From Candidatus Pullilachnospira intestinigallinarum (GTDB lineage Bacteria > Bacillota > Clostridia > Lachnospirales > Lachnospiraceae): 64,000 bases of DNA. Location of the stretch: contig DVIN01000003.1 in the NCBI GenBank assembly GCA_018711275.1, positions 1-64,000 on the forward strand, in the 5' to 3' direction. Below the pieces are notes generated by a model. It did no database searches and had not been told where the DNA came from. It saw only the letters and a list, made by a program, of their open reading frames with translations. Positions 1 through 64,000 of the stretch are shown one piece after another (position 1 is the first letter of the stretch; the number at the start of each line of letters is the position of its first letter). The position numbers were made by a program, and so were the translations under genes.

Positions 1-49
1 AAGACCGTTCCTCTGGAGTAAGTGTTATTGTTGTTGCTTTTCTTCCCAT
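1..49 (-). mobile_element. IS630-family transposase, N-terminal fragment (truncated by window edge)
   Basis: Minus-strand ATG at 49 reads MGRKATTITLTPEERS, typical of IS630-type transposase N-termini; the rest lies outside the window. Confidence 0.55.
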
Positions 50-221
50 GATATTGCCCTCCATAGTTACTGTATAGAGATTATATCATAGGTTGATTAT
101 ATAGTCGAGTTAATTAAAAACTTTTATACTATATCAACGGTGCCAACACGGTCACCTATTTTGGAGCGCTTCTGTGCGACGGCAAAGAGCTGCTGCAATA
201 ACATCCGCTCTGCCTGCTCTC

Positions 222-1298
222 TCAGAAGCGGATGGCCACCTTCAGATCCCCATACTTTCCGGAGGCATGATCGAACGCCTCCTCCCACTGCTCAATGGGA
301 AACATGGAGGACACCACGCCGTCTGTTTTCAGACTGCCATTGGCAATCTTTTTAATCACAAAGGGATAGCAGTATGGACTCAGATGTGATCCCAGTATAT
401 CCAGTTCCTTCCGGTCACCGATGATGGACCAGTCAATGGTGGCCGGCTGTCCAAACACGCTGAACTCCACAAAACGCCCCAGCTTCCGGATCATGTTCAG
501 TCCCTGCTGCACGCTGGAGGGGTGTCCCGTGGCCTCGATATAGATATCACAGCCGTACCCTTCGGTCAGTTCCATCACCCGTTTTGTCACATCCTCCTTC
601 TGCGGATTCATCGCCAGATCCGCGCCGAATTCCTTCGCCTTTTCCAGCCGGTTGTCCGCCAGATCCAAAGCGATCAGAAGGGCCGGATTTCTCATTCTGG
701 CATAGGTGATCATCCCCAGGCCAAGGGTACCGGCGCCGGAAATCACCACCACATCCTCGCTGCCGATCTGCGCCCTGTCCACCGCGTGTTTGGAACAGCC
801 ATAGGGTTCAATCAAGAGCGCTTTTTCAAGAGGCATGTCCTCCGGCACCCGGGAAATCACCGCATTTTTCGGGTAACGGACATACTCCGCCATTCCCCCG
901 TTATTTGCGCTCTGAAATCCGAAAATCGCGTGGGGCTGACACATCCAGTAGCGTCCGGATCTGCAGAACCGGCAGGTGCCGCAGGGCACAATCTGATCCG
1001 CCGTAATCCGGTCCCCCACGGAAAATCCCGTGACATTTTCCCCCAGTTTCACAATATGTCCCAAAAATTCATGCCCCGGAATAAAGGGCGGCTCCACATA
1101 GGCAGGCTGCACCTCATCCCCCCAGAACATGGCGGCCCCGTGCATACATTTCAGATCTCCGGCACAGATGCCGCAGGCCTCTGTCCTGATGATGATATCA
1201 TCCGGCCCGCACTCCGGCACCGGATAATCTGTCTCAAGCCGGTAGTCCCCCAGTCCATAGGCCACCAGCGCTTTCATGGTTTTTGGCAATTCCCCCAT
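222..1298 (-). CDS. Zinc-dependent medium-chain alcohol dehydrogenase (erythritol/threitol/sorbitol dehydrogenase-like)
   Basis: 358 aa; GHEFLGHI, CGTCRFCRSGRYWMC zinc motif, GAGTLGLG Rossmann motif; AAAGGAGG RBS. Confidence 0.88.
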   Translation of the reverse strand: MGELPKTMKALVAYGLGDYRLETDYPVPECGPDDIIIRTEACGICAGDLKCMHGAAMFWGDEVQPAYVEPPFIPGHEFLGHIVKLGENVTGFSVGDRITADQIVPCGTCRFCRSGRYWMCQPHAIFGFQSANNGGMAEYVRYPKNAVISRVPEDMPLEKALLIEPYGCSKHAVDRAQIGSEDVVVISGAGTLGLGMITYARMRNPALLIALDLADNRLEKAKEFGADLAMNPQKEDVTKRVMELTEGYGCDIYIEATGHPSSVQQGLNMIRKLGRFVEFSVFGQPATIDWSIIGDRKELDILGSHLSPYCYPFVIKKIANGSLKTDGVVSSMFPIEQWEEAFDHASGKYGDLKVAIRF

Positions 1299-1349
1299 TG
1301 AAAACCTCCTTTAATGAAATATGTTTTGTTAATCAGTTTTACATATCCG

Positions 1350-1378
1350 ATTATATATAAAGAAAAGCTTCCCGTCAA
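1350..1378 (-). promoter_or_regulatory. Predicted sigma-A promoter of the ADH gene
   Basis: Minus strand TTGACG - 17 nt - TATAAT immediately upstream of the ADH RBS. Confidence 0.65.
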
Positions 1379-1407
1379 CACTCCTTCTCATGTTTCGGAA
1401 AGCTTTT
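1363..1407 (-). terminator. Inverted repeat / possible terminator downstream of the ROK gene
   Basis: AAAAGCTTCCCG ... CGGAAAGCTTTT arms (11/12 complementary) with T-rich flanks. Confidence 0.45.
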
Positions 1408-1453
1408 TTATTCCGCCCTGTACCTTGCCGCCGGCACCCAGAGGAAACCGGTC

Positions 1454-2581
1454 TCAGATATTTTTCCAGAATTCATGTACAAAGGGAAGGGCCGCCCCGA
1501 AAGCCAGCGCCTCCCGTTTTACCTGACAGGCCACCAGAAAATCCGCGTTTCTGTCAAAGGGATTCCGTGCCAGCGCCAGCATCCTCAGCCGGTCCAGATA
1601 GGGTTCCATGCAGGCCCCCACATATCCGCCCAGAATCACCGGACAGTCAAACAACATTCTGATATTATTCACTGCAATGGCCAGATAGTCCAGATACTCC
1701 TCCCATACCTGCACACATTTTGGATCGCCCTGTGCCGTCTTTGCAAAAAACAGTTCCAGATCGCCACCGCTGTGAGCAGACAGCAGAGAGGCGTTGCAGT
1801 ACGCTTCAAAGCAGCCTGTTTTCCCGCAGTAGCATGGCCGTCCTCCCGGAATCAGCGTCATATGGCCGATTTCTCCGCTTCGCGCCCCCTCTCCTTTGTA
1901 GACTTTATGATCAATCAGGATCGCTCCTCCGATATTATTGCTGAGACTGATATAAAAAGCATCCCGCAGCTGACTGTTTTCTGAAATTTCCGCATAACCG
2001 CCGGCATCCGCATCGTTGTACAGACGGCAGGGCCAGGGAATGGATTCCCCGAGGATATCTGCCGTTGCCCCGGTAAAATCCAGAATTTTTCCATAGGATA
2101 TGCGCTGATGGTCCTCGGTCACCAGCCCGGGCACAGCGATTCCCACTCCCAGAATCCCTTCCGCACCCGTCCTGGCAGCGGCCGCGGCCTCCCCGGCCAG
2201 GCGTCCCAGAAGTTTCCGGTACTCTGTGTTCAGGGAAAAGGGCGCCCGCACCCGTTTTTCATAAATGAGATTTCCGCACAGATCCGCCGCCGTAACCATG
2301 ATATGGTTTCTTGTAATGTCCATCCCGATGGCGCTTCTGGCGGAAGCTCTCACGGAATAGGTTCTGGCGCGCCGTCCGCCGGTATGTCCTTCAAATCCAT
2401 TTTCATAGATATACCCCAGTCCCAGCAGTTCATCCAGATTCTGCTTTACGGTGGGACGGCTCAGTTTCAGCTCATAGGAAAGGGAAGGACTGGAGATTCG
2501 TCCCGCCTCGCGGATTCTGTGGAATACCCGGTTTCTGTTTTCCGCCTTTAAATCCTGATAAACATTTTTCTCCCGAACCAT
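1454..2581 (-). CDS. ROK-family transcriptional regulator
   Basis: N-terminal wHTH (RISSPSLSYELKLSRPTVKQNLDEL) plus ROK fold (CYCGKTGCFEAYC, SNNIGGAILIDHKVYKGEGARSGEIGHM); start placed at MVREKNVYQD. Confidence 0.88.
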   Translation of the reverse strand: MVREKNVYQDLKAENRNRVFHRIREAGRISSPSLSYELKLSRPTVKQNLDELLGLGYIYENGFEGHTGGRRARTYSVRASARSAIGMDITRNHIMVTAADLCGNLIYEKRVRAPFSLNTEYRKLLGRLAGEAAAAARTGAEGILGVGIAVPGLVTEDHQRISYGKILDFTGATADILGESIPWPCRLYNDADAGGYAEISENSQLRDAFYISLSNNIGGAILIDHKVYKGEGARSGEIGHMTLIPGGRPCYCGKTGCFEAYCNASLLSAHSGGDLELFFAKTAQGDPKCVQVWEEYLDYLAIAVNNIRMLFDCPVILGGYVGACMEPYLDRLRMLALARNPFDRNADFLVACQVKREALAFGAALPFVHEFWKNI

Positions 2582-2693
2582 TTTTCCGTATCCTTTCGTT
2601 CCATGCTTTCGTAAATCAAGTATACCATTTTGGAGCAAAGCAGGCAAAGCAATTTTTCTGACGCACATTTTTTTAAGAAAAGAAAAAAAATGA

Positions 2694-2721
2694 TTGATTT
2701 TTTCTGAAATCCATGTATAAT
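2694..2721 (+). promoter_or_regulatory. Predicted promoter of tRNA-Thr
   Basis: TTGATT - 16 nt - TATAAT upstream of the tRNA. Confidence 0.55.
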
Positions 2722-2744
2722 ATAGTTTGTGCCGAAAAGCACAG

Positions 2745-2817
2745 GCTGGAATAGCTCAGTCGGTAGAGCACTTCACTCGTAATGAAGGGGTCGAGAGTTC
2801 AAGTCTCTTTTCCAGCT
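2745..2817 (+). tRNA. tRNA-Thr (anticodon CGT)
   Basis: Cloverleaf: GCTGGAA/TTCCAGC acceptor, TAGCTCAGTCGGTAGAGCA D-arm, CTTCA-CTCGTAA-TGAAG anticodon arm, GAGAGTTCAAGTCTC T-arm. Confidence 0.95.
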
Positions 2818-2826
2818 TTGAAGGAA

Positions 2827-2859
2827 GAAAGCGTTTCGCAGCAGACGCTTTCTTTTTTT
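2827..2859 (+). terminator. Rho-independent terminator after tRNA-Thr
   Basis: GAAAGCGT / ACGCTTTC stem followed by TTTTTTT. Confidence 0.85.
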
Positions 2860-2923
2860 ATATTATCGGACAGCCCGCAGTGCATGTCGGGTATGCCCGA
2901 TTTCATATTTGGGAGGTATCTTT

Positions 2924-4645
2924 ATGAAACTGGAAAAGCTTGTGGGAGAACGGTTTAAGGAACGCCCCGCCGACTGTGTGGTAGACAGCCACGCGCTGAT
3001 GATCCGGGGCGGGTATATGAAGTATGTGGCCAACGGCATTTACTCCTCCTACCTTCCCCTGAGAAGGATCACCCGGAAAATCGAGCAGATTATCCGGGAG
3101 GAGATGGACGCCATCGACGGCCAGGAGGTACAGTTTCCGGTGGTGCTGCCCGCTTCTCTGTGGCAGGAATCCGGCCGGTATGAAAGCGTGGGAAAAGAAC
3201 TGCTCCGTTTTCAGGACAGAAACGGCAGCCCCATGGTACTGGGCATGACCCATGAGGAAGCAGCGGTTCATCTGGTCCGGGAATACGGCCAGAGCTACAG
3301 CCGTTATCCTTTTATGATCTATCAGATCCAGACAAAGTTCCGGGATGAGGCCCGCCCGCGTGCCGGACTGATCCGTGTCAGGGAATTTACCATGAAGGAC
3401 GCCTACTCCTTCCACACCAGCCAGGAGGATCTGGAGGCTTACTATAACCGGTGTCACAAGGCCTATGAACGGATTTTTGCCAGAGCCGGCGTGCCCCAGG
3501 TAATTTCCGTGGCCTCCGATTCCGGCATGATGGGCGGCAGCATTTCCCATGAATTTATGCTGCTGACCCCCATCGGAGAAGATTCCATCGCCATCTGTCC
3601 GGAATGCGGCTACCGGTCCAACATGGAAGCGGCGGAAAATATCATCCCCCCTATCCGGGATGAGGTCTCTGACCCTCTGACCCTGGTTTACACCCCCGAC
3701 ATCCACACCATCGAGGAAATCTGTGATTTTCTGAAAAGCCCGAAAGAAAATTCCTGCAAGGCGGTGGTCTATCAGCAGGTGCCTGACGGCAAATATGTGG
3801 TGCTTTTCCTCCGGGGGGATCTGGAGGTCAATGAGACGAAGCTGACCGGCTATCTGGGCTGTGAGATCCGCCCGGCGGAGATTACGCCTGAGTCCGGGCT
3901 CCATGCGGGATACATCGGTCCCGTGGATCTGGAAGGAGACTTTACGGTATTATACGACCGGTCTTTGGAGGGAAGGAACAATCTCTCCTGCGGAGCCAAC
4001 CGGGAGGAATATCATTATACGGGTCTGGATATGGCACGGGATGTTCCCGAAGCCAGCTATCACGATTTCGCCAAAATCCGGGAGGGCGGTATCTGCCCCT
4101 GCTGCAAAAAATCCGCCATCACCATCCGGCGTGGCATTGAGGTGGGAAATATTTTCCAGCTGGGCACCAAATATACCCGATCCATGCACATGACTTACAT
4201 CGATCCGGATGGAAACTCTCAGTATCCCATCATGGGCTGCTACGGCATCGGCGTGGGCCGTCTGGCCGCCGCTGTCTGCGAAGCCTCCCATGACGAATAC
4301 GGCCCCATCTGGCCCATGGCCATCGCTCCCTGGCAGATTCATCTGTGCGCTGTCCGGTCCGATGACGCCCAGGTACGGGAATATGCGGATCGCCTGTATG
4401 AAGAACTTCAGCGGCTCGGCGCAGAGGTGATCTACGACGACCGTCCGGTGCGGGCCGGCGTCATGTTCTCCGACGCGGATCTTCTGGGCGTTCCCATCCG
4501 TGTGGTGGTCAGCCCCCGCAACCTGAAAGATCAGGTGCTGGAGATTACCTCCAGGGATAAGACACTGTCCGAAAAAATCCCGGCGCAGGATGCGGCGGCA
4601 CGGATTCTTCAGATCGTATCCGACTTTGCCAGGAAAGAAAATTAG
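2924..4645 (+). CDS. proS: Prolyl-tRNA synthetase
   Basis: 574 aa; class II aaRS with inserted editing domain (EDSIAICPECGYRSN...), GCYGIGVGR motif 3; GGGAGGT RBS before ATG 2924. Confidence 0.95.
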   Translation: MKLEKLVGERFKERPADCVVDSHALMIRGGYMKYVANGIYSSYLPLRRITRKIEQIIREEMDAIDGQEVQFPVVLPASLWQESGRYESVGKELLRFQDRNGSPMVLGMTHEEAAVHLVREYGQSYSRYPFMIYQIQTKFRDEARPRAGLIRVREFTMKDAYSFHTSQEDLEAYYNRCHKAYERIFARAGVPQVISVASDSGMMGGSISHEFMLLTPIGEDSIAICPECGYRSNMEAAENIIPPIRDEVSDPLTLVYTPDIHTIEEICDFLKSPKENSCKAVVYQQVPDGKYVVLFLRGDLEVNETKLTGYLGCEIRPAEITPESGLHAGYIGPVDLEGDFTVLYDRSLEGRNNLSCGANREEYHYTGLDMARDVPEASYHDFAKIREGGICPCCKKSAITIRRGIEVGNIFQLGTKYTRSMHMTYIDPDGNSQYPIMGCYGIGVGRLAAAVCEASHDEYGPIWPMAIAPWQIHLCAVRSDDAQVREYADRLYEELQRLGAEVIYDDRPVRAGVMFSDADLLGVPIRVVVSPRNLKDQVLEITSRDKTLSEKIPAQDAAARILQIVSDFARKEN

Positions 4646-4653
4646 AAAGTATA

Positions 4654-4711
4654 AGCCCTGCGGGATATGCAGATCACACTTGATCTCTGCATATCCCGCA
4701 GGGCTTTTTTT
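4654..4711 (+). terminator. Rho-independent terminator of proS
   Basis: Long stem AGCCCTGCGGGATATGCAGATCA / TGATCTCTGCATATCCCGCAGGGCT followed by a T run. Confidence 0.9.
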
Positions 4712-4757
4712 CTGCAGGCATCCAGCGGCCTGCCACAAAAAATCCGCGAAGGACGCG

Positions 4758-6034
4758 TCAGGACTGCAGCAGTTCGGTCTCCAGATCCTGAAGCATGATA
4801 TCCAGGGCCTGGATTCCTCCCTCTGCCGTATACCACACAGCCGGATGTGCCAGGTAGATCAGATGGCCGTTTTTGTAGGCATCCGTTCCCTGAACCAGTT
4901 CATTTTCCATGATATCCTGAGCCAGCTGGGCACCCTCTGTGGCAATGGCTGCATCCCGGTCCAGCACAAAGATATAGTCCGGATTTTTCTCTGTCACAAA
5001 TTCAAAAGAGGCTTCATTTCCATGGGTGGAGGTATCCGCATCCGCATCAACGCCGATATTCTCAAATCCGATCTCCCTTCCGATCAGAGAGCAGCGGCCG
5101 TCATTTCCCAGCACATTGAAGCTTCCGCTGGTACACATTCCGATAATGGCAGTCTTTCCCTCAGCAAACGCCGACAGCGTCTGGATTCTTTCGTCAAAAT
5201 CACTCATCAGAGTATCCACCTGATCTTCTTTTCCAAAAATGGAAGCGATGGTCTGGGCATTTTCCGCACACTCTCCACGACACCTGCCTCGGTATCCGTG
5301 GAAAGGTAAATCACCGGCGCAATATCATTCAGGCTGTCGTAGGACGCGGACAGTCTTCCTCCGATGAAGATCACATCCGGTTCGCAGGCCATTATCACCG
5401 ATTCCAGGTGATGTTCCATGGAAAAATAATCTCTGGCGCCGCGGATAAACTCCAGCTGGGAAAGCAGGGAAAAATCAATGCTTTCTCTTTCGTAAAGCGG
5501 ATGATTTTTCCCTGCGTACACACACAGCTTTCTGTTATCCAGCGGTTCAAAGTCCAGTTTTTTATGGCCCAGAATGTGGTGAAAAGCGGTCAGCTGTTTC
5601 TTGGCGATAAATACAAGGCCCAGCTGTGCCGCACCGGTTTTCACATGATCCGTAATCTCCTCCGCCGTACCTTCCAGATGTTCAATGACATATTTTTTCT
5701 CCATCTGATTATAAAAATCGACGAGAAAACGGGAAATCAAAATGCTGGGCCAGGTGGAGACGGAAAGTTTCTCTCCCGGGTTGGCGGGAGCAATATTGCT
5801 GATCATCAGCACATTTCTCAGAATATCCCTGGCATAGTCCCGGACCGTTTCTCCGAACGGCGTCAGTTGGATGCCTTTGCTGGTTCTCTCGAAAAGCTTT
5901 TTTCCCAGTTCCTTCTCCAGCCCCGAGATCACTTTGCTCACATTAGGCTGAGAAGTATACAGACACTCTGCGGCTTTATTGAAGCTCTCGCACTCACTGG
6001 CAGTGACAAAATATTCCAGCTGCTTAATCTCCAT
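4758..6034 (-). pseudogene. Chimeric pseudogene: LysR-family regulator N-terminal part joined to C-terminal half of a siderophore ABC substrate-binding protein (FatB/YclQ-like), with a frameshift
   Basis: Frame A (6034..5207): MEIKQLEYFVTASECESFNKAAECLYTSQPNVSKVISGLE (LysR HTH) to about ...MEHHLESV, then IMACEPDVIFIGGRLSASYDSLNDIAPVIYLSTDTEAGVVESVRK (SBP). The SBP continues in another frame as NAQTIASIFGKEDQVDTLMSDFDERIQTLSAFAEGKTAIIG...LDIMLQDLETELLQS. Confidence 0.8.
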
Positions 6035-6132
6035 GAATGTCCTCCTTTTTAGTTTGTTTAGACTAACTATAAAGAAATCCATTCCTCCTGTCAAGTTTTT
6101 CCGGCCTGGGCTCTCCGGCGCTCTGCAGCAGC

Positions 6133-9100
6133 CTACTGTACCTTCTGATACAGCTGCAGCGTTTCCCGGCTGCTGCCTCCGAAAAAGAAATAATAATCAA
6201 TCTGCCCGCTTCCTTCCGTGTACACATACGGGCCATACATGGGGATATCGCAGCACATAACGGTATTTCCCGCGGCAATACCGATTCCATATCCCAGTTC
6301 GGAAACCACCAGAGGCATCCGCAGTTTCTTTCCCCCGAAACTGATATACCGGGCCTTCTGATCCACCCGTTCCAGATCCTGTGCCAGCAGGCCTTTCGCC
6401 CAGAGTTTCTCTTTCTTCCCCCAGTCAAAGTATGTCCAGGTCTGACCGGCCGGTGCTTCCTCCACCTGGCGGGGCAATGCGGCTTTCTCTGCCAGAAGAA
6501 GCCGCCCTCCTTTTTCAAGAAACTGTACCGCCCCGGTTTTCTTATCAACTCTTACGGTCAGTTTCTCCGTGGCAATCTCCACCAGGCTTTTGTTTTCTCT
6601 GGCGCTCCAGACCAAAGCAGCCGGCGGCTGATAATTCCAGAAGCCTTCCGCAAAAGGCGTCAGTCTGCCTTTCACAAACTGTACCCGAATCACATCGTCC
6701 TCTGCCGGTGAAATGCGAAGTGTTCCATAACTGCTGATCAGCTCCACATGTTGTTTCGTTCTGCGCACCATACGGACGGAATTGTCAATACGTCCGTGCC
6801 CCCTGGGCCGAAGCACACTGCTGTCCGGAGCGGTTCCGAATTTCCAGCGGGAGGGATTCACAGGCATCTCCCGGTCCGGGTGCTCTTTTCCGGTTTCCTG
6901 TATTTTTTCTGAAACTTCTGCTGATTTTCCTTCTTTCTCTCCCTTTTTTATGAGATCTCCCGATGGATCCCTGCCATGCATTCCCACTTTTTCTGTTTTC
7001 TTTTCTTTCGGAGAGGAAACCACAAGGGGCTTTGGCCCCAGATAGTCCCGCATGGCCCGCTCTTTATTTCCCTGCAGCACATCCCGGGCCATCTGCTCCT
7101 TGTCCGTGAGTTCCCGTTTTGTTTCAAACCGGAAGGGTTTTTTCGCCCTGCCTTCCAGAGAACCCATTCTCTTTTCTTCGGGTACCGGCTTCGCGATCAG
7201 ATCCGTCAGATCTCCCCGGTGAACCACCGCCAGTTCATGGAGCGCCCGGGTGGCAGCCACATAGAGCAGCTTCACATAGCCATCCTCGCAGGGATAGTGT
7301 TCCCCGGAGGGATGATAGATCAGCACCGCGTCAAATTCCAGTCCTTTGGTATACTCCACCGGAAGCACCATGATGCCGCTACCAAATTCGGCAGTCTCCA
7401 GATTGCTGTCTGCCAGCGGCAGATACTTCCCCAGGTTTTCGCTGACCGTGGCGGCCTCCTCCTGATCCCGGCAGATCACAGCGATGGTCTCCCTCTCTTC
7501 CTGCTGCCATCCCCGGATAATCTCCGCCGACTGGCGCAGCATATCCTCTTCATCTGCGCACTCCCGGATCACCACCGGATTCCCATGGCGGCTGATGGGT
7601 TCCACCGGATAAATGGAAAAATTCCCATGCCGCAGGATCTCTGTGGCAAAATCAGAGATTTCCACCGTATTCCGGTAACTTTTTTTCAGCAGTTCAAAGC
7701 TGTCGAAGGTTCCCGTCAGAATCAGATCCTGCAGTTCCTTCCAGTCGTTGAGGCCGTATCCGAAATGGATATTCTGGGAAACATCTCCCATGATGGTATA
7801 GGTACAGCCCCGCAGGCAGTAAGCCAGCGCTCCATAAGCCATCATACCGAAATCCTGGGCCTCGTCAATGATCACATGGCTGGCCTCCCGGATCCCGTCC
7901 GTCTCTTTGATCCGCTTATACAGAAAAGCCAGCGCCGCCAGATCATAGACATCGAAACAATCTTCCTCAAAGGGGACGCTTTTTTCGTTCCTTTTCTGCT
8001 CCTTTAAAAATTCGCCATACAGCCGGAAAACCGATCCCTTCCAGGCATTTCCTCCGAAATGCTGCCGGCAGGCCTTCTGAAGCTCCTTTTTCTCCTCCGG
8101 CGTACAGGAAATATATTTTCCGGACAGTTCATTTTCCAGTTTCGCCAGAAGCCGTGCATTGAGCATATTGATTTTGCTCTGCATGGACATCCGGGGATAT
8201 TCCTCCAGATACTGCCGGATGGATGCTGCGGACAACAGCAGCGCTCCTGTTTTCTTCAGGCGGATGTCCTTTGCCGGGATCTGCTGCCGCTCATAGGCGT
8301 TGCAGAATTCCTCCAGATCATGGAACCAGGAAAGACTGCCCTTCCGGCAAATCCGCGGATCCTTCCGGTCCGCCGGACGGATCCGATACTTTTCCCTGTC
8401 CCAGTCCTCATAAAGCAGGCGCACAAACAGTTCTTCCATAGTCATCTGGGAAACGCCGTATACATCCAGCTCCGGCAGCACGCCGGTGATGTAATTCAGC
8501 AGAATCCGGTTGCTGCCGATAATATAAAAATCCTCCGGGCGGAATTCCTCATAATTGTACAGAATATAGGAAATCCGGTGCATGGCCACGGTGGTCTTTC
8601 CGGATCCCGCCACCCCCTGAACAATCAGATTCGTCTTCGGGGATTTTCGGATAATGGCATTCTGCTCCTTCTGAATGGTGGCAATGATTTCCCCCAGCAC
8701 TGCTTTCTTATTTCTGGCCAGATATTTATTCAGCAGCTCATCGTTGGCCACCACATCGGAATCGTAAAAATCTTTCAGTTTGTCATTCTCGATTTCATAG
8801 GTGCGCTTCCGCTTCAGATCAATCGCAAAGGTACCCTCATTTTTCACGGTGTATCTGCAGGGGCCCAGGGAATTTTCGTAATACACGGAGGCCACGGGAG
8901 CCCGCCAGTCGATCACCAGGGGTTCCCGCCCATTTTGAGAAATCCCCACCCTTCCCACATAATAGGACTCCTCCTGGCGGATCCTGCCATCCAGGAAATC
9001 AATTCTTCCAAAGTACGGTTTCTTTCTGGCTTTCCGGCACCGGATCAGATCCCGCTGATTTTCCCGCATCTGCGACTGGGTATTAAAAAGCAGCGCCAGA

Positions 9101-9285
9101 GCTTCCTTATCCTTTGGGCCGTAGGTTTCCATCAGATCGTGCAGTTCCTCCGTAAGCTCCCTGCTCCGTCCGGCAGTCCGCTCCAGATTTTCCTGCGCCA
9201 CAGCGATAATCCTGGCCAGCTGCTCTTCCTCATCCTTCCTGGATAATCCCGGAATGGGCCGGGGGGTTTTCATCACATTTTCCAT
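6133..9285 (-). CDS. HelD-like UvrD/Rep-superfamily helicase fused to a GH31 N-terminal-like beta-sandwich domain
   Basis: 1050 aa; VQGVAGSGKTTVAMHRISYILYN Walker A, IIDEAQDFG Walker B, LLYVAATRALHELAVVHRG; charged linker; C-terminus resembles the GH31 N-domain (IRVQFVKG...PLVVSELGYGIGI...DYYFFFGGSSRETLQLYQKV). Confidence 0.82.
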   Translation of the reverse strand: MENVMKTPRPIPGLSRKDEEEQLARIIAVAQENLERTAGRSRELTEELHDLMETYGPKDKEALALLFNTQSQMRENQRDLIRCRKARKKPYFGRIDFLDGRIRQEESYYVGRVGISQNGREPLVIDWRAPVASVYYENSLGPCRYTVKNEGTFAIDLKRKRTYEIENDKLKDFYDSDVVANDELLNKYLARNKKAVLGEIIATIQKEQNAIIRKSPKTNLIVQGVAGSGKTTVAMHRISYILYNYEEFRPEDFYIIGSNRILLNYITGVLPELDVYGVSQMTMEELFVRLLYEDWDREKYRIRPADRKDPRICRKGSLSWFHDLEEFCNAYERQQIPAKDIRLKKTGALLLSAASIRQYLEEYPRMSMQSKINMLNARLLAKLENELSGKYISCTPEEKKELQKACRQHFGGNAWKGSVFRLYGEFLKEQKRNEKSVPFEEDCFDVYDLAALAFLYKRIKETDGIREASHVIIDEAQDFGMMAYGALAYCLRGCTYTIMGDVSQNIHFGYGLNDWKELQDLILTGTFDSFELLKKSYRNTVEISDFATEILRHGNFSIYPVEPISRHGNPVVIRECADEEDMLRQSAEIIRGWQQEERETIAVICRDQEEAATVSENLGKYLPLADSNLETAEFGSGIMVLPVEYTKGLEFDAVLIYHPSGEHYPCEDGYVKLLYVAATRALHELAVVHRGDLTDLIAKPVPEEKRMGSLEGRAKKPFRFETKRELTDKEQMARDVLQGNKERAMRDYLGPKPLVVSSPKEKKTEKVGMHGRDPSGDLIKKGEKEGKSAEVSEKIQETGKEHPDREMPVNPSRWKFGTAPDSSVLRPRGHGRIDNSVRMVRRTKQHVELISSYGTLRISPAEDDVIRVQFVKGRLTPFAEGFWNYQPPAALVWSARENKSLVEIATEKLTVRVDKKTGAVQFLEKGGRLLLAEKAALPRQVEEAPAGQTWTYFDWGKKEKLWAKGLLAQDLERVDQKARYISFGGKKLRMPLVVSELGYGIGIAAGNTVMCCDIPMYGPYVYTEGSGQIDYYFFFGGSSRETLQLYQKVQ

Positions 9286-9303
9286 CTCGTTTTCCTTTTC
9301 CGG

Positions 9304-10491
9304 TTATTTCCGGTACATGGCCGCCACCCGGTCAAAGGCCGCCAGGGAACGTTCTACTTTTTCCGTATCAATGCAGTAGGCAATCCGGAAATACCCCGGA
9401 CAGCCAAAGGTATCCCCCGGAACCAGCAACAGATCCGCTTCCATGGCTTTTTTACAGAATGCCTGGGAATCCGCCTCCAGCGCTTTGGGGAACATGTAGA
9501 AGGTCCCGCCGGGCCTTACGATCTCAAAGCCCAGCTTTGTCAGTCTGTCATAAAGAATCCCGGCGTTTTTCTCGTAAACCGACAGATCCGAGGTATCGCA
9601 AAGGCACTCTGCCACCGCCAGCTGAATAATGGAGGACGGACAGTTATGGCCGATTCCTCTGGAAATCTGGCCGCACATCTCCACAATCAGTTCCGCGTCC
9701 TCGCAGGACGGGGAGACCGCCACATATCCGATCCGCTCTCCGGGAATGGACAGAGACTTGCTGAAGGAATAGCAGGTAATGGTGTTTTTGTAATATTTCG
9801 CCACATAAGGAGCATCCACACCGTCAAATACAATCTCCCGGTAGGGTTCATCGGAAATCAGATAAATCTCATGGCCGTACGCCTTCTCCTTCTCCTCCAG
9901 AATCCGGGCCAGCTGCTGAATCGTTTCCGTGGTATAGACGATACCTGACGGATTGTTGGGCGTATTGATCAGCACCGCCGTGACATCCTCCGTCAGCATC
10001 TCCTCAAATTTCTGAAAATCCACCTGGAACCCGGCAAGATCCGGCGGGACCACCTTCAGATTGGCTCCTGTGAGATTCACATAAAACCGGTATTCCGGGA
10101 AAAACGGCGCAAAGGTCAAAATAGCGTCTCCCGGGACCGTCACCGCCCGGAAGGCATGGGCCAGGGCCGCCGCCGCCCCGCTGGTCATGAAAATGTGTTC
10201 TTTCTTATATTCCATGCCGAACCGCTGATTCAGCGAATCCGCCACCGCCTGCCGGACGGAATCAATGCCCAGCGTGGGACTGTAGCCGTGGAGTGCCACC
10301 GGGCTCTCGTTTTCCAGCAGGCTGATCATCTTTTTGGTAAACTTTTCCGGTACGGGCACCGAAGGATTTCCCAGACTGTAGTCAAACACATTCTCCGGTC
10401 CGATCTCCTTTCCTCTTTTTGCTCCGTAAGCCGCCATCTCCCGGATGGCAGATTTTGCTCCCAGCATGTTTTTATACTGTTTGGCGATCAT
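9304..10491 (-). CDS. PLP-dependent class I aminotransferase (aspartate aminotransferase-like)
   Basis: 396 aa; NTPNNPSGIVY, SFSKSLSIPGERIGY lysine motif. Confidence 0.92.
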   Translation of the reverse strand: MIAKQYKNMLGAKSAIREMAAYGAKRGKEIGPENVFDYSLGNPSVPVPEKFTKKMISLLENESPVALHGYSPTLGIDSVRQAVADSLNQRFGMEYKKEHIFMTSGAAAALAHAFRAVTVPGDAILTFAPFFPEYRFYVNLTGANLKVVPPDLAGFQVDFQKFEEMLTEDVTAVLINTPNNPSGIVYTTETIQQLARILEEKEKAYGHEIYLISDEPYREIVFDGVDAPYVAKYYKNTITCYSFSKSLSIPGERIGYVAVSPSCEDAELIVEMCGQISRGIGHNCPSSIIQLAVAECLCDTSDLSVYEKNAGILYDRLTKLGFEIVRPGGTFYMFPKALEADSQAFCKKAMEADLLLVPGDTFGCPGYFRIAYCIDTEKVERSLAAFDRVAAMYRK

Positions 10492-10610
10492 ATCTATCTT
10501 CCTTTCTTTTCGTATATTTACAATGGCATTGGCCATCGGAGGATCTATCCGGGGTTCCTTTACATCGGATGCCTGGTCATAAAGGGATCCCGGGTAACGC
10601 CCGCAAAGGA

Positions 10611-10640
10611 CAGCATCCCGGCCGTATGGCCGGGATTCTG
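10611..10640. other. Strong hairpin between mscS-like gene and aminotransferase gene
   Basis: CAGCATCCCGGCC-GTAT-GGCCGGGATTCTG; no T-tract. Confidence 0.6.
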
Positions 10641-10676
10641 CCCTTCCTCTTAAATTTCGGGAAATCTTTCCTCCGG

Positions 10677-11528
10677 TTACTTTTTTATTTCCCTGGGAAC
10701 CTCCTGAATCCGCAGATCCATCTGAGGATATGGGATCTGAATGCCGTTGGCGTCGAAGGCTTCCTTGATGCGCTCATTCATCCGCCACTTGGTATTCCAG
10801 AATTCTTCTGTCTTTACCCAGGACTTCATTCCCAGCACCACAGAACTGTCTCCCAGCGAATCCACATAAATCTGGCTTTCCTCCTGATCCATCAGTTCCG
10901 GATCCTCCTGAATCAACTGCCGGAGAATCTCTTTGGCCTTCTGCAGATCCGAATCGTAAGAGATTCCCACTTTGATTTCCAGACGCCGTTTATCGGCCGC
11001 CGTCACATTGGTAATGCAGTTGCCGGTCAGCAGGGAATTGGGAATCACCACTTTTCTGCTGTCCGTGGTGGCCAGGGTGGTATAATACAGTTCAATTTTC
11101 TCCACGGTTCCTTCATTATTCTCTCCATGTTCGATTATGTAATCGCCCACGGAAAAGGGTCTGAGAAACATAATGATCAGCCCGCTGGCAAAATTGGACA
11201 GTCCGTCTTTCAAAGCCAGGCTGACCGCCACGCCGGCGGAGGCCAGCACGGTGGCTATGGAAGTCCGGTCCACCCCCACCTGGGCTGCCAGCGTCATGAT
11301 CAGAAGGATGTGGAGGCTGATCTTTAAAATCGACATCAGGAAACTTTTGGCCGCCTCGTCCGTTCCATACTTCAGCAGATGCTTCTTTACCATACGGCAC
11401 AGCCAGGCAATCACCTTTGTCCCGACAGCGTAGACAATCAGCGCCAGAACCAGTCGGAGCAGAAATCCCAGCATACTGTCTCTGGGAATGTTATTCAGCC
11501 AGGACAGCGCTTCTTTGATCACATCCAT
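10677..11528 (-). CDS. MscS-family mechanosensitive ion channel
   Basis: 283 aa; AGVAVSLALKDGLSNFASGLIIMFLRPFSVGDYI pore-helix/beta-domain signature. Confidence 0.93.
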   Translation of the reverse strand: MDVIKEALSWLNNIPRDSMLGFLLRLVLALIVYAVGTKVIAWLCRMVKKHLLKYGTDEAAKSFLMSILKISLHILLIMTLAAQVGVDRTSIATVLASAGVAVSLALKDGLSNFASGLIIMFLRPFSVGDYIIEHGENNEGTVEKIELYYTTLATTDSRKVVIPNSLLTGNCITNVTAADKRRLEIKVGISYDSDLQKAKEILRQLIQEDPELMDQEESQIYVDSLGDSSVVLGMKSWVKTEEFWNTKWRMNERIKEAFDANGIQIPYPQMDLRIQEVPREIKK

Positions 11529-11537
11529 AAAATAAAC

Positions 11538-14063
11538 TTATCCTTTCTCTCCGGCCGGTCCGCGTTTCTTTCCGACGCCTGCCGTATCCGTCTCTGCTCG
11601 CTTTTGCGGTTCTGGTTTTTCATTCTCTGGTTTTGTCTTCCCGGTCTTTGCGGCCCTCTGTTTCGGCTCCTCCGCTTCCTCCTTCACAACCCTCTGCTTT
11701 GGCTCCTCCACTTTCGGCTCTTCCGCCTTTCCTTTCTTCGTCTGCTCCTCTGCTTTTTGGGCCAGCTCCATCTGTCTGCTGATCTCTTCCTTCAGACCGG
11801 TTTTCTTTGCGGAAGTATTCTTTCTCTTTCCTCTGGCAGTCTTGTTGTCCACCGCTTTTTCCACGGTTTTGGTATAACTGTAAATACAGATGCCCAGCGC
11901 CGGAACCTTGACGGTGAGCGAATAGGGCCGGTCGTCACATTCCACCTTTTTTGCGATCTTCACCCGGGGATTCACGAAACCGCTTCCGCCGTAAGCCTCG
12001 GCATCACTGTTGAGGATTTCTTTATATTTTCCCGCGTAGGGCACGCCCACCTGATGGGCGTCATAGGCCACATCAGAGAAGTTGCAGATCACCACCAGAG
12101 TCTCCTCCGGCTTTGCGGTTCTTCTCATGAAGGATACCATGCTTTTTTCCCAGTCCACGCAGTTGATCCACTCAAAGCCCTGGGGATCGTAATCCATCCG
12201 GTAGAGAGCCGGATACTGCCGGTAAAGTCCGATCAACGCTTTCATGAAATCACGCAGCTTCTGATGCTCCGGCTGCTCCATATCGCTCCAGTCCAGCGAT
12301 TTATTCTCCGCCCACTCATGCTCCTGGCCAAACTCCTGCCCCATAAACAGAAGCTTCTTTCCGGGATGCGTCACGAAAAATCCCAGCGCCAGCCGCAGAT
12401 TGGCAAACTTCTTTTCCCGTTCCCCGGGCATCTTATTCAGCAGCGAGCCTTTTCCATGTACCACCTCATCATGGGAAAGACTCAGCATGAAATTCTCACT
12501 GTAAGCATAAATCATGCTGAAGGTCAGCTCGTTGTGATGGCTTCCCCGAAACAGGGGATCGTTGCACATATAGCCGATGAAATCGTTCATCCATCCCATA
12601 TTCCACTTATAGTCAAAGCCCAGGCCGTCGTCCTCCACACTGCCGGTCACTCGCGGCCATGCGGTGGACTCCTCCGCGATCAGCAGCGTATCCGGATATT
12701 TTTTCTTGAAGATGGAATTCAGATGCTTCAGGAATTCCACCGCGTCCAGATTTTCGTTGCCTCCATAGATATTGGGAATCCATTCTCCATCGTTTTTCCC
12801 GTAATCCAGATAAAGCATGGATGCCACCGCGTCGAAACGGATACCGTCCACATGGTACTTGTCCGCCCAGTACAGTGCGTTGGAAATCAGGAAATTCTTC
12901 ACCTGGGGGCGGCCGTAATTATAGATCAGTGTGCCCCAGTGGGGGTGATATCCCTGCCGGGGATCCAGATGTTCATAGAGGCAGGTTCCGTCAAAGGAAG
13001 CCAGACCGAAGGTATCTCTCGGAAAATGGGCCGGCACCCAGTCCAGAATCACACCGAAACCGGCCCGGTGAAGGGTATCCACAAAGAACATGAAATCCTC
13101 CGGTGAACCGTACCGGCTGGTGGGCGCATAATACCCCGTCACCTGGTAGCCCCAGGAAGCGTCAAAGGGATGCTCCATGATGGGCATCAGCTCCACATGA
13201 GTATAGCCCATCTCTGTCAGATACTCCACCAGCATAGGGGCAATCTCCCGGTAATTGTAAAACTCCCGGCCATCCTCCGGTTTTTTCCAGGAACCCAGAT
13301 GCATCTCATAGACAAACATGGGCTGATCCGTCTTATTCAGTTTTTTTCTGCTGCGCAGCCATGCCTTGTCCCGCCAGCGAAACCGGGTCAGATCCGCCAC
13401 CACAGAAGCAGTGGCCGGGCGAAGCTCCGCGGCATTGGCGTAAGGATCCGCTTTCAGATAAGTCAGTCCGTCCCGCAGCTTCAGTTCGTATTTGTAAATG
13501 GCCCCCACGGGAATTCCCGGGATGAACAGTTCGTAGATTCCGGAAGCCTGCAGAAGATTCATCTGATACATCCTGCCGTCCCAGTTGTTGAAATCGCCCA
13601 CCACGGACACCCGCATGGCATTGGGCGCCCAAACCGCGAAGTACACGCCGTCCACACCGTCAATGGTCATGGGATGGGCGCCCATCTTCTCATAAATCTC
13701 ATAACAGATCCCGTTGGTAAACTGCTGCTCTTCCTCCAGGGTGATCTGAGGGCCGAAAGCATAGGGATCCCGGTATTCTCTCACTTCCTCCTGCTCACTT
13801 ACCAGATACACATAGTCAGGAATCTCCTGATACGGCAGCAGTGCCGCAAAGAAACCTGCCTCATCCTCCATCACCATGGGATATGTTTTCTCATCGGAAA
13901 GAACTTTGACGCTTACCTGGGTTCTCTCCGGAAAAAAGCACTGCACCAGAACACCGTCTCCGGTCATCCGGGGACCCAGAATATTCCTGGGGGCATTTTC
14001 CTCCGAATACACCACGGCCTCAATCTCCGGCCAGTCCATCATTTCATATAATTTGTCTGCCAT
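11538..14063 (-). CDS. glgB: 1,4-alpha-glucan branching enzyme with C-terminal charged low-complexity tail
   Basis: 842 aa; CBM48 + GH13 (DGIRFDAVASMLYLDYGK, LSHDEVVHGKGSLLNKMPG). Confidence 0.95.
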   Translation of the reverse strand: MADKLYEMMDWPEIEAVVYSEENAPRNILGPRMTGDGVLVQCFFPERTQVSVKVLSDEKTYPMVMEDEAGFFAALLPYQEIPDYVYLVSEQEEVREYRDPYAFGPQITLEEEQQFTNGICYEIYEKMGAHPMTIDGVDGVYFAVWAPNAMRVSVVGDFNNWDGRMYQMNLLQASGIYELFIPGIPVGAIYKYELKLRDGLTYLKADPYANAAELRPATASVVADLTRFRWRDKAWLRSRKKLNKTDQPMFVYEMHLGSWKKPEDGREFYNYREIAPMLVEYLTEMGYTHVELMPIMEHPFDASWGYQVTGYYAPTSRYGSPEDFMFFVDTLHRAGFGVILDWVPAHFPRDTFGLASFDGTCLYEHLDPRQGYHPHWGTLIYNYGRPQVKNFLISNALYWADKYHVDGIRFDAVASMLYLDYGKNDGEWIPNIYGGNENLDAVEFLKHLNSIFKKKYPDTLLIAEESTAWPRVTGSVEDDGLGFDYKWNMGWMNDFIGYMCNDPLFRGSHHNELTFSMIYAYSENFMLSLSHDEVVHGKGSLLNKMPGEREKKFANLRLALGFFVTHPGKKLLFMGQEFGQEHEWAENKSLDWSDMEQPEHQKLRDFMKALIGLYRQYPALYRMDYDPQGFEWINCVDWEKSMVSFMRRTAKPEETLVVICNFSDVAYDAHQVGVPYAGKYKEILNSDAEAYGGSGFVNPRVKIAKKVECDDRPYSLTVKVPALGICIYSYTKTVEKAVDNKTARGKRKNTSAKKTGLKEEISRQMELAQKAEEQTKKGKAEEPKVEEPKQRVVKEEAEEPKQRAAKTGKTKPENEKPEPQKRAETDTAGVGKKRGPAGEKG

Positions 14064-14192
14064 AAAACCCGTACCTCCTCTTTTCATAATTATCCCAACG
14101 GATATCTCTGCATATGCAGTGTATCCAATTATGAAAGTATAAACTTATTCTATCACTTTTGCCCTGGAAATACAAGTTTCAGTCAGCTTTCC

Positions 14193-14678
14193 CTACAGCA
14201 GTTCCGACGCCTTTTTTCCTGTCATATGTTCGATGCGCATTTCCAGGACACAAAGTCCCTTCCACTCCCGCCGGATCGCCTGGTTTCTGTTTTCTTCGCT
14301 GTCATTGGGGGCATACTTTACAGCCAGCTTTTCAATGGCAGTTCTCTTTTCTTCATCCGTCTCCAGAATCCGCATCTTCCCGAATACGGTCACACTCCGG
14401 TAATAGGTGGTATACACGGCGGGCGCCACCTGATCCTGCCCTACCACGCAGAAGGACGCCTTCGCGTCCCGGCGGACGGCATCGATTTTATGACCGGTTT
14501 TTGCGGAGTGAAAAATGATGGTTCCCTCCTGTTCGTCGTACACATAGCTTAAAGGAACCGCATAGGGATATCCCTCGTCACCGGCAAGGGCCAGTACCCC
14601 ACAAGTGCCCTTTTTCAGAATTTCTTGCGCTTCCTCCGGCGCCATCTGCTGTCTTTTCAGTCGCATTTCCCGAAACAT
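14193..14678 (-). CDS. Pyridoxamine 5'-phosphate oxidase family / NimA-like flavoprotein
   Basis: 162 aa; MRLKRQQM...GTCGVLALAGDEGYPYAVPLSYVYD...IIFHSAKTGHKIDAV. Confidence 0.85.
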   Translation of the reverse strand: MFREMRLKRQQMAPEEAQEILKKGTCGVLALAGDEGYPYAVPLSYVYDEQEGTIIFHSAKTGHKIDAVRRDAKASFCVVGQDQVAPAVYTTYYRSVTVFGKMRILETDEEKRTAIEKLAVKYAPNDSEENRNQAIRREWKGLCVLEMRIEHMTGKKASELL

Positions 14679-14739
14679 TTTTCTCCCTCCTGTTCTTGAA
14701 TTGAACGGCAACAGTTCCGCCGCCTTCTCCGTTCCCTTC

Positions 14740-15861
14740 TCACATCGCCCTGCGGTACAGTTTTGCTATGGCTTCCCTGTCGAACTGCACCGGATGCGCG
14801 CTGATGGCTGCGGCGGACACTTTCAGACAGTTATCCGTCATCCACTCCACATCCTCTTTTCTGACGCCTTCCGCCGACAGGGTGGTCTCAAGGCCGATGT
14901 CCCGCAGAAGATCCGTAAGAAGCACCAGGAAATCGCCGCCGCCCATATGCTGTGCCAGCACCTGAAATTTTTCGGGCGCCCGGGGGATGGTGGCCTCGTA
15001 AATCACCGGGGAAAGGGCCGCCAGGCCCCGGCCATGCACAATATCCCTCAGGCCGCTGGCCGGGTGCTCCATACCGTGGGGCAGCGCCACTCCCGCCATA
15101 TTGATGCACATGCCGCCCAGGGTACTTCCCAGACATACCCGCCCCCAGGCTTCCATATCCGAATGATCCGCCAGAGCCTTGCGGATATTGTCTGCCAGAA
15201 GTTCCACCCCAAAAAGCGCCTGCTGCATCACCAGAGGCTGGGTGGTTCTGGACAGATACGCCTCCATATTGTGGCAGAGGGCATCGAACATCACGCTGGA
15301 AGCCACCCCATTGGGCATGGTCACCATCAGCTCCGGATCGATGATGGATACTTTGGAGAGACTGACCATATTGCGCAGCGACTTTTTGTCTCCCGTTTTG
15401 TCATTGGTAAGCACAGCAAAACAGTTGCCCTCGCTGCCGGTTCCGCAGGTGGTGGGCAGGGCCACCAGCGGCAGCGCCTGGCTGCCGGTTCGGAGCCCGA
15501 AAATGTAGTCAAAAATGTCGCCGTCGTTTTTCGCCAGAAACGCGATGGCTTTTCCGCAGTCGATAATACTTCCGCCGCCTGCGGCCACCACCACGTCACA
15601 CTTCTCTTCCCGGGCCAGCGCCATTCCCCGGTAGGCGTCGGAGGCCAGCGGGTTTGGACGGGCCTGGTCATAGACCACCGAAGAGACGCCGGCTTTTTTC
15701 AGAGAATCCTGAATGCGGTCAAGAAGACCGGTTTTCCTGGCGCTGTTTCTTCCTGTCACCACCAGGGCCCGCCTTCCGTATTTGGCGGTCTCTTCTCCCA
15801 CCAGGTCGGCCTTCCCCTGCCCGAAAATCAGATTCACCGGAAGATAATACTGAAATTCCAT
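14740..15861 (-). CDS. Iron-containing (class III) alcohol dehydrogenase; candidate 4-hydroxybutyrate dehydrogenase by context
   Basis: 374 aa; AAGGGSIIDCGKAIA, LPTTCGTGSEGN, HGMEHPASG; start placed at MEFQYYLPVNL. Confidence 0.88.
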   Translation of the reverse strand: MEFQYYLPVNLIFGQGKADLVGEETAKYGRRALVVTGRNSARKTGLLDRIQDSLKKAGVSSVVYDQARPNPLASDAYRGMALAREEKCDVVVAAGGGSIIDCGKAIAFLAKNDGDIFDYIFGLRTGSQALPLVALPTTCGTGSEGNCFAVLTNDKTGDKKSLRNMVSLSKVSIIDPELMVTMPNGVASSVMFDALCHNMEAYLSRTTQPLVMQQALFGVELLADNIRKALADHSDMEAWGRVCLGSTLGGMCINMAGVALPHGMEHPASGLRDIVHGRGLAALSPVIYEATIPRAPEKFQVLAQHMGGGDFLVLLTDLLRDIGLETTLSAEGVRKEDVEWMTDNCLKVSAAAISAHPVQFDREAIAKLYRRAM

Positions 15862-15868
15862 ACTGCAG

Positions 15869-16732
15869 TCACCTCTTTCCATGGGTCAGAAGAATCTGAT
15901 ACATCTCCGGTCTTCGATCCCGGAATACGCCCCATTCCCGCCTTTTTTCCGCGATGGCATCCAGGTCAAAGGAAGCGGTCAGCACCATCTCGCTCTCCCG
16001 GTCCGCCTGGGCCACCAGTGCTCCCGTTTCATCGGCGATGAAGGAAGAGCCGTAAAATGTCATTTCAGAATCCTTTTCCGCTTCCGTACCGATCCGGTTG
16101 GAGGCGATCACCGGCATGATGTTTGCGGCCGCATGCCCCTGCATGCAGCGGGTCCAGTGGGGCTGGGAATCGTTCTGAAGTACCGGTTCACTGCCGATAG
16201 CGGTGGGATAAAACAGCAGTTCCGCACCCAGAAGCGCCATGCATCTGGCCGCTTCCGGGAACCACTGATCCCAGCAGATCCCGCAGCCGATCCTGCCGTA
16301 TCTGGTATCCCATACTTTAAAACCGGTATCCCCCGGCGTGAAATAGAATTTCTCCGCATAGGGCAGGCCGTCGGGGATGTGCGTTTTGCGGTAATAGCCC
16401 AGAACACTTCCGTCCGCATCGATGATAGCCAGCGTGTTGAAGCCCGTATTTCCGGCTTTTTCATAAAAGCTCACCGGAATCACCACCGACAGTTCCCGGG
16501 CCACCTGCTGAAACCGGAGAACCGCTGGATTTTCCTCCGCCTTCGTACACATTTTCATATAATCAAAGCTCTGGATCTGGGCAAAATACGGGGTTTCAAA
16601 CAACTCCTGCAGCAGAACAATATTGGCGCCCTGCGCCGCCGCCTGCCGCACCAGACCTTCCGCCTTGTTCAGATTTTCCTCCCGATTCCAGCTGCAGCTC
16701 ATCTGGGTGGCAGCCACAGTCACTTTTCTCAT
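15869..16732 (-). CDS. aguB: N-carbamoylputrescine amidase (nitrilase superfamily)
   Basis: 288 aa; LLQELFETPYFAQ, KTHIPDG, GCGICWDQWFPEAARCMAL. Confidence 0.9.
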   Translation of the reverse strand: MRKVTVAATQMSCSWNREENLNKAEGLVRQAAAQGANIVLLQELFETPYFAQIQSFDYMKMCTKAEENPAVLRFQQVARELSVVIPVSFYEKAGNTGFNTLAIIDADGSVLGYYRKTHIPDGLPYAEKFYFTPGDTGFKVWDTRYGRIGCGICWDQWFPEAARCMALLGAELLFYPTAIGSEPVLQNDSQPHWTRCMQGHAAANIMPVIASNRIGTEAEKDSEMTFYGSSFIADETGALVAQADRESEMVLTASFDLDAIAEKRREWGVFRDRRPEMYQILLTHGKR

Positions 16733-18108
16733 ACTCCGGCACCTCCTTTTTCCGTGCATACCCGGATGGCCTCCTCGTAAATGGCAAGCCCGGCTTCCAG
16801 CTGCGCGTCCGTCATCACCAGCGGGGCCAGGAAGCGGATCACATTGTTATGAATACCGGCATTTTCCACCAGCAGTCCGCGGCGGGCACATTCCTGGATG
16901 ATGTCGGATACCAGCTGCGGATCCGGCTCCCTGGTGGCTTTGTCCTTAACAAATTCCACGCCCAGCATGGCGCCCAGACCCCGGACATCACCCACCTGCT
17001 CATACGTTTCTTTCCATTTCAGGAATCTTTCCCGGCATTTATCGCCAATCTGACGGGAACGCAGCGCCAGGTTCTCTTTTTCAATGACCTCCAGCACCTT
17101 GACGCCTGCCGCGCAGGCCAGGGCGTTTCCTCCGTAGGTACCGCCGATGATCCCTGACGGAATCCCGTCCATGATCTCTTTGCGGGCGATCACCGCGCTG
17201 AGGGGAATTCCTCCCGCGATGGACTTCGCGGTGGCCAGGATATCCGGCTCCACTCCCGCTTCCTTCCAGTAGTCGCAGGCAAACAGCCGGCCCGTCCGGC
17301 AAAATCCGGTCTGCACCTCATCTGCCACCAGAAGAATTCCATACTGGTCGCAGATCTCCCGCAGGGCTTTCACAAACGAAAGGGGGGCCGGAATAAATCC
17401 GCCTTCTCCCTGCAGCGGCTCGATGACCATGGCGGCCACATATTCCGGCAGAGAAGCATTTTCAAAGACCTCCTTCACACTGTCCACACACCAGCGGATA
17501 TAGGCCTCCTCCGTCATCTGCTCCGGTTTCCGGTAGAGATAAGGAAACTCCGCCCGGTATACCCCGTCGGGGAAGGGACCCATCCCCCGGGAATAGGCTT
17601 TTTTCGCGGTCATGGACATGGTCAGCATGGTGCGGCCGTGGAATGCTCCGGAAAATACGATGATGTTGGGGCGGCCTGTATAGCCTTTCGCGATTTTCAC
17701 CGCGTTTTCATCCGCCTCGGCGCCGCTGTTGGCAAACATGACCTTCTTTTCCTCACCTTTTACCGGCGTGACGGCCGCCAGCTTTTCCGCCAGCTCAATA
17801 TACCGCTCATGGGTCACAATATTTGCCATGCCGTGAAAATATTTTCCCGCCTGTTCGCGGACAGCCTCCACCAGTTCCGGATGGCAGTGTCCCACATTCA
17901 GAACGCCTACGCCGCCTACCCAGTCCAGGAAGCGGTTTCCGTCCACATCTTCAATCATGGCCCCTTCTGCCCGCTCCATAACACAGGGATAGACGCACCG
18001 GATCGCGTCCGGCATGATCTTTTTTCTGCGCTCCAGCACGGCGGCCGCCTTAGGCCCCGGCAGTGTCTCCGTTTTTATTTCCGGTAATGCTTCTCTTAAC
18101 TCGCTCAT
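16729..18108 (-). CDS. Class III aminotransferase (4-aminobutyrate aminotransferase-like)
   Basis: 460 aa; NSGAEADENAVKIAK, VIEPLQGEGGFIPA, LLVADEVQTGFCRTGR, TAKSIAGGIPLSAV; stop overlaps the aguB start by 4 nt (ATGA). Confidence 0.88.
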   Translation of the reverse strand: MSELREALPEIKTETLPGPKAAAVLERRKKIMPDAIRCVYPCVMERAEGAMIEDVDGNRFLDWVGGVGVLNVGHCHPELVEAVREQAGKYFHGMANIVTHERYIELAEKLAAVTPVKGEEKKVMFANSGAEADENAVKIAKGYTGRPNIIVFSGAFHGRTMLTMSMTAKKAYSRGMGPFPDGVYRAEFPYLYRKPEQMTEEAYIRWCVDSVKEVFENASLPEYVAAMVIEPLQGEGGFIPAPLSFVKALREICDQYGILLVADEVQTGFCRTGRLFACDYWKEAGVEPDILATAKSIAGGIPLSAVIARKEIMDGIPSGIIGGTYGGNALACAAGVKVLEVIEKENLALRSRQIGDKCRERFLKWKETYEQVGDVRGLGAMLGVEFVKDKATREPDPQLVSDIIQECARRGLLVENAGIHNNVIRFLAPLVMTDAQLEAGLAIYEEAIRVCTEKGGAGV

Positions 18109-18140
18109 AATCGTACACCTCGCTCCTGTCGCATAAAATG

Positions 18141-18755
18141 TCATACTCCGAATTTTCTTCTGACTGCCTCCGCAAGAAACTGGGCCGTTTTTTCCACACC
18201 CAGAAAACTGCTGTCTATCATAATGTCCTTGTGATTCTTGTCATCCGGCAGATAGCCCGCGTAATGCATATGGTAGGAATCTCTGGCTTCATCCACATCC
18301 ACAATCATCTGACGTGCCTCCTGAATATCCATTTTCAGATTATCCACACTCTGCTGCACTCTTACCTCATAGGGTGCGTAGATATAAATATGCATGGCGT
18401 TCTTCATCTCTTCCAGGATGAAATCCGAGCAGCGTCCCACGATAATGCAGGTTTCCTTTTCTGCCAGAAACTGAATAATGTTCTGCTGCGCCTCAAAAAT
18501 GGCGTCCTGGGTATCACTGGTCCCTTTTCCCAGCGGATACTTCATGCGGGTAAAGGGATTCAGGGGAACTTTTTTCGCCGACTCTTCCTCCTTATCCACC
18601 ACCGATACCGGCAGCTTCAGCTTTTTCGCCGCCTCGTCCACCAGATCGCGGTCATAGTAGCCGATATCCAGAATCTCGCTCATCCGTTTGGCGATGGGTC
18701 TTCCCAGACTTCCAAACTGTCGGGTGATGGTCACCACATACTTGCTTCTCGTCAT
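18141..18755 (-). CDS. Cytidylate kinase-like family protein
   Basis: 204 aa; VVTITRQFGSLGRPIAKRMSEILDIGYYDRDLVDEAAKK, IIVGRCSDFIL. Confidence 0.85.
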   Translation of the reverse strand: MTRSKYVVTITRQFGSLGRPIAKRMSEILDIGYYDRDLVDEAAKKLKLPVSVVDKEEESAKKVPLNPFTRMKYPLGKGTSDTQDAIFEAQQNIIQFLAEKETCIIVGRCSDFILEEMKNAMHIYIYAPYEVRVQQSVDNLKMDIQEARQMIVDVDEARDSYHMHYAGYLPDDKNHKDIMIDSSFLGVEKTAQFLAEAVRRKFGV

Positions 18756-18793
18756 ATCACATTCTCCTCTCTTCAGTCAGCCTGACCGGCTGA

Positions 18794-20275
18794 TCAGTGC
18801 TCATACCAGCCCAGAATACCGGGGTTCAGGTTGATATTGATCTGCTTTACCTCCTGATATTCCTCCAGGCCGTGGACACTCAGCTCCCTTCCGATACCGG
18901 ACATCTTATATCCGCCCCACGGAGCCTCGTTGAAGGTGGGATTGTAACAGTTGATCCAGGTGATTCCGGCCCGGATCTCCCGGATCACCCGCAGCGCCCG
19001 GGCGCCGTCTGTGGTAAAGACTGCCCCCGCCAGGCCGTAAGGCGTATCGTTGGCCAGGTCGATGGCCTCCTGCTCGGTCCGGAAGGTCTGGATGGTCACC
19101 ACCGGCCCGAAAATCTCTTCCTTCACGATGGTCATATCACTGGTACAATTATCGAAAATGGTGGGCCGCACATAATACCCGGAAGCACATTCTCCTTCCG
19201 TATACCGTTCACCGCCGCATACCAGCGTGGCGCCCTCGTCGATTCCCTTCTGAATATAAGAAAGCACCCGGTTCATATGTCCCTCCGTCACCAGCGGTCC
19301 CATATCCGGATTGTCCAGGGGATTTCCAATGGTCATCGCGTTGGCTCTCTCAGCCAGCCGTTTCACGAAGGCATCCTTTATGCTCTCCTCTATAATGATT
19401 CTGGAGCCTGCGGAGCAGACTTCGCCCTGGTTGAAGAAAATCCCCACCATGGCCCATTCCACGGCGCCCTCCAGATCCGCGTCCGCGAAAATCACGTTGG
19501 GGGATTTGCCGCCCAGCTCCAGGCCTACCTTCTTCACATTTCCTGCGGCGGCCCGCATGATGCTCTGCCCCACCTGGGTGCTGCCGGTGAAGGTTACCAT
19601 ATCCACATCCATGCTGGCTGCCATCTCATTTCCCACCACGGAGCCCGGACCCAGCACCAGGTTGACGCTGCCTTTCGGCATTTCCAGTTTCTCAAAAATT
19701 TCAAACAGTTTCACACAGGACAGCACACAGTTGGAGCTGGGTTTAAAGACCACGCTGTTGCCCGCGGCCAGGGCAGGCGCCAGTTTCCACACCGCCATCA
19801 GCAGCGGATAATTCCAGGGGGTAATCAGCGCGCACACCCCCACCGGCTCGTGGATGGTATAGGAATGCATGGCTCCAAAGCCGTCATTCACCTCATAGCT
19901 TCCGCCGCAGGGCGCTTTCAGAATTCCCGCGTAATAGCGGAAGCAGTGAATGGCGTCGTCCACATCACATTCTGCCTCCCGCAGAGGCTTTCCGTGATCC
20001 ATGCTGTCCAGACGGGCGAATTCCTCTTTTTCCGCCTCGATGGCGTTGGCGATCTCCAGAAGCTTATCGCTGCGGCTCTGGGAATCCAGATCTCTCCATT
20101 CCCTGGTTTCGTAGAAGGATTTTCTGGCAGCAGCCACGGCCCGGTGCACATCCTCTTTGGTTCCCACCGTCATGTAAGCCAGCACCTGGCCGTTGGCGGG
20201 ATTGATGGTGGGTTCCGATTTTCCTTCACTGCCTTCCATCCAGCAGCCGTCAATGAACATCTTTTTCAGATCCAT
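18794..20275 (-). CDS. NAD(P)-dependent aldehyde dehydrogenase (betaine/gamma-aminobutyraldehyde dehydrogenase-like)
   Basis: 494 aa; ITPWNYPLLMAVWKLAPALAAGN, VGLELGGKSPNVIF, FFNQGEVCSAGSR. Confidence 0.9.
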   Translation of the reverse strand: MDLKKMFIDGCWMEGSEGKSEPTINPANGQVLAYMTVGTKEDVHRAVAAARKSFYETREWRDLDSQSRSDKLLEIANAIEAEKEEFARLDSMDHGKPLREAECDVDDAIHCFRYYAGILKAPCGGSYEVNDGFGAMHSYTIHEPVGVCALITPWNYPLLMAVWKLAPALAAGNSVVFKPSSNCVLSCVKLFEIFEKLEMPKGSVNLVLGPGSVVGNEMAASMDVDMVTFTGSTQVGQSIMRAAAGNVKKVGLELGGKSPNVIFADADLEGAVEWAMVGIFFNQGEVCSAGSRIIIEESIKDAFVKRLAERANAMTIGNPLDNPDMGPLVTEGHMNRVLSYIQKGIDEGATLVCGGERYTEGECASGYYVRPTIFDNCTSDMTIVKEEIFGPVVTIQTFRTEQEAIDLANDTPYGLAGAVFTTDGARALRVIREIRAGITWINCYNPTFNEAPWGGYKMSGIGRELSVHGLEEYQEVKQININLNPGILGWYEH

Positions 20276-21905
20276 AACCTTCACTCCTCTCAAAAATCTT
20301 TTTTCCTTCAAAATAGTTCACCAAAACCTGTGTTTGGGGAATCTTCTCTGCGTCAATCTCAAAGAGATTCCGATCCAGTACCAGCAGATTCGCCAGCTTT
20401 CCGGCTTCCAGCGTCCCCATCTCCTTCTCCGCCCGGTACGCTCTGGCAGCGTCCAGGGTGTAGCCGGTCAGCGCCTCCGGAAGCGTCAGCGTCTCCCAGG
20501 GATTGTGTCCTGTGGCCACCCCGTATTCGTCTTTTCTGGTGACCGCCGAATGGAGACTGGCAAAGGGATTGATACCCACCACGGGAAAGTCGGTTCCCAG
20601 GGCCAGCATACCGGCGCTCTCCCGCATGGACCGCTCCGGCCACTCATAGCGGCAGCGCGTTTCTCCGATCCGGAAAATCTTGTCATTTCTGGACAAGGTC
20701 AGATGATAGGGCTGCATGGAGGGCAGCACCCCGATCTGACCAAATCTGGGAATATCATCCGGATGGATATTTTCAATATGTTCAATGGTATTATAAAAAT
20801 CCATCGGTCCGTTGACGGCCCGTGATCTTTCATAAGCATCCAGCGCCAGCCGGACGGACCCGTCCGCGATACAGTGAAGTCTCACCTGAATCCCTGCCCC
20901 GTTGGCGGCGATGATCTCTTCTTCAATCCTGTCCCGGGGCCAAAGGGGAACGGAAAGTCCGCGGCAGTCCGGCCGGTCGGTATAAGGCTCCAGCATCATT
21001 CCGGTATAGGTTTCCGTAACCCCGTCCACAAACCCTTTCAGACCTCCGATGTGAAAATGGGGGGAATCAAAAAACTCTTTCATCCGGAAATACGGAGAAA
21101 AATCAGTATAACCGAACAGACGGGTGTACGCATAGATATGTGCGGAAAGTCCTTCCTGATTATCCAGTTTTTTCAACAGCCCGTAATCATGATACGTTTT
21201 CCCGGTATAATCATCGGCATACATCTCGCTGGCCGCGCTGATTCCCCAGGCCGCCAGCTGGTTCTGAAATCCCCGATGAATTTTCATCATCTCTTCATCG
21301 GAAAATTCCATATATTTTTCCACCGCCGGCGCACAGGCGGAAGGTTCAAGAAGCAGGCCGCTCATCTGGCCGTCGCCGAACCGGACGATAATTCCATCGG
21401 AAAGCTTCCGGTCGGGATCGATGTTCGCCTCCTCAAGCGCCCTGGAATTCAGCCACATACTATGGGCGTCCGCGCACTGCAGATACACCGGCCGGTCTGG
21501 GATGGCCTGATCCAGAAGCCGTCTGTCCGGAAGCACATCCTCTTTCCAGTTTCCCACAAACCAGCCGGTCCCACGGATCCTGGGATAATCCGGATGTTCT
21601 TCGGCAAAAGCCCGGATGATTTCCACACACTCCTCCTGAGATCTTCCCCGTCCCAGATCCGTACAGACGTATTCGCTGGAACTGACCGCCCCGGAAAACA
21701 GATGCGTATGCGCGTCGATAAACGAGGGCATCACCATACGGTCACCGTAATCATGAATTTCCCAGTTTCCATCGATTTTTTCACAGTCCCAGGGCAGCAC
21801 CCCGAGAATCCGTTCTCCCTCCACGGCTATGGCTGCCGGAGCGGGCCGGTCCGTCCGGCCCGTATACACCGCCCGGCTCCGGACGATAAATCTTCTGCTG
21901 CTCAT
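20250..21905 (-). CDS. Amidohydrolase family protein (YtcJ-like, amidohydrolase_3)
   Basis: 551 aa; VMPSFIDAHTHLFSG, IRGTGWFVGNW, LALGTDFPVVGINPF; 3' end overlaps the ALDH start by 26 nt. Confidence 0.87.
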   Translation of the reverse strand: MSSRRFIVRSRAVYTGRTDRPAPAAIAVEGERILGVLPWDCEKIDGNWEIHDYGDRMVMPSFIDAHTHLFSGAVSSSEYVCTDLGRGRSQEECVEIIRAFAEEHPDYPRIRGTGWFVGNWKEDVLPDRRLLDQAIPDRPVYLQCADAHSMWLNSRALEEANIDPDRKLSDGIIVRFGDGQMSGLLLEPSACAPAVEKYMEFSDEEMMKIHRGFQNQLAAWGISAASEMYADDYTGKTYHDYGLLKKLDNQEGLSAHIYAYTRLFGYTDFSPYFRMKEFFDSPHFHIGGLKGFVDGVTETYTGMMLEPYTDRPDCRGLSVPLWPRDRIEEEIIAANGAGIQVRLHCIADGSVRLALDAYERSRAVNGPMDFYNTIEHIENIHPDDIPRFGQIGVLPSMQPYHLTLSRNDKIFRIGETRCRYEWPERSMRESAGMLALGTDFPVVGINPFASLHSAVTRKDEYGVATGHNPWETLTLPEALTGYTLDAARAYRAEKEMGTLEAGKLANLLVLDRNLFEIDAEKIPQTQVLVNYFEGKKIFERSEGYGSEKDVH

Positions 21906-21988
21906 TTTCTCACCATCCTTCCCGAATCAGACAGGATTCGGTCCTGTCCGCTGCCGTTCGTTCTCCCGGCTTTACCGCGATTTCCGTT

Positions 21989-23344
21989 CTACATCACAAT
22001 TCCGCAGATCACAAATCCCACAATCGACAGCACACTGGCAATCGCCACATAGGGAAGCTGGGAGATGGTATGCTCCATGTTATCAATTCCGGCGCTCTGG
22101 GAAGAAAGCAGGGTTGCATCCGCATAGAAGCAGGCATGGCTTCCGAAAGCTCCGCCGGATACCACAGCTGCCATGATCAGAACCGGATTTGCCCCGATGG
22201 CCGCGCCCAGCGGAAATACAATGGGGGAAACCACCGCGCTCATGCCCCAGAAAGAACCGGTAGCGAAACAGATGGCAGCAAGAACAACAAATACCACCGC
22301 CGGGAATGCGGCGCCTGTCATCAGCGGTTCCGCCACATCAATGATAAAATCTGTCATACCCATACCTTCCGTCACTCCCTGAAGGACAAAGGCAATCAGC
22401 AGAATCATCAGCGTCGGCAGCATATCCGCGAAACCGCGGATAACCAGGTTAAAGAACTCCTCCAGATTCATCAGCTTCTGAGGCACATACAGGATCAGGC
22501 ACACAAACAGAGCCACTACCACCGCGGAAAGAAGATCGCCGGTGATTACGGTAAGGGCCACCAGGATTACCATAGGAATCACGAAATTCCAGATATTTCC
22601 GGATTCCTCATACCCCTTCCGGTCCTCATGATTGTATTTCCGGCTGGCGTCACTGTATACCTTGCCCGTTTCCTCCACCCGCTGGAACGCTTTCTTCATG
22701 GCGCCCAGCTTCGGCATAATGCCCAGAGAAAACAGCAGCGCAATCAGCAGGGTAAGAATCGGATAAAACGCAAAGGGCGCCGCATGAACATACGCGGACA
22801 TTCCTGAAGAGAATCCCATCGCCTGTACGCTGGGCTGCTCCCAGAACAGGGAAGAATAAAACACCGCCCAGGTGGAAAAGGGAAGCAGCACACAGTCCGC
22901 GGCTCCGGTGGCGTCCAGCATGTATGCCAGACTCTCTCTGGGAAGCTTCCGTTTGTCGCTGACATTTTTCATACAGACGCCGATGGTCAGCACGTTCAGA
23001 TAATCGTCCACAAAGATCAGGATTCCCATGATAAAGGTGGTCAGCAGCGTTCTCCTCTGATTGGTACAGAATTTGGACACCAGCGCGGAAAATCCGAAGG
23101 TTCCCTTCGACTCCTGAAGCAGGGCGATGAGACTTCCGAACAGCCCGCAGACCAGGAAAATCCACACGTTGTCCGTCAGCGAGGTCTGCAGAAGCGAACA
23201 CCATTCCGTCAGGAAATCGCCTCCGTACATGACGATGGCCGCCACAATGGATCCGCCGATCAAAAATTCCATGCAGCGCCTGGTGACAATGGCGCCCACG
23301 ATAACCACTAAAATAATAAGAATTGCTATAAGTCCAGTATTCAT
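21989..23344 (-). CDS. NhaC-family Na+/H+ antiporter-like transporter
   Basis: 452 aa polytopic; MGILIFVDDYLNVLTIGVCMKNVSDK, FATGSFWGMSAVVSPIVFPLG. Confidence 0.85.
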   Translation of the reverse strand: MNTGLIAILIILVVIVGAIVTRRCMEFLIGGSIVAAIVMYGGDFLTEWCSLLQTSLTDNVWIFLVCGLFGSLIALLQESKGTFGFSALVSKFCTNQRRTLLTTFIMGILIFVDDYLNVLTIGVCMKNVSDKRKLPRESLAYMLDATGAADCVLLPFSTWAVFYSSLFWEQPSVQAMGFSSGMSAYVHAAPFAFYPILTLLIALLFSLGIMPKLGAMKKAFQRVEETGKVYSDASRKYNHEDRKGYEESGNIWNFVIPMVILVALTVITGDLLSAVVVALFVCLILYVPQKLMNLEEFFNLVIRGFADMLPTLMILLIAFVLQGVTEGMGMTDFIIDVAEPLMTGAAFPAVVFVVLAAICFATGSFWGMSAVVSPIVFPLGAAIGANPVLIMAAVVSGGAFGSHACFYADATLLSSQSAGIDNMEHTISQLPYVAIASVLSIVGFVICGIVM

Positions 23345-23447
23345 ATTGTTTCCTCCCGTATGAAAAAGAGGCATACCTGTCTGTCGGTATGCCTCTTTGC
23401 ATTACGAAATTCCTTATTTCGGAATATCCGCCGCAGCGGAATCCTTT

Positions 23448-24818
23448 TTACAGCTGAAATGCCTTCTTTGTGTCAGCCAGCGCCTCGTCCATCCGGCTGA
23501 TCACATCCTTGATATCCTGCTCGGAAATCACCGCCGTGGGCTCGAACCGGATCGTCTTGGCGTTCACCAGCGTACCTGCCGTCATAACTCTTCTGGCAAA
23601 TAATCCTTTGGCACATTCGTAACCCAGTTCACAGGTGTGGAATTCCACCGCCAGCATCAGGCCTACGCCCCGCACCTCCTGGATCACCTCCGGATATTTC
23701 TCTGCCAGCTGTTCCAGTCCTGCTTTCAGCAGCTTTCCTTTTTCGCGGCAAACGCCGGGGATATCGTTTTCCAGCATATATTTGATGGTGGCAATGGCTG
23801 CCGAACAGCAGACCGGATTGCCGCCGAAAGTGGGAGAGCCCAGGAGCCAGGGATTATCAATCAGATCCTGCACCCACATCTTCGGTTTGCAGATAATTCC
23901 GGTAATCGGCATGATGCCGCCGCCGAAAGCCTTTCCGAATGTCATGATATCCGGAACCACGCCCTCTGCCTCGCAGCGCCACATGGTACCTGTCCGTCCC
24001 ATACCGGTCTGGATTTCATCAAAGATAAGCGCAACGCCCGTTTCGTCACAGATCTTCCGCACTTCCGTCAGGTATCCTTCCGGCGGAACGATCACGCCGG
24101 CTTCTCCCTGGATGGGTTCCAGAATCACCGCGGCGACCTTTTCCCCCACTGCCTGGAGATTCCGAATGGCCTTGCGGATATCCTCCGCATTGCCGTACTC
24201 CACATGCTGTACCTGCTGTACCATGGGAATGTACGGGATCCGGTAGGTACCCTTTCCTCCCATGGAAACGGCTCCCATGGATTTCCCGTGGAAAGCTCCC
24301 ACCGTGGAAATAAACCATCTGCCTCCGGTAGCGATTCTGGCCAGCTTCAGTGACATCTCCACCGCCTCGGCCCCGCCGTTGGTGAAGAAGCAGTACTGCA
24401 GATCGCCCGGTGTGATATCTGCCACCGCCTTTGCCAGATAGCCGCGCAGAGGATCAAGAAGCTCCTGGGAATGCAGCGCCTGATGATCCAGCTGTGCCTT
24501 CACCACATCCAGAATGGCCGGATTTCTGTGACCGCAGGTATAGATACCAAATCCGCCCAGACAGTCGATGAATTTCTCACCATTTAATCCGTAGCAGTAA
24601 GCGCCTTCATCCTGCCACTCAAGAACGGCCCCGTTCTCCGAATCAGAAGAAACAGATTTCCGGTATTTCAGCCAGCCCGGGCTGACATAATTGTCAAAAT
24701 GATCCAGCGTCTCGCTGACCATTTTCTTTTTCTCTTCCTCCGGGATCTGATCACTGTCCGTCTCAATCAGTGAAATCACCCGTTCCAGATCCTTGATTAC
24801 CTGTTGTTTCTCTGCCAT
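23448..24818 (-). CDS. patA: Putrescine aminotransferase (class III)
   Basis: 456 aa; FFTNGGAEAVEMSLKLARIATGG, VILEPIQGEAGVIVPPEGYL, LIFDEIQTGMGRTG, TFGKAFGGGIMPITG. Confidence 0.88.
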   Translation of the reverse strand: MAEKQQVIKDLERVISLIETDSDQIPEEEKKKMVSETLDHFDNYVSPGWLKYRKSVSSDSENGAVLEWQDEGAYCYGLNGEKFIDCLGGFGIYTCGHRNPAILDVVKAQLDHQALHSQELLDPLRGYLAKAVADITPGDLQYCFFTNGGAEAVEMSLKLARIATGGRWFISTVGAFHGKSMGAVSMGGKGTYRIPYIPMVQQVQHVEYGNAEDIRKAIRNLQAVGEKVAAVILEPIQGEAGVIVPPEGYLTEVRKICDETGVALIFDEIQTGMGRTGTMWRCEAEGVVPDIMTFGKAFGGGIMPITGIICKPKMWVQDLIDNPWLLGSPTFGGNPVCCSAAIATIKYMLENDIPGVCREKGKLLKAGLEQLAEKYPEVIQEVRGVGLMLAVEFHTCELGYECAKGLFARRVMTAGTLVNAKTIRFEPTAVISEQDIKDVISRMDEALADTKKAFQL

Positions 24819-24909
24819 ACAGTCTCCCTTCCTTTCCAGCCAGACAATTTCACGGCAAAAGAATACCTGTACATGTTATGAAAACACCTGTTTCCCTGCC
24901 ATGAAAAAA

Positions 24910-24943
24910 GGTGTATCCGCTGCGATTCCACAGCAGATACACC
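24910..24943. other. Intergenic hairpin in the divergent patA/luxR region
   Basis: GGTGTATCCGCTG / CAGCAGATACACC. Confidence 0.6.
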
Positions 24944-25122
24944 TTCGTATCTATGTCAGTTTTTGTTTTGATGGATTTATCATACTCCTTTCTGCCCTTT
25001 TCCACAATGGTATCTTTTCAGAACTTTCTACTTAAAATCTATCATATATACTTGTTTTTAAGTATTTCATGTGCTATGATAGCTTATATTTCCTTTACCT
25101 TTGAGGAAGGGAGGAACCAGCC

Positions 25123-25887
25123 ATGGATAAGAACATGTTTTTTATTTTCAATGATATCGTTTACCATCTCTATGCCTGCCGCAGCCTGGAAGATCTGAAA
25201 AATGATTTTCTTGTCCCGCTGAAGATGCTGGTGCCCTACAGCTTTGCCAGTATTCTGCTGACAGATCCCTCTGCCGGCACGGATGAGATCCGGTTCGGAC
25301 GGGCAGTGTGCATTCCGGATTCTTTTGAGGAAGCGGAAAATATTTATATGGATCGTCTGGACGAAGACCCGCTGCTCTGGATTCTGCACACCAAGGAGTC
25401 CACGCTGGTCCGGGAAAGCGAACTGCTCCCGGAGGAGGAACGCCTAAGTTCTCCCCTGTACCGGAGCTGCTATCAGAAATATCACATTTTTGATTCCGTT
25501 CAGTACAGTATCGTTTACCGGCAGAAAATGCTGGGGATCCTTACCCTATACCATACCCGGATCGACGGAACCTTTACCAATGAGGATATGTTCCGGCTGC
25601 GCTCACTGGGGATCCATCTGAACGCGGCTCTGCACAATCTTCTGGAGGGCCGTCCTCCGGAAGCTGTTACAGAGCAAAAACGTCTGGATCATTTTCGCCT
25701 GAGCTGCGGACTGACCCCCAGGGAAACACAGATCCTGCAGCTTCTGCTGACCTTCTCTTCCAATGAGGAGATCACGGACGCTCTCGGAATTTCCACCCAC
25801 ACGCTGCAGAAACATATGCAGAATATTTTTCGGAAAACGGGTGTTTCCTCCCGCTGGGAGCTTTTAAAAAAGGGACAGACTTTCTGA
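25123..25887 (+). CDS. LuxR-family transcriptional regulator
   Basis: 254 aa; C-terminal HTH LTPRETQILQLLLTFSSNEEITDALGISTHTLQKHMQNIFRKTGVSSRWEL; GGAAGGGAGG RBS. Confidence 0.88.
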   Translation: MDKNMFFIFNDIVYHLYACRSLEDLKNDFLVPLKMLVPYSFASILLTDPSAGTDEIRFGRAVCIPDSFEEAENIYMDRLDEDPLLWILHTKESTLVRESELLPEEERLSSPLYRSCYQKYHIFDSVQYSIVYRQKMLGILTLYHTRIDGTFTNEDMFRLRSLGIHLNAALHNLLEGRPPEAVTEQKRLDHFRLSCGLTPRETQILQLLLTFSSNEEITDALGISTHTLQKHMQNIFRKTGVSSRWELLKKGQTF

Positions 25888-25898
25888 TCTGTCCCTTT
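25865..25898 (-). terminator. Terminator of the pot operon, inside the 3' end of the convergent luxR gene
   Basis: AAAGGGACAGA / TCTGTCCCTTT stem; minus strand continues into a T run. Confidence 0.75.
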
Positions 25899-25919
25899 CT
25901 CCGTATTTCTTTACCGTCT

Positions 25920-26972
25920 TTATTTTTTCAGTTCCGTCCAGATGGAATCATAGATTGCCAGTGTGTCCGGATCCAGATTCTGTACATATTCCCCGGATGC
26001 GATCACATCCTGCGGCACATTCTTGGCCGGGTTGGAGGAGTAATCCTCTCCCAGCAGATCCATGGCCGCCGTGTTGGGCTGCAGATACGGAAATTCTTCC
26101 GATACCTTCTGCGCGGTCTCAGCCCTCAGCATATAGTCAATAAACTGATACGCGGCGTCCACATTTTTCGCGTCTTTGGTAATGCACCAGTTGTCCATAA
26201 AGATATAAGGGCCTTCCTTGGGAAATACAATTTCTATAGCGGGATTTTCTTCCATGGCCAGCGCGATTTCCGCGCTCCAGCAGACACCGGCGGAACAGTC
26301 CCCGGCAATCAGCGCGGATTTGGGACTGTCGCTGTCATACAGCTTGATATTATTTTTCAGCTTCAGGGTCTGTTCTTTTATCTGCTCCAGCTTATCCGGA
26401 TCCGTCTCATTCATACTCAGTCCGATACTGCGGGCCGCCATACCGATCACCGCCCGGTAGTCGTCCAGCACCACCAGGCTGTTCCGGAACTCATCAGTGA
26501 ACAGATCCGCATAGGAGGTCACTTCCGTCTGAATCATATCGGTATTCACAGCGATCGCGGCCACACCTCCCATGTAGGGAACCGCGTATTTTCCTTCGGG
26601 ATCATAGGAGGGGTTCCGGTAGGCCTCGCCGATATTGTCCAGATTCTCCAGCCGGTCCGTATCCAGCTTCAGCAGCATATCCTGGGAGGCCATCTGTTCC
26701 ACCATATAATCGCTGGGCTGCACAATATCATAGGCCCCGGCAGTCTCCGATTTCACCTTTGCCAGCATATCCTCATTGGAAGAGTAGGTGGAGATATTCA
26801 CCTGAATCCCTGTCTCTTCTTCAAAGGCCTCCACCACCGAGTCCGGAACATATTCCGTCCAGATAAACACGTTCAGTTCCCCTGCGTCGCCGCTTCCGCC
26901 ACTGCTTCCGCAGCCGGTCATGGAAAGCATTGCCGACAAAATCACCAAGCCTGCGCACATTCTCTTTTTCAT
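25920..26972 (-). CDS. potD: Spermidine/putrescine ABC transporter substrate-binding lipoprotein
   Basis: 350 aa; lipobox LSMTGCGS; NVFIWTEYVPDSVVEAFEEETGIQVN, YDIVQPSDYMV. Confidence 0.92.
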   Translation of the reverse strand: MKKRMCAGLVILSAMLSMTGCGSSGGSGDAGELNVFIWTEYVPDSVVEAFEEETGIQVNISTYSSNEDMLAKVKSETAGAYDIVQPSDYMVEQMASQDMLLKLDTDRLENLDNIGEAYRNPSYDPEGKYAVPYMGGVAAIAVNTDMIQTEVTSYADLFTDEFRNSLVVLDDYRAVIGMAARSIGLSMNETDPDKLEQIKEQTLKLKNNIKLYDSDSPKSALIAGDCSAGVCWSAEIALAMEENPAIEIVFPKEGPYIFMDNWCITKDAKNVDAAYQFIDYMLRAETAQKVSEEFPYLQPNTAAMDLLGEDYSSNPAKNVPQDVIASGEYVQNLDPDTLAIYDSIWTELKK

Positions 26973-26994
26973 AGTTTTCTCCTCCTTTTCGGCC

Positions 26995-27795
26995 TCAGTT
27001 TCTTTTCTTCTGGAACAACCCGCTCTGGGTCACCGCCACCAGCGCGATGGTGCCGATCAGTATCAGCACGGACAAGGCGTTCACATCGGGCGATACGCCG
27101 CTTTTGATACTCTCCATTACCTTCAGCGGGAAGGTGCTTACCTGCCCGTTGGTAAAATAACTGATGATCACGTCATCAATGGAGAGGGTAAATGCCAGCA
27201 GAGCGCCCCCGCCGATTCCCGGCACCAGCACCGGAAGGGTAATGCGCAGAAACGTCTGCACTCTTCCGGCTCCCAGATCCATCGAGGCTTCCTCCACCGA
27301 ATAATCATAGCCTGCCAGCCTGGCCCGCACGTTGAAGATCACAAATGGAATACAGAACGTGGTATGGGCCAGAATCAGAGTGAAAAGTCCTCTGGGAATT
27401 CCGGTTCTGGAAAACAAGGTCAAAAGCGCAATTCCCAGCACAATTTCCGGAATCACCACCGGAATATAAAGCAGCGCGTCTACCGTCTTTTTCCCCCGGA
27501 ATTTGTACCGGTACATTCCCACCGCTCCCAGCGTGCCGATCACGGTGGAAAGCAGCGTGCTGGTCAGGGCAATCAGCATGGTATTTCCGAAGGCAGACAG
27601 AAGCGTATGATTGTCAAAAAGCCGGACGTACCAGTCCAGGGTAAATCCCTTCCAGGACAGGTAAGGCTTTGTGGTGGAAGCATTGAAAGAATTGACTGCC
27701 ACCACTGCGATCGGAAGAAACAGGAACAGGTAAATCAGCGTACAGTATGCCACCCCCAGCCCTTTCTTCCCTTTCTTTTTTCCCTCTCTCTTCAT
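26995..27795 (-). CDS. potC: Spermidine/putrescine ABC transporter permease
   Basis: 266 aa; VYIPVVIPEIVLGIALL-type core and EASMDLGAGRVQTFLRITLPVLVPGI EAA loop. Confidence 0.92.
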   Translation of the reverse strand: MKREGKKKGKKGLGVAYCTLIYLFLFLPIAVVAVNSFNASTTKPYLSWKGFTLDWYVRLFDNHTLLSAFGNTMLIALTSTLLSTVIGTLGAVGMYRYKFRGKKTVDALLYIPVVIPEIVLGIALLTLFSRTGIPRGLFTLILAHTTFCIPFVIFNVRARLAGYDYSVEEASMDLGAGRVQTFLRITLPVLVPGIGGGALLAFTLSIDDVIISYFTNGQVSTFPLKVMESIKSGVSPDVNALSVLILIGTIALVAVTQSGLFQKKRN

Positions 27796-27798
27796 CCG

Positions 27799-28659
27799 TC
27801 ACACCCCCAGACTTTCCATGCTCCCCCCGCATTTTTGATAAAGCTTTACCAGCAGGAGGGTTATCAGAATCAGAATAATGGACAGCGCGGCCCCCAGCGG
27901 CCAGTTGTTTCCGCTCTGGAACTGCCGTTCGATCAGATTTCCGATCACATCCGCGTTTCCGCCTCCCAGGATATCCGACACATAAAAGAAGCCCAGACAC
28001 GGAATAAATACCATGATGGATCCGGAAAAAATTCCGCTGGCCGTCAGCGGCAGCACCACCCGGAAAAAGGTCACCGGTCCCTTCGCTCCCAGATCCGAGG
28101 AAGCCTCCATCAGACTCTGATCCAGTTTTTCGATGGCGGTATACAGCGGAAGCACCATGAAGGGGAACAGGCAATAAACCATGCCCAGCACCGTCGTGCC
28201 CTGGCGAAACAGAAAGTCTATTGGAGTATCCACCAGATGCAGCGTCTGCAGAAGGCTGTTCAGCCATCCGTTGGTTCCCAGAAACGTTCTCCACCCGTAT
28301 ATCCGGATCAGGGAATTGGTCCAGAAAGGAATGATCACCAGCATATAAAGCAGCGCCTTTCTCTTTGGAAATGTCCTGGCGATCAGAAACGCGAAGGGAT
28401 ATCCCAGAAAAATGCAGATCACTGTGGTCAGCGCGGCAATCAGAAAGGACTGCGCGTAAATCTGAATATAACTGGCATCCAACAGCCTCCGGTAGTTCTC
28501 CAGTGTAAACTGAAATTGAACGTTGTAGTTCTGATCAATACTGCAGAAGCTTATCACCGCCACAAACAGCAGCGGAAGCGCCACAAAAAACAGAAGCCAC
28601 AGGGTCACCGGCCCCACCATGGGGAGGGCGGCGGCCAGATTTCTTTTTTCTGCCTTCAT
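27799..28659 (-). CDS. potB: Spermidine/putrescine ABC transporter permease
   Basis: 286 aa; PFWTNSLIRIYGW, EASSDLGAKGPVTFFRVVLPLTASGI. Confidence 0.92.
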   Translation of the reverse strand: MKAEKRNLAAALPMVGPVTLWLLFFVALPLLFVAVISFCSIDQNYNVQFQFTLENYRRLLDASYIQIYAQSFLIAALTTVICIFLGYPFAFLIARTFPKRKALLYMLVIIPFWTNSLIRIYGWRTFLGTNGWLNSLLQTLHLVDTPIDFLFRQGTTVLGMVYCLFPFMVLPLYTAIEKLDQSLMEASSDLGAKGPVTFFRVVLPLTASGIFSGSIMVFIPCLGFFYVSDILGGGNADVIGNLIERQFQSGNNWPLGAALSIILILITLLLVKLYQKCGGSMESLGV

Positions 28660-28670
28660 TCCATCACCTC

Positions 28671-29786
28671 CTAAGCCATCTTTACATTTTCCACGGCATC
28701 AAAAAATACATCGTCCAGTGAATGGAGCAGTCTCTCGTCTCCCGGATCCCAGTAAAGATAAACCCTCCCCTCCCCGGGCAGTTCCTCCCTGGAAAGCCGC
28801 TCGATACGGATCTCGTCTCCATTGGGGAGGACGACAATGGTTTTCAGCACAGAACCCGCGTAAATCTGTTCCCGGATTTCGCCGGAAATGGTAAACCCTT
28901 CCACCGGAACGGCGGAAAATTTCATGCGCTCCGGTCTGACAGAGACAGCCACCATCTCCCGTTCCCGGAATTCCCTGCCCCATGCACGGACCGTTCCCGC
29001 TTCCACTGTGACCGTTACCTCATCCCCCATCTTACGGCTGACATATCCCTCCAGCAGATTGGTCTCTCCGATAAAGGTCGCCACAAAACGGGTGGCCGGA
29101 TTTTCATAGATCTCCAGAGGGGTCCCCACCTGCTCCAGAACACCGTCCCGCATAATCGCGATCCGGTCGCTCATGGTCAGCGCCTCCTCCTGATCGTGGG
29201 TGACATAGATGAAAGTGATATTCAGCTTTCTCTGCAGCCGTTTCAGTTCCAGCTGCATCTGCTTGCGAAGCTTCAGATCCAGCGCTCCCAGAGGCTCATC
29301 CAGCAGCAGCACCCGCGGCCGGTTAATCAGCGCCCGGGCGATGGCCACCCGCTGCCTCTGCCCGCCGGAAAGCTGAGAGGGATAGCGTTTTTCAAAGCCT
29401 CCCAGCTGCACCAGCTCCAGCATATGCGTCACCCGTTCCCGGATCTCCTGCTTCTTCACCTTGCGGATGGTGAGTCCGTAAGCCACATTGTCAAATACCG
29501 TCATGTGGGGAAACAGCGCATAACTCTGGAATACGGTATTGACATTGCGCTCATAGGGTTCCCGGTTCGCCATATTCTCTCCTTCCACATATACGGCTCC
29601 CCCGGTAGGCATTTCAAAACCGGCGATCATCCGCAGGGTCGTGGTCTTTCCACAACCGGAAGAACCCAGCAGCGTCAGAAATTCTCCTTCGTAAACCTCC
29701 AGATTCAGATCTTTTACCACATGGTTCTGACCGTCATATACTTTGTTCAGATTTTCCAGCTTCACCGTAACTTTTCTTTCTCCCAA
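28671..29786 (-). CDS. potA: Spermidine/putrescine ABC transporter ATP-binding protein
   Basis: 371 aa; LLGSSGCGKTTTLRMIAGF, LSGGQRQRVAIARALINRPRVLLLDEPLGALD, TOBE-like C-terminus. Confidence 0.94.
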   Translation of the reverse strand: MGERKVTVKLENLNKVYDGQNHVVKDLNLEVYEGEFLTLLGSSGCGKTTTLRMIAGFEMPTGGAVYVEGENMANREPYERNVNTVFQSYALFPHMTVFDNVAYGLTIRKVKKQEIRERVTHMLELVQLGGFEKRYPSQLSGGQRQRVAIARALINRPRVLLLDEPLGALDLKLRKQMQLELKRLQRKLNITFIYVTHDQEEALTMSDRIAIMRDGVLEQVGTPLEIYENPATRFVATFIGETNLLEGYVSRKMGDEVTVTVEAGTVRAWGREFREREMVAVSVRPERMKFSAVPVEGFTISGEIREQIYAGSVLKTIVVLPNGDEIRIERLSREELPGEGRVYLYWDPGDERLLHSLDDVFFDAVENVKMA

Positions 29787-29807
29787 ATCACTCCACCTCG
29801 GTTTCCG

Positions 29808-30167
29808 TTATAATGCTTTCTTTCCCCGCTCGCCGGTACGGATGCGGATCACATCCTCCACGCTGCGGATAAAGATTTTTCCGTCTCCCACATGGCCCTC
29901 TGCCAGTTCCTCCCGGATTCTGGCAATGACGGGCTCCACCATGCTGTCCCGCATCACCGCCTCCACCCGGATCTTTGGCAGAAGATTGATGGTGGTTTTG
30001 AAGCCTTTGATCTGGTTCTGATAGGGTCCCGATTCCTCATCGTATCCTTTCTGGGTTCCGCAGCCCATCACACTGGAAATGGTCATACCGCCGCAGCCCA
30101 TCTCCTCCATGATGTTTTTCACCGTCTCCAGTTTCTCCGGACGAATAATAATCATCAATTCCTTCAT
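29808..30167 (-). CDS. PII family nitrogen regulator (GlnB/GlnK superfamily), divergent T-loop
   Basis: 119 aa; MKELMIIIRPEKLETVKNIMEEMGCGGMTISSVMGCGTQKGY ... INLLPKIRVEAVM ... GHVGDGKIFIRSVEDVIRIRTGE (PII C-terminal signature). Confidence 0.92.
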   Translation of the reverse strand: MKELMIIIRPEKLETVKNIMEEMGCGGMTISSVMGCGTQKGYDEESGPYQNQIKGFKTTINLLPKIRVEAVMRDSMVEPVIARIREELAEGHVGDGKIFIRSVEDVIRIRTGERGKKAL

Positions 30168-30198
30168 ACACAATCTCCTCCCTTTCTTTCCGTAAAAG

Positions 30199-30233
30199 CA
30201 AAAAGAGCAAAGGATTCTGGCGCCTTTGCTCTT
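30199..30233 (-). terminator. Terminator/attenuator-like hairpin just upstream of the PII gene
   Basis: Minus strand AAGAGCAAAGG-CGCCAGAAT-CCTTTGCTCTT-TTTG. Confidence 0.75.
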
Positions 30234-30242
30234 AATGGTGTT

Positions 30243-30272
30243 ATCATATACCGTTTTTGCCTGTCTTTACAA
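30243..30272 (-). promoter_or_regulatory. Possible promoter preceding the attenuator-like hairpin of the PII-pot operon
   Basis: Minus strand TTGTAA - 18 nt - TATGAT. Confidence 0.4.
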
Positions 30273-30297
30273 TTACCCATCCGTTTGATTCCTCTGC

Positions 30298-31002
30298 TTA
30301 AAAATTGTAAGATGACTCCTCTTCCATGCCCTGTATCTTCTTAAAAAGCTGTACCCGGCTGCGCACGCCCAGCTTCCGGTAAATATTTAAAATGTGTTTC
30401 TTCACCGTATTTTCCGTAATCACCAGCGTTTCACCGATCTGCCGGTTTCCCTGCCCCTCCATGATACAGTCAAGAATTTCCCGCTCTCTTCTGGTCAGTC
30501 CGCAGTTTGCCGCCAGTCCCTCTCCCATCCGGCTCTCCTCCTGTCTTCCCTGTGTTTTTTCCCTTTCATCCAGCCGGTATGCCAGATGCTCTTTCACCAT
30601 ATCCAGCAGGAAAATATCACGGTATTGGAAATCCTCCTGCTGGAAGGAACGGAAAAAGAACACGGTACCCAGAAATTTTTCATTGCGGACAAGTACCATG
30701 CGCAGACCATATCCCCGCAGATTTCCCGGCTCCGCGAAATCTGTTTCCCGATATACCATACTCTGTCCGTCATACAGTTCTTCCTGCGGCTGGCTGGCCC
30801 GAAGCTCCTCCAGGCAGATGTTCTCCCCGCAGACCACCTGTTCTTCTTCCCGTCCGTCCGCCAGACAGAAAACAGCCCCGTCAAAGGGGATCAGCGTGCG
30901 TATCCGTTCCAGAAAAATCCGCTGCATTTCCCGAAGATCTTCCGTGGTATAGATCCGGTAAATCGTTCCGTTCAACATCATCCAGTCCTTATTCTTTATC
31001 AT
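30298..31002 (-). CDS. LuxR-family transcriptional regulator (architecturally similar to the gene at 25123)
   Basis: 235 aa; LTRREREILDCIMEGQGNRQIGETLVITENTVKKHILNIYRKLGVRSRVQLFKK. Confidence 0.88.
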   Translation of the reverse strand: MIKNKDWMMLNGTIYRIYTTEDLREMQRIFLERIRTLIPFDGAVFCLADGREEEQVVCGENICLEELRASQPQEELYDGQSMVYRETDFAEPGNLRGYGLRMVLVRNEKFLGTVFFFRSFQQEDFQYRDIFLLDMVKEHLAYRLDEREKTQGRQEESRMGEGLAANCGLTRREREILDCIMEGQGNRQIGETLVITENTVKKHILNIYRKLGVRSRVQLFKKIQGMEEESSYNF

Positions 31003-31077
31003 CCGCGCATTCCTCCTTCCTGATTTCTGCGCTGAAAAAGGCATGTTTCTTCTGCAAACACCGGTTTATAAAACAAG

Positions 31078-31108
31078 AAAGACGCTCTGTCAGAAACAGA
31101 ACGTCTTT
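31078..31108 (-). terminator. Hairpin terminator downstream of the DUF1015 gene
   Basis: AAAGACGCTCTGT / ACAGAACGTCTTT, T-rich 3' side on the minus strand. Confidence 0.65.
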
Positions 31109-31152
31109 GTTTGGATGGAATTATACATCATTTTTCTGAAAATGGCAAGGTG

Positions 31153-32403
31153 TCAGATTCTGTGAATAAAAAGGCCGCTTCGCAGTTTAGGCTCAAACCA
31201 GGTGGATTTCGGGGGCATCAGACGGCCCTGATCCGCCACGGCAAACAGTTCCTCAATGGATGTGGGATATAAGGCGAAGGCAACCCCTCCCTGGCTTCGC
31301 ACCATCTGCTCCAGACTGCCGAGGCCGCGGATACCGCCCACAAACCGGATCCTGGCATCCGTTTTCGGATCCCGGATTCCCAGGATGGGAGCCAGAACCC
31401 TGTCCTGCAGCACCGATACATCCAGCGCTTTCACCGGATCCTCCAAATCCCGGGCGTGCTTCTCCCGAAGACGATACCATTGTCCCCCGAGGCACATGGA
31501 AAACTCTCCCTTCTTTTCCGGCCGAATTTCGCCAAAAGCGGGAGTAACCAGAAAATCCCGGTTCAGAGCCTCCAGAAATTCTTCCGCGGTTTTCCCATTC
31601 AAATCCGCCACCCAGCGGTTATAATCCAGGATTTGCAGCTGATTCGCGGGAAAAATCACCGAGAGAATCCACTGCGCCTCCCCGGACTCCCGCGAATCTG
31701 TCCTGGAACCGTTCATCTGACCGGCGCCAAGCTTCTGCGCAACCCGGACGGCGGAAGCCGCCCGGTGATGTCCGTCCGCGATATACAGGGAAGGGATTTG
31801 GGAAAATATCCCGCGGATATGTCCGATCACCGGATCCTCCGCAATTCGCCATACCCGGTGCCGCACACCGTCCCGGGCGGTAAAATCATACAGTGGCTCC
31901 CCCTGTTTTTCTCTCTCCTGAATTCCGGCAAGTTCCCCTTTCTCATCCCTGCAGGTCAGAAAAATGGGGCCGGTCTGCGCCCGGCAGGCCTCCACATGGC
32001 GCACCCGGTCCTCTTCCTTCTCTCTGCGGGTATTTTCATGGCGGCGGATCACTCCCGTCTCATAGTCCCGCACCGCCGTGCAGCCGCAGATGCCGGTCTG
32101 CGTTCTGCCGTTCATGGTCAGTTCATACAGATAAAGGCATGGTTTCTCCTCCTGGATGAACGCTCCTTCCTCCATCATCTGCCGCAGCGTATCGGCCGCC
32201 CGCCGGTAAACCTGCGGATCATAAGTATCCACCTCATCCGGCAGCTGCACCTCCGCCCGGTCTATTTTCAGAAAAGACCAGGGATTTTCTTTCACAATGG
32301 CTGCCGCCTCGCTGCGGCTGTACACATCGTAAGGCAGCGCCGCAATCCGGGATGCAAGATCTCTCTGCGGGCGCACCGCACGAAAGGGTCTGAGCTCAGC
32401 CAT
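31153..32403 (-). CDS. DUF1015 family protein
   Basis: 417 aa; ELRPFRAVRPQRDLASRIAALPYDVYSRSEA, YIADGHHRAASA. Confidence 0.88.
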   Translation of the reverse strand: MAELRPFRAVRPQRDLASRIAALPYDVYSRSEAAAIVKENPWSFLKIDRAEVQLPDEVDTYDPQVYRRAADTLRQMMEEGAFIQEEKPCLYLYELTMNGRTQTGICGCTAVRDYETGVIRRHENTRREKEEDRVRHVEACRAQTGPIFLTCRDEKGELAGIQEREKQGEPLYDFTARDGVRHRVWRIAEDPVIGHIRGIFSQIPSLYIADGHHRAASAVRVAQKLGAGQMNGSRTDSRESGEAQWILSVIFPANQLQILDYNRWVADLNGKTAEEFLEALNRDFLVTPAFGEIRPEKKGEFSMCLGGQWYRLREKHARDLEDPVKALDVSVLQDRVLAPILGIRDPKTDARIRFVGGIRGLGSLEQMVRSQGGVAFALYPTSIEELFAVADQGRLMPPKSTWFEPKLRSGLFIHRI

Positions 32404-32593
32404 GGCTGTGTCCTCCTTTTCCGTGATGGCCCGCACCCTTCAGGCGGGCAGCCTGCCTGCCGGCGGCCGCCGCGAGAAGTCTCTTTACCGCCTGACAGGC
32501 AGGCATAATTTTCTTTCTGTTCCGGTACAAACTTTTTGCCAGGCCATACCGCCGTCTCCATTCGGCAGTTTTCTCCACAAATCTCATACGCAT
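32396..32593 (-). CDS. Candidate small basic protein between serA and the DUF1015 gene
   Basis: 65 aa ORF filling the serA-DUF1015 gap and overlapping the next start codon by 8 nt; weak RBS. Confidence 0.35.
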   Translation of the reverse strand: MRMRFVEKTAEWRRRYGLAKSLYRNRKKIMPACQAVKRLLAAAAGRQAARLKGAGHHGKGGHSHG

Positions 32594-32600
32594 GATTTCT

Positions 32601-33764
32601 CTATTTGATAATTCGCGCCTTCAACACGCCGTCGATCGCCTCCAGACGCTCCACCAGCTCCTGAGTGGCAGGGGATTCCAGATCGATGAGGGTATAGGCA
32701 TAATCTCCCTTACTTTTGTTTGTCATATCGGAAATATTGATGCCGGCGCTTCCCATGACGCTGGCAAACTGGCTGATCATATTCACCACATTCCGGTGAT
32801 TGATGGCCACCCGGCTTGCCGCGGTGCAGACGCCCATGTCACAGTTGGGATAATTGACAGAATTATGGATATTTCCGTTCTCCAGAAAATCCCGCAGCTC
32901 GCGTACCGCCATCATGGCACAGTTGTCCTCGGATTCCTCCGTGGAAGCTCCCAGATGCGGGGTCACCAGAGTGTTTTTGGCTCCCGCCACCACCGGATTG
33001 GCAAAATCCGTCACATATTTCTTCACCTTTCCGTTCTCCAGTGCCTCCACCAGCGCCGTCTCGTCCACCAGCAAATCCCTGGAGAAATTCAGGAGTACCA
33101 CGCCGTCCTTCATCTTTCCGATGTTTTCCCGGCTGATCATTCCCTTCGTGCTGTCCAGAAGCGGCACATGCAGGGTAATATAATCGCAGTCGCAGAAAAT
33201 CTCGTCCACATTGCTGATATGGCGGATCTCCCGGGAAAGCTTCCAGGCTGAGTCGATGGAAATATACGGATCATAGCCGTAAACCTCCATCCCCAGATAA
33301 ATGGCTGTGTTGGCCACCAGCGCGCCGATGGCGCCCAGGCCGATCACTCCCAGCTTCTTTCCTTTGATCTCACAGCCGGCGAACTGCTTTTTCTGCTTCT
33401 CTGCCAGCTTTCCGATATTTTCATCCACTTTCTGCTGCTCCAGCCATTCGATACCTCCCACGATATCACGGGAAGCCAGCAGCATGCCGGCGATAACCAT
33501 TTCTTTCACGCCGTTGGCGTTGGCTCCCGGTGTGTTGAACACTACTATGCCGTTTTCCGCGCAGCGGTCCAGGGGAATATTGTTCACGCCCGCGCCGGCT
33601 CTGGCTACCGCCTTCAGTTTTCCCGGCAGTTCCATCTCATGCATGGACGCGCTTCGAACCAGAACCGCGTCCGCGTCCTCTATCGTTTCCGTTTTTACAT
33701 AATCCTCCGGCAACTGCTCCAGCCCCATGGAGGAAATGGGATTCAGGCAAGTATACTGATACAT
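32601..33764 (-). CDS. serA: D-3-phosphoglycerate dehydrogenase
   Basis: 388 aa; ARAGAGVNNIPLDRC, LGVIGLGAIGALVAN, LNFSRDLLVDE, C-terminal ACT-like domain; AAAGGAG RBS. Confidence 0.92.
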   Translation of the reverse strand: MYQYTCLNPISSMGLEQLPEDYVKTETIEDADAVLVRSASMHEMELPGKLKAVARAGAGVNNIPLDRCAENGIVVFNTPGANANGVKEMVIAGMLLASRDIVGGIEWLEQQKVDENIGKLAEKQKKQFAGCEIKGKKLGVIGLGAIGALVANTAIYLGMEVYGYDPYISIDSAWKLSREIRHISNVDEIFCDCDYITLHVPLLDSTKGMISRENIGKMKDGVVLLNFSRDLLVDETALVEALENGKVKKYVTDFANPVVAGAKNTLVTPHLGASTEESEDNCAMMAVRELRDFLENGNIHNSVNYPNCDMGVCTAASRVAINHRNVVNMISQFASVMGSAGINISDMTNKSKGDYAYTLIDLESPATQELVERLEAIDGVLKARIIK

Positions 33765-33765
33765 A

Positions 33766-34848
33766 TCACAGATTCTCCTTTTCAAATTTACTCATAAAGT
33801 CCACCAGCGCCTCTACGCCCTCGATGGGCATGGCATTGTAGATGCTGGCCCTCATGCCGCCAACAGTCCGATGCCCTTTAAGATTTTCCAGTCCGGCAGC
33901 CTTCGCTTCCTTTACAAATTTAGCGTCCAGCTCCGCATTTCCGGTGATAAAAGGCACGTTCATCAGCGAGCGGGAAGCCTTCTCCACCGTTCCCTTAAAG
34001 AGACGGCTTTCGTCCAGATAGTCGTAGAGAATCTTTGCTTTCTTTTCGTTGTGTGCTTTCATGGCTGCCAGTCCGCCCTGTTTTTTCAGCCATTTGAACA
34101 CTTTGCCGCAGATGTAGATACACCAGCAGTTGGGAGTGTTATACATGGAACCGGCATCCGCATGGGTCTTGTACTTCATCATGGTGGGCGTTCCCGGAAG
34201 CACCTCATCCGTGATCAGATCCTCCCGGACAATGGCGATCACCATGCCGGCCGGTCCGATATTTTTCTGCACGCCTCCGTAGAGAACCGCATAACGGCTC
34301 ACATCCACCGGCTCCGACAGGAAGCAGGAAGAAACGTCTGCCACCAGATCCTTGCCCTTGGTGTTGGGAAGTTCCTTAAATTTGGTTCCGTAGATGGTGT
34401 TGTTCTCACAGATATATACATAATCCGCGTCTTCGCTGATGGGAAGATCCGAACAGTCCGGAATGTAGGAAAATGTTCTGTCCTCCGAGGAGGCGATTTT
34501 GTTTGCTTTTCCGTACTTCTGCGCCTCCTGCCATGCCTTCTTCGCCCACTGGCCGGTGACAATATAATCCGCCACCCGGTTTTTCATCAGATTCATGGGA
34601 ATCATGGCAAACTGCAGGGACGCTCCGCCCTGTAAAAACAGTACCTTGTAATTCTCCGGAATGTTCATCAGTTCCCGCAGATCCTTCTCCGCTTCCTGAA
34701 TAATCTCGCCAAACATGGCGGAACGATGGCTCATCTCCATCACGGACATTCCGCAACCCCTGTAATCCAGCATCTCCTCCTGTGCTTCCCTCAGCACCTC
34801 CTCCGGCAAAACGGCCGGACCTGCCGAAAAATTGTATACTCTGCTCAC
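33766..34848 (-). CDS. serC: Phosphoserine aminotransferase (GTG start)
   Basis: 361 aa; RVYNFSAGPAVLPEEVL, LFLQGGASLQFAMIPMNL, YGGVQKNIGPAG. Confidence 0.94.
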   Translation of the reverse strand: MSRVYNFSAGPAVLPEEVLREAQEEMLDYRGCGMSVMEMSHRSAMFGEIIQEAEKDLRELMNIPENYKVLFLQGGASLQFAMIPMNLMKNRVADYIVTGQWAKKAWQEAQKYGKANKIASSEDRTFSYIPDCSDLPISEDADYVYICENNTIYGTKFKELPNTKGKDLVADVSSCFLSEPVDVSRYAVLYGGVQKNIGPAGMVIAIVREDLITDEVLPGTPTMMKYKTHADAGSMYNTPNCWCIYICGKVFKWLKKQGGLAAMKAHNEKKAKILYDYLDESRLFKGTVEKASRSLMNVPFITGNAELDAKFVKEAKAAGLENLKGHRTVGGMRASIYNAMPIEGVEALVDFMSKFEKENL

Positions 34849-34882
34849 GTTACCTCTCCTCCATTTCCCTGCATATTGCATA

Positions 34883-34919
34883 AACTGCCCGAAAGTTCCG
34901 CAGGGCGGTTCGGGCAGTT
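34883..34919 (-). promoter_or_regulatory. 5'UTR hairpin upstream of serC
   Basis: AACTGCCCGAA / TTCGGGCAGTT arms, located between promoter and RBS. Confidence 0.6.
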
Positions 34920-34950
34920 CCCACAGTTTTACACTGTTAATATACGAATC

Positions 34951-34979
34951 ACTATACGCTTATGACAAAAATTTGTCAA
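34951..34979 (-). promoter_or_regulatory. Predicted sigma-A promoter of serC-serA
   Basis: Minus strand TTGACA - 17 nt - TATAGT. Confidence 0.75.
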
Positions 34980-34982
34980 TAT

Positions 34983-36662
34983 TTATTTCTTCTCCAGATC
35001 CTTCTCGTCAAACACATCCTCCAGCGGAGCGCCTGCAGGAACCATGGGGAATACCTTGTCATCACAGTCAATCTGGCAGTCGATCACTACCGTTGTCTGC
35101 AGAGCAATGGCTCTTTCGATGGCCGGACCCACCTCTTCCTTTTTCGTCACACGGATGCCCACGGCTCCCAGGCCCTCCGCAACCTTCACGAAATCCACCT
35201 GGTCATTCAGCACCGTATTGGAATAACGGTGGCCGTAGAACAGCGTCTGCCACTGGCGCACCATTCCCAGTACATGATTATTGATGACAATCTCGATAAC
35301 CGGCAGATGGTTTCTCGCCGCAGTGGCAATCTCGTTCATATTCATCCGGAAACAGCCGTCTCCTCCGATATTCACCACCGTCTTGTCGGGGCGTCCCAGC
35401 TTTGCTCCGATGGCTGCTCCCAGGCCATAGCCCATGGTTCCCAGTCCTCCGGAGGTAATCAGCGTTCTCGGCTCTTTATATTTATAATACTGGGCGGCCC
35501 ACATCTGGTGCTGCCCCACATCCGTCACCACGATGGCGTCCCCGTTGGTCACCCGGTACAGTTCCTCAATCACATAGGGACCGGTGAGGCCGTCGGGATT
35601 ATAGCGGAGCGGATACTGTGCCTTCATCTCTTCGATTTCCGCCACCCACTCATCATGATTCTTGGGATGAATCTTCTTATTCAGCCGTTTCAGGACCTCA
35701 TTGACATCTCCGATGATGCTGCAGTCGGTCCGCACGTTTTTGTTGATCTCCGCCGCGTCCACATCGATATGGATGATTTTTGCGTTTTTGGCAAAAGCCT
35801 TGGCATTTCCGGTCACCCGGTCGGAGAATCTTGCTCCGATGGCAATCAGCAGATCACACTTGGTCACCCCCAGGTTGGAGGTTTTGGTGCCGTGCATTCC
35901 CAGCATGCCGGTGTACAGCTCATCCGTTCCGGAAAACGCGCCTTTGCCCATCAGGGAATCCGTCACCGGCGCATTGAGGGTGTGCGCAAACGTTCTCAGT
36001 TCCTCGGAAGCGCCGGAAATCACCGCGCCGCCTCCCACAAAAATAAACGGCTTTTTCGCCTCGTCGATCAACTGCACCGCCTGTTCAATATCCTCGTCCC
36101 GGATCTCCGATACGCTGGGTCCCACATAAACCGGCTCCTGATACTTATACTCCGCCGTATCGGCGGTCACATCCTTGGTAATATCCACCAGCACAGGACC
36201 CGGACGGTCGCTTTTGGCAATCATAAAGGCCCGGCGGATGGTGTCCGCCAGCTTGTTTACATCCTTTACAATCATGCTGTGCTTTGTGATCGGCATCACG
36301 ATACCCGCGATATCCACCTCCTGGAAACTGTCCTTTCCCAGCAGGCTGGTTCCCACGTTGGCGGTGATGGCCACCACGGGAATGGAATCCATGTATGCCG
36401 TGGCAATACCCGTCACCAGGTTGGTGGCTCCCGGTCCGGACGTTGCCATACAGACGCCCACCTTTCCGGTGGCCCGGGCATAGCCGTCAGCCGCGTGAGC
36501 CGCGCCCTGCTCATGGGATGTCAGAACGTGGTGAATCTCGTCCTGATGCTTATACAATTCATCATAAATATTCAGAATGGTTCCGCCCGGATAACCGAAT
36601 ACGGTATCCACACCCTGTTCTTTCAGACACTCTATTACAATCTCGGATCCTGTAAGCTTCAT
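34983..36662 (-). CDS. ilvB: Acetolactate synthase large subunit
   Basis: 559 aa; VFGYPGGTILNIYDEL, SHEQGAAHAADGYARA, NIGGDGCFRMNMNEIATAARN. Confidence 0.95.
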   Translation of the reverse strand: MKLTGSEIVIECLKEQGVDTVFGYPGGTILNIYDELYKHQDEIHHVLTSHEQGAAHAADGYARATGKVGVCMATSGPGATNLVTGIATAYMDSIPVVAITANVGTSLLGKDSFQEVDIAGIVMPITKHSMIVKDVNKLADTIRRAFMIAKSDRPGPVLVDITKDVTADTAEYKYQEPVYVGPSVSEIRDEDIEQAVQLIDEAKKPFIFVGGGAVISGASEELRTFAHTLNAPVTDSLMGKGAFSGTDELYTGMLGMHGTKTSNLGVTKCDLLIAIGARFSDRVTGNAKAFAKNAKIIHIDVDAAEINKNVRTDCSIIGDVNEVLKRLNKKIHPKNHDEWVAEIEEMKAQYPLRYNPDGLTGPYVIEELYRVTNGDAIVVTDVGQHQMWAAQYYKYKEPRTLITSGGLGTMGYGLGAAIGAKLGRPDKTVVNIGGDGCFRMNMNEIATAARNHLPVIEIVINNHVLGMVRQWQTLFYGHRYSNTVLNDQVDFVKVAEGLGAVGIRVTKKEEVGPAIERAIALQTTVVIDCQIDCDDKVFPMVPAGAPLEDVFDEKDLEKK

Positions 36663-36686
36663 CCTCTTTCCTCCTCTTACCGTTTT

Positions 36687-38357
36687 TTACTGTCTGGGCA
36701 CTTCCAGAACGGCGCCCCTGTTGCCGCTGGTAACCATGGCCGCGTAGCGGGCCAGATATCCGGTGGTTACCCGGGGCTCCCTGGGCTGCCATGCTGCCCG
36801 GCGTTTCTCCATTTCCTCATCGGAAACCTTCAGCGACAGGCTGTGTTCCGGGATATTGATGCTGATGATATCCCCCTCCTGCACCAGAGCGATGGGACCG
36901 CCCACCGCGGCTTCCGGAGAAATATGACCGATGGAGGCGCCTCTGGAAGCGCCGGAGAAACGCCCGTCGGTAATCAGAGCTACAGAGGATCCCAGGCCCA
37001 TGCCGGCAATGGCGGAGGTGGGATTCAGCATTTCTCTCATGCCGGGGCCGCCCTTGGGTCCCTCATAACGGATCACCACCACATCTCCGGCAACGATCTT
37101 TCCGCCCTTGATGGCCGCAATGGCGTCTTCTTCACAGTCGAAAACTCTGGCCGGACCTTCGTGAACCATCATCTCGTCGCAGACCGCGCTCTTTTTCACC
37201 ACGCCGCCGTCGGGCGCCAGGTTTCCGGTCAGCACTGCCAGGCCGCCGGTCTCGCTGTAGGGATGATCGATGGGCCGGATCACTTCCGGATTCCGGTTGA
37301 CACTGTTTTTAATGTTCTCTCCCATGGTTTTTCCGGTGACCGTCATGCAGTCCAGGTTCAGCAGATCCTTTTTGGACAGCTCCTTCATCACCGCGTAAAC
37401 ACCGCCGGCCTCGTTGAGATCCTCCATGTAGGTGGGACCCGCCGGAGCCAGATGGCAGAGGTTGGGCGTTTTCTCACTGATGCCGTTGGCAAATGTGATA
37501 TCAAAGTCAAAGCCGATCTCATGGGCGATGGCCGGCAGATGCAGCATACTGTTGGTGGAACATCCCAGAGCCATATCCACCGTCAAAGCGTTCAGGATGG
37601 CGTCTTTTGTCATGATGTCCCTGGGCCGGATATTCTTCCGGTACATCTCCATCACCTGCATGCCCGCATGCTTTGCCAGTTTGATTCTCTCGGAATATAC
37701 GGCAGGGATGGTGCCGTTTCCGGGAAGGCCCATACCCAGCACTTCTGTCAGACAGTTCATGCTGTTGGCAGTGTACATGCCGGAGCAGGAACCGCAGGTG
37801 GGGCAGACCTTATTTTCGAACTCTTCCACATCCTCAGCAGTCATGGTTCCGGCGGCGTAGGAGCCCACAGCCTCGAACATGGAGGAGAGACTTCTTTTCT
37901 GTCCCTTCACATGGCCGGCAAGCATGGGACCGCCGCTGACAAATACGGTGGGAACATTGATTCTGGCTGCCGCCATCAGAAGTCCCGGCACATTCTTGTC
38001 GCAGTTGGGCACCATCACCAGCGCGTCAAACTGATGGGCCATGGCCATGGCCTCGGTGGAATCCGCAATCAGATCTCTGGTCACCAGAGAATACTTCATT
38101 CCGATATGTCCCATGGCAATTCCGTCACAGACCGCGATGGCCGGGAACACGATGGGCGTTCCGCCCGCCATGGCTACCCCCTGCTTCACGGCATTTACTA
38201 TTTTATCCAGGTTCATATGCCCCGGTACAATCTCATTATAAGAGCTGACAATTCCCACCAGAGGACGTTCCATCTCTTCCTTTGTCATTCCCAGCGCGTT
38301 GAAAAGGGAACGGTGGGGTGCCTGCTGCATACCCGTCTTCACTGCATCACTTCTCAT
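36687..38357 (-). CDS. ilvD: Dihydroxy-acid dehydratase
   Basis: 557 aa; [56 protein letters not shown]. Confidence 0.96.
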
Positions 38358-38382
38358 CTTCCATCTTCCTTTCCTTATTTTG

Positions 38383-38461
38383 GGCCGAATGGCCATAAAG
38401 GTATCCCCGCAGGGGGTTTCCTTGATATTGGCCGGATGGCCATAGAGGTATCCCCGCAGGG
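38383..38461. repeat. Two direct copies of a ~32-bp intergenic repeat between ilvD and leuB
   Basis: GGCCGAATGGCCATAAAGGTATCCCCGCAGGG (38383-38414) and GGCCGGATGGCCATAGAGGTATCCCCGCAGGG (38430-38461). Confidence 0.85.
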
Positions 38462-38470
38462 ACCCCCCTT

Positions 38471-39556
38471 TTATTGAATTCTCTCCGCGATCAGATCTCC
38501 CATCTGCTCGGTTCCCACCTGGGTGCAGCCCCCGGACATAATATCCACGGTGCGGTATCCGTCTTTCAGCACCCGGCGTACCGCCTCTTCCACTGCATCC
38601 GCCTCCTTGTCCAGATCCAGGGAATACCGCAGCAGCATGGCCGCGGACAGAATGGTAGCGATGGGATTGGCGATACCTTTCCCGGCGATATCCGGCGCAG
38701 AGCCGTGGCTGGGCTCATACAGACCGAACTTTGTCTCATTGAGGCTCGCGGAGGAAAGCATGCCGATGGAGCCGGTCACCATACTGGCTTCATCCGAAAG
38801 GATATCTCCAAACATGTTTTCCGTCAGAATCACGTCGAACTGTCCCGGGTTGTGCACCAGCTGCATGGCACAGTTGTCCACCAGCATATGCTCCAGGGTC
38901 ACCTGAGGATAGTCCTTCGCCACATCCTCCACCACTTTTCTCCAGAGCCGGGAGGAATCCAGCACGTTGGCCTTGTCCACGCTGGTGACTTTCTTTCTTC
39001 TCTTCATGGCGATGTCAAAAGCCTTGATCGCGATTCTCCGGATCTCCTGCTCGTTGTAGGTCAGGGTGTCCACAGCGGTCATCACCCCGTCCTTCTCAGC
39101 CGTCTCCCGCTTTCCGAAGTACAGACCGCCGGTCAGCTCCCGGACGATAATCATGTCAAAACCGTCGCCGATCCGCTCCTCTTTCAGAGGGCAGGCGGCC
39201 TTCAATTCTTCATACAGATAAGCGGGCCGCAGGTTCGCGAACAGATTCAGCGCCTTCCGGATCCCCAGAAGACCTGCCTCCGGCCGTTTGGAAGGCTCCA
39301 GCCGATACCAGGGGGATGTCTTTGCGTCTCCGCCGATGGAGCCCATCAGCACCGCATCAGAAGCCTTCGCGTCCGCGATGGTCTCGTCGGTCAGCGGCAC
39401 CCCGTGCCGGTCAATGGAGGCTCCTCCAAGCAGCAGCTCCTTATATGTAAAGGAATGCCCGTAAACCTGACATACCTTATCCAGAATCTTCTTTGCCTCG
39501 CGGACAATCTCCGGGCCAATGCCATCGCCCGGAATCAGCGCAATCTTGTAATCCAT
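38471..39556 (-). CDS. leuB: 3-isopropylmalate dehydrogenase
   Basis: 361 aa; [50 protein letters not shown]. Confidence 0.95.
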
Positions 39557-39626
39557 ACCACTTACGTCCTTTCTGAAATGTATTTCGGCCGGACGGACAC
39601 TGAAAATCTCTCAGAGCCTTCCTGTC

Positions 39627-39660
39627 GGCCGAACAGCCATAAAGAGATCCCCACAGGGAG
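39627..39660. repeat. Third, diverged copy of the ilvD/leuB intergenic repeat, in the leuB leader
   Basis: GGCCGAACAGCCATAAAGAGATCCCCACAGGGAG. Confidence 0.65.
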
Positions 39661-39703
39661 AATTTGGGTCTTTATCTCTTTAATATATCGCAGTATACTC
39701 TAT

Positions 39704-39732
39704 ACTATAATCCATTTTCCCCTTGTTTTCAA
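39704..39732 (-). promoter_or_regulatory. Predicted promoter of the leuB-ilvD-ilvB operon
   Basis: Minus strand TTGAAA - 17 nt - TATAGT. Confidence 0.7.
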
Positions 39733-39808
39733 GAGTGAAAAACCCGGAGGTCCAGCCTCCGCAGACAGCCAAATCCCGAATTTCATCCGTCCCTGCGCGA
39801 TTCGATCC

Positions 39809-40681
39809 TTATTGAAATATTCCACACTGTCTGGCGCAGCCGGTGGGTGTGGCGGCGCAACCGCCCAGGGCAGTCTCCCTCAGTTCAAAAGGAATCCGTT
39901 TTCCCACCCGGTACATGGCCTCTGCCATCTCGTCAAAGGGAATCAGCTGGGTAACACCGCTTAAGGCAATCTCCGCACAGGTGAGGGCATTGGCCACCCC
40001 GATGGCGTTTCTGCTCTGACAGGGGGATTCCACCAGACCGGCGATGGGATCGCACACCAGCCCCATAAGATTTGCAAGAGCAGTGGAAGCGGCATCCAGG
40101 CACTGGGCCGGCGTTCCTCCCATCAGTTCCACCGCCGCGGAGGCCGCCATGGCCGCAGCGGATCCCACCTCTGCCTGACAGCCGGCTTCGGCTCCGGCCA
40201 CGGATGCGTTCCGCATCAGCAGATACCCCACCGCGCCGGCATTGTAAAGGCCGGAAAGCATTTCTTCATCCGTCAGCTGATAAACCTCCTGCAGTGCCAG
40301 CAAAAGTCCGGGCACCACTCCGGATGATCCGGCGGTGGGCGCCGCCACGATCACTCCCATGGAAGCATTCAGTTCCAGAACAGCCATGGAATGGACGATG
40401 GCCCGGGAAAGCACCTCCCCGCAGATGGCCTTTCCTTCCCTGCGGTGTCTGCGGATTTTTTCGGCCTCCCCGCCGATGAGTCCTCCAATGGAACGGACCG
40501 GTTTTTCCAGAGATTCATGCACGGAATTTTTCATGATATCCAGGGCCTTCTTCATCCTGGCATCCACCTGATCTCCTGTCATTTCCTTCAGAAATTCTTC
40601 TCTTTTTTTCATCACTGCCGAAATGGGAAGCTGTTCCTTCCCGCACAGAGCCAGCAGTTCTTTTCCGTTCTTAAAGTCCAT
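39809..40681 (-). CDS. sdaAA: L-serine dehydratase, Fe-S dependent, alpha subunit
   Basis: 290 aa; APTAGSSGVVPGLLLAL, CQAEVGSAAAMAASA, VCDPIAGLVESPCQSRNAIG. Confidence 0.93.
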   Translation of the reverse strand: MDFKNGKELLALCGKEQLPISAVMKKREEFLKEMTGDQVDARMKKALDIMKNSVHESLEKPVRSIGGLIGGEAEKIRRHRREGKAICGEVLSRAIVHSMAVLELNASMGVIVAAPTAGSSGVVPGLLLALQEVYQLTDEEMLSGLYNAGAVGYLLMRNASVAGAEAGCQAEVGSAAAMAASAAVELMGGTPAQCLDAASTALANLMGLVCDPIAGLVESPCQSRNAIGVANALTCAEIALSGVTQLIPFDEMAEAMYRVGKRIPFELRETALGGCAATPTGCARQCGIFQ

Positions 40682-41360
40682 TTGACACCTCCTGTACCTG
40701 TATCAGCATCAGATCCTCCACATTGGGATTCACCCGGATCCACCGCACCGCATCTTCCGGAATCGGCTCGTCGGACTCCACAATCGTGTAGGCCCGGGCG
40801 CCTTTTTCCTCCCGGAACAGGCGCATAAACGCAATGTTGGCGTTGGCTTCGCTGAGGCAGCGGGTGATATGGGCCACCACTCCCGGTTTATCCTTTTGAA
40901 TGACCACCAACGTGCTGTACTCGCCGGTAAATTCCACATCCACACCGTTAAGACGAACGATCCGGATCTTTCCGCCGCCCAGAGATTCCCCCCGCACAGT
41001 CATCCGGCTGCCGTCGGCGCTCTCCATCTCAATATCCACCGTGTTGGGATGCACCTCCGTCTCCGTGGTATTTTTCACAAATTCATACTGAAGCCCCCGT
41101 TCATCGGCAATGGCAAAGGAATCACGGATCCGCAGATCATCTGTGGCAAATCCCATGATGCCGCCCAGAAGCGCCCGGTCCGTCCCGTGCCCCCGATAGG
41201 TTTTGGCAAAGGAGCCATACAAAGTAAATGTCACCCGGCTGACCTCCTTCGCAAACAGTTTTCTGGCCAGACCGGATACACTGGCCGCTCCCGCGGTGTG
41301 GGAGCTGGAAGGTCCCACCATATTGGGCCCGATTACATCGAATACACTGATCAATGACAT
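40671..41360 (-). CDS. sdaAB: L-serine dehydratase, Fe-S dependent, beta subunit (ACT domain)
   Basis: 230 aa; SVFDVIGPNMVGPSSSHTAGA, ACT-like KPGVVAHITRCLSEANANIAFM. Confidence 0.93.
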   Translation of the reverse strand: MSLISVFDVIGPNMVGPSSSHTAGAASVSGLARKLFAKEVSRVTFTLYGSFAKTYRGHGTDRALLGGIMGFATDDLRIRDSFAIADERGLQYEFVKNTTETEVHPNTVDIEMESADGSRMTVRGESLGGGKIRIVRLNGVDVEFTGEYSTLVVIQKDKPGVVAHITRCLSEANANIAFMRLFREEKGARAYTIVESDEPIPEDAVRWIRVNPNVEDLMLIQVQEVSNGL

Positions 41361-41428
41361 GAACGTATTCCCTCCTGCATGAAATTCAACAGGCCGGATT
41401 TCCTGTAAACCGCCTGCTGTCGTGAATG

Positions 41429-41490
41429 AAAAAACGCGCCGGATGGGGAAAACGGGTATTACTCGATACCCTGGCCCCCAATCCGGCACG
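41429..41490 (-). terminator. Branched rho-independent terminator after yajC
   Basis: Minus strand CGTGCCGGATTGGGG ... CCCCATCCGGCGCG TTTTTT with internal GGGTAT/ATACCC hairpin. Confidence 0.85.
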
Positions 41491-41502
41491 CTTCCTTTTA
41501 AA

Positions 41503-41820
41503 TTACGCGTTAGCCTCGGACGCTTTTTCCACCTCGGCAATCGCAGATTTTCTCATGGGAATTCTGCAGTTTTTGTTGTTGCCGAACTCCACAATCACAT
41601 CTTCATCGGTGATATCAATCACAACGCCGTAGAAACCGCTGGTGGTCACAACCGCGTCTCCCACCGCCATATCTGCCAGCATCGCTGTCACACGCTTCTG
41701 CTCTTTCTTCTGCGGACGGATCATCAGAAACCACATCAGACCGAAAAGCAGTACGATCCAGACGATCATACCGATCATTCCCGCTGCTCCGCCGCTGCTT
41801 GCTGTTGCCACAACTGCCAT
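41503..41820 (-). CDS. yajC: Preprotein translocase subunit YajC
   Basis: 106 aa; WFLMIRPQKKEQKRVTAMLADMAVGDAVVTTSGFYGVV. Confidence 0.93.
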   Translation of the reverse strand: MAVVATASSGGAAGMIGMIVWIVLLFGLMWFLMIRPQKKEQKRVTAMLADMAVGDAVVTTSGFYGVVIDITDEDVIVEFGNNKNCRIPMRKSAIAEVEKASEANA

Positions 41821-41973
41821 GTTATCTTCCTCCTGCAATTCAATTCGTTCCCGCTGGAACCTCCGTGCTGCTGTCCGCAGCAACACACTAGTACAATGAT
41901 ACACAAAAACCTGACACACATCAAGTTCTTTTTGCCTTTTTTATAAATTCTTTATGGACCTGTTTTCCTGCCG

Positions 41974-43122
41974 TCAGCCCATTTTCCGGGCACCGTCATT
42001 TTCCAGAAAGCCTTCCAGCTTCTTTTTCTTGAATTCCCGGTAACGGCCTTCCTCAATAGCCTGGCGGATCTCCTCCATCAGATGATTGTAAAAATACAGA
42101 TTGTGAAGGACGCAGAGTCGCATTCCCAGCATCTCCTTCGCTTTCAGCAGATGACGGATATACGCCCTGCTGTAATGGCGGCAGGCAGGACAGCCGCAGC
42201 CCTCCTCAATGGGCCGTTCATCCAGTTCGTACTTCGCGTTGAACAGATTTCTCTTCCCCTGACTGGTATACACATGACCGTGGCGTCCGTTTCTGGAAGG
42301 ATACACACAGTCGAAGAAATCCACTCCCCGGTCCACAGCCTCCAGAATATTGGCGGGTGTTCCCACGCCCATCAGATACACCGGTTTTTCTCTGGGAAGT
42401 TCCGGAACTGTCACATCCAGAATCCGGTACATCTCCTCATGGGATTCTCCCACTGCCAGACCGCCCACCGCATAGCCGTCCAGATCCAGCCGGCGGATCT
42501 GACGGGCGTGTTCGATACGGATATCCTCGTAGATGGCCCCCTGATTAATGCCGAAAAGCATCTGATGGGGATTGACGGTATCCGCAAGGCTATTGAGCCG
42601 GTTCATCTCGTCCCTGCACCGCGCCAGCCAGCGGGTGGTACGGGCCACTGAATTTTCCACATAGCTGCGGTCAGCCACACTGGATGGACATTCATCAAAG
42701 GCCATGGCGATGGTGGAGCCCAGATTGGACTGAATCTGCATGCTCTCCTCCGGTCCCATGAAAATCTTTCTTCCGTCGATGTGAGAGTTGAAGTACACAC
42801 CTTCCTCTTTGATTTTCCGCAGACCGGCCAGAGAAAACACCTGAAATCCACCGGAATCCGTAAGAATGGGACGTTCCCAGTTCATAAAACGGTGCAGTCC
42901 TCCCAGTTTCCGGATCACCTGATCGCCGGGACGTACATGGAGATGATAGGTGTTGGACAGCTCCACCTGGGTGCCGATTTCATAAAGGTCCATGGTGGAC
43001 ACCGCTCCTTTAATGGCGGCAGCGGTACCCACGTTCATAAACACCGGAGTCTGGATGGTTCCGTGAACCGTAGTCAGCTGCGCTCTTTTGGCCCGCCCGT
43101 CCTCTGCCAGAATTTTATACAT
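41974..43122 (-). CDS. tgt: Queuine tRNA-ribosyltransferase (tRNA-guanine transglycosylase)
   Basis: 383 aa; TDSGGFQVFSL, VGESHEEMYRIL, GVDFFDCVYPSRNGRHG, GCGCPACRHYSRAYIRHL. Confidence 0.95.
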   Translation of the reverse strand: MYKILAEDGRAKRAQLTTVHGTIQTPVFMNVGTAAAIKGAVSTMDLYEIGTQVELSNTYHLHVRPGDQVIRKLGGLHRFMNWERPILTDSGGFQVFSLAGLRKIKEEGVYFNSHIDGRKIFMGPEESMQIQSNLGSTIAMAFDECPSSVADRSYVENSVARTTRWLARCRDEMNRLNSLADTVNPHQMLFGINQGAIYEDIRIEHARQIRRLDLDGYAVGGLAVGESHEEMYRILDVTVPELPREKPVYLMGVGTPANILEAVDRGVDFFDCVYPSRNGRHGHVYTSQGKRNLFNAKYELDERPIEEGCGCPACRHYSRAYIRHLLKAKEMLGMRLCVLHNLYFYNHLMEEIRQAIEEGRYREFKKKKLEGFLENDGARKMG

Positions 43123-43472
43123 AAACACTACTCCTCTTTCATGACATTTGCAACCGTCTCGCCTTCCGGCATCTCCGACACAGCAGAAGGCAAACTTGTC
43201 ACAGACATTCTTATCCAGTATACTCTTCCCCGGAAGATTTTTCAAGATTTTTAGCAATTTTTAATCATTGCCATCTGTCTGAAAGTGTCGTATAATCGTT
43301 ATCTGGAAATGGATCTTTCATTTCCTATGTTTATTAAGGCCGAAATGGGAACTGTGCGGACAGAAGCTTCCGCTTTACTCCGGCCGTTGCTCTGCCTTTC
43401 CGTTAAAGAAGAACCGGCAGAGCCTGTATTTTGTAAATTTTATACCTATCACATAACCACAGAGAAAAGGAG

Positions 43473-46400
43473 GTGGCAGTTATTACTGCTGCAGAAAACA
43501 AAACGACTACATATACCCTGGGAATTGACATTGGTTCCACCACGGTAAAAATCGCCATACTGGATGAGGCTCACAAGCTGCTGTTTTCCGACTATGAGCG
43601 TCATTTTGCCAATATCCAGGAGACACTGGCCGCGCTTCTCGGGAAGGCGCGTCAGAGTCTTGGGGAGCTTACGGTTCATCCGGTGATCACCGGATCCGGC
43701 GGTCTGGCTCTTGCCAACAGTCTTGAAGTTCCCTTCGTTCAGGAAGTGATCGCTGTTTCCACGGCTCTTCAGGAGATTGCGCCGCAGACGGATGTGGCCA
43801 TCGAGCTGGGCGGCGAGGACGCCAAGATCATCTATTTTGAAGGGGGCAACATTGAGCAGCGGATGAACGGTATCTGCGCCGGCGGCACCGGCTCCTTCAT
43901 CGACCAGATGGCATCCCTTCTCCAGACAGACGCCACCGGGCTTAACGAGTACGCGAAAAACTACCGGGCGCTTTACCCCATCGCCGCCCGCTGCGGTGTG
44001 TTTGCAAAATCTGATATCCAGCCGCTCATCAACGACGGCGCCACCAAGGAAGACCTCTCCGCCTCTATTTTTCAGGCGGTGGTCAATCAGACCATCAGCG
44101 GTCTGGCCTGCGGAAAGCCTATCCGTGGACATATCGCGTTTCTGGGAGGACCGCTCCATTTCCTTTCAGAGCTGAAACAGGCGTTTATCCGTACCCTGAA
44201 GCTGGATGACGAACACACCATTGTACCTGAAAATTCCCATCTTTTCGCGGCCATGGGTTCTGCCATGAACGCCAAAGAAGAGGTGACGGTATCTCTCGCC
44301 GAGATGCAGGAACGCCTGTCCGGCACAGTCAAACTGGACTTTGAGGTGGCCCGTATGGAACCGCTGTTTGCCTCCCAGGAGGAGTACGACGCCTTCAACG
44401 AGCGTCAGAGCCAGTACAACGTGGCCACCGCGGATCTTTCCACCTATGAGGGAAACTGCTATCTGGGTATCGACGCCGGCTCCACCACCACCAAGGCAGC
44501 TCTGGTGGGCGAGGACGGCTCTCTGCTGTACTCTTTTTACAGCAACAACAACGGAAGCCCGCTGGCCACCACCATCCGGGCCATTCAGGATATCTATCAG
44601 AAGATGCCCGACACCGCGCGCATCGCCTATTCCTGCTCCACCGGTTACGGGGAGGCGCTGATCAAGGCGGCCCTGCTGCTGGACGAGGGAGAGGTGGAAA
44701 CCGTCTCCCACTACTATGCGGCGGCATTTTTCGACCCCAACGTGGACTGTATCCTGGACATCGGCGGACAGGACATGAAATGCATCAAGATCAAAAACCA
44801 CACGGTGGACAGCGTACAGCTCAACGAAGCCTGTTCCTCCGGCTGCGGCTCCTTCATCGAAACTTTCGCCAAATCCCTGAACTACAGCGTCCAGGATTTC
44901 GCAAAGGCGGCTCTGTTTGCCCAGCACCCCATCGATCTGGGAACCCGCTGTACGGTGTTCATGAACTCCAAGGTGAAACAGGCCCAGAAGGAAGGCGCTT
45001 CCGTGGCGGATATCTCCGCCGGACTGGCCTATTCTGTCATTAAAAATGCCCTTTACAAAGTGATCAAGGTGTCCGACGCTTCCGAGCTGGGACGCCAGAT
45101 CGTGGTGCAGGGCGGAACCTTCTACAATGACGCGGTGCTGCGAAGCTTTGAGAAGATCGCAGGCTGCGAAGCCATCCGACCGGATATCGCCGGCATCATG
45201 GGCGCCTTCGGAGCGGCTCTGATCGCCAGAGAACGGTATGAGGACGGAAAAGAGTCCACCATGCTTCCCATCGAGAAGATCAACAGCCTGAAGTACACCA
45301 CCAGCATGGCCAACTGCAAAGGCTGTACCAACAACTGCCGGCTGACCATCAACCATTTCTCCGGCGGCCGCCAGTATATCAGCGGAAACCGCTGCGAGCG
45401 GGGTATCGGAAAGCAGAAAAACCGGGAAAACATTCCCAACCTGTTCGATTACAAATATAAAAAGCTGTTCGGCTATGAGTCTCTGCCGGCTGACAAAGCC
45501 GTCCGGGGCCAGGTGGGAATTCCCCGGGTGCTGAATATGTTTGAGAATTATCCTTTCTGGCATACCTTCTTTACGAAGCTGAAATACCAGGTGATTCTCT
45601 CCCCCACCTCCACCAGAAAGCTGTATGAGCTGGGCATCGAATCCATTCCCAGTGAATCGGAGTGTTATCCGGCCAAGCTTGCCCACGGCCATGTGACCTG
45701 GCTGATCCGCCAGGGTGTGAAGTTTATCTTCTACCCCTGTATTCCCTATGAGCGGACGGAGTTTCCCGATGCGGTAAACCATTACAACTGCCCCATCGTC
45801 ACCTCCTACGCGGAGAATATCAAAAACAACGTGGATGAGCTGTACGGTTCCTCCATTGTATTTAAAAATCCGTTCCTTCCCTTCACCAACGAGGAGGTGC
45901 TGACCGCCCGGCTGGTGGAAGAGTTCCCCGACATTCCCAAAGAGGAAGTGGAGGCGGCCGCCCATGCAGGCTGGAAGGAAATGGAACATATGCGGAACGA
46001 TATTCGCCGGAAAGGCGAGGAGACTCTGGCATACATGGAGAAAACCGGACGCCGGGGCATCGTGCTGGCAGGCCGTCCCTACCATATCGACCCGGAGATC
46101 CACCACGGCATCCCGGATATGATCAACTCCTATGGGCTGGCAGTGCTGACAGAGGATTCCGTCTCCCACCTGGCTCCCCTGGAGCGGCCGCTGCGGGTCA
46201 ACGACCAGTGGATGTATCACACCCGCCTGTACGCCGCCGCCAATTTTGTAAAGGAACGGGATGATCTGGATCTGATTCAGCTGAACTCCTTCGGCTGCGG
46301 ACTGGACGCCGTCACCACCGACCAGGTACAGGAGATTCTGGCCGACAGCGGAAAGATCTATACCTGCCTGAAGATTGATGAGGTAAACAACCTGGGCGCC

Positions 46401-47741
46401 GCCCGTATCCGGGTACGGTCCCTGCTGGCTGCCATCCGCACCAGAGAAAAACAGCAGGAAAAACGGAAGATCCGCCCCTCTTCCATCAAGAAGGTTCCCT
46501 TCACGGAGGAGATGCGGAAAACCTACACCATCCTGTGCCCGCAGATGTCGCCCATTCATTTCAACATCCTGCAGGCCGGCTTCAATGCCAGCGGCTACCA
46601 CCTGGAGGTGCTGCCCAACGACAACAAAGAAGCCGTGGATGTGGGACTGAAGTATGTGAACAACGACGCCTGCTATCCCTCCCTGATGGTGGTGGGACAG
46701 ATCATGCAGGCCCTGCTCTCCGGAAAGTACGATCTGAACCGGGTGGCGGTAATCATGTCCCAGACGGGAGGCGGCTGCCGGGCATCCAACTATATCGGAT
46801 TTATCCGCCGGGCGCTGAAGAAAGCCGGTATGACGCAGATTCCGGTGATCTCCGTAAACCTGAGCGGTCTGGAGAGCAATCCGGGCTTTAAGATTACTCC
46901 CGGACTGGCCCGCCGTCTGGCTTACGGCGCTATCTTCGGGGATATTCTGATGAAATGTCTCTACCGGATGCGTCCCTACGAGAAGAAACAGGGCTCTGCG
47001 GACCGGCTCCACCGGAAATGGGAAAAGATCTGTATCGAATTTGTGGCCGGTAAACGCATGAGCCACACCCGGTTCAAACAGATCTGCCGCACCATGATCC
47101 GCGATTTCGATCACCTGCCCATCCACGAGGACATGAAAAAGCCCCGGGTGGGAATCGTGGGCGAGATTCTGGTAAAATTCCTTCCGGCTGCCAACAACCA
47201 TCTGGCAGAACTTCTGGAGGAGGAAGGCGCTGAACCCGTTGTACCGGATCTGGTGGACTTCATGAACTACAGCTTCTACAACCAGAACTTCAAGCATGAA
47301 AAACTGGGCTTCAAAAAGAAATCCGCCGTTCTGGGAAATGCCGGCGTGGCCGCCATCAACTGGCTGCGGAAAGCCGCTGCCGAGGAATTTAAAAAGAGCC
47401 GCCACTTTACCCCGCCGGCAGACATCGCTGATCTGGCGAGAATGGCTTCTCCCATCGTGTCTGTGGGAAATCAGACCGGAGAGGGATGGTTCCTGACCGG
47501 AGAAATGATGGAGCTGATCCACGGCGGAGTGAAAAATATCGTTTGTATTCAGCCTTTTGCCTGCCTCCCCAACCATATCGTGGGAAAAGGCGTTATCAAG
47601 GCCATCCGCCGGGAGTATCCGGACGCTAATATCGTGGCCGTGGACTACGACCCGGGCGCTTCCGAGGTAAACCAGCTGAACCGTATCAAGCTGATGCTTT
47701 CCACAGCGGTGAAAAATCTGAATAAACAAAAAGAAGCGTAA
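43473..47741 (+). CDS. Large 2-hydroxyacyl-CoA dehydratase activase-like protein (two BcrA/BadF/BadG ATPase domains + C-terminal regions); GTG start
   Basis: 1422 aa; two LGID(I/A)GSTTxK motifs, [13 protein letters not shown] / [13 protein letters not shown]-terminal DUF2229-like and HgdB-like regions. Confidence 0.92.
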
Positions 47742-47783
47742 AAAAAACCGTCCTGAAAGAATTTTTTTCAGGACGGTTTTTTT
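47741..47783 (+). terminator. Terminator downstream of the activase gene
   Basis: AAAAACCGTCCTGAAA / TTTTCAGGACGGTTTTTTT. Confidence 0.88.
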
Positions 47784-47876
47784 ATGCGCTTTACAGTTGG
47801 TTTCCTGTGTTTTGCAATTAACAAATGGCCGATAATCCGCCGCGCGCCTTAGTGATACCGCTTTCCGGCATGCGTC

Positions 47877-49496
47877 TCAGGCAAAGATCTTCAACGGCCG
47901 CAGCACCTTCACCACATAGGAACCCATGGGGAACCGGCGCATCTGCTCTTCCGTGACGCCGGTGATCTTCACAAAAAGAATCAGATATACCGGCACTGCC
48001 AGCAAAATGGCCACGGCCAGGCAGACAATCCGCACCGGGAGCAGCAGATGCAGGCCGTAGTAGGCGATCCAGGCCACCACCCCCATACCGGCGGCAGCTC
48101 CCAGAGGCTTCAGATAATCATTCCGGAAGTCATTCTTGTGTCCCAGATACTTTCTCAGTGACATGGCATTCAGGAAACACATGCTGAGAGCAAAAACAAT
48201 GGTAGCCGCCAGCACGGAAAAAATGCCCGCCTGCGGAAACAGGAAGGTCACCACAGCCACCACAGCCAGATTCAGCACCAGGGAAATGGCCGCGTTGCGA
48301 AGCGGGATCTTCGGCTTTCCGATGGCCTGCAGCACACCATTGGTGATGGTGGACAGAGCAGAAAAAATCACGGACACGGATCCTGCCGCCAGCAGCTGTC
48401 CGGACAGTTCGCCGCTTTCCGGAAACAGGGTCTTCACAATAGGGAAGGCCAGTACCGACAGGCCCACCGCCGCCGGAATACACAGAAACATGGTCAGGCG
48501 GATTCCCTCATTGATTTTTCCGTTGGCCTTCTCAAAGGAGCCGGTGGCATACAGGGAGGAAATCTCCGGCATCATGGCCGAAGAAGTGGCACTGGAGAGA
48601 GCCAGCGGAATATTGATCAGGGAAATATAATAGTTGCTGTACTCCCCCCACTGTTCACTGATCAGCCTGGCGTCCATATTGGCGTGTCCCATGATATTGG
48701 AGAACAGAATACTGTCCAGGTAGCTGCTGGCATTGTACACAAACGTGTTGAAAATGATGGGCGTTACCATCAATATGATGATCTTGAAAACCTGCCCGTA
48801 GGACTCTTCCTGGGGATGCCGGTCTCTCGCCACCTGATGCCGGATGGTTTTCCGGTTCAGCAGGTAGACGAAAAGCATGAAAAGCAGTCCCACCGCCACG
48901 CCGGCCCCGGTTCCCAAGGTTCCTCCCGCCGCTCCCCAGATGGCCGTGGTTTCCTCATCGGTGGCAAAACTGGCAATCAGCAGCCAGGCGGCAGCCACAC
49001 TGACCACCGCGTTGGCGATCTGTTCCAGCACCTGGGAAACTGAAGTGGGGAGCATGGTGTCATGAGCCTGAAAATAGCCCCGCAGCACGCCCAGGATGGC
49101 GGAGAGGAAAATGGTGGGGGCCAGAATCCGAAGAGCCGGCAGAGCATTCGGCTGATTGGCCGGCAGCAGATATCTTCCGAAGAAGAAGGCCACCAGAGCC
49201 GCCAGACCGCCCACCACCGCGCCGTAAATCAACGCGCCGTAAAATACCTTCTGGGCATTCCGGTACTGCTTCAGGGCCAGCCGCTCCGAAATCACTTTGG
49301 ACACCGCCATGGGAATGCTGTAGGAAGAGATCAGCAGCAGAATCACATAGACGTTGTTGGCAAATCCATAATAGCCCATTCCCTCATTCCCCACGATGAC
49401 GCCCAGCGGACTTTTGTAGAGGAGTCCGATCACCCGGGAGATCAGGGTGGCGATCATGAGAAACGAGGCGTTTTTCACAAATGTATTTTTACTCAT
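47877..49496 (-). CDS. MATE/MVF-superfamily flippase (SpoVB/MurJ-like polysaccharide transporter)
   Basis: 539 aa polytopic; ATLISRVIGLLYKSPLGVIVGNEGMGYYGFANNVYVILLLISSYSIPMAVSKVISERLA. Confidence 0.88.
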   Translation of the reverse strand: MSKNTFVKNASFLMIATLISRVIGLLYKSPLGVIVGNEGMGYYGFANNVYVILLLISSYSIPMAVSKVISERLALKQYRNAQKVFYGALIYGAVVGGLAALVAFFFGRYLLPANQPNALPALRILAPTIFLSAILGVLRGYFQAHDTMLPTSVSQVLEQIANAVVSVAAAWLLIASFATDEETTAIWGAAGGTLGTGAGVAVGLLFMLFVYLLNRKTIRHQVARDRHPQEESYGQVFKIIILMVTPIIFNTFVYNASSYLDSILFSNIMGHANMDARLISEQWGEYSNYYISLINIPLALSSATSSAMMPEISSLYATGSFEKANGKINEGIRLTMFLCIPAAVGLSVLAFPIVKTLFPESGELSGQLLAAGSVSVIFSALSTITNGVLQAIGKPKIPLRNAAISLVLNLAVVAVVTFLFPQAGIFSVLAATIVFALSMCFLNAMSLRKYLGHKNDFRNDYLKPLGAAAGMGVVAWIAYYGLHLLLPVRIVCLAVAILLAVPVYLILFVKITGVTEEQMRRFPMGSYVVKVLRPLKIFA

Positions 49497-49520
49497 GGTT
49501 GTTCCGTTAAAATCCTTTCT

Positions 49521-50201
49521 TCATCGGTCCACATTCTCAATCTGCCAGTCGATGGGCGTCATTCCGTGGCTTTCCAGCCATTCATTGGTGCGGCTGAAAG
49601 GCCGGCTTCCGAAAAAGCCCCGGAAAGCCGACAGGGGACTGGGATGAGGCGACTCAATGATCAGATGCTTCTTCGGATCCAGCATGCTCTTTTTGGCCTG
49701 AGCCGGACGCCCCCAGAGGATAAAAACCATGGGCCGGTCCTGAGCCGCCAGCACCCGGATGGCCGCGTCGGTAAACTCTTCCCATCCGATCCCCCGGTGA
49801 GAGTTGGGCTGATGCGCCCGCACGGTCAGCACTGTGTTCAGCAGCAGAACCCCCTGACGGGCCCATTTTTCCAGATAGCCGTTGTTGGGAATATAACAGC
49901 CCAGATCGTTTTCCAGTTCCTGGTAGATATTCATCAGCGAGGGCGGAATCTCCACATCCGGCTTCACGGAAAAGCTGAGGCCGTGGGCCTGTCCATCCCC
50001 GTGGTAGGGATCTTGCCCCAGGATCACCACCTTCACCTGATCCAGCGGCGTGAAATGAAAGGCGTTGAAAATATCATCCCCGGCAGGGAAGATTTTATGT
50101 GTGGCATATTCCTGTCCCACCGTCTGAAACAGTTTCTTGTAATAGGGTTTGTGAAATTCCCCTTCCAGGGCTTTCGCCCACGCGCCTGTAATCGGAGGCA
50201 T
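49521..50201 (-). CDS. ung: Uracil-DNA glycosylase
   Basis: 227 aa; VVILGQDPYHGDGQAHGLSFSV, GVLLLNTVLTVRAHQPNSHRGIGWE, ESPHPSPLSAFRGFFGSRPFS. Confidence 0.96.
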   Translation of the reverse strand: MPPITGAWAKALEGEFHKPYYKKLFQTVGQEYATHKIFPAGDDIFNAFHFTPLDQVKVVILGQDPYHGDGQAHGLSFSVKPDVEIPPSLMNIYQELENDLGCYIPNNGYLEKWARQGVLLLNTVLTVRAHQPNSHRGIGWEEFTDAAIRVLAAQDRPMVFILWGRPAQAKKSMLDPKKHLIIESPHPSPLSAFRGFFGSRPFSRTNEWLESHGMTPIDWQIENVDR

Positions 50202-50206
50202 CCCGG

Positions 50207-50983
50207 TCACGCTCCCTTCCCGGGCAGCCGGACAGGGATCCCCCTGGCTGCCAGATATTCCTTTACTTCCCGGATCTCCAGTTCTTTATAGTGGAACAGG
50301 GAAGCCGCCAGCGCCGCATCCGCGCCGCCCTCCGTCAGCGCATCGGCAAAATGGGAAAGGGTTCCCGCCCCGCCGGAGGCAATTACCGGGATGGACACCG
50401 CATCCGCAACCGCCCTGGTCAGCGGGATATCATAACCGGCTTTGGTGCCGTCGCAGTCCATACTGGTCAGCAGGATCTCTCCCGCTCCCAGCGCCTCTGC
50501 CTGGCGGGCCCACGCCACCGCGTCGATCCCCATGTCCACCCGGCCTCCGTTCTTATAAATGTTCCAGCCGGAACCGTCAGGACGCCGCTTGGCGTCGATG
50601 GCCACCACCACGCACTGGCTGCCAAACTTGTCCGCCGCCTCCCGGATCAGCTGAGGACGCATGATGGCAGAGGAATTGATGGAAATCTTGTCGGCGCCTT
50701 CCCGAAGCAGCACCTTGAAATCCTCCACGGTACGGATCCCCCCGCCCACCGTAAAAGGAATAAACACATTGGCCGCCACAGCCCGCACCATGTCCACCAC
50801 CGTATTCCGGTTATCGGAGGAGGCGGTGATATCCAGAAATACCACCTCATCCGCCCCGGCCCGGTCGTAGGCGCGCGCGATCTCCACCGGATCCCCGGCA
50901 TCTTTTAAATTTACAAAATTGACTCCTTTGACCACCCGGCCGTTGTTCACGTCCAGGCAGGGAATGATTCGTTTCGTCAGCAT
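50207..50983 (-). CDS. hisF: Imidazole glycerol phosphate synthase subunit HisF
   Basis: 259 aa; [47 protein letters not shown]. Confidence 0.96.
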
Positions 50984-50984
50984 A

Positions 50985-51608
50985 TTACCGGCCTCCTTCG
51001 GCACAGATGGCCGCAAAATTTTTCAGAATCTGCAGTCCCACATTCGAACTTTTCTCCGGATGGAACTGGCAGGCAAAGACATTTCCCTTCTCCACCGACG
51101 CGTGAATCTCGGTTCCGTACCGGGTTGCCGCCGTGACGATGGAGGGATCCTCCGCCTTCAGGTAATAGGAATGGACAAAATACACATAGGAGTGTTCCTC
51201 CACTCCCGCAAACAGTCTGCCCGGATGGGGAAAGGTGATGTCGTTCCAGCCCATGTGAGGAATCTTCCGTCCTTCCCCTGCCGGAATCCGGAGGATCTTT
51301 CCGGGAAGCAGGCCAAGCCCCTTCACCCCGGGGCTCTCCTCGCTGCTCTCAAAAAGCAGCTGCAGGCCCAGACAGATACCAAGAAACGGCGTTCCCTGAC
51401 CGGTCACCCGGCGGATCACCTCCACCAGTCCGAACCGGTGCAGATTCTCCATGGCGTCCCCGAAGCTTCCCACCCCCGGCAGGATCACGCCGTCCGCTCC
51501 GCAGATCTCATCGGGATCGCGGGTCACCACCGTCTCCTGTCCCAGAAGCTGCAGTGCTTTTTCCACACTTTTCATATTTCCTGCGTCGTAATCAATCAGT
51601 GCTATCAT
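50985..51608 (-). CDS. hisH: Imidazole glycerol phosphate synthase subunit HisH
   Basis: 208 aa; [50 protein letters not shown]. Confidence 0.95.
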
Positions 51609-51672
51609 TGGATACTCCTCGCGTTTAAGCAAAAGTCGTCAAAAAATTTCATTCATTAGTTTACCACAATTT

Positions 51673-52449
51673 TCATCCCAGCGCCACATCTAATATCATC
51701 ATCAAAAGGAATCCCAGGCAGAAGCCGCAGGTTCCCCCGTGCCGCCTTTTATTCCGCATGGCCGCAGGAATCAGTTCTTCCAGCACCACACAGAACATTG
51801 CGCCGGCGGAAAAGGCCAGCAGATATGGCAGAAGCGGCGTAAGCCGGGCAGCCAGAAGAAGCATCAGCGAACCTGCCGCCGGCTCCGGAATTCCGGAAAG
51901 CACACCTTTTAAAAAGGCTGTTATTCTTTTCTCTCCTCCCGATCTGGCAGGCAGCGCCACAATAAATCCCTCCGGCAGATTCTGTACGGCCACCCCTGCC
52001 GATAAGGCAAGAGCGGAGGCTGCCGCCGCCTGATGGGGACTGGCCATCACCGCGGCTAAAGCCGCGCCCACGGATAGCCCCTCGGGAATATTGTGGATGA
52101 CCACGGCCAACGTCATCAGGCTTCTCTGGCCCCGCCGGACGCCGGGACAGGGTTTCCCCTTTTCCTCCAGATACCGTACCAGGGCGTCAGTGGCCGCAAG
52201 GAACGCCACGCCCCCAAGGAATCCCACCGCCGCCGGAACAAAAGCGAACATTTCCATCCAGGAGGCCTGCTCCATGGCGGGAATCAGCAGGGACCAGATG
52301 GAGGCCGCCGTCATTACGCCGGCCGCAAACCCCAGCATCACCTGTTCTGCCAGCGGGCGGAGGCTGCTTTTCATGAAAAAGATAAAGGCTGCTCCCAGAG
52401 AGGTGCCGAAAAAGGGAAGGAGCAGTCCGAAGGTCAGAAGAAGATTCAT
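51673..52449 (-). CDS. ZIP family metal transporter
   Basis: 259 aa; LAVVIHNIPEGLSVGAALA, ALSAGVAVQNLPEGFIVALPA. Confidence 0.92.
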   Translation of the reverse strand: MNLLLTFGLLLPFFGTSLGAAFIFFMKSSLRPLAEQVMLGFAAGVMTAASIWSLLIPAMEQASWMEMFAFVPAAVGFLGGVAFLAATDALVRYLEEKGKPCPGVRRGQRSLMTLAVVIHNIPEGLSVGAALAAVMASPHQAAAASALALSAGVAVQNLPEGFIVALPARSGGEKRITAFLKGVLSGIPEPAAGSLMLLLAARLTPLLPYLLAFSAGAMFCVVLEELIPAAMRNKRRHGGTCGFCLGFLLMMILDVALG

Positions 52450-52624
52450 GGAATCATCCTGGAAAATGTTGTCACTTTCAGTATATGCCGTTCGCATTTC
52501 TTTCGTTAAAAAGAACTGTGATTCTGACGCGTTTCACACCGTGCCTTATTTCCTTTCTGTCGGCATGGACACCGCCATTTTTTTCTGCTATAATGATTCC
52601 GATTTATGAAGGAGAATTTTATTT

Positions 52625-53842
52625 ATGAATATTCAGACGATAAATTTTCTGCATATTCTGCAGAGTATCCTGCACGGCGGCGAGCCGTCCCTTTCCTCCC
52701 CGGACTGGGAACGTCTGCTTGAAATGGCCAATCTCCACAACCTGCTTCCCGCAGTCTATGAGACGGTCAGTCCTCTCTCCTCCTTTGCGGAGGCTCCTGA
52801 CCCGGTGAAAAAAGCCTTCCTGGAAGGCGCTGTGGGACAGTCCGGCGGACAGTTCCTCCGAACGGAAGAATTTCTCAATCTCTATGACACGCTCCGCGCG
52901 GAGGGTCTTACTCCGCTGGTTTTAAAAGGTCTGATCTGTCGTTCTCTGTACCGTGAACCCGATCTTCGCCCCTCCGGGGACGAAGATCTTCTGATCCGAA
53001 AAGAAGAGATGCCCTGTTACGACACTGTCCTTCGCCGGGAGGGCTACCGGCCGGATCTGGAAGGAGAGGCCGGTCACCTGGAGGAGATCCAGGAGATCAC
53101 CTATGAAAGTCCTACGCTGACCCTGGAGATGCATGTGAACCCCTTTGGTCTGGATACCAAAGCCCGCCGCCGAATGAATGAACTGTTTCAGGAACCTTTT
53201 TCACGGGCCGTGACCCTGCAAATCCAGGGTCACGCCATCCGGACTCTCTGCCCCACCGATCACTACCTGTTTCTGTTCTGCCACCTGTACAAACATTTTC
53301 TGGCAGGCGGCGTGGGAATCCGCCATCTGATGGATCTGCTGCTGTTCCGGCAGACTTACGAAGATAAAATTGATTTTCCCCAGGTGCTTCGGGGAATACG
53401 GACGGTTGGAGGCGAAGCCTTCTATCGTGCGGTTCTGGAAATCGGTCGCAGGCATCTGGGCTTTTCCTCCATTTCGGCCTCTCAGAAGGCCCCCGATGTG
53501 CAGCCTCTGCTGGAGGATATTCTGGAAAGCGGCTGTTTCGGTAATTCCACACGGGTTCAGCGGCTGAGCGCCGCCTATACCACCGCAGACATCCAGTCCG
53601 AAGAAAAGCACAGCTTCCGGCTTCTTCCTCTGCTGTTTCCTCCTGCCAGACAGCTGTACCACAGCTATCCGGTTCTTCTGAAGTATCCGGCGGTGCTGCC
53701 GGCCGTATGGTGCATCCGCATCGGACGTCTGCTGAAAGAAACAGTCCTGACGGATCACGGTCTCTTGCTAAGATCCCTCCGTCACGGTCAAAAACGCGCC
53801 CGTATTCTACGCAAGTATAAGATGACTCCTGAAGATAGATGA
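52625..53842 (+). CDS. Nucleotidyltransferase family protein (PF14907-like)
   Basis: 405 aa; LVLKGLICRSLYREPDLRPSGDEDLLIRKEEM; AAGGAG RBS. Confidence 0.82.
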   Translation: MNIQTINFLHILQSILHGGEPSLSSPDWERLLEMANLHNLLPAVYETVSPLSSFAEAPDPVKKAFLEGAVGQSGGQFLRTEEFLNLYDTLRAEGLTPLVLKGLICRSLYREPDLRPSGDEDLLIRKEEMPCYDTVLRREGYRPDLEGEAGHLEEIQEITYESPTLTLEMHVNPFGLDTKARRRMNELFQEPFSRAVTLQIQGHAIRTLCPTDHYLFLFCHLYKHFLAGGVGIRHLMDLLLFRQTYEDKIDFPQVLRGIRTVGGEAFYRAVLEIGRRHLGFSSISASQKAPDVQPLLEDILESGCFGNSTRVQRLSAAYTTADIQSEEKHSFRLLPLLFPPARQLYHSYPVLLKYPAVLPAVWCIRIGRLLKETVLTDHGLLLRSLRHGQKRARILRKYKMTPEDR

Positions 53843-53890
53843 TCGTAACGGTGGAACCCACGGCTGCTGCAGATCATTAGAAAGCGAAAT

Positions 53891-54466
53891 TCAAAAGCAG
53901 GTTTTTTCTTCTTTTTTCCGTTTTTTCCTTTTCCTGTGAACGCCGCGCCAGATCAGCCATCCGATTCCTGCCCCCAGCGTATTGGTGGCAATGTCGTCCA
54001 GCTGACAAAACCCTCTCTGAGTCACCAGCTGAGCCAGTTCAAGAAAACAGCTCAGCAGAAATCCCATATCCACACAGTACAACGGATTTCTCATCCGGGG
54101 AAATCTGGCGGGCGCCAGAATCCCGAAAGGCAGAAACATCAGGATATTTTCAATAAAGTACGCATGGGCCTGCGGGCCTCCCGCCCAGGTGGAAAAGGGG
54201 ATCAGATCAATCCCCGTCCTGGATCCGGGCTCCCGGGAAAAGAAAGCCAGCTTCAGCAGCACTGTAATATAGACAATCCCTATCACCAGCAGCCACTGCT
54301 TTCTGTCCGGCCGGCGAACCTTCTCTTCTCCACATAATATCCGCCTCCACAGATACCATCCCAGAAGGAACAGGCCGCCGGCCGCCGCCCCATAGGGCAG
54401 ATAAGCCGCCGGTTCCAGCAGATCCTTCAGAATATACCGGATCACCTGAACCGTTGTTTCCATCAT
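53891..54466 (-). CDS. VanZ family protein
   Basis: 192 aa; LIPFSTW, IENILMFLPFGIL, LLSCFLELAQLVTQRGFCQLDDIATNTLGAGIGWLIW. Confidence 0.88.
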   Translation of the reverse strand: MMETTVQVIRYILKDLLEPAAYLPYGAAAGGLFLLGWYLWRRILCGEEKVRRPDRKQWLLVIGIVYITVLLKLAFFSREPGSRTGIDLIPFSTWAGGPQAHAYFIENILMFLPFGILAPARFPRMRNPLYCVDMGFLLSCFLELAQLVTQRGFCQLDDIATNTLGAGIGWLIWRGVHRKRKKRKKEEKTCF

Positions 54467-54576
54467 AAATCCTTCAAAATCCTTTCTGACCATCACCAGA
54501 AGATAACGACAACGGTCTTTTGCTTTCCCATTATAGACAGAACCGGGAAAATTCGCAAGAGGCAACCGCTGAAGTT

Positions 54577-55707
54577 CTATTCCGCGGCCGAAAGTACCTG
54601 ATTCAGATAATTCCGCTTCTGGGACTGATTGCTGTGTACATAGATATCCAGTGTGGTTTTTGTGGAAGCGTGCCCCAGAATCTCTGAGAGGGCTTTTACA
54701 TCGAAACCATGTTCCATCCACCGGCTGGACAGCTGGTGGCGCATGGCATGAATATTTATCGGCGCGATTCCACAGCGACGCAGAAGCCGTTCGTATCGCC
54801 GCTGTACGGTGCGGGGCTCCATGCATTTTTCCGTCCCCGTCAGCAGATAGATCCCGTCCTCCCGGCGGCTGGCGCGGGCCTTTTTGATGATCCGGTCCGG
54901 CAGCGGGATCTGCCGGATGGAAGAAATGGATTTGGGGGTGCCGATAAAAAGCAGAGTTCTCTGCTGCGTGCTGCCCGGAAAAAATTCCGGATTTTCGATC
55001 CGGGTAACCGTCCGGCTGATGGTCATGCTTCCCCCTGCAAGGTCAAAATCCTCCCAGCGCAGCCCGCAAAGTTCGCCGATACGGATTCCGGTACACATGC
55101 AGACCAGCAGTCCGAATTCAAAGGGCTGTTCGCTGGCTTCCAGGTAGTTCCCCAGCTTCCGGTAATCCTCTGCCGACATGATCCTGGGTCTGGAGGGCAG
55201 CGCGGTAATCTTTGGGAAGCGGATGTTCTCCTCCGGACAGCAGTGAAGCTCCTCCGCAAACCGGAGCACACTCTTAAGCACCCCCAGTATGATCCGGATC
55301 GTACCTGTCTTTTTTCCCTCCCGCTGCAGGACGCGGACATAATCCGCGATCTGCCTGCCGGACAGCCTGCGGACGGGAATGTCCCCAAAAGCAGGCAGAA
55401 TATGATTTTTCAACAGAAGATGATAATTGCAGTATGTAGTATATTTCACCCGGTTCCTTGCCGCCTCCATCCAGAGGCCGGCCACCGTCCGGATTCTGTC
55501 ATCCTGGCACAAAGGCATCACGATACGGCTTTTCCGCTCTTCCTCCAGTTTCATCACCGTCTGCAGCTTTTTTTTCCTGACCTCCCGGTAAGTGGATGCG
55601 TACAGATATCCGTACCGGATCTTTCCGTCCGGTGTTCTTCCTTTCATATAGCGGGCTTCCCACCTTCCGTCCTGTCTTTTTCTGATGTTTTCCCCTTTTC
55701 TAGCCAT
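54577..55707 (-). CDS. Tyrosine recombinase/integrase (phage/ICE type with N-terminal arm-binding domain)
   Basis: 377 aa; CTGIRIGELCGLRWED, INIHAMRHQLSSRWMEHGFDVKALSEILGHASTKTTLDIYVH (R..HxxR..H..Y). Confidence 0.92.
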   Translation of the reverse strand: MARKGENIRKRQDGRWEARYMKGRTPDGKIRYGYLYASTYREVRKKKLQTVMKLEEERKSRIVMPLCQDDRIRTVAGLWMEAARNRVKYTTYCNYHLLLKNHILPAFGDIPVRRLSGRQIADYVRVLQREGKKTGTIRIILGVLKSVLRFAEELHCCPEENIRFPKITALPSRPRIMSAEDYRKLGNYLEASEQPFEFGLLVCMCTGIRIGELCGLRWEDFDLAGGSMTISRTVTRIENPEFFPGSTQQRTLLFIGTPKSISSIRQIPLPDRIIKKARASRREDGIYLLTGTEKCMEPRTVQRRYERLLRRCGIAPINIHAMRHQLSSRWMEHGFDVKALSEILGHASTKTTLDIYVHSNQSQKRNYLNQVLSAAE

Positions 55708-55837
55708 TGTAATCCTCCTTTTCTTGACCATATTCATGACCAATATTTTACAGGATTCCAACAGCTGCCCCCGACTGTTTCCACGCAATTTTGGGATAAA
55801 CGGTAAAGTTTCGGAAGAATCATAAGCCTCCGTACAA

Positions 55838-55886
55838 ACAAAATTCCCCCGGGAAGGCTGTCCGAATCACAGCCCTCCGGGGGAAT
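55838..55886 (-). terminator. Hairpin terminator downstream of the 4Fe-4S reductase gene
   Basis: ATTCCCCCGGAGGGCTGT / ACAGCCTTCCCGGGGGAAT then TTTTG on the minus strand. Confidence 0.8.
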
Positions 55887-55970
55887 ACATCTTCTGATAC
55901 ATCTTCTTCTACCGTGCCTGTACCATTCTTCGCAGACAGCCGATGATCAGGCGGCCCGCCAACCGTACCG

Positions 55971-56924
55971 TCAGCAGGTGGCTCCTCCCGTCACATGGAG
56001 AGTGGCGTCCAGAATCTCCTGTTTTCTTTCCAGCAGATCGTTAGCCAGCAGCTGTTTCTCCACATTTTCAAAGCCCAGACGGTCAATGGTCTGGGAGAAA
56101 CGCTCCCCGGTCTTTCCCTGCTCCCGGAACAGCAGAATCGCTTTTTCCACCACATCCATCACTTCCTCTTCCGTCCGGAAGATCCGGGACAGCGCCCGAC
56201 CCTGGGCTACTTTCTTGCCCCAGCGACCGCCGATATATACTTTATAGCCTCTGGTTCCGTCCTCGATGGCGTCAAAACGGCATTTGCCCACGCAGCGGCC
56301 GCAGTGGTTGCATACATCGGTGTCGATCTCCATCAGGCCATCCTTCAGAGATGCCGCGCCGATGGGACATGCGCTTACGACAGAACATTTTTTACAGCCA
56401 TTACACTCGTCCTCGTCATAGTTCGGGATCAGCTGGCCGATGATTCCCAGATCGTTCAGATCCGGCTTCACACAGTTGTTGGGGCATCCGCCTACGGCGA
56501 TTTTAAACTTATGAGGAAGCTTCACGGTATGATAACCCAGATAAAACCGCTCATGAATCTTCTGGGAGAGATCAAAGGTATCAATCAGTCCGTACTGGCA
56601 GGTGGTTCCCTTGCAGGATACCACCGGACGTACCACGGAGCCGGTTCCGCCGGTGATCAGACCAGCCTTGCTGATAAACTCCTGAAATTCTTCGATTTTG
56701 TCGAAGGGCACTCCCGGAATCTCCACCGTCAGACGGGTGGTATAGGTGATGGTTCCGTTGCCGAATTTTTCGGCGGCCTCGGCGATCACCTTCTGCTGAG
56801 CGGCGGTAACTTTTCCATTTACCGTGATAATTCTCGCAGAGAAATTGTCGGTTCCCTTATTGTTCAGAAATCCCAGCGCCTTTACTCTCTTCTCTTCCTC
56901 AGGGCTGATGGTTAATGCTGCCAT
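55971..56924 (-). CDS. Siroheme/4Fe-4S nitrite/sulfite reductase-like protein with 2x4Fe-4S ferredoxin domain
   Basis: 318 aa; CKGTTCQYG ... GGCPNNC ligands plus CNGCKKCSVVSACP and CNHCGRCVGKCRF. Confidence 0.87.
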   Translation of the reverse strand: MAALTISPEEEKRVKALGFLNNKGTDNFSARIITVNGKVTAAQQKVIAEAAEKFGNGTITYTTRLTVEIPGVPFDKIEEFQEFISKAGLITGGTGSVVRPVVSCKGTTCQYGLIDTFDLSQKIHERFYLGYHTVKLPHKFKIAVGGCPNNCVKPDLNDLGIIGQLIPNYDEDECNGCKKCSVVSACPIGAASLKDGLMEIDTDVCNHCGRCVGKCRFDAIEDGTRGYKVYIGGRWGKKVAQGRALSRIFRTEEEVMDVVEKAILLFREQGKTGERFSQTIDRLGFENVEKQLLANDLLERKQEILDATLHVTGGATC

Positions 56925-57047
56925 ATGTAATCCTCCTGTTTTTTCCGGCCGCCTCTTTGGCGGCCTTTTCTGATTATCTTCTTTCTTTCCGTCGCCTGGT
57001 TTCATCTGCAGTTCGTACCAGTTTTGCCTTTCGGCCCCACGGTACGG

Positions 57048-58679
57048 TTACTCCTCTTCCTCCACCTGATTGAAGGTAGCTCCGCCTTCCAGCACCTTTG
57101 TGTTGGTATAACCGAAATATTTCAGACGGTTCTGTACCATGTAGGCCCGTTTTCCTTTGGTGCATACCAGCAGAAGCTTCGCGTCCCTGTCAAATCCGTC
57201 CACCGGACCGTCGATCTTCGTCAGATCAATATAAGGAGCATTCTTCAGGGAAGGCTGCACGGCTGCGTCCACAATCTGATACCCTTCGGCTGCTCCCGCG
57301 GCGAACTTCTCCGGCGTCATGGTCTCAAAAGCGCCGCTCATCTTATTCAGAAGCACGTTGACCGTGTGAACGAAGGGATGAATGGCGGTGGAAAACGGCG
57401 GCGCGTAAGCCAGATCCATATTTTCCAGATCAGCCACGGATGCCTTCATGGTCAGCGCCGTCACGGCGATATCTACCATCTTATCCACCTCGCCGGGTCC
57501 CAGCACCTGAATTCCCAGGAATTTTCCTGTGGGCCGGTCCGCAATCATCTTGACGATGAAATTCCCCGCGCCGGGATAATAGTGGGCTTTATCGTCCACC
57601 ACCGTCACCACACTCACCGGATCGTATCCGGCACTCTTCGCCTGCTCCATGGAAAGTCCGGTGCGGCCTGCGTTCAGTCCCGGCAGTCTGCACACGGCAG
57701 TTCCCAGCACGCCGGGATACGGCTTCTTATTTCCTGCCAGCGTCTCTGCCAGCAGTCTTCCTTCCATATTGGCAGAAGAACCCATGGGGGACCATGCCGG
57801 CTGTCCCGTCTCCCGGTTGGTTACCATGGCGCAGTCGCCCACTGCGTAAATATTTTCATCGTTGGTCTGGAAATACGCATCCACCTTCACGGTTTTATTA
57901 GGCATCAGCTCAATGCCGGAGTCCGCCAGAAATCCCGTGTTGGGCCGGATACCGATGGACAGCACCGCCACATCCGCCTTCATGGCCCGACGGCTGGTCT
58001 GTACCTTCTCCAGCTTCCCTTCTCCCAGAAATCCCTCCAGTCGGGTTTTGGTGAAGGTCATGATTCCCTTATCTGCCAGATGGTTCTCCACATACTCGGC
58101 CACCTCCGGATCAAAACCCGGCAGCACATGGTCTGCCATATCGATCACCGATACTTTCAGTCCCTGGGCCAGCAGATTCTCCGCCACCTCCAGGCCGATA
58201 AAGCCGCCGCCCACAACCACGGCACGCTTCGCTCCTCCTGCCTCGATCCGCTCCCGCAGAGCAATGGCGTCCTGGGGCGTCCGCATGAAATAGATCCCGT
58301 CCAGATCCATGCCCGGCAGCGGCGGTTTGATGGGAGACGCGCCGGTAGCGATCACCAGTTTATCATAGGAATGAACGGAACGTTCCCCGGTGGCTGTACT
58401 GACAGCCTCCACGGTCTTCTCCTCCCGGTTTACCTTCACAACCTCCGTCTCTGTCACCACCTGAACACCTGTCAGTTTTTCAAAACTGGCCGGGGTATTT
58501 ACAATCAGCTGCCCCTTATCCCGGATCACATTTCCCACATAATAGGGAAGGCCGCACCCCGCATAGGAGATGTCCTTCCCCATGGTGAGAATCGTCACTT
58601 CCGCACCGAAATCTTCTCTCTTTAATTTGGCTGCAACCTTGGTTCCCGCGGCTACACCGCCGATAATCAGTACCTTCAC
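57048..58679 (-). CDS. CoA-disulfide/persulfide reductase-like FAD oxidoreductase with C-terminal rhodanese-like domain (GTG start)
   Basis: 544 aa; VLIIGGVAAGTKVAAKLKRE, SYAGCGLPYYVG redox Cys, VVVGGGFIGLEVAENL, YAVGDCA; C-terminal LVCTKGKRAYMVQNRLKYFGYTNTKVLEGG. Confidence 0.9.
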   Translation of the reverse strand: MKVLIIGGVAAGTKVAAKLKREDFGAEVTILTMGKDISYAGCGLPYYVGNVIRDKGQLIVNTPASFEKLTGVQVVTETEVVKVNREEKTVEAVSTATGERSVHSYDKLVIATGASPIKPPLPGMDLDGIYFMRTPQDAIALRERIEAGGAKRAVVVGGGFIGLEVAENLLAQGLKVSVIDMADHVLPGFDPEVAEYVENHLADKGIMTFTKTRLEGFLGEGKLEKVQTSRRAMKADVAVLSIGIRPNTGFLADSGIELMPNKTVKVDAYFQTNDENIYAVGDCAMVTNRETGQPAWSPMGSSANMEGRLLAETLAGNKKPYPGVLGTAVCRLPGLNAGRTGLSMEQAKSAGYDPVSVVTVVDDKAHYYPGAGNFIVKMIADRPTGKFLGIQVLGPGEVDKMVDIAVTALTMKASVADLENMDLAYAPPFSTAIHPFVHTVNVLLNKMSGAFETMTPEKFAAGAAEGYQIVDAAVQPSLKNAPYIDLTKIDGPVDGFDRDAKLLLVCTKGKRAYMVQNRLKYFGYTNTKVLEGGATFNQVEEEE

Positions 58680-58813
58680 CTTTCTGTTCCCCTTTCCGGA
58701 GCCGTTCTGATCCCCGGTCCAACCTCTCTGTTGCCCGTCTTTATCAGCGCTCCATCCTGTGTATCCTGTCTGCAGACCGGCTTTCCCTGCCTGCATTTCC
58801 TTGTTATCAAAGC

Positions 58814-58854
58814 AATTATATCACTTGAGCTTCTATATGAAAAGTGATATAATT
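58814..58854. promoter_or_regulatory. Perfect 13-bp inverted repeat containing both divergent -10 elements
   Basis: AATTATATCACTT - 15 nt - AAGTGATATAATT; TATAAT on each strand, plus-strand TTGAGC 17 nt upstream. Confidence 0.85.
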
Positions 58855-58865
58855 TGATGAACATC

Positions 58866-58880
58866 ATAGGAAATACCTAT
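58866..58880. promoter_or_regulatory. Candidate LysR-type operator
   Basis: ATAGG-AAATA-CCTAT dyad between promoter and lysR RBS. Confidence 0.5.
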
Positions 58881-58900
58881 CAAAGGAGGGAATATGTTCC

Positions 58901-59818
58901 ATGACCATACGCCATCTGAAAATCTTTCTGGCAGTTGCCGAAACCGGAAAAATGAGCGAGGCCGCCGCCCGGCTTTATATTTCCCAGCCCACCGTCAGCC
59001 AGGCGATTCGGGAACTGGAAACCCACTACAACACACGGCTGTTTGAACGTCTTTCCAAAAAGCTGTACATCACTCCCGCGGGAAAAGAACTCTATGCCAG
59101 CGCCCAGAAGGTGGTGCAGGAGTTTGAACAGCTGGAGCGGAACATGGAAAAAGGCTCCCGCCGGGAGATCCTCCGCCTGGGAGCATCCATCACCGTGGGA
59201 ACCTGTCTCGTTCCAGCCCTTCTGAAAGATTTTGAAACAGCCATGCCGCAGGTACAGACCACTGTCCACGTCACCAACACCCATTCCATTGAGGAAATGC
59301 TGCTGAATTCTCAGCTGGATCTGGCCGTGGTGGAGGGGGATATTTCCTCCCCGGACCTGATCGCCCACTCCACAGTGGAGGATTATCTGGTCATGGCCTG
59401 CAGTCTCTCCCATCCCTTTGCCCTCCAAAGGGAAATCCCTGTCTCCGCGCTTGACGGGCAGGACTATGCCATGCGGGAGGAAGGAAGCGGCACCCGGGCT
59501 CTTTTCGAGGAGTTTGCCCTCCGCCACAATCTGCGGCTGAACATCCGCTGGGAAGCCAACTGTCCCGCCACCATCCGCCAGGCTGTGATACATGACCGCT
59601 GTCTGGCTGTCATGTCCGTGCGACTGCTGTCTGACGAAATCCGCGCCGGCCTCATCCATCCCATCCGGAATCCCAGCGGCGAATGGAACCGGCAGTTCCG
59701 TCTGGTATACCACAAGAACAAATATCTGACGCCCTCCATGGAATGCTTCCGGGATATCCTCTCCCGCTACCGTCATCCGGAGGATTTAAGCTGTTCCTGT
59801 CCCTCCGTGCTGGTATGA
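58901..59818 (+). CDS. LysR-family transcriptional regulator (CysL-like)
   Basis: 305 aa; MTIRHLKIFLAVAETGKMSEAAARLYISQPTVSQAIRELETHYNTRLFER. Confidence 0.92.
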   Translation: MTIRHLKIFLAVAETGKMSEAAARLYISQPTVSQAIRELETHYNTRLFERLSKKLYITPAGKELYASAQKVVQEFEQLERNMEKGSRREILRLGASITVGTCLVPALLKDFETAMPQVQTTVHVTNTHSIEEMLLNSQLDLAVVEGDISSPDLIAHSTVEDYLVMACSLSHPFALQREIPVSALDGQDYAMREEGSGTRALFEEFALRHNLRLNIRWEANCPATIRQAVIHDRCLAVMSVRLLSDEIRAGLIHPIRNPSGEWNRQFRLVYHKNKYLTPSMECFRDILSRYRHPEDLSCSCPSVLV

Positions 59819-61287
59819 TCCAGCGTAAACCAGAAGGCCACGCCGTTGTCGTAATTGGTGACGCCGCACTGCTGGTTCATGGAATCCATGATGGCCTTTA
59901 CAATGGACAGGCCGATACCGCTTCCTCCGTATTCCCGGGTTCTGGCCTTGTCCACCTTATAAAACTTTACCCAGATCTTATCCAGCTCCTCCTCCGGAAT
60001 GGCGTCCCCGGTGTTGAATACCGTAGTAAGAATCTTTCCGTTCTCCTCACGGCAGCGGATCTCGATCTTCATTTCATTTTTCACATAATGGATGGCATTG
60101 GTGAGATAATTGGTCACCACTTCCTCCACCATAAATTCATCCCCCCACACATACAGAGGAGCTTCCTGTCCAAAGAGAATCCGGGCTCCGGCCTGCTGGG
60201 CCAGAAGCCGGGAGGACTGGATCACGCCATGAATCAGATCTGTCAGATCAAACCGTTCCATGCTCACCTGATTATTCCCGAACTCCAGCTGGTTCAGAGT
60301 CAGCAGCTTCTTAACCATCTGATTCATCTTGGATGCTTCATCTATAATCACGTCGCAGTAAAATGCCCGGCTTTCCGGATCATCATTGATGTTTTCCTGA
60401 AGGCCCTCCGCATATCCCTGAATCAGAGCGATGGGGGTCTTCAGCTCATGGGATACATTGGAGAGAAATTCCTTTCGCATCTCATCGATCTGTTCCTTTT
60501 TCTCGATATCCTTCTGCAGCTCATTATTGGCTGTCTTCAGTTCTGAGATAACCTCCTCCAAAGTGGCGGACATCTGATTAAAATTGTGTCCCAGCGTCCC
60601 GATCTCATCGTCGCCTCCGCTGGTATACCTGGCCTCAAAATCCAGGTTCGCCATCCGCTGGGAAATCTGCGTCAGCTCGGTCAGAGGCCTGGTGATTCTG
60701 CTGGCAAACAGCCCCACGAATCCAATCCCCAAAACCGTCATGATTCCTCCGATCAGCAGATAAAACTGATTGGATACCCGCACACTGGAGGCAATACTCT
60801 CCCAGGGAGTCCGAAAAATATAGGCATAGTTTGTGTCGGCGGAGGAAATGATACCCCACAGTTCCAGATAATCGATTTTCATATCGTCATCCCGGTTATA
60901 CTGGATCGTATAATTGTCCGTTTTCTCCAGCACCCGGTCAGCCGGCGGTTCCAGCTGGGACATGTACCCGAACAGTCTGGAAGAAATTTTCTGGTAGTCA
61001 TCATAACTGACATTTCCGATATAGGAATCCGGATGTCCCAGATCCGTCAGCACAAAGCTGATATTGTTGGCGTTGCAGTACTGTATGGTATCCACCGCCG
61101 CAGACACCGACATGTCCGGAAAAAAGGTTTCATATCCTGCCAGAAGCCGGTTCTCCTTATCCCGAAGATAAAACCGCTCCAAAAATCCCACATTCAGACA
61201 AACCACCAGGAGAATCGTCAGAAGGATAAACGCCACAAAAGCAGTGATGATCTGCCATTTGATGGATCTTCGGATCAGATTTCTCAT
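59773..61287 (-). CDS. Sensor histidine kinase (HAMP + HisKA + HATPase)
   Basis: 504 aa; FLSNVSHELKTPIALIQGYAEGL, VEEVVTNYLTNAIHY, EYGGSGIGLSIVKAIMD. Confidence 0.94.
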   Translation of the reverse strand: MRNLIRRSIKWQIITAFVAFILLTILLVVCLNVGFLERFYLRDKENRLLAGYETFFPDMSVSAAVDTIQYCNANNISFVLTDLGHPDSYIGNVSYDDYQKISSRLFGYMSQLEPPADRVLEKTDNYTIQYNRDDDMKIDYLELWGIISSADTNYAYIFRTPWESIASSVRVSNQFYLLIGGIMTVLGIGFVGLFASRITRPLTELTQISQRMANLDFEARYTSGGDDEIGTLGHNFNQMSATLEEVISELKTANNELQKDIEKKEQIDEMRKEFLSNVSHELKTPIALIQGYAEGLQENINDDPESRAFYCDVIIDEASKMNQMVKKLLTLNQLEFGNNQVSMERFDLTDLIHGVIQSSRLLAQQAGARILFGQEAPLYVWGDEFMVEEVVTNYLTNAIHYVKNEMKIEIRCREENGKILTTVFNTGDAIPEEELDKIWVKFYKVDKARTREYGGSGIGLSIVKAIMDSMNQQCGVTNYDNGVAFWFTLDHTSTEGQEQLKSSG

Positions 61288-61964
61288 GGCGTCACCTCAA
61301 ATTTGTAACCCAGTCCCCAGATGGTCTTGATGTATTCTCCCTTATCCCCCATCTTGCTTCTCAGCTTTTTCACATGGGTGTCGATGGTTCTGGCATCGCC
61401 GAAATAATCGTAATTCCATACATGGTTCAGAATTTTCTCCCTGGAAAGGGCAATTCCCTGATTTTCCATGAAATACGTCATCAGTTCAAATTCCTTATAA
61501 CTGAGATCCATGGGCTTTCCGTCCACGGTCACCAGATGGGCGGTCTTATTCAGCACAATACCGCCGGCTTCCAGAATCTCCTCCTGTTCTCCGTGACCGG
61601 CCCTTCTGAGAATGGCCTCCACCCTGGCCACCAGGATCTTGGGGCTGAAAGGTTTGGAAATGTACTCATCCACTCCCAGTTCAAATCCGAGAAGTTCATC
61701 CCGCTCGTCACCTTTTGCCGTCAGCATGATAATGGGTACCTTGGAATGCGCCCGGATCTCCCGGCATACCTGCCATCCGTCCATCTTTGGCATCATCACA
61801 TCCAGGATGATCAGGGCGATATTCTTCACCTCGAAAAAGATATCCACTGCCTGCTCTCCGTCTCCGGCCTCCAGTACCTCGTAATCATGTTTTACCAGGA
61901 AGTCCTTTACCAGCTTCCTCATTCTGCTCTCATCGTCTACCACCAGGATCTTCAGTTTGCTCAT
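61284..61964 (-). CDS. OmpR/PhoB-family response regulator
   Basis: 226 aa; ILVVDDESRMRKLV, LIILDVMMPKMDGWQVC, wHTH SREKILNHVWNYDYFGDARTIDTHVKKLRSKMG; 4-nt overlap with the kinase. Confidence 0.95.
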   Translation of the reverse strand: MSKLKILVVDDESRMRKLVKDFLVKHDYEVLEAGDGEQAVDIFFEVKNIALIILDVMMPKMDGWQVCREIRAHSKVPIIMLTAKGDERDELLGFELGVDEYISKPFSPKILVARVEAILRRAGHGEQEEILEAGGIVLNKTAHLVTVDGKPMDLSYKEFELMTYFMENQGIALSREKILNHVWNYDYFGDARTIDTHVKKLRSKMGDKGEYIKTIWGLGYKFEVTP

Positions 61965-62023
61965 CGTCTTACCTCCTGCTTTTCCCGTCCATTTTAACAG
62001 GAAATTATGTCTCTTCTGTGTCC

Positions 62024-62632
62024 TTACTCATCCCGCCTTCTCCTTTTCTTCTCCGGCGCCGAGAAAAACTGTACGGCAATACCAGCCGCTGCCAGCAGGA
62101 CAGTGAGCCCTCCAATCACCACAGCACTCCAACCCAGGATTCCCCCAAGTCCTGAAGCCATACTGGCCGCACCGCTGATACCGGTGGACACGATGATAAT
62201 CGGTCTGGAAAACGCCACAATCAGCACTCCCACCACCAGCCCCAGCAGAGCTCCCGCAGCCATCAATGCCAGCTTTTCTTTATCCCCGATATCCATGGGG
62301 CGCACCAGGGAAATTGTGACGGATACGGTCAGCAGCCATCCCAGAAGGAACGCGCCCACCAGATAGATCTGATAGGCCAGGGTGGCGGCCACCACCCCCA
62401 CGGCCAGAGTTACCAGCCAGACGGCCCACTGAGCGTCCAGAAAACGGCCTCCCAGAAACAGTCCGATCCCGGCTCCCAGCACAAAACCTCCCAGCGCTGT
62501 CCACACCCGCAGCAGGCGGAATCCCATAAAACAATTCAGAGCGCCGAAAAGCAGACCAAACATCAGGCCTACTTGCTTTAAAAGCCCCAGCTGCTCCGTA
62601 ATTCCCGGATATTGACTAAGAAATTCCTGCAT
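62024..62632 (-). CDS. Multi-pass membrane protein (TMEM198/DUF4203-like)
   Basis: 203 aa; glycine-rich TM segments FGLLFGALNCFMGFRLLRVWTALGGFVLGAGIGLFLG. Confidence 0.65.
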   Translation of the reverse strand: MQEFLSQYPGITEQLGLLKQVGLMFGLLFGALNCFMGFRLLRVWTALGGFVLGAGIGLFLGGRFLDAQWAVWLVTLAVGVVAATLAYQIYLVGAFLLGWLLTVSVTISLVRPMDIGDKEKLALMAAGALLGLVVGVLIVAFSRPIIIVSTGISGAASMASGLGGILGWSAVVIGGLTVLLAAAGIAVQFFSAPEKKRRRRDE

Positions 62633-62886
62633 CGTTCTCTCCTTTATTTCCGCGTTTTCATAATTGTACAACACCGGCGGCTGTTTGTCGAGGCCTCCTT
62701 CCTTCGGCCCAAAAAAACGGACCGGTATCGGCAGGATTCCGCGGCTTCACAAAAACCTAACCGGATTTCCCTTGCAAACCTTACATTTTTCCTGTATATT
62801 TTTACATATATATGCCGCTGTGACAGCGCCTCTGACCCACAGAAGCATATCCCGGCGGCCATTTTCAGAAAAAGGAGTTGAACTAT

Positions 62887-64000
62887 TTGGATTCCAGTGA
62901 CGTCTTGCAATTAATCATCTTTGTGGTTCTGCTGTTGGCTTCGGCCTTCTTTTCTTCCGCGGAAACCGCTGTGGTTACGGTAAATAAGCTTCAGCTGCAG
63001 GCGCTTTCCGATGAAGGAAACCGACAGGCACAGAAGCTGCTTTCTTTGATGAAGAATCCGGGAAGACTGCTTCACACCGTACTGGTGGGAGATACCATCG
63101 TCAATCTTTCCGCGGTTTCCCTGTCCGTTCTCTGGTCCCTTCGGGTATTCGGAGCCGGAACTGCCGTGTTCTCCACCGTGGTGATCATTCTTCTTGTGGT
63201 GCTTCTGGGCGAAATTACGCCCCGTACCATCGCATCCTGTCATGGAAAGCGGCTGGCTCTGGGGTATGTGCCGGTTCTTTCCGTTCTGGTAAAGATTCTT
63301 TCGCCGCTGACCTTCCTGTTTGAAAAGGCAGCGGAAGGGATACTGATCCTCCTGCGCATCGACAGAAACAGAAAACGCCCCACCATCACGGAGGAAGAGC
63401 TTCTGAATATCGTGGACACCGGACATGAAGAAGGCGTTATTGAAACCCAGGAACGGCAGATCATTTACAATCTGTTTGATTTCGGCGACTCCCAGGCAAA
63501 GGATGTGATGGTACCCCGCACGGATATGTCCATGGTAAATGTGGATACCACCTATGAAGAGCTTCTGGAAATTTTCAGGGAAGACGGCTACACCCGGTAT
63601 CCCGTTTATGAAAATTCCGCCGATACCATCATTGGTACCATTAATATGAAGGATCTTCTTTTGAGAGATCACCGGACCAACTTTTCCATTCGTGAGATCC
63701 TGCGGGAGCCTTATTTTACCTATGAGCATAAAAGTACCGCCGACCTTCTGGTGGAGATGAAAAAGTATTCCGTCAATCTGGCCATCGTGCTGGACGAATA
63801 CGGCGCCATCGCCGGTATGATTACACTGGAGGATCTTCTGGAGGAAATTGTCGGAGAGATCCGCGATGAATACGATGCGGATGAGGAGGAGGCCTTCCGC
63901 GAGATTATTCCGCGCAGGGAATATGTGGCGCAGGGCTCCATGAAGCTGGATGATCTCAACGAGCTGATGCAGCTGGGCCTGGAATCAGAGGAAAATGATA
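62887..64000 (+). CDS. Hemolysin/CNNM family transporter (DUF21 + CBS pair), TTG start, truncated by window end
   Basis: Own translation: LDSSDVLQLIIFVVLLLASAFFSSAETAVVTVNK...MVPRTDMSMVNVDTTYEELLEIFREDGYTRYPVYE...VLDEYGAIAGMITLEDLLEEIVGEI; AAGGAG RBS; no in-frame stop before 64000. Confidence 0.9.
   Translation, partial: MDSSDVLQLIIFVVLLLASAFFSSAETAVVTVNKLQLQALSDEGNRQAQKLLSLMKNPGRLLHTVLVGDTIVNLSAVSLSVLWSLRVFGAGTAVFSTVVIILLVVLLGEITPRTIASCHGKRLALGYVPVLSVLVKILSPLTFLFEKAAEGILILLRIDRNRKRPTITEEELLNIVDTGHEEGVIETQERQIIYNLFDFGDSQAKDVMVPRTDMSMVNVDTTYEELLEIFREDGYTRYPVYENSADTIIGTINMKDLLLRDHRTNFSIREILREPYFTYEHKSTADLLVEMKKYSVNLAIVLDEYGAIAGMITLEDLLEEIVGEIRDEYDADEEEAFREIIPRREYVAQGSMKLDDLNELMQLGLESEEND

Follow-up and report, generated by a model that had tools for sequence, protein, structure and literature searches.

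The window (the whole stretch of 64,000 nucleotides that was analysed) carries at positions 6133–9285, on the minus strand, a gene whose single open frame joins a HelD-type helicase, a Lys/Glu-rich linker, and a GH31-type β-sandwich, and ends before the catalytic barrel. Both the coordinates and this layout had been given in a preliminary description made from the letters of the DNA; the coordinates proved correct, and the layout was confirmed by profile searches and by the predicted fold. The features of the gene are as follows (aa, residues of the encoded protein).

6133–9285, minus strand: HelD–GH31N fusion gene; single open frame, 1050 aa plus stop
7174–9285, minus strand: HelD-type SF1 ATPase/helicase part, aa 1–704 (NCBIfam HelD_BACSU, E 5e-107; Foldseek 6wvk_H, E 2.7e-39)
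9022–9240, minus strand: predicted N-terminal antiparallel coiled coil, aa 16–88, counterpart of the secondary-channel arm of HelD (AlphaFold helices 16–54 and 60–88; 6wvk_H alignment; conservation)
8590–8616, minus strand: Walker A motif GVAGSGKTT, aa 224–232, invariant except for V225 in 44 fused homologs
7855–7866, minus strand: motif II (Walker B) DEAQ, aa 474–477, invariant in 44 of 44
7237–7272, minus strand: motif VI KLLYVAATRALH, aa 672–683, with R680 invariant
6847–7173, minus strand: disordered K/E-rich linker, aa 705–813 (pLDDT mostly <50; dN/dS 0.26)
6136–6846, minus strand: GH31 N-terminal-type β-sandwich, aa 814–1050 (pLDDT 91.1; pTM 0.91; fold and profile matches; dN/dS 0.083)
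6319–6399, minus strand: remodelled GH31 loop region, aa 963–989 (domain positions 150–176), GLGQ.EEG...LRG...Y.HQAN.KI in GH31 proteins of the family and AKGLLAQDLERVDQKARYISFGGKKLR in the fusion protein

Among 65 homologs, the linker is 51–170 residues long (median, 100) and contains 12% Lys and 12% Glu. In all 65 homologs measured, the protein terminates 2–17 residues past the GH31 N-terminal (GH31-N) domain, and the catalytic barrel is absent.

The HelD-type motor and its relatives

The window protein was matched by the NCBIfam model HelD_BACSU with 358.7 bits (E 5e-107), missing the equivalog cut-off of 419 bits. Bacillus subtilis HelD ranks first in the PDB sequence search and also in the Foldseek search with the full-length model (6wvk_H, E 2.7e-39; 6zca_H, E 7.2e-37); the alignment extends over 789 columns, with modest TM-scores (0.43 for the query and 0.56–0.57 for the target) because the placement of the domains in the full-length model is loose. 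The core residues of Walker A, DEAQ, GDxSQ, SYRNT, KGLEF, and TRALH are retained in nearly all of the 44 fused homologs. In the coiled coil, the acidic stretch EELHD aligns with DDAHE of B. subtilis HelD (Glu46, Glu47, and Asp50 with Asp56, Asp57, and Glu60, respectively, in the 6wvk_H alignment), and this region near the tip is mostly acidic across the fused homologs; in B. subtilis HelD, the acidic tip is reported to repel the transcript inside the active site of RNA polymerase (RNAP) (PMC7749167). The fused protein is thus like the class I HelD of B. subtilis (6wvk, 6zca) in its acidic N-terminal coiled coil, its SF1 motifs, and its fold along the whole length, but differs in the added C-terminal linker and GH31-N domain and in missing the HelD_BACSU cut-off. 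It is, by homology, a HelD-type motor yet no HelD_BACSU equivalog, and the latter label was withheld because the equivalog cut-off was missed; for the same reason, homology alone argues for RNAP recycling by the fused protein. Judging from this homology, the helicase part probably shares its mode of action with HelD, including the release of RNAP from nucleic acid.

The nearest relatives of the motor belong to an unfused sister HelD clade in the same bacterial family (L133–L137; up to 58% identity), whose members stop right after the helicase part and have no C-terminal domain. One genome with such a sister protein (G382, locus L136) contains the fused gene, the unfused paralog, and a third HelD. 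The window genome also encodes a second, unfused HelD of 691 residues (G000, contig C84, 26883–28913), which is about 31% identical and passes the HelD_BACSU cut-off. About 19 of the 31 fusion-bearing genomes with a match, some of them incomplete, yielded no HelD-like protein besides the fused one.

Ancestry and remodelling of the C-terminal domain

The preliminary description had likened the C-terminal region to the β-sandwich preceding the GH31 barrel and had named PF13802 as a check. On the single protein this check fell short: PF13802 matches the full window protein at E 0.037 and the domain alone at E 0.005 (17.5 bits), below its gathering score of 27. Among relatives the likeness stood, since PF13802 matches 26 of the 54 fused family members at E ≤0.01 (best, 1.4e-5), and a profile built from the 54 relatives reaches the GH31 α-xylosidases 7kmp and 5jou at E 2e-12 in an hmmsearch against the PDB. 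The same profile also picks up GH31 genes within the bacterial family, the best-scoring of which (in genome G342) has α-xylosidases as its nearest known structures. The isolated domain was predicted by AlphaFold2 as a galactose-mutarotase-like β-sandwich (mean pLDDT, 91.1; pTM, 0.91), and all 50 of the PDB fold matches listed for this model are GH31 enzymes, so that the proposed GH31-N similarity is upheld by the predicted structure as well. As judged from profiles and the predicted fold, the homology of the C-terminal domain to the GH31 N-domain is secure.

With the α-xylosidase-like GH31 proteins (7kmp; 5jou, BoGH31A; 2xvg; and the dextranase 6jr6), the fused protein shares the N-terminal β-sandwich and a recognisable sequence core, whereas it has neither the catalytic barrel, nor the C-terminal domains, nor the YGLGQ...HQAN motif of GH31 glycosidases. 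The C-terminal domain is non-catalytic, and the fused protein is no GH31 enzyme. The loss of the motif can be followed residue by residue: all eight N-domains sampled from GH31 proteins of the family hold Gly150, Gln153, Glu155, Gly157, Arg162, and Asn172 (domain numbering), whereas the fused proteins mostly have other residues at these positions while retaining the structural core. These residues belong to the stretch YGLGQ..EG...LRG...HQAN, which is conserved in the sampled GH31 proteins of the family and lost from the fused domains. By our reading, this stretch leads into the GH31 N-loop and adjoins the active site; in GH31 enzymes, most of the sugar pocket is supplied by the barrel and a part of it by the N-loop (PMC4742823).

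The charge of the domain has also shifted. Among the fused domains the median pI is 9.17 (n = 54), a basic value, whereas the N-domains of GH31 glycosidases in the family are acidic (median pI, 5.32; n = 28); because the 54 basic domains descend from one ancestor, they do not count as independent evidence in a rank test of pI, and a single charge shift, with no necessary implication of nucleic-acid binding, is possible. Many Lys/Arg columns are retained in >80% of the rows of the fused-domain alignment; the conserved columns include Arg29, Lys31, Arg83, Lys86, Lys102, Lys103, Arg126, Lys144, Lys151, and Arg166 (domain numbering).

Distribution and origin of the fusion

An ortholog from a genome of the same genus is 87% identical across residues 1–1050, and a scan of GTDB species genomes identified the identical architecture at 66 loci on named contigs, in all of which the helicase lies in the same open frame, except one that is cut by the contig edge (L091). 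The fusion is present in about 32 of the 397 sampled genomes of the Lachnospiraceae, a recurrence that exceeds chance by far, and is therefore not unique to this assembly; carriers include Candidatus Pullilachnospira, Blautia (Blautia sp. An81), Mediterraneibacter (M. catenae), Lacrimispora, Fusicatenibacter, and Eubacterium plexicaudatum. None of 398 further genomes from the phylum gave a fusion at E up to 1e-20. In a sample of 295 genomes of the order, long fused frames occurred only in the same family, and the sole match outside it was a frame of GH31 length (800 residues).

In the tree of the helicase part, the fused proteins form one clade (support, 99/96), and 98% of the bootstrap trees require one change. 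When the family was searched with the helicase part only, no protein of the fused clade clearly lacked the domain; one is split by a frame change, and others are cut by contig ends. In the split case (G173, locus L132, 3779–6887), a HelD frame of 750 residues overlaps a GH31-N frame of 323 residues, probably owing to an indel in the linker or to a sequencing error. When the window protein is compared with its ortholog from the same genus, the domain (dN/dS 0.083) proves to be as constrained as the motor (0.085), whereas the linker has a dN/dS of 0.257. The fusion arose once and has been kept across many genera under purifying selection. This single origin, the retention across many genera, and the strong purifying selection refute, as far as a local accident is meant, the suggestion of an accidental fusion with a lost glycosidase. 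Spread by plasmids or other mobile elements was considered and rejected: the eight plasmid matches are all partial and <60% identical, and seven of the eight coincide with genes whose annotation is GH31 or TIM-barrel protein.

Possible roles of the tethered domain

We propose that the fused protein is a HelD-type motor with a once-exapted, α-xylosidase-like GH31-N domain that most likely serves as a basic grip for nucleic acid or RNAP, a reading to which we assign a probability of about 0.5. Since its link to sugar cutting is lost and its charge has become positive, the domain has probably been put to a new use, gripping DNA, RNA, or the polymerase from the end of its tether. In the proposed mechanism, the motor, powered by ATP binding and hydrolysis, would pull stalled RNAP off DNA as HelD proteins do, with the N-terminal coiled coil entering the secondary channel and the clamp-arm region opening the primary channel. 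The linker-tethered domain would hold either an acidic surface of RNAP or nucleic acid, whether DNA or RNA, that lies at the stalled complex or is on its way out of it. Such a grip would raise the local affinity and may therefore assist recruitment, release, or retention. We infer both this binding role and the recycling of RNAP by the fused protein.

The tethered domain may act much as the C-terminal Tudor domain does in PcrA/UvrD. PcrA contacts RNAP via a C-terminal domain tethered by a long stretch of disordered linker, and the two systems are alike in having an SF1 motor, a long disordered linker, and a folded C-terminal domain (PMC8318588). The C-terminal folds differ, being Tudor in PcrA/UvrD and a GH31-N β-sandwich here, with no fold match between them among the matches listed. 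That a glycosidase accessory domain was turned into an arm gripping nucleic acid or RNAP, and that the resulting hybrid is the only HelD found in many gut Lachnospiraceae, is put forward tentatively as a combined statement.

The domain could instead be an adaptor for a protein partner or an intramolecular regulator, docking on the HelD core or on another protein, such as one of DNA repair or replication, and making no contact with nucleic acid. A folded domain under strong constraint at the end of a long disordered linker is what such a role would also use, and the C-terminal domain of PcrA binds UvrB as well as RNAP (PMC8318588). On the other hand, the domain is not confidently placed overall in the full-length model (pTM, 0.54), although the alignment behind this model was shallow. 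We regard the adaptor or regulator role as a credible possibility, though not a probable one.

The preliminary description had also raised a carbohydrate-sensing function, in which the domain would bind a sugar or related metabolite and couple carbon status to RNAP recycling. The GH31 ancestry of the domain agrees with this idea, as does the fact that the carriers are carbohydrate-fermenting gut bacteria. The barrel, however, which is the main pocket-former in GH31 (PMC4742823), is absent, the conserved loop motif has been lost, and the domain has turned basic. Furthermore, no carbohydrate gene or any other gene recurs near the fusion beyond local synteny in 57 loci, where the commonest neighbour families reach 11 of 57. 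The claim thus found no positive support, and a sensing role appears unlikely.

It is more doubtful still that the domain stands in for the δ subunit of RNAP. In B. subtilis, δ acts together with HelD, and its C-terminal region is acidic (PMC7749167); no δ (TIGR04567) was found above the family cut-off in 18 genomes of the Lachnospiraceae, the window genome included, although HelD is present. Because δ is missing both with and without the fusion, as in relatives with unfused HelD, its absence does not discriminate, and the fused domain is basic where the C-terminal region of δ is acidic. Replacement of δ was rejected as an explanation of the fusion and is considered very improbable.

An assembly or deletion artefact, or a non-functional accidental fusion, might be suspected from the fragmented window genome (84 contigs; 81% complete) and from the chimeric look of the next gene downstream, but is practically negligible in view of the 87% identical ortholog in the same genus, the recurrence on 66 contigs from many genomes including named strains, the single clade, and the purifying selection on the domain.

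Taken as a basic grip on a HelD-type motor, the C-terminal domain offers a clean case of a structural domain of an enzyme that was stripped of its sugar-cutting context, entered what is probably the transcription machinery in a single event, and has since persisted in many gut genera. In bacteria that are abundant in the gut, it would add a testable new component to the mechanism of HelD, and the GH31-like matches would mislead annotation of the fused gene. A description of the HelD–GH31N architecture was not found in the open-access literature searched; the main text of a HelD survey (PMC8655204) does not contain the words "C-terminal", "fusion", or "extension".

With regard to the surroundings of the gene, operon-based guilt by association was rejected as a guide to function, a conserved neighbourhood being absent. 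The downstream gene (4758–6094, minus strand) looks chimeric: a LysR regulator, with an HTH and a partial substrate domain, continues into a periplasmic binding protein (Peripla_BP_2), the frame changing near 5260. Residues 229–282 of its product match frames of other genomes at 63–65% identity, and the earlier residues match LysR. None of the matches in 20 relatives spans the LysR/Peripla_BP_2 junction, and the chimera is likely to be a deletion or a misassembly.
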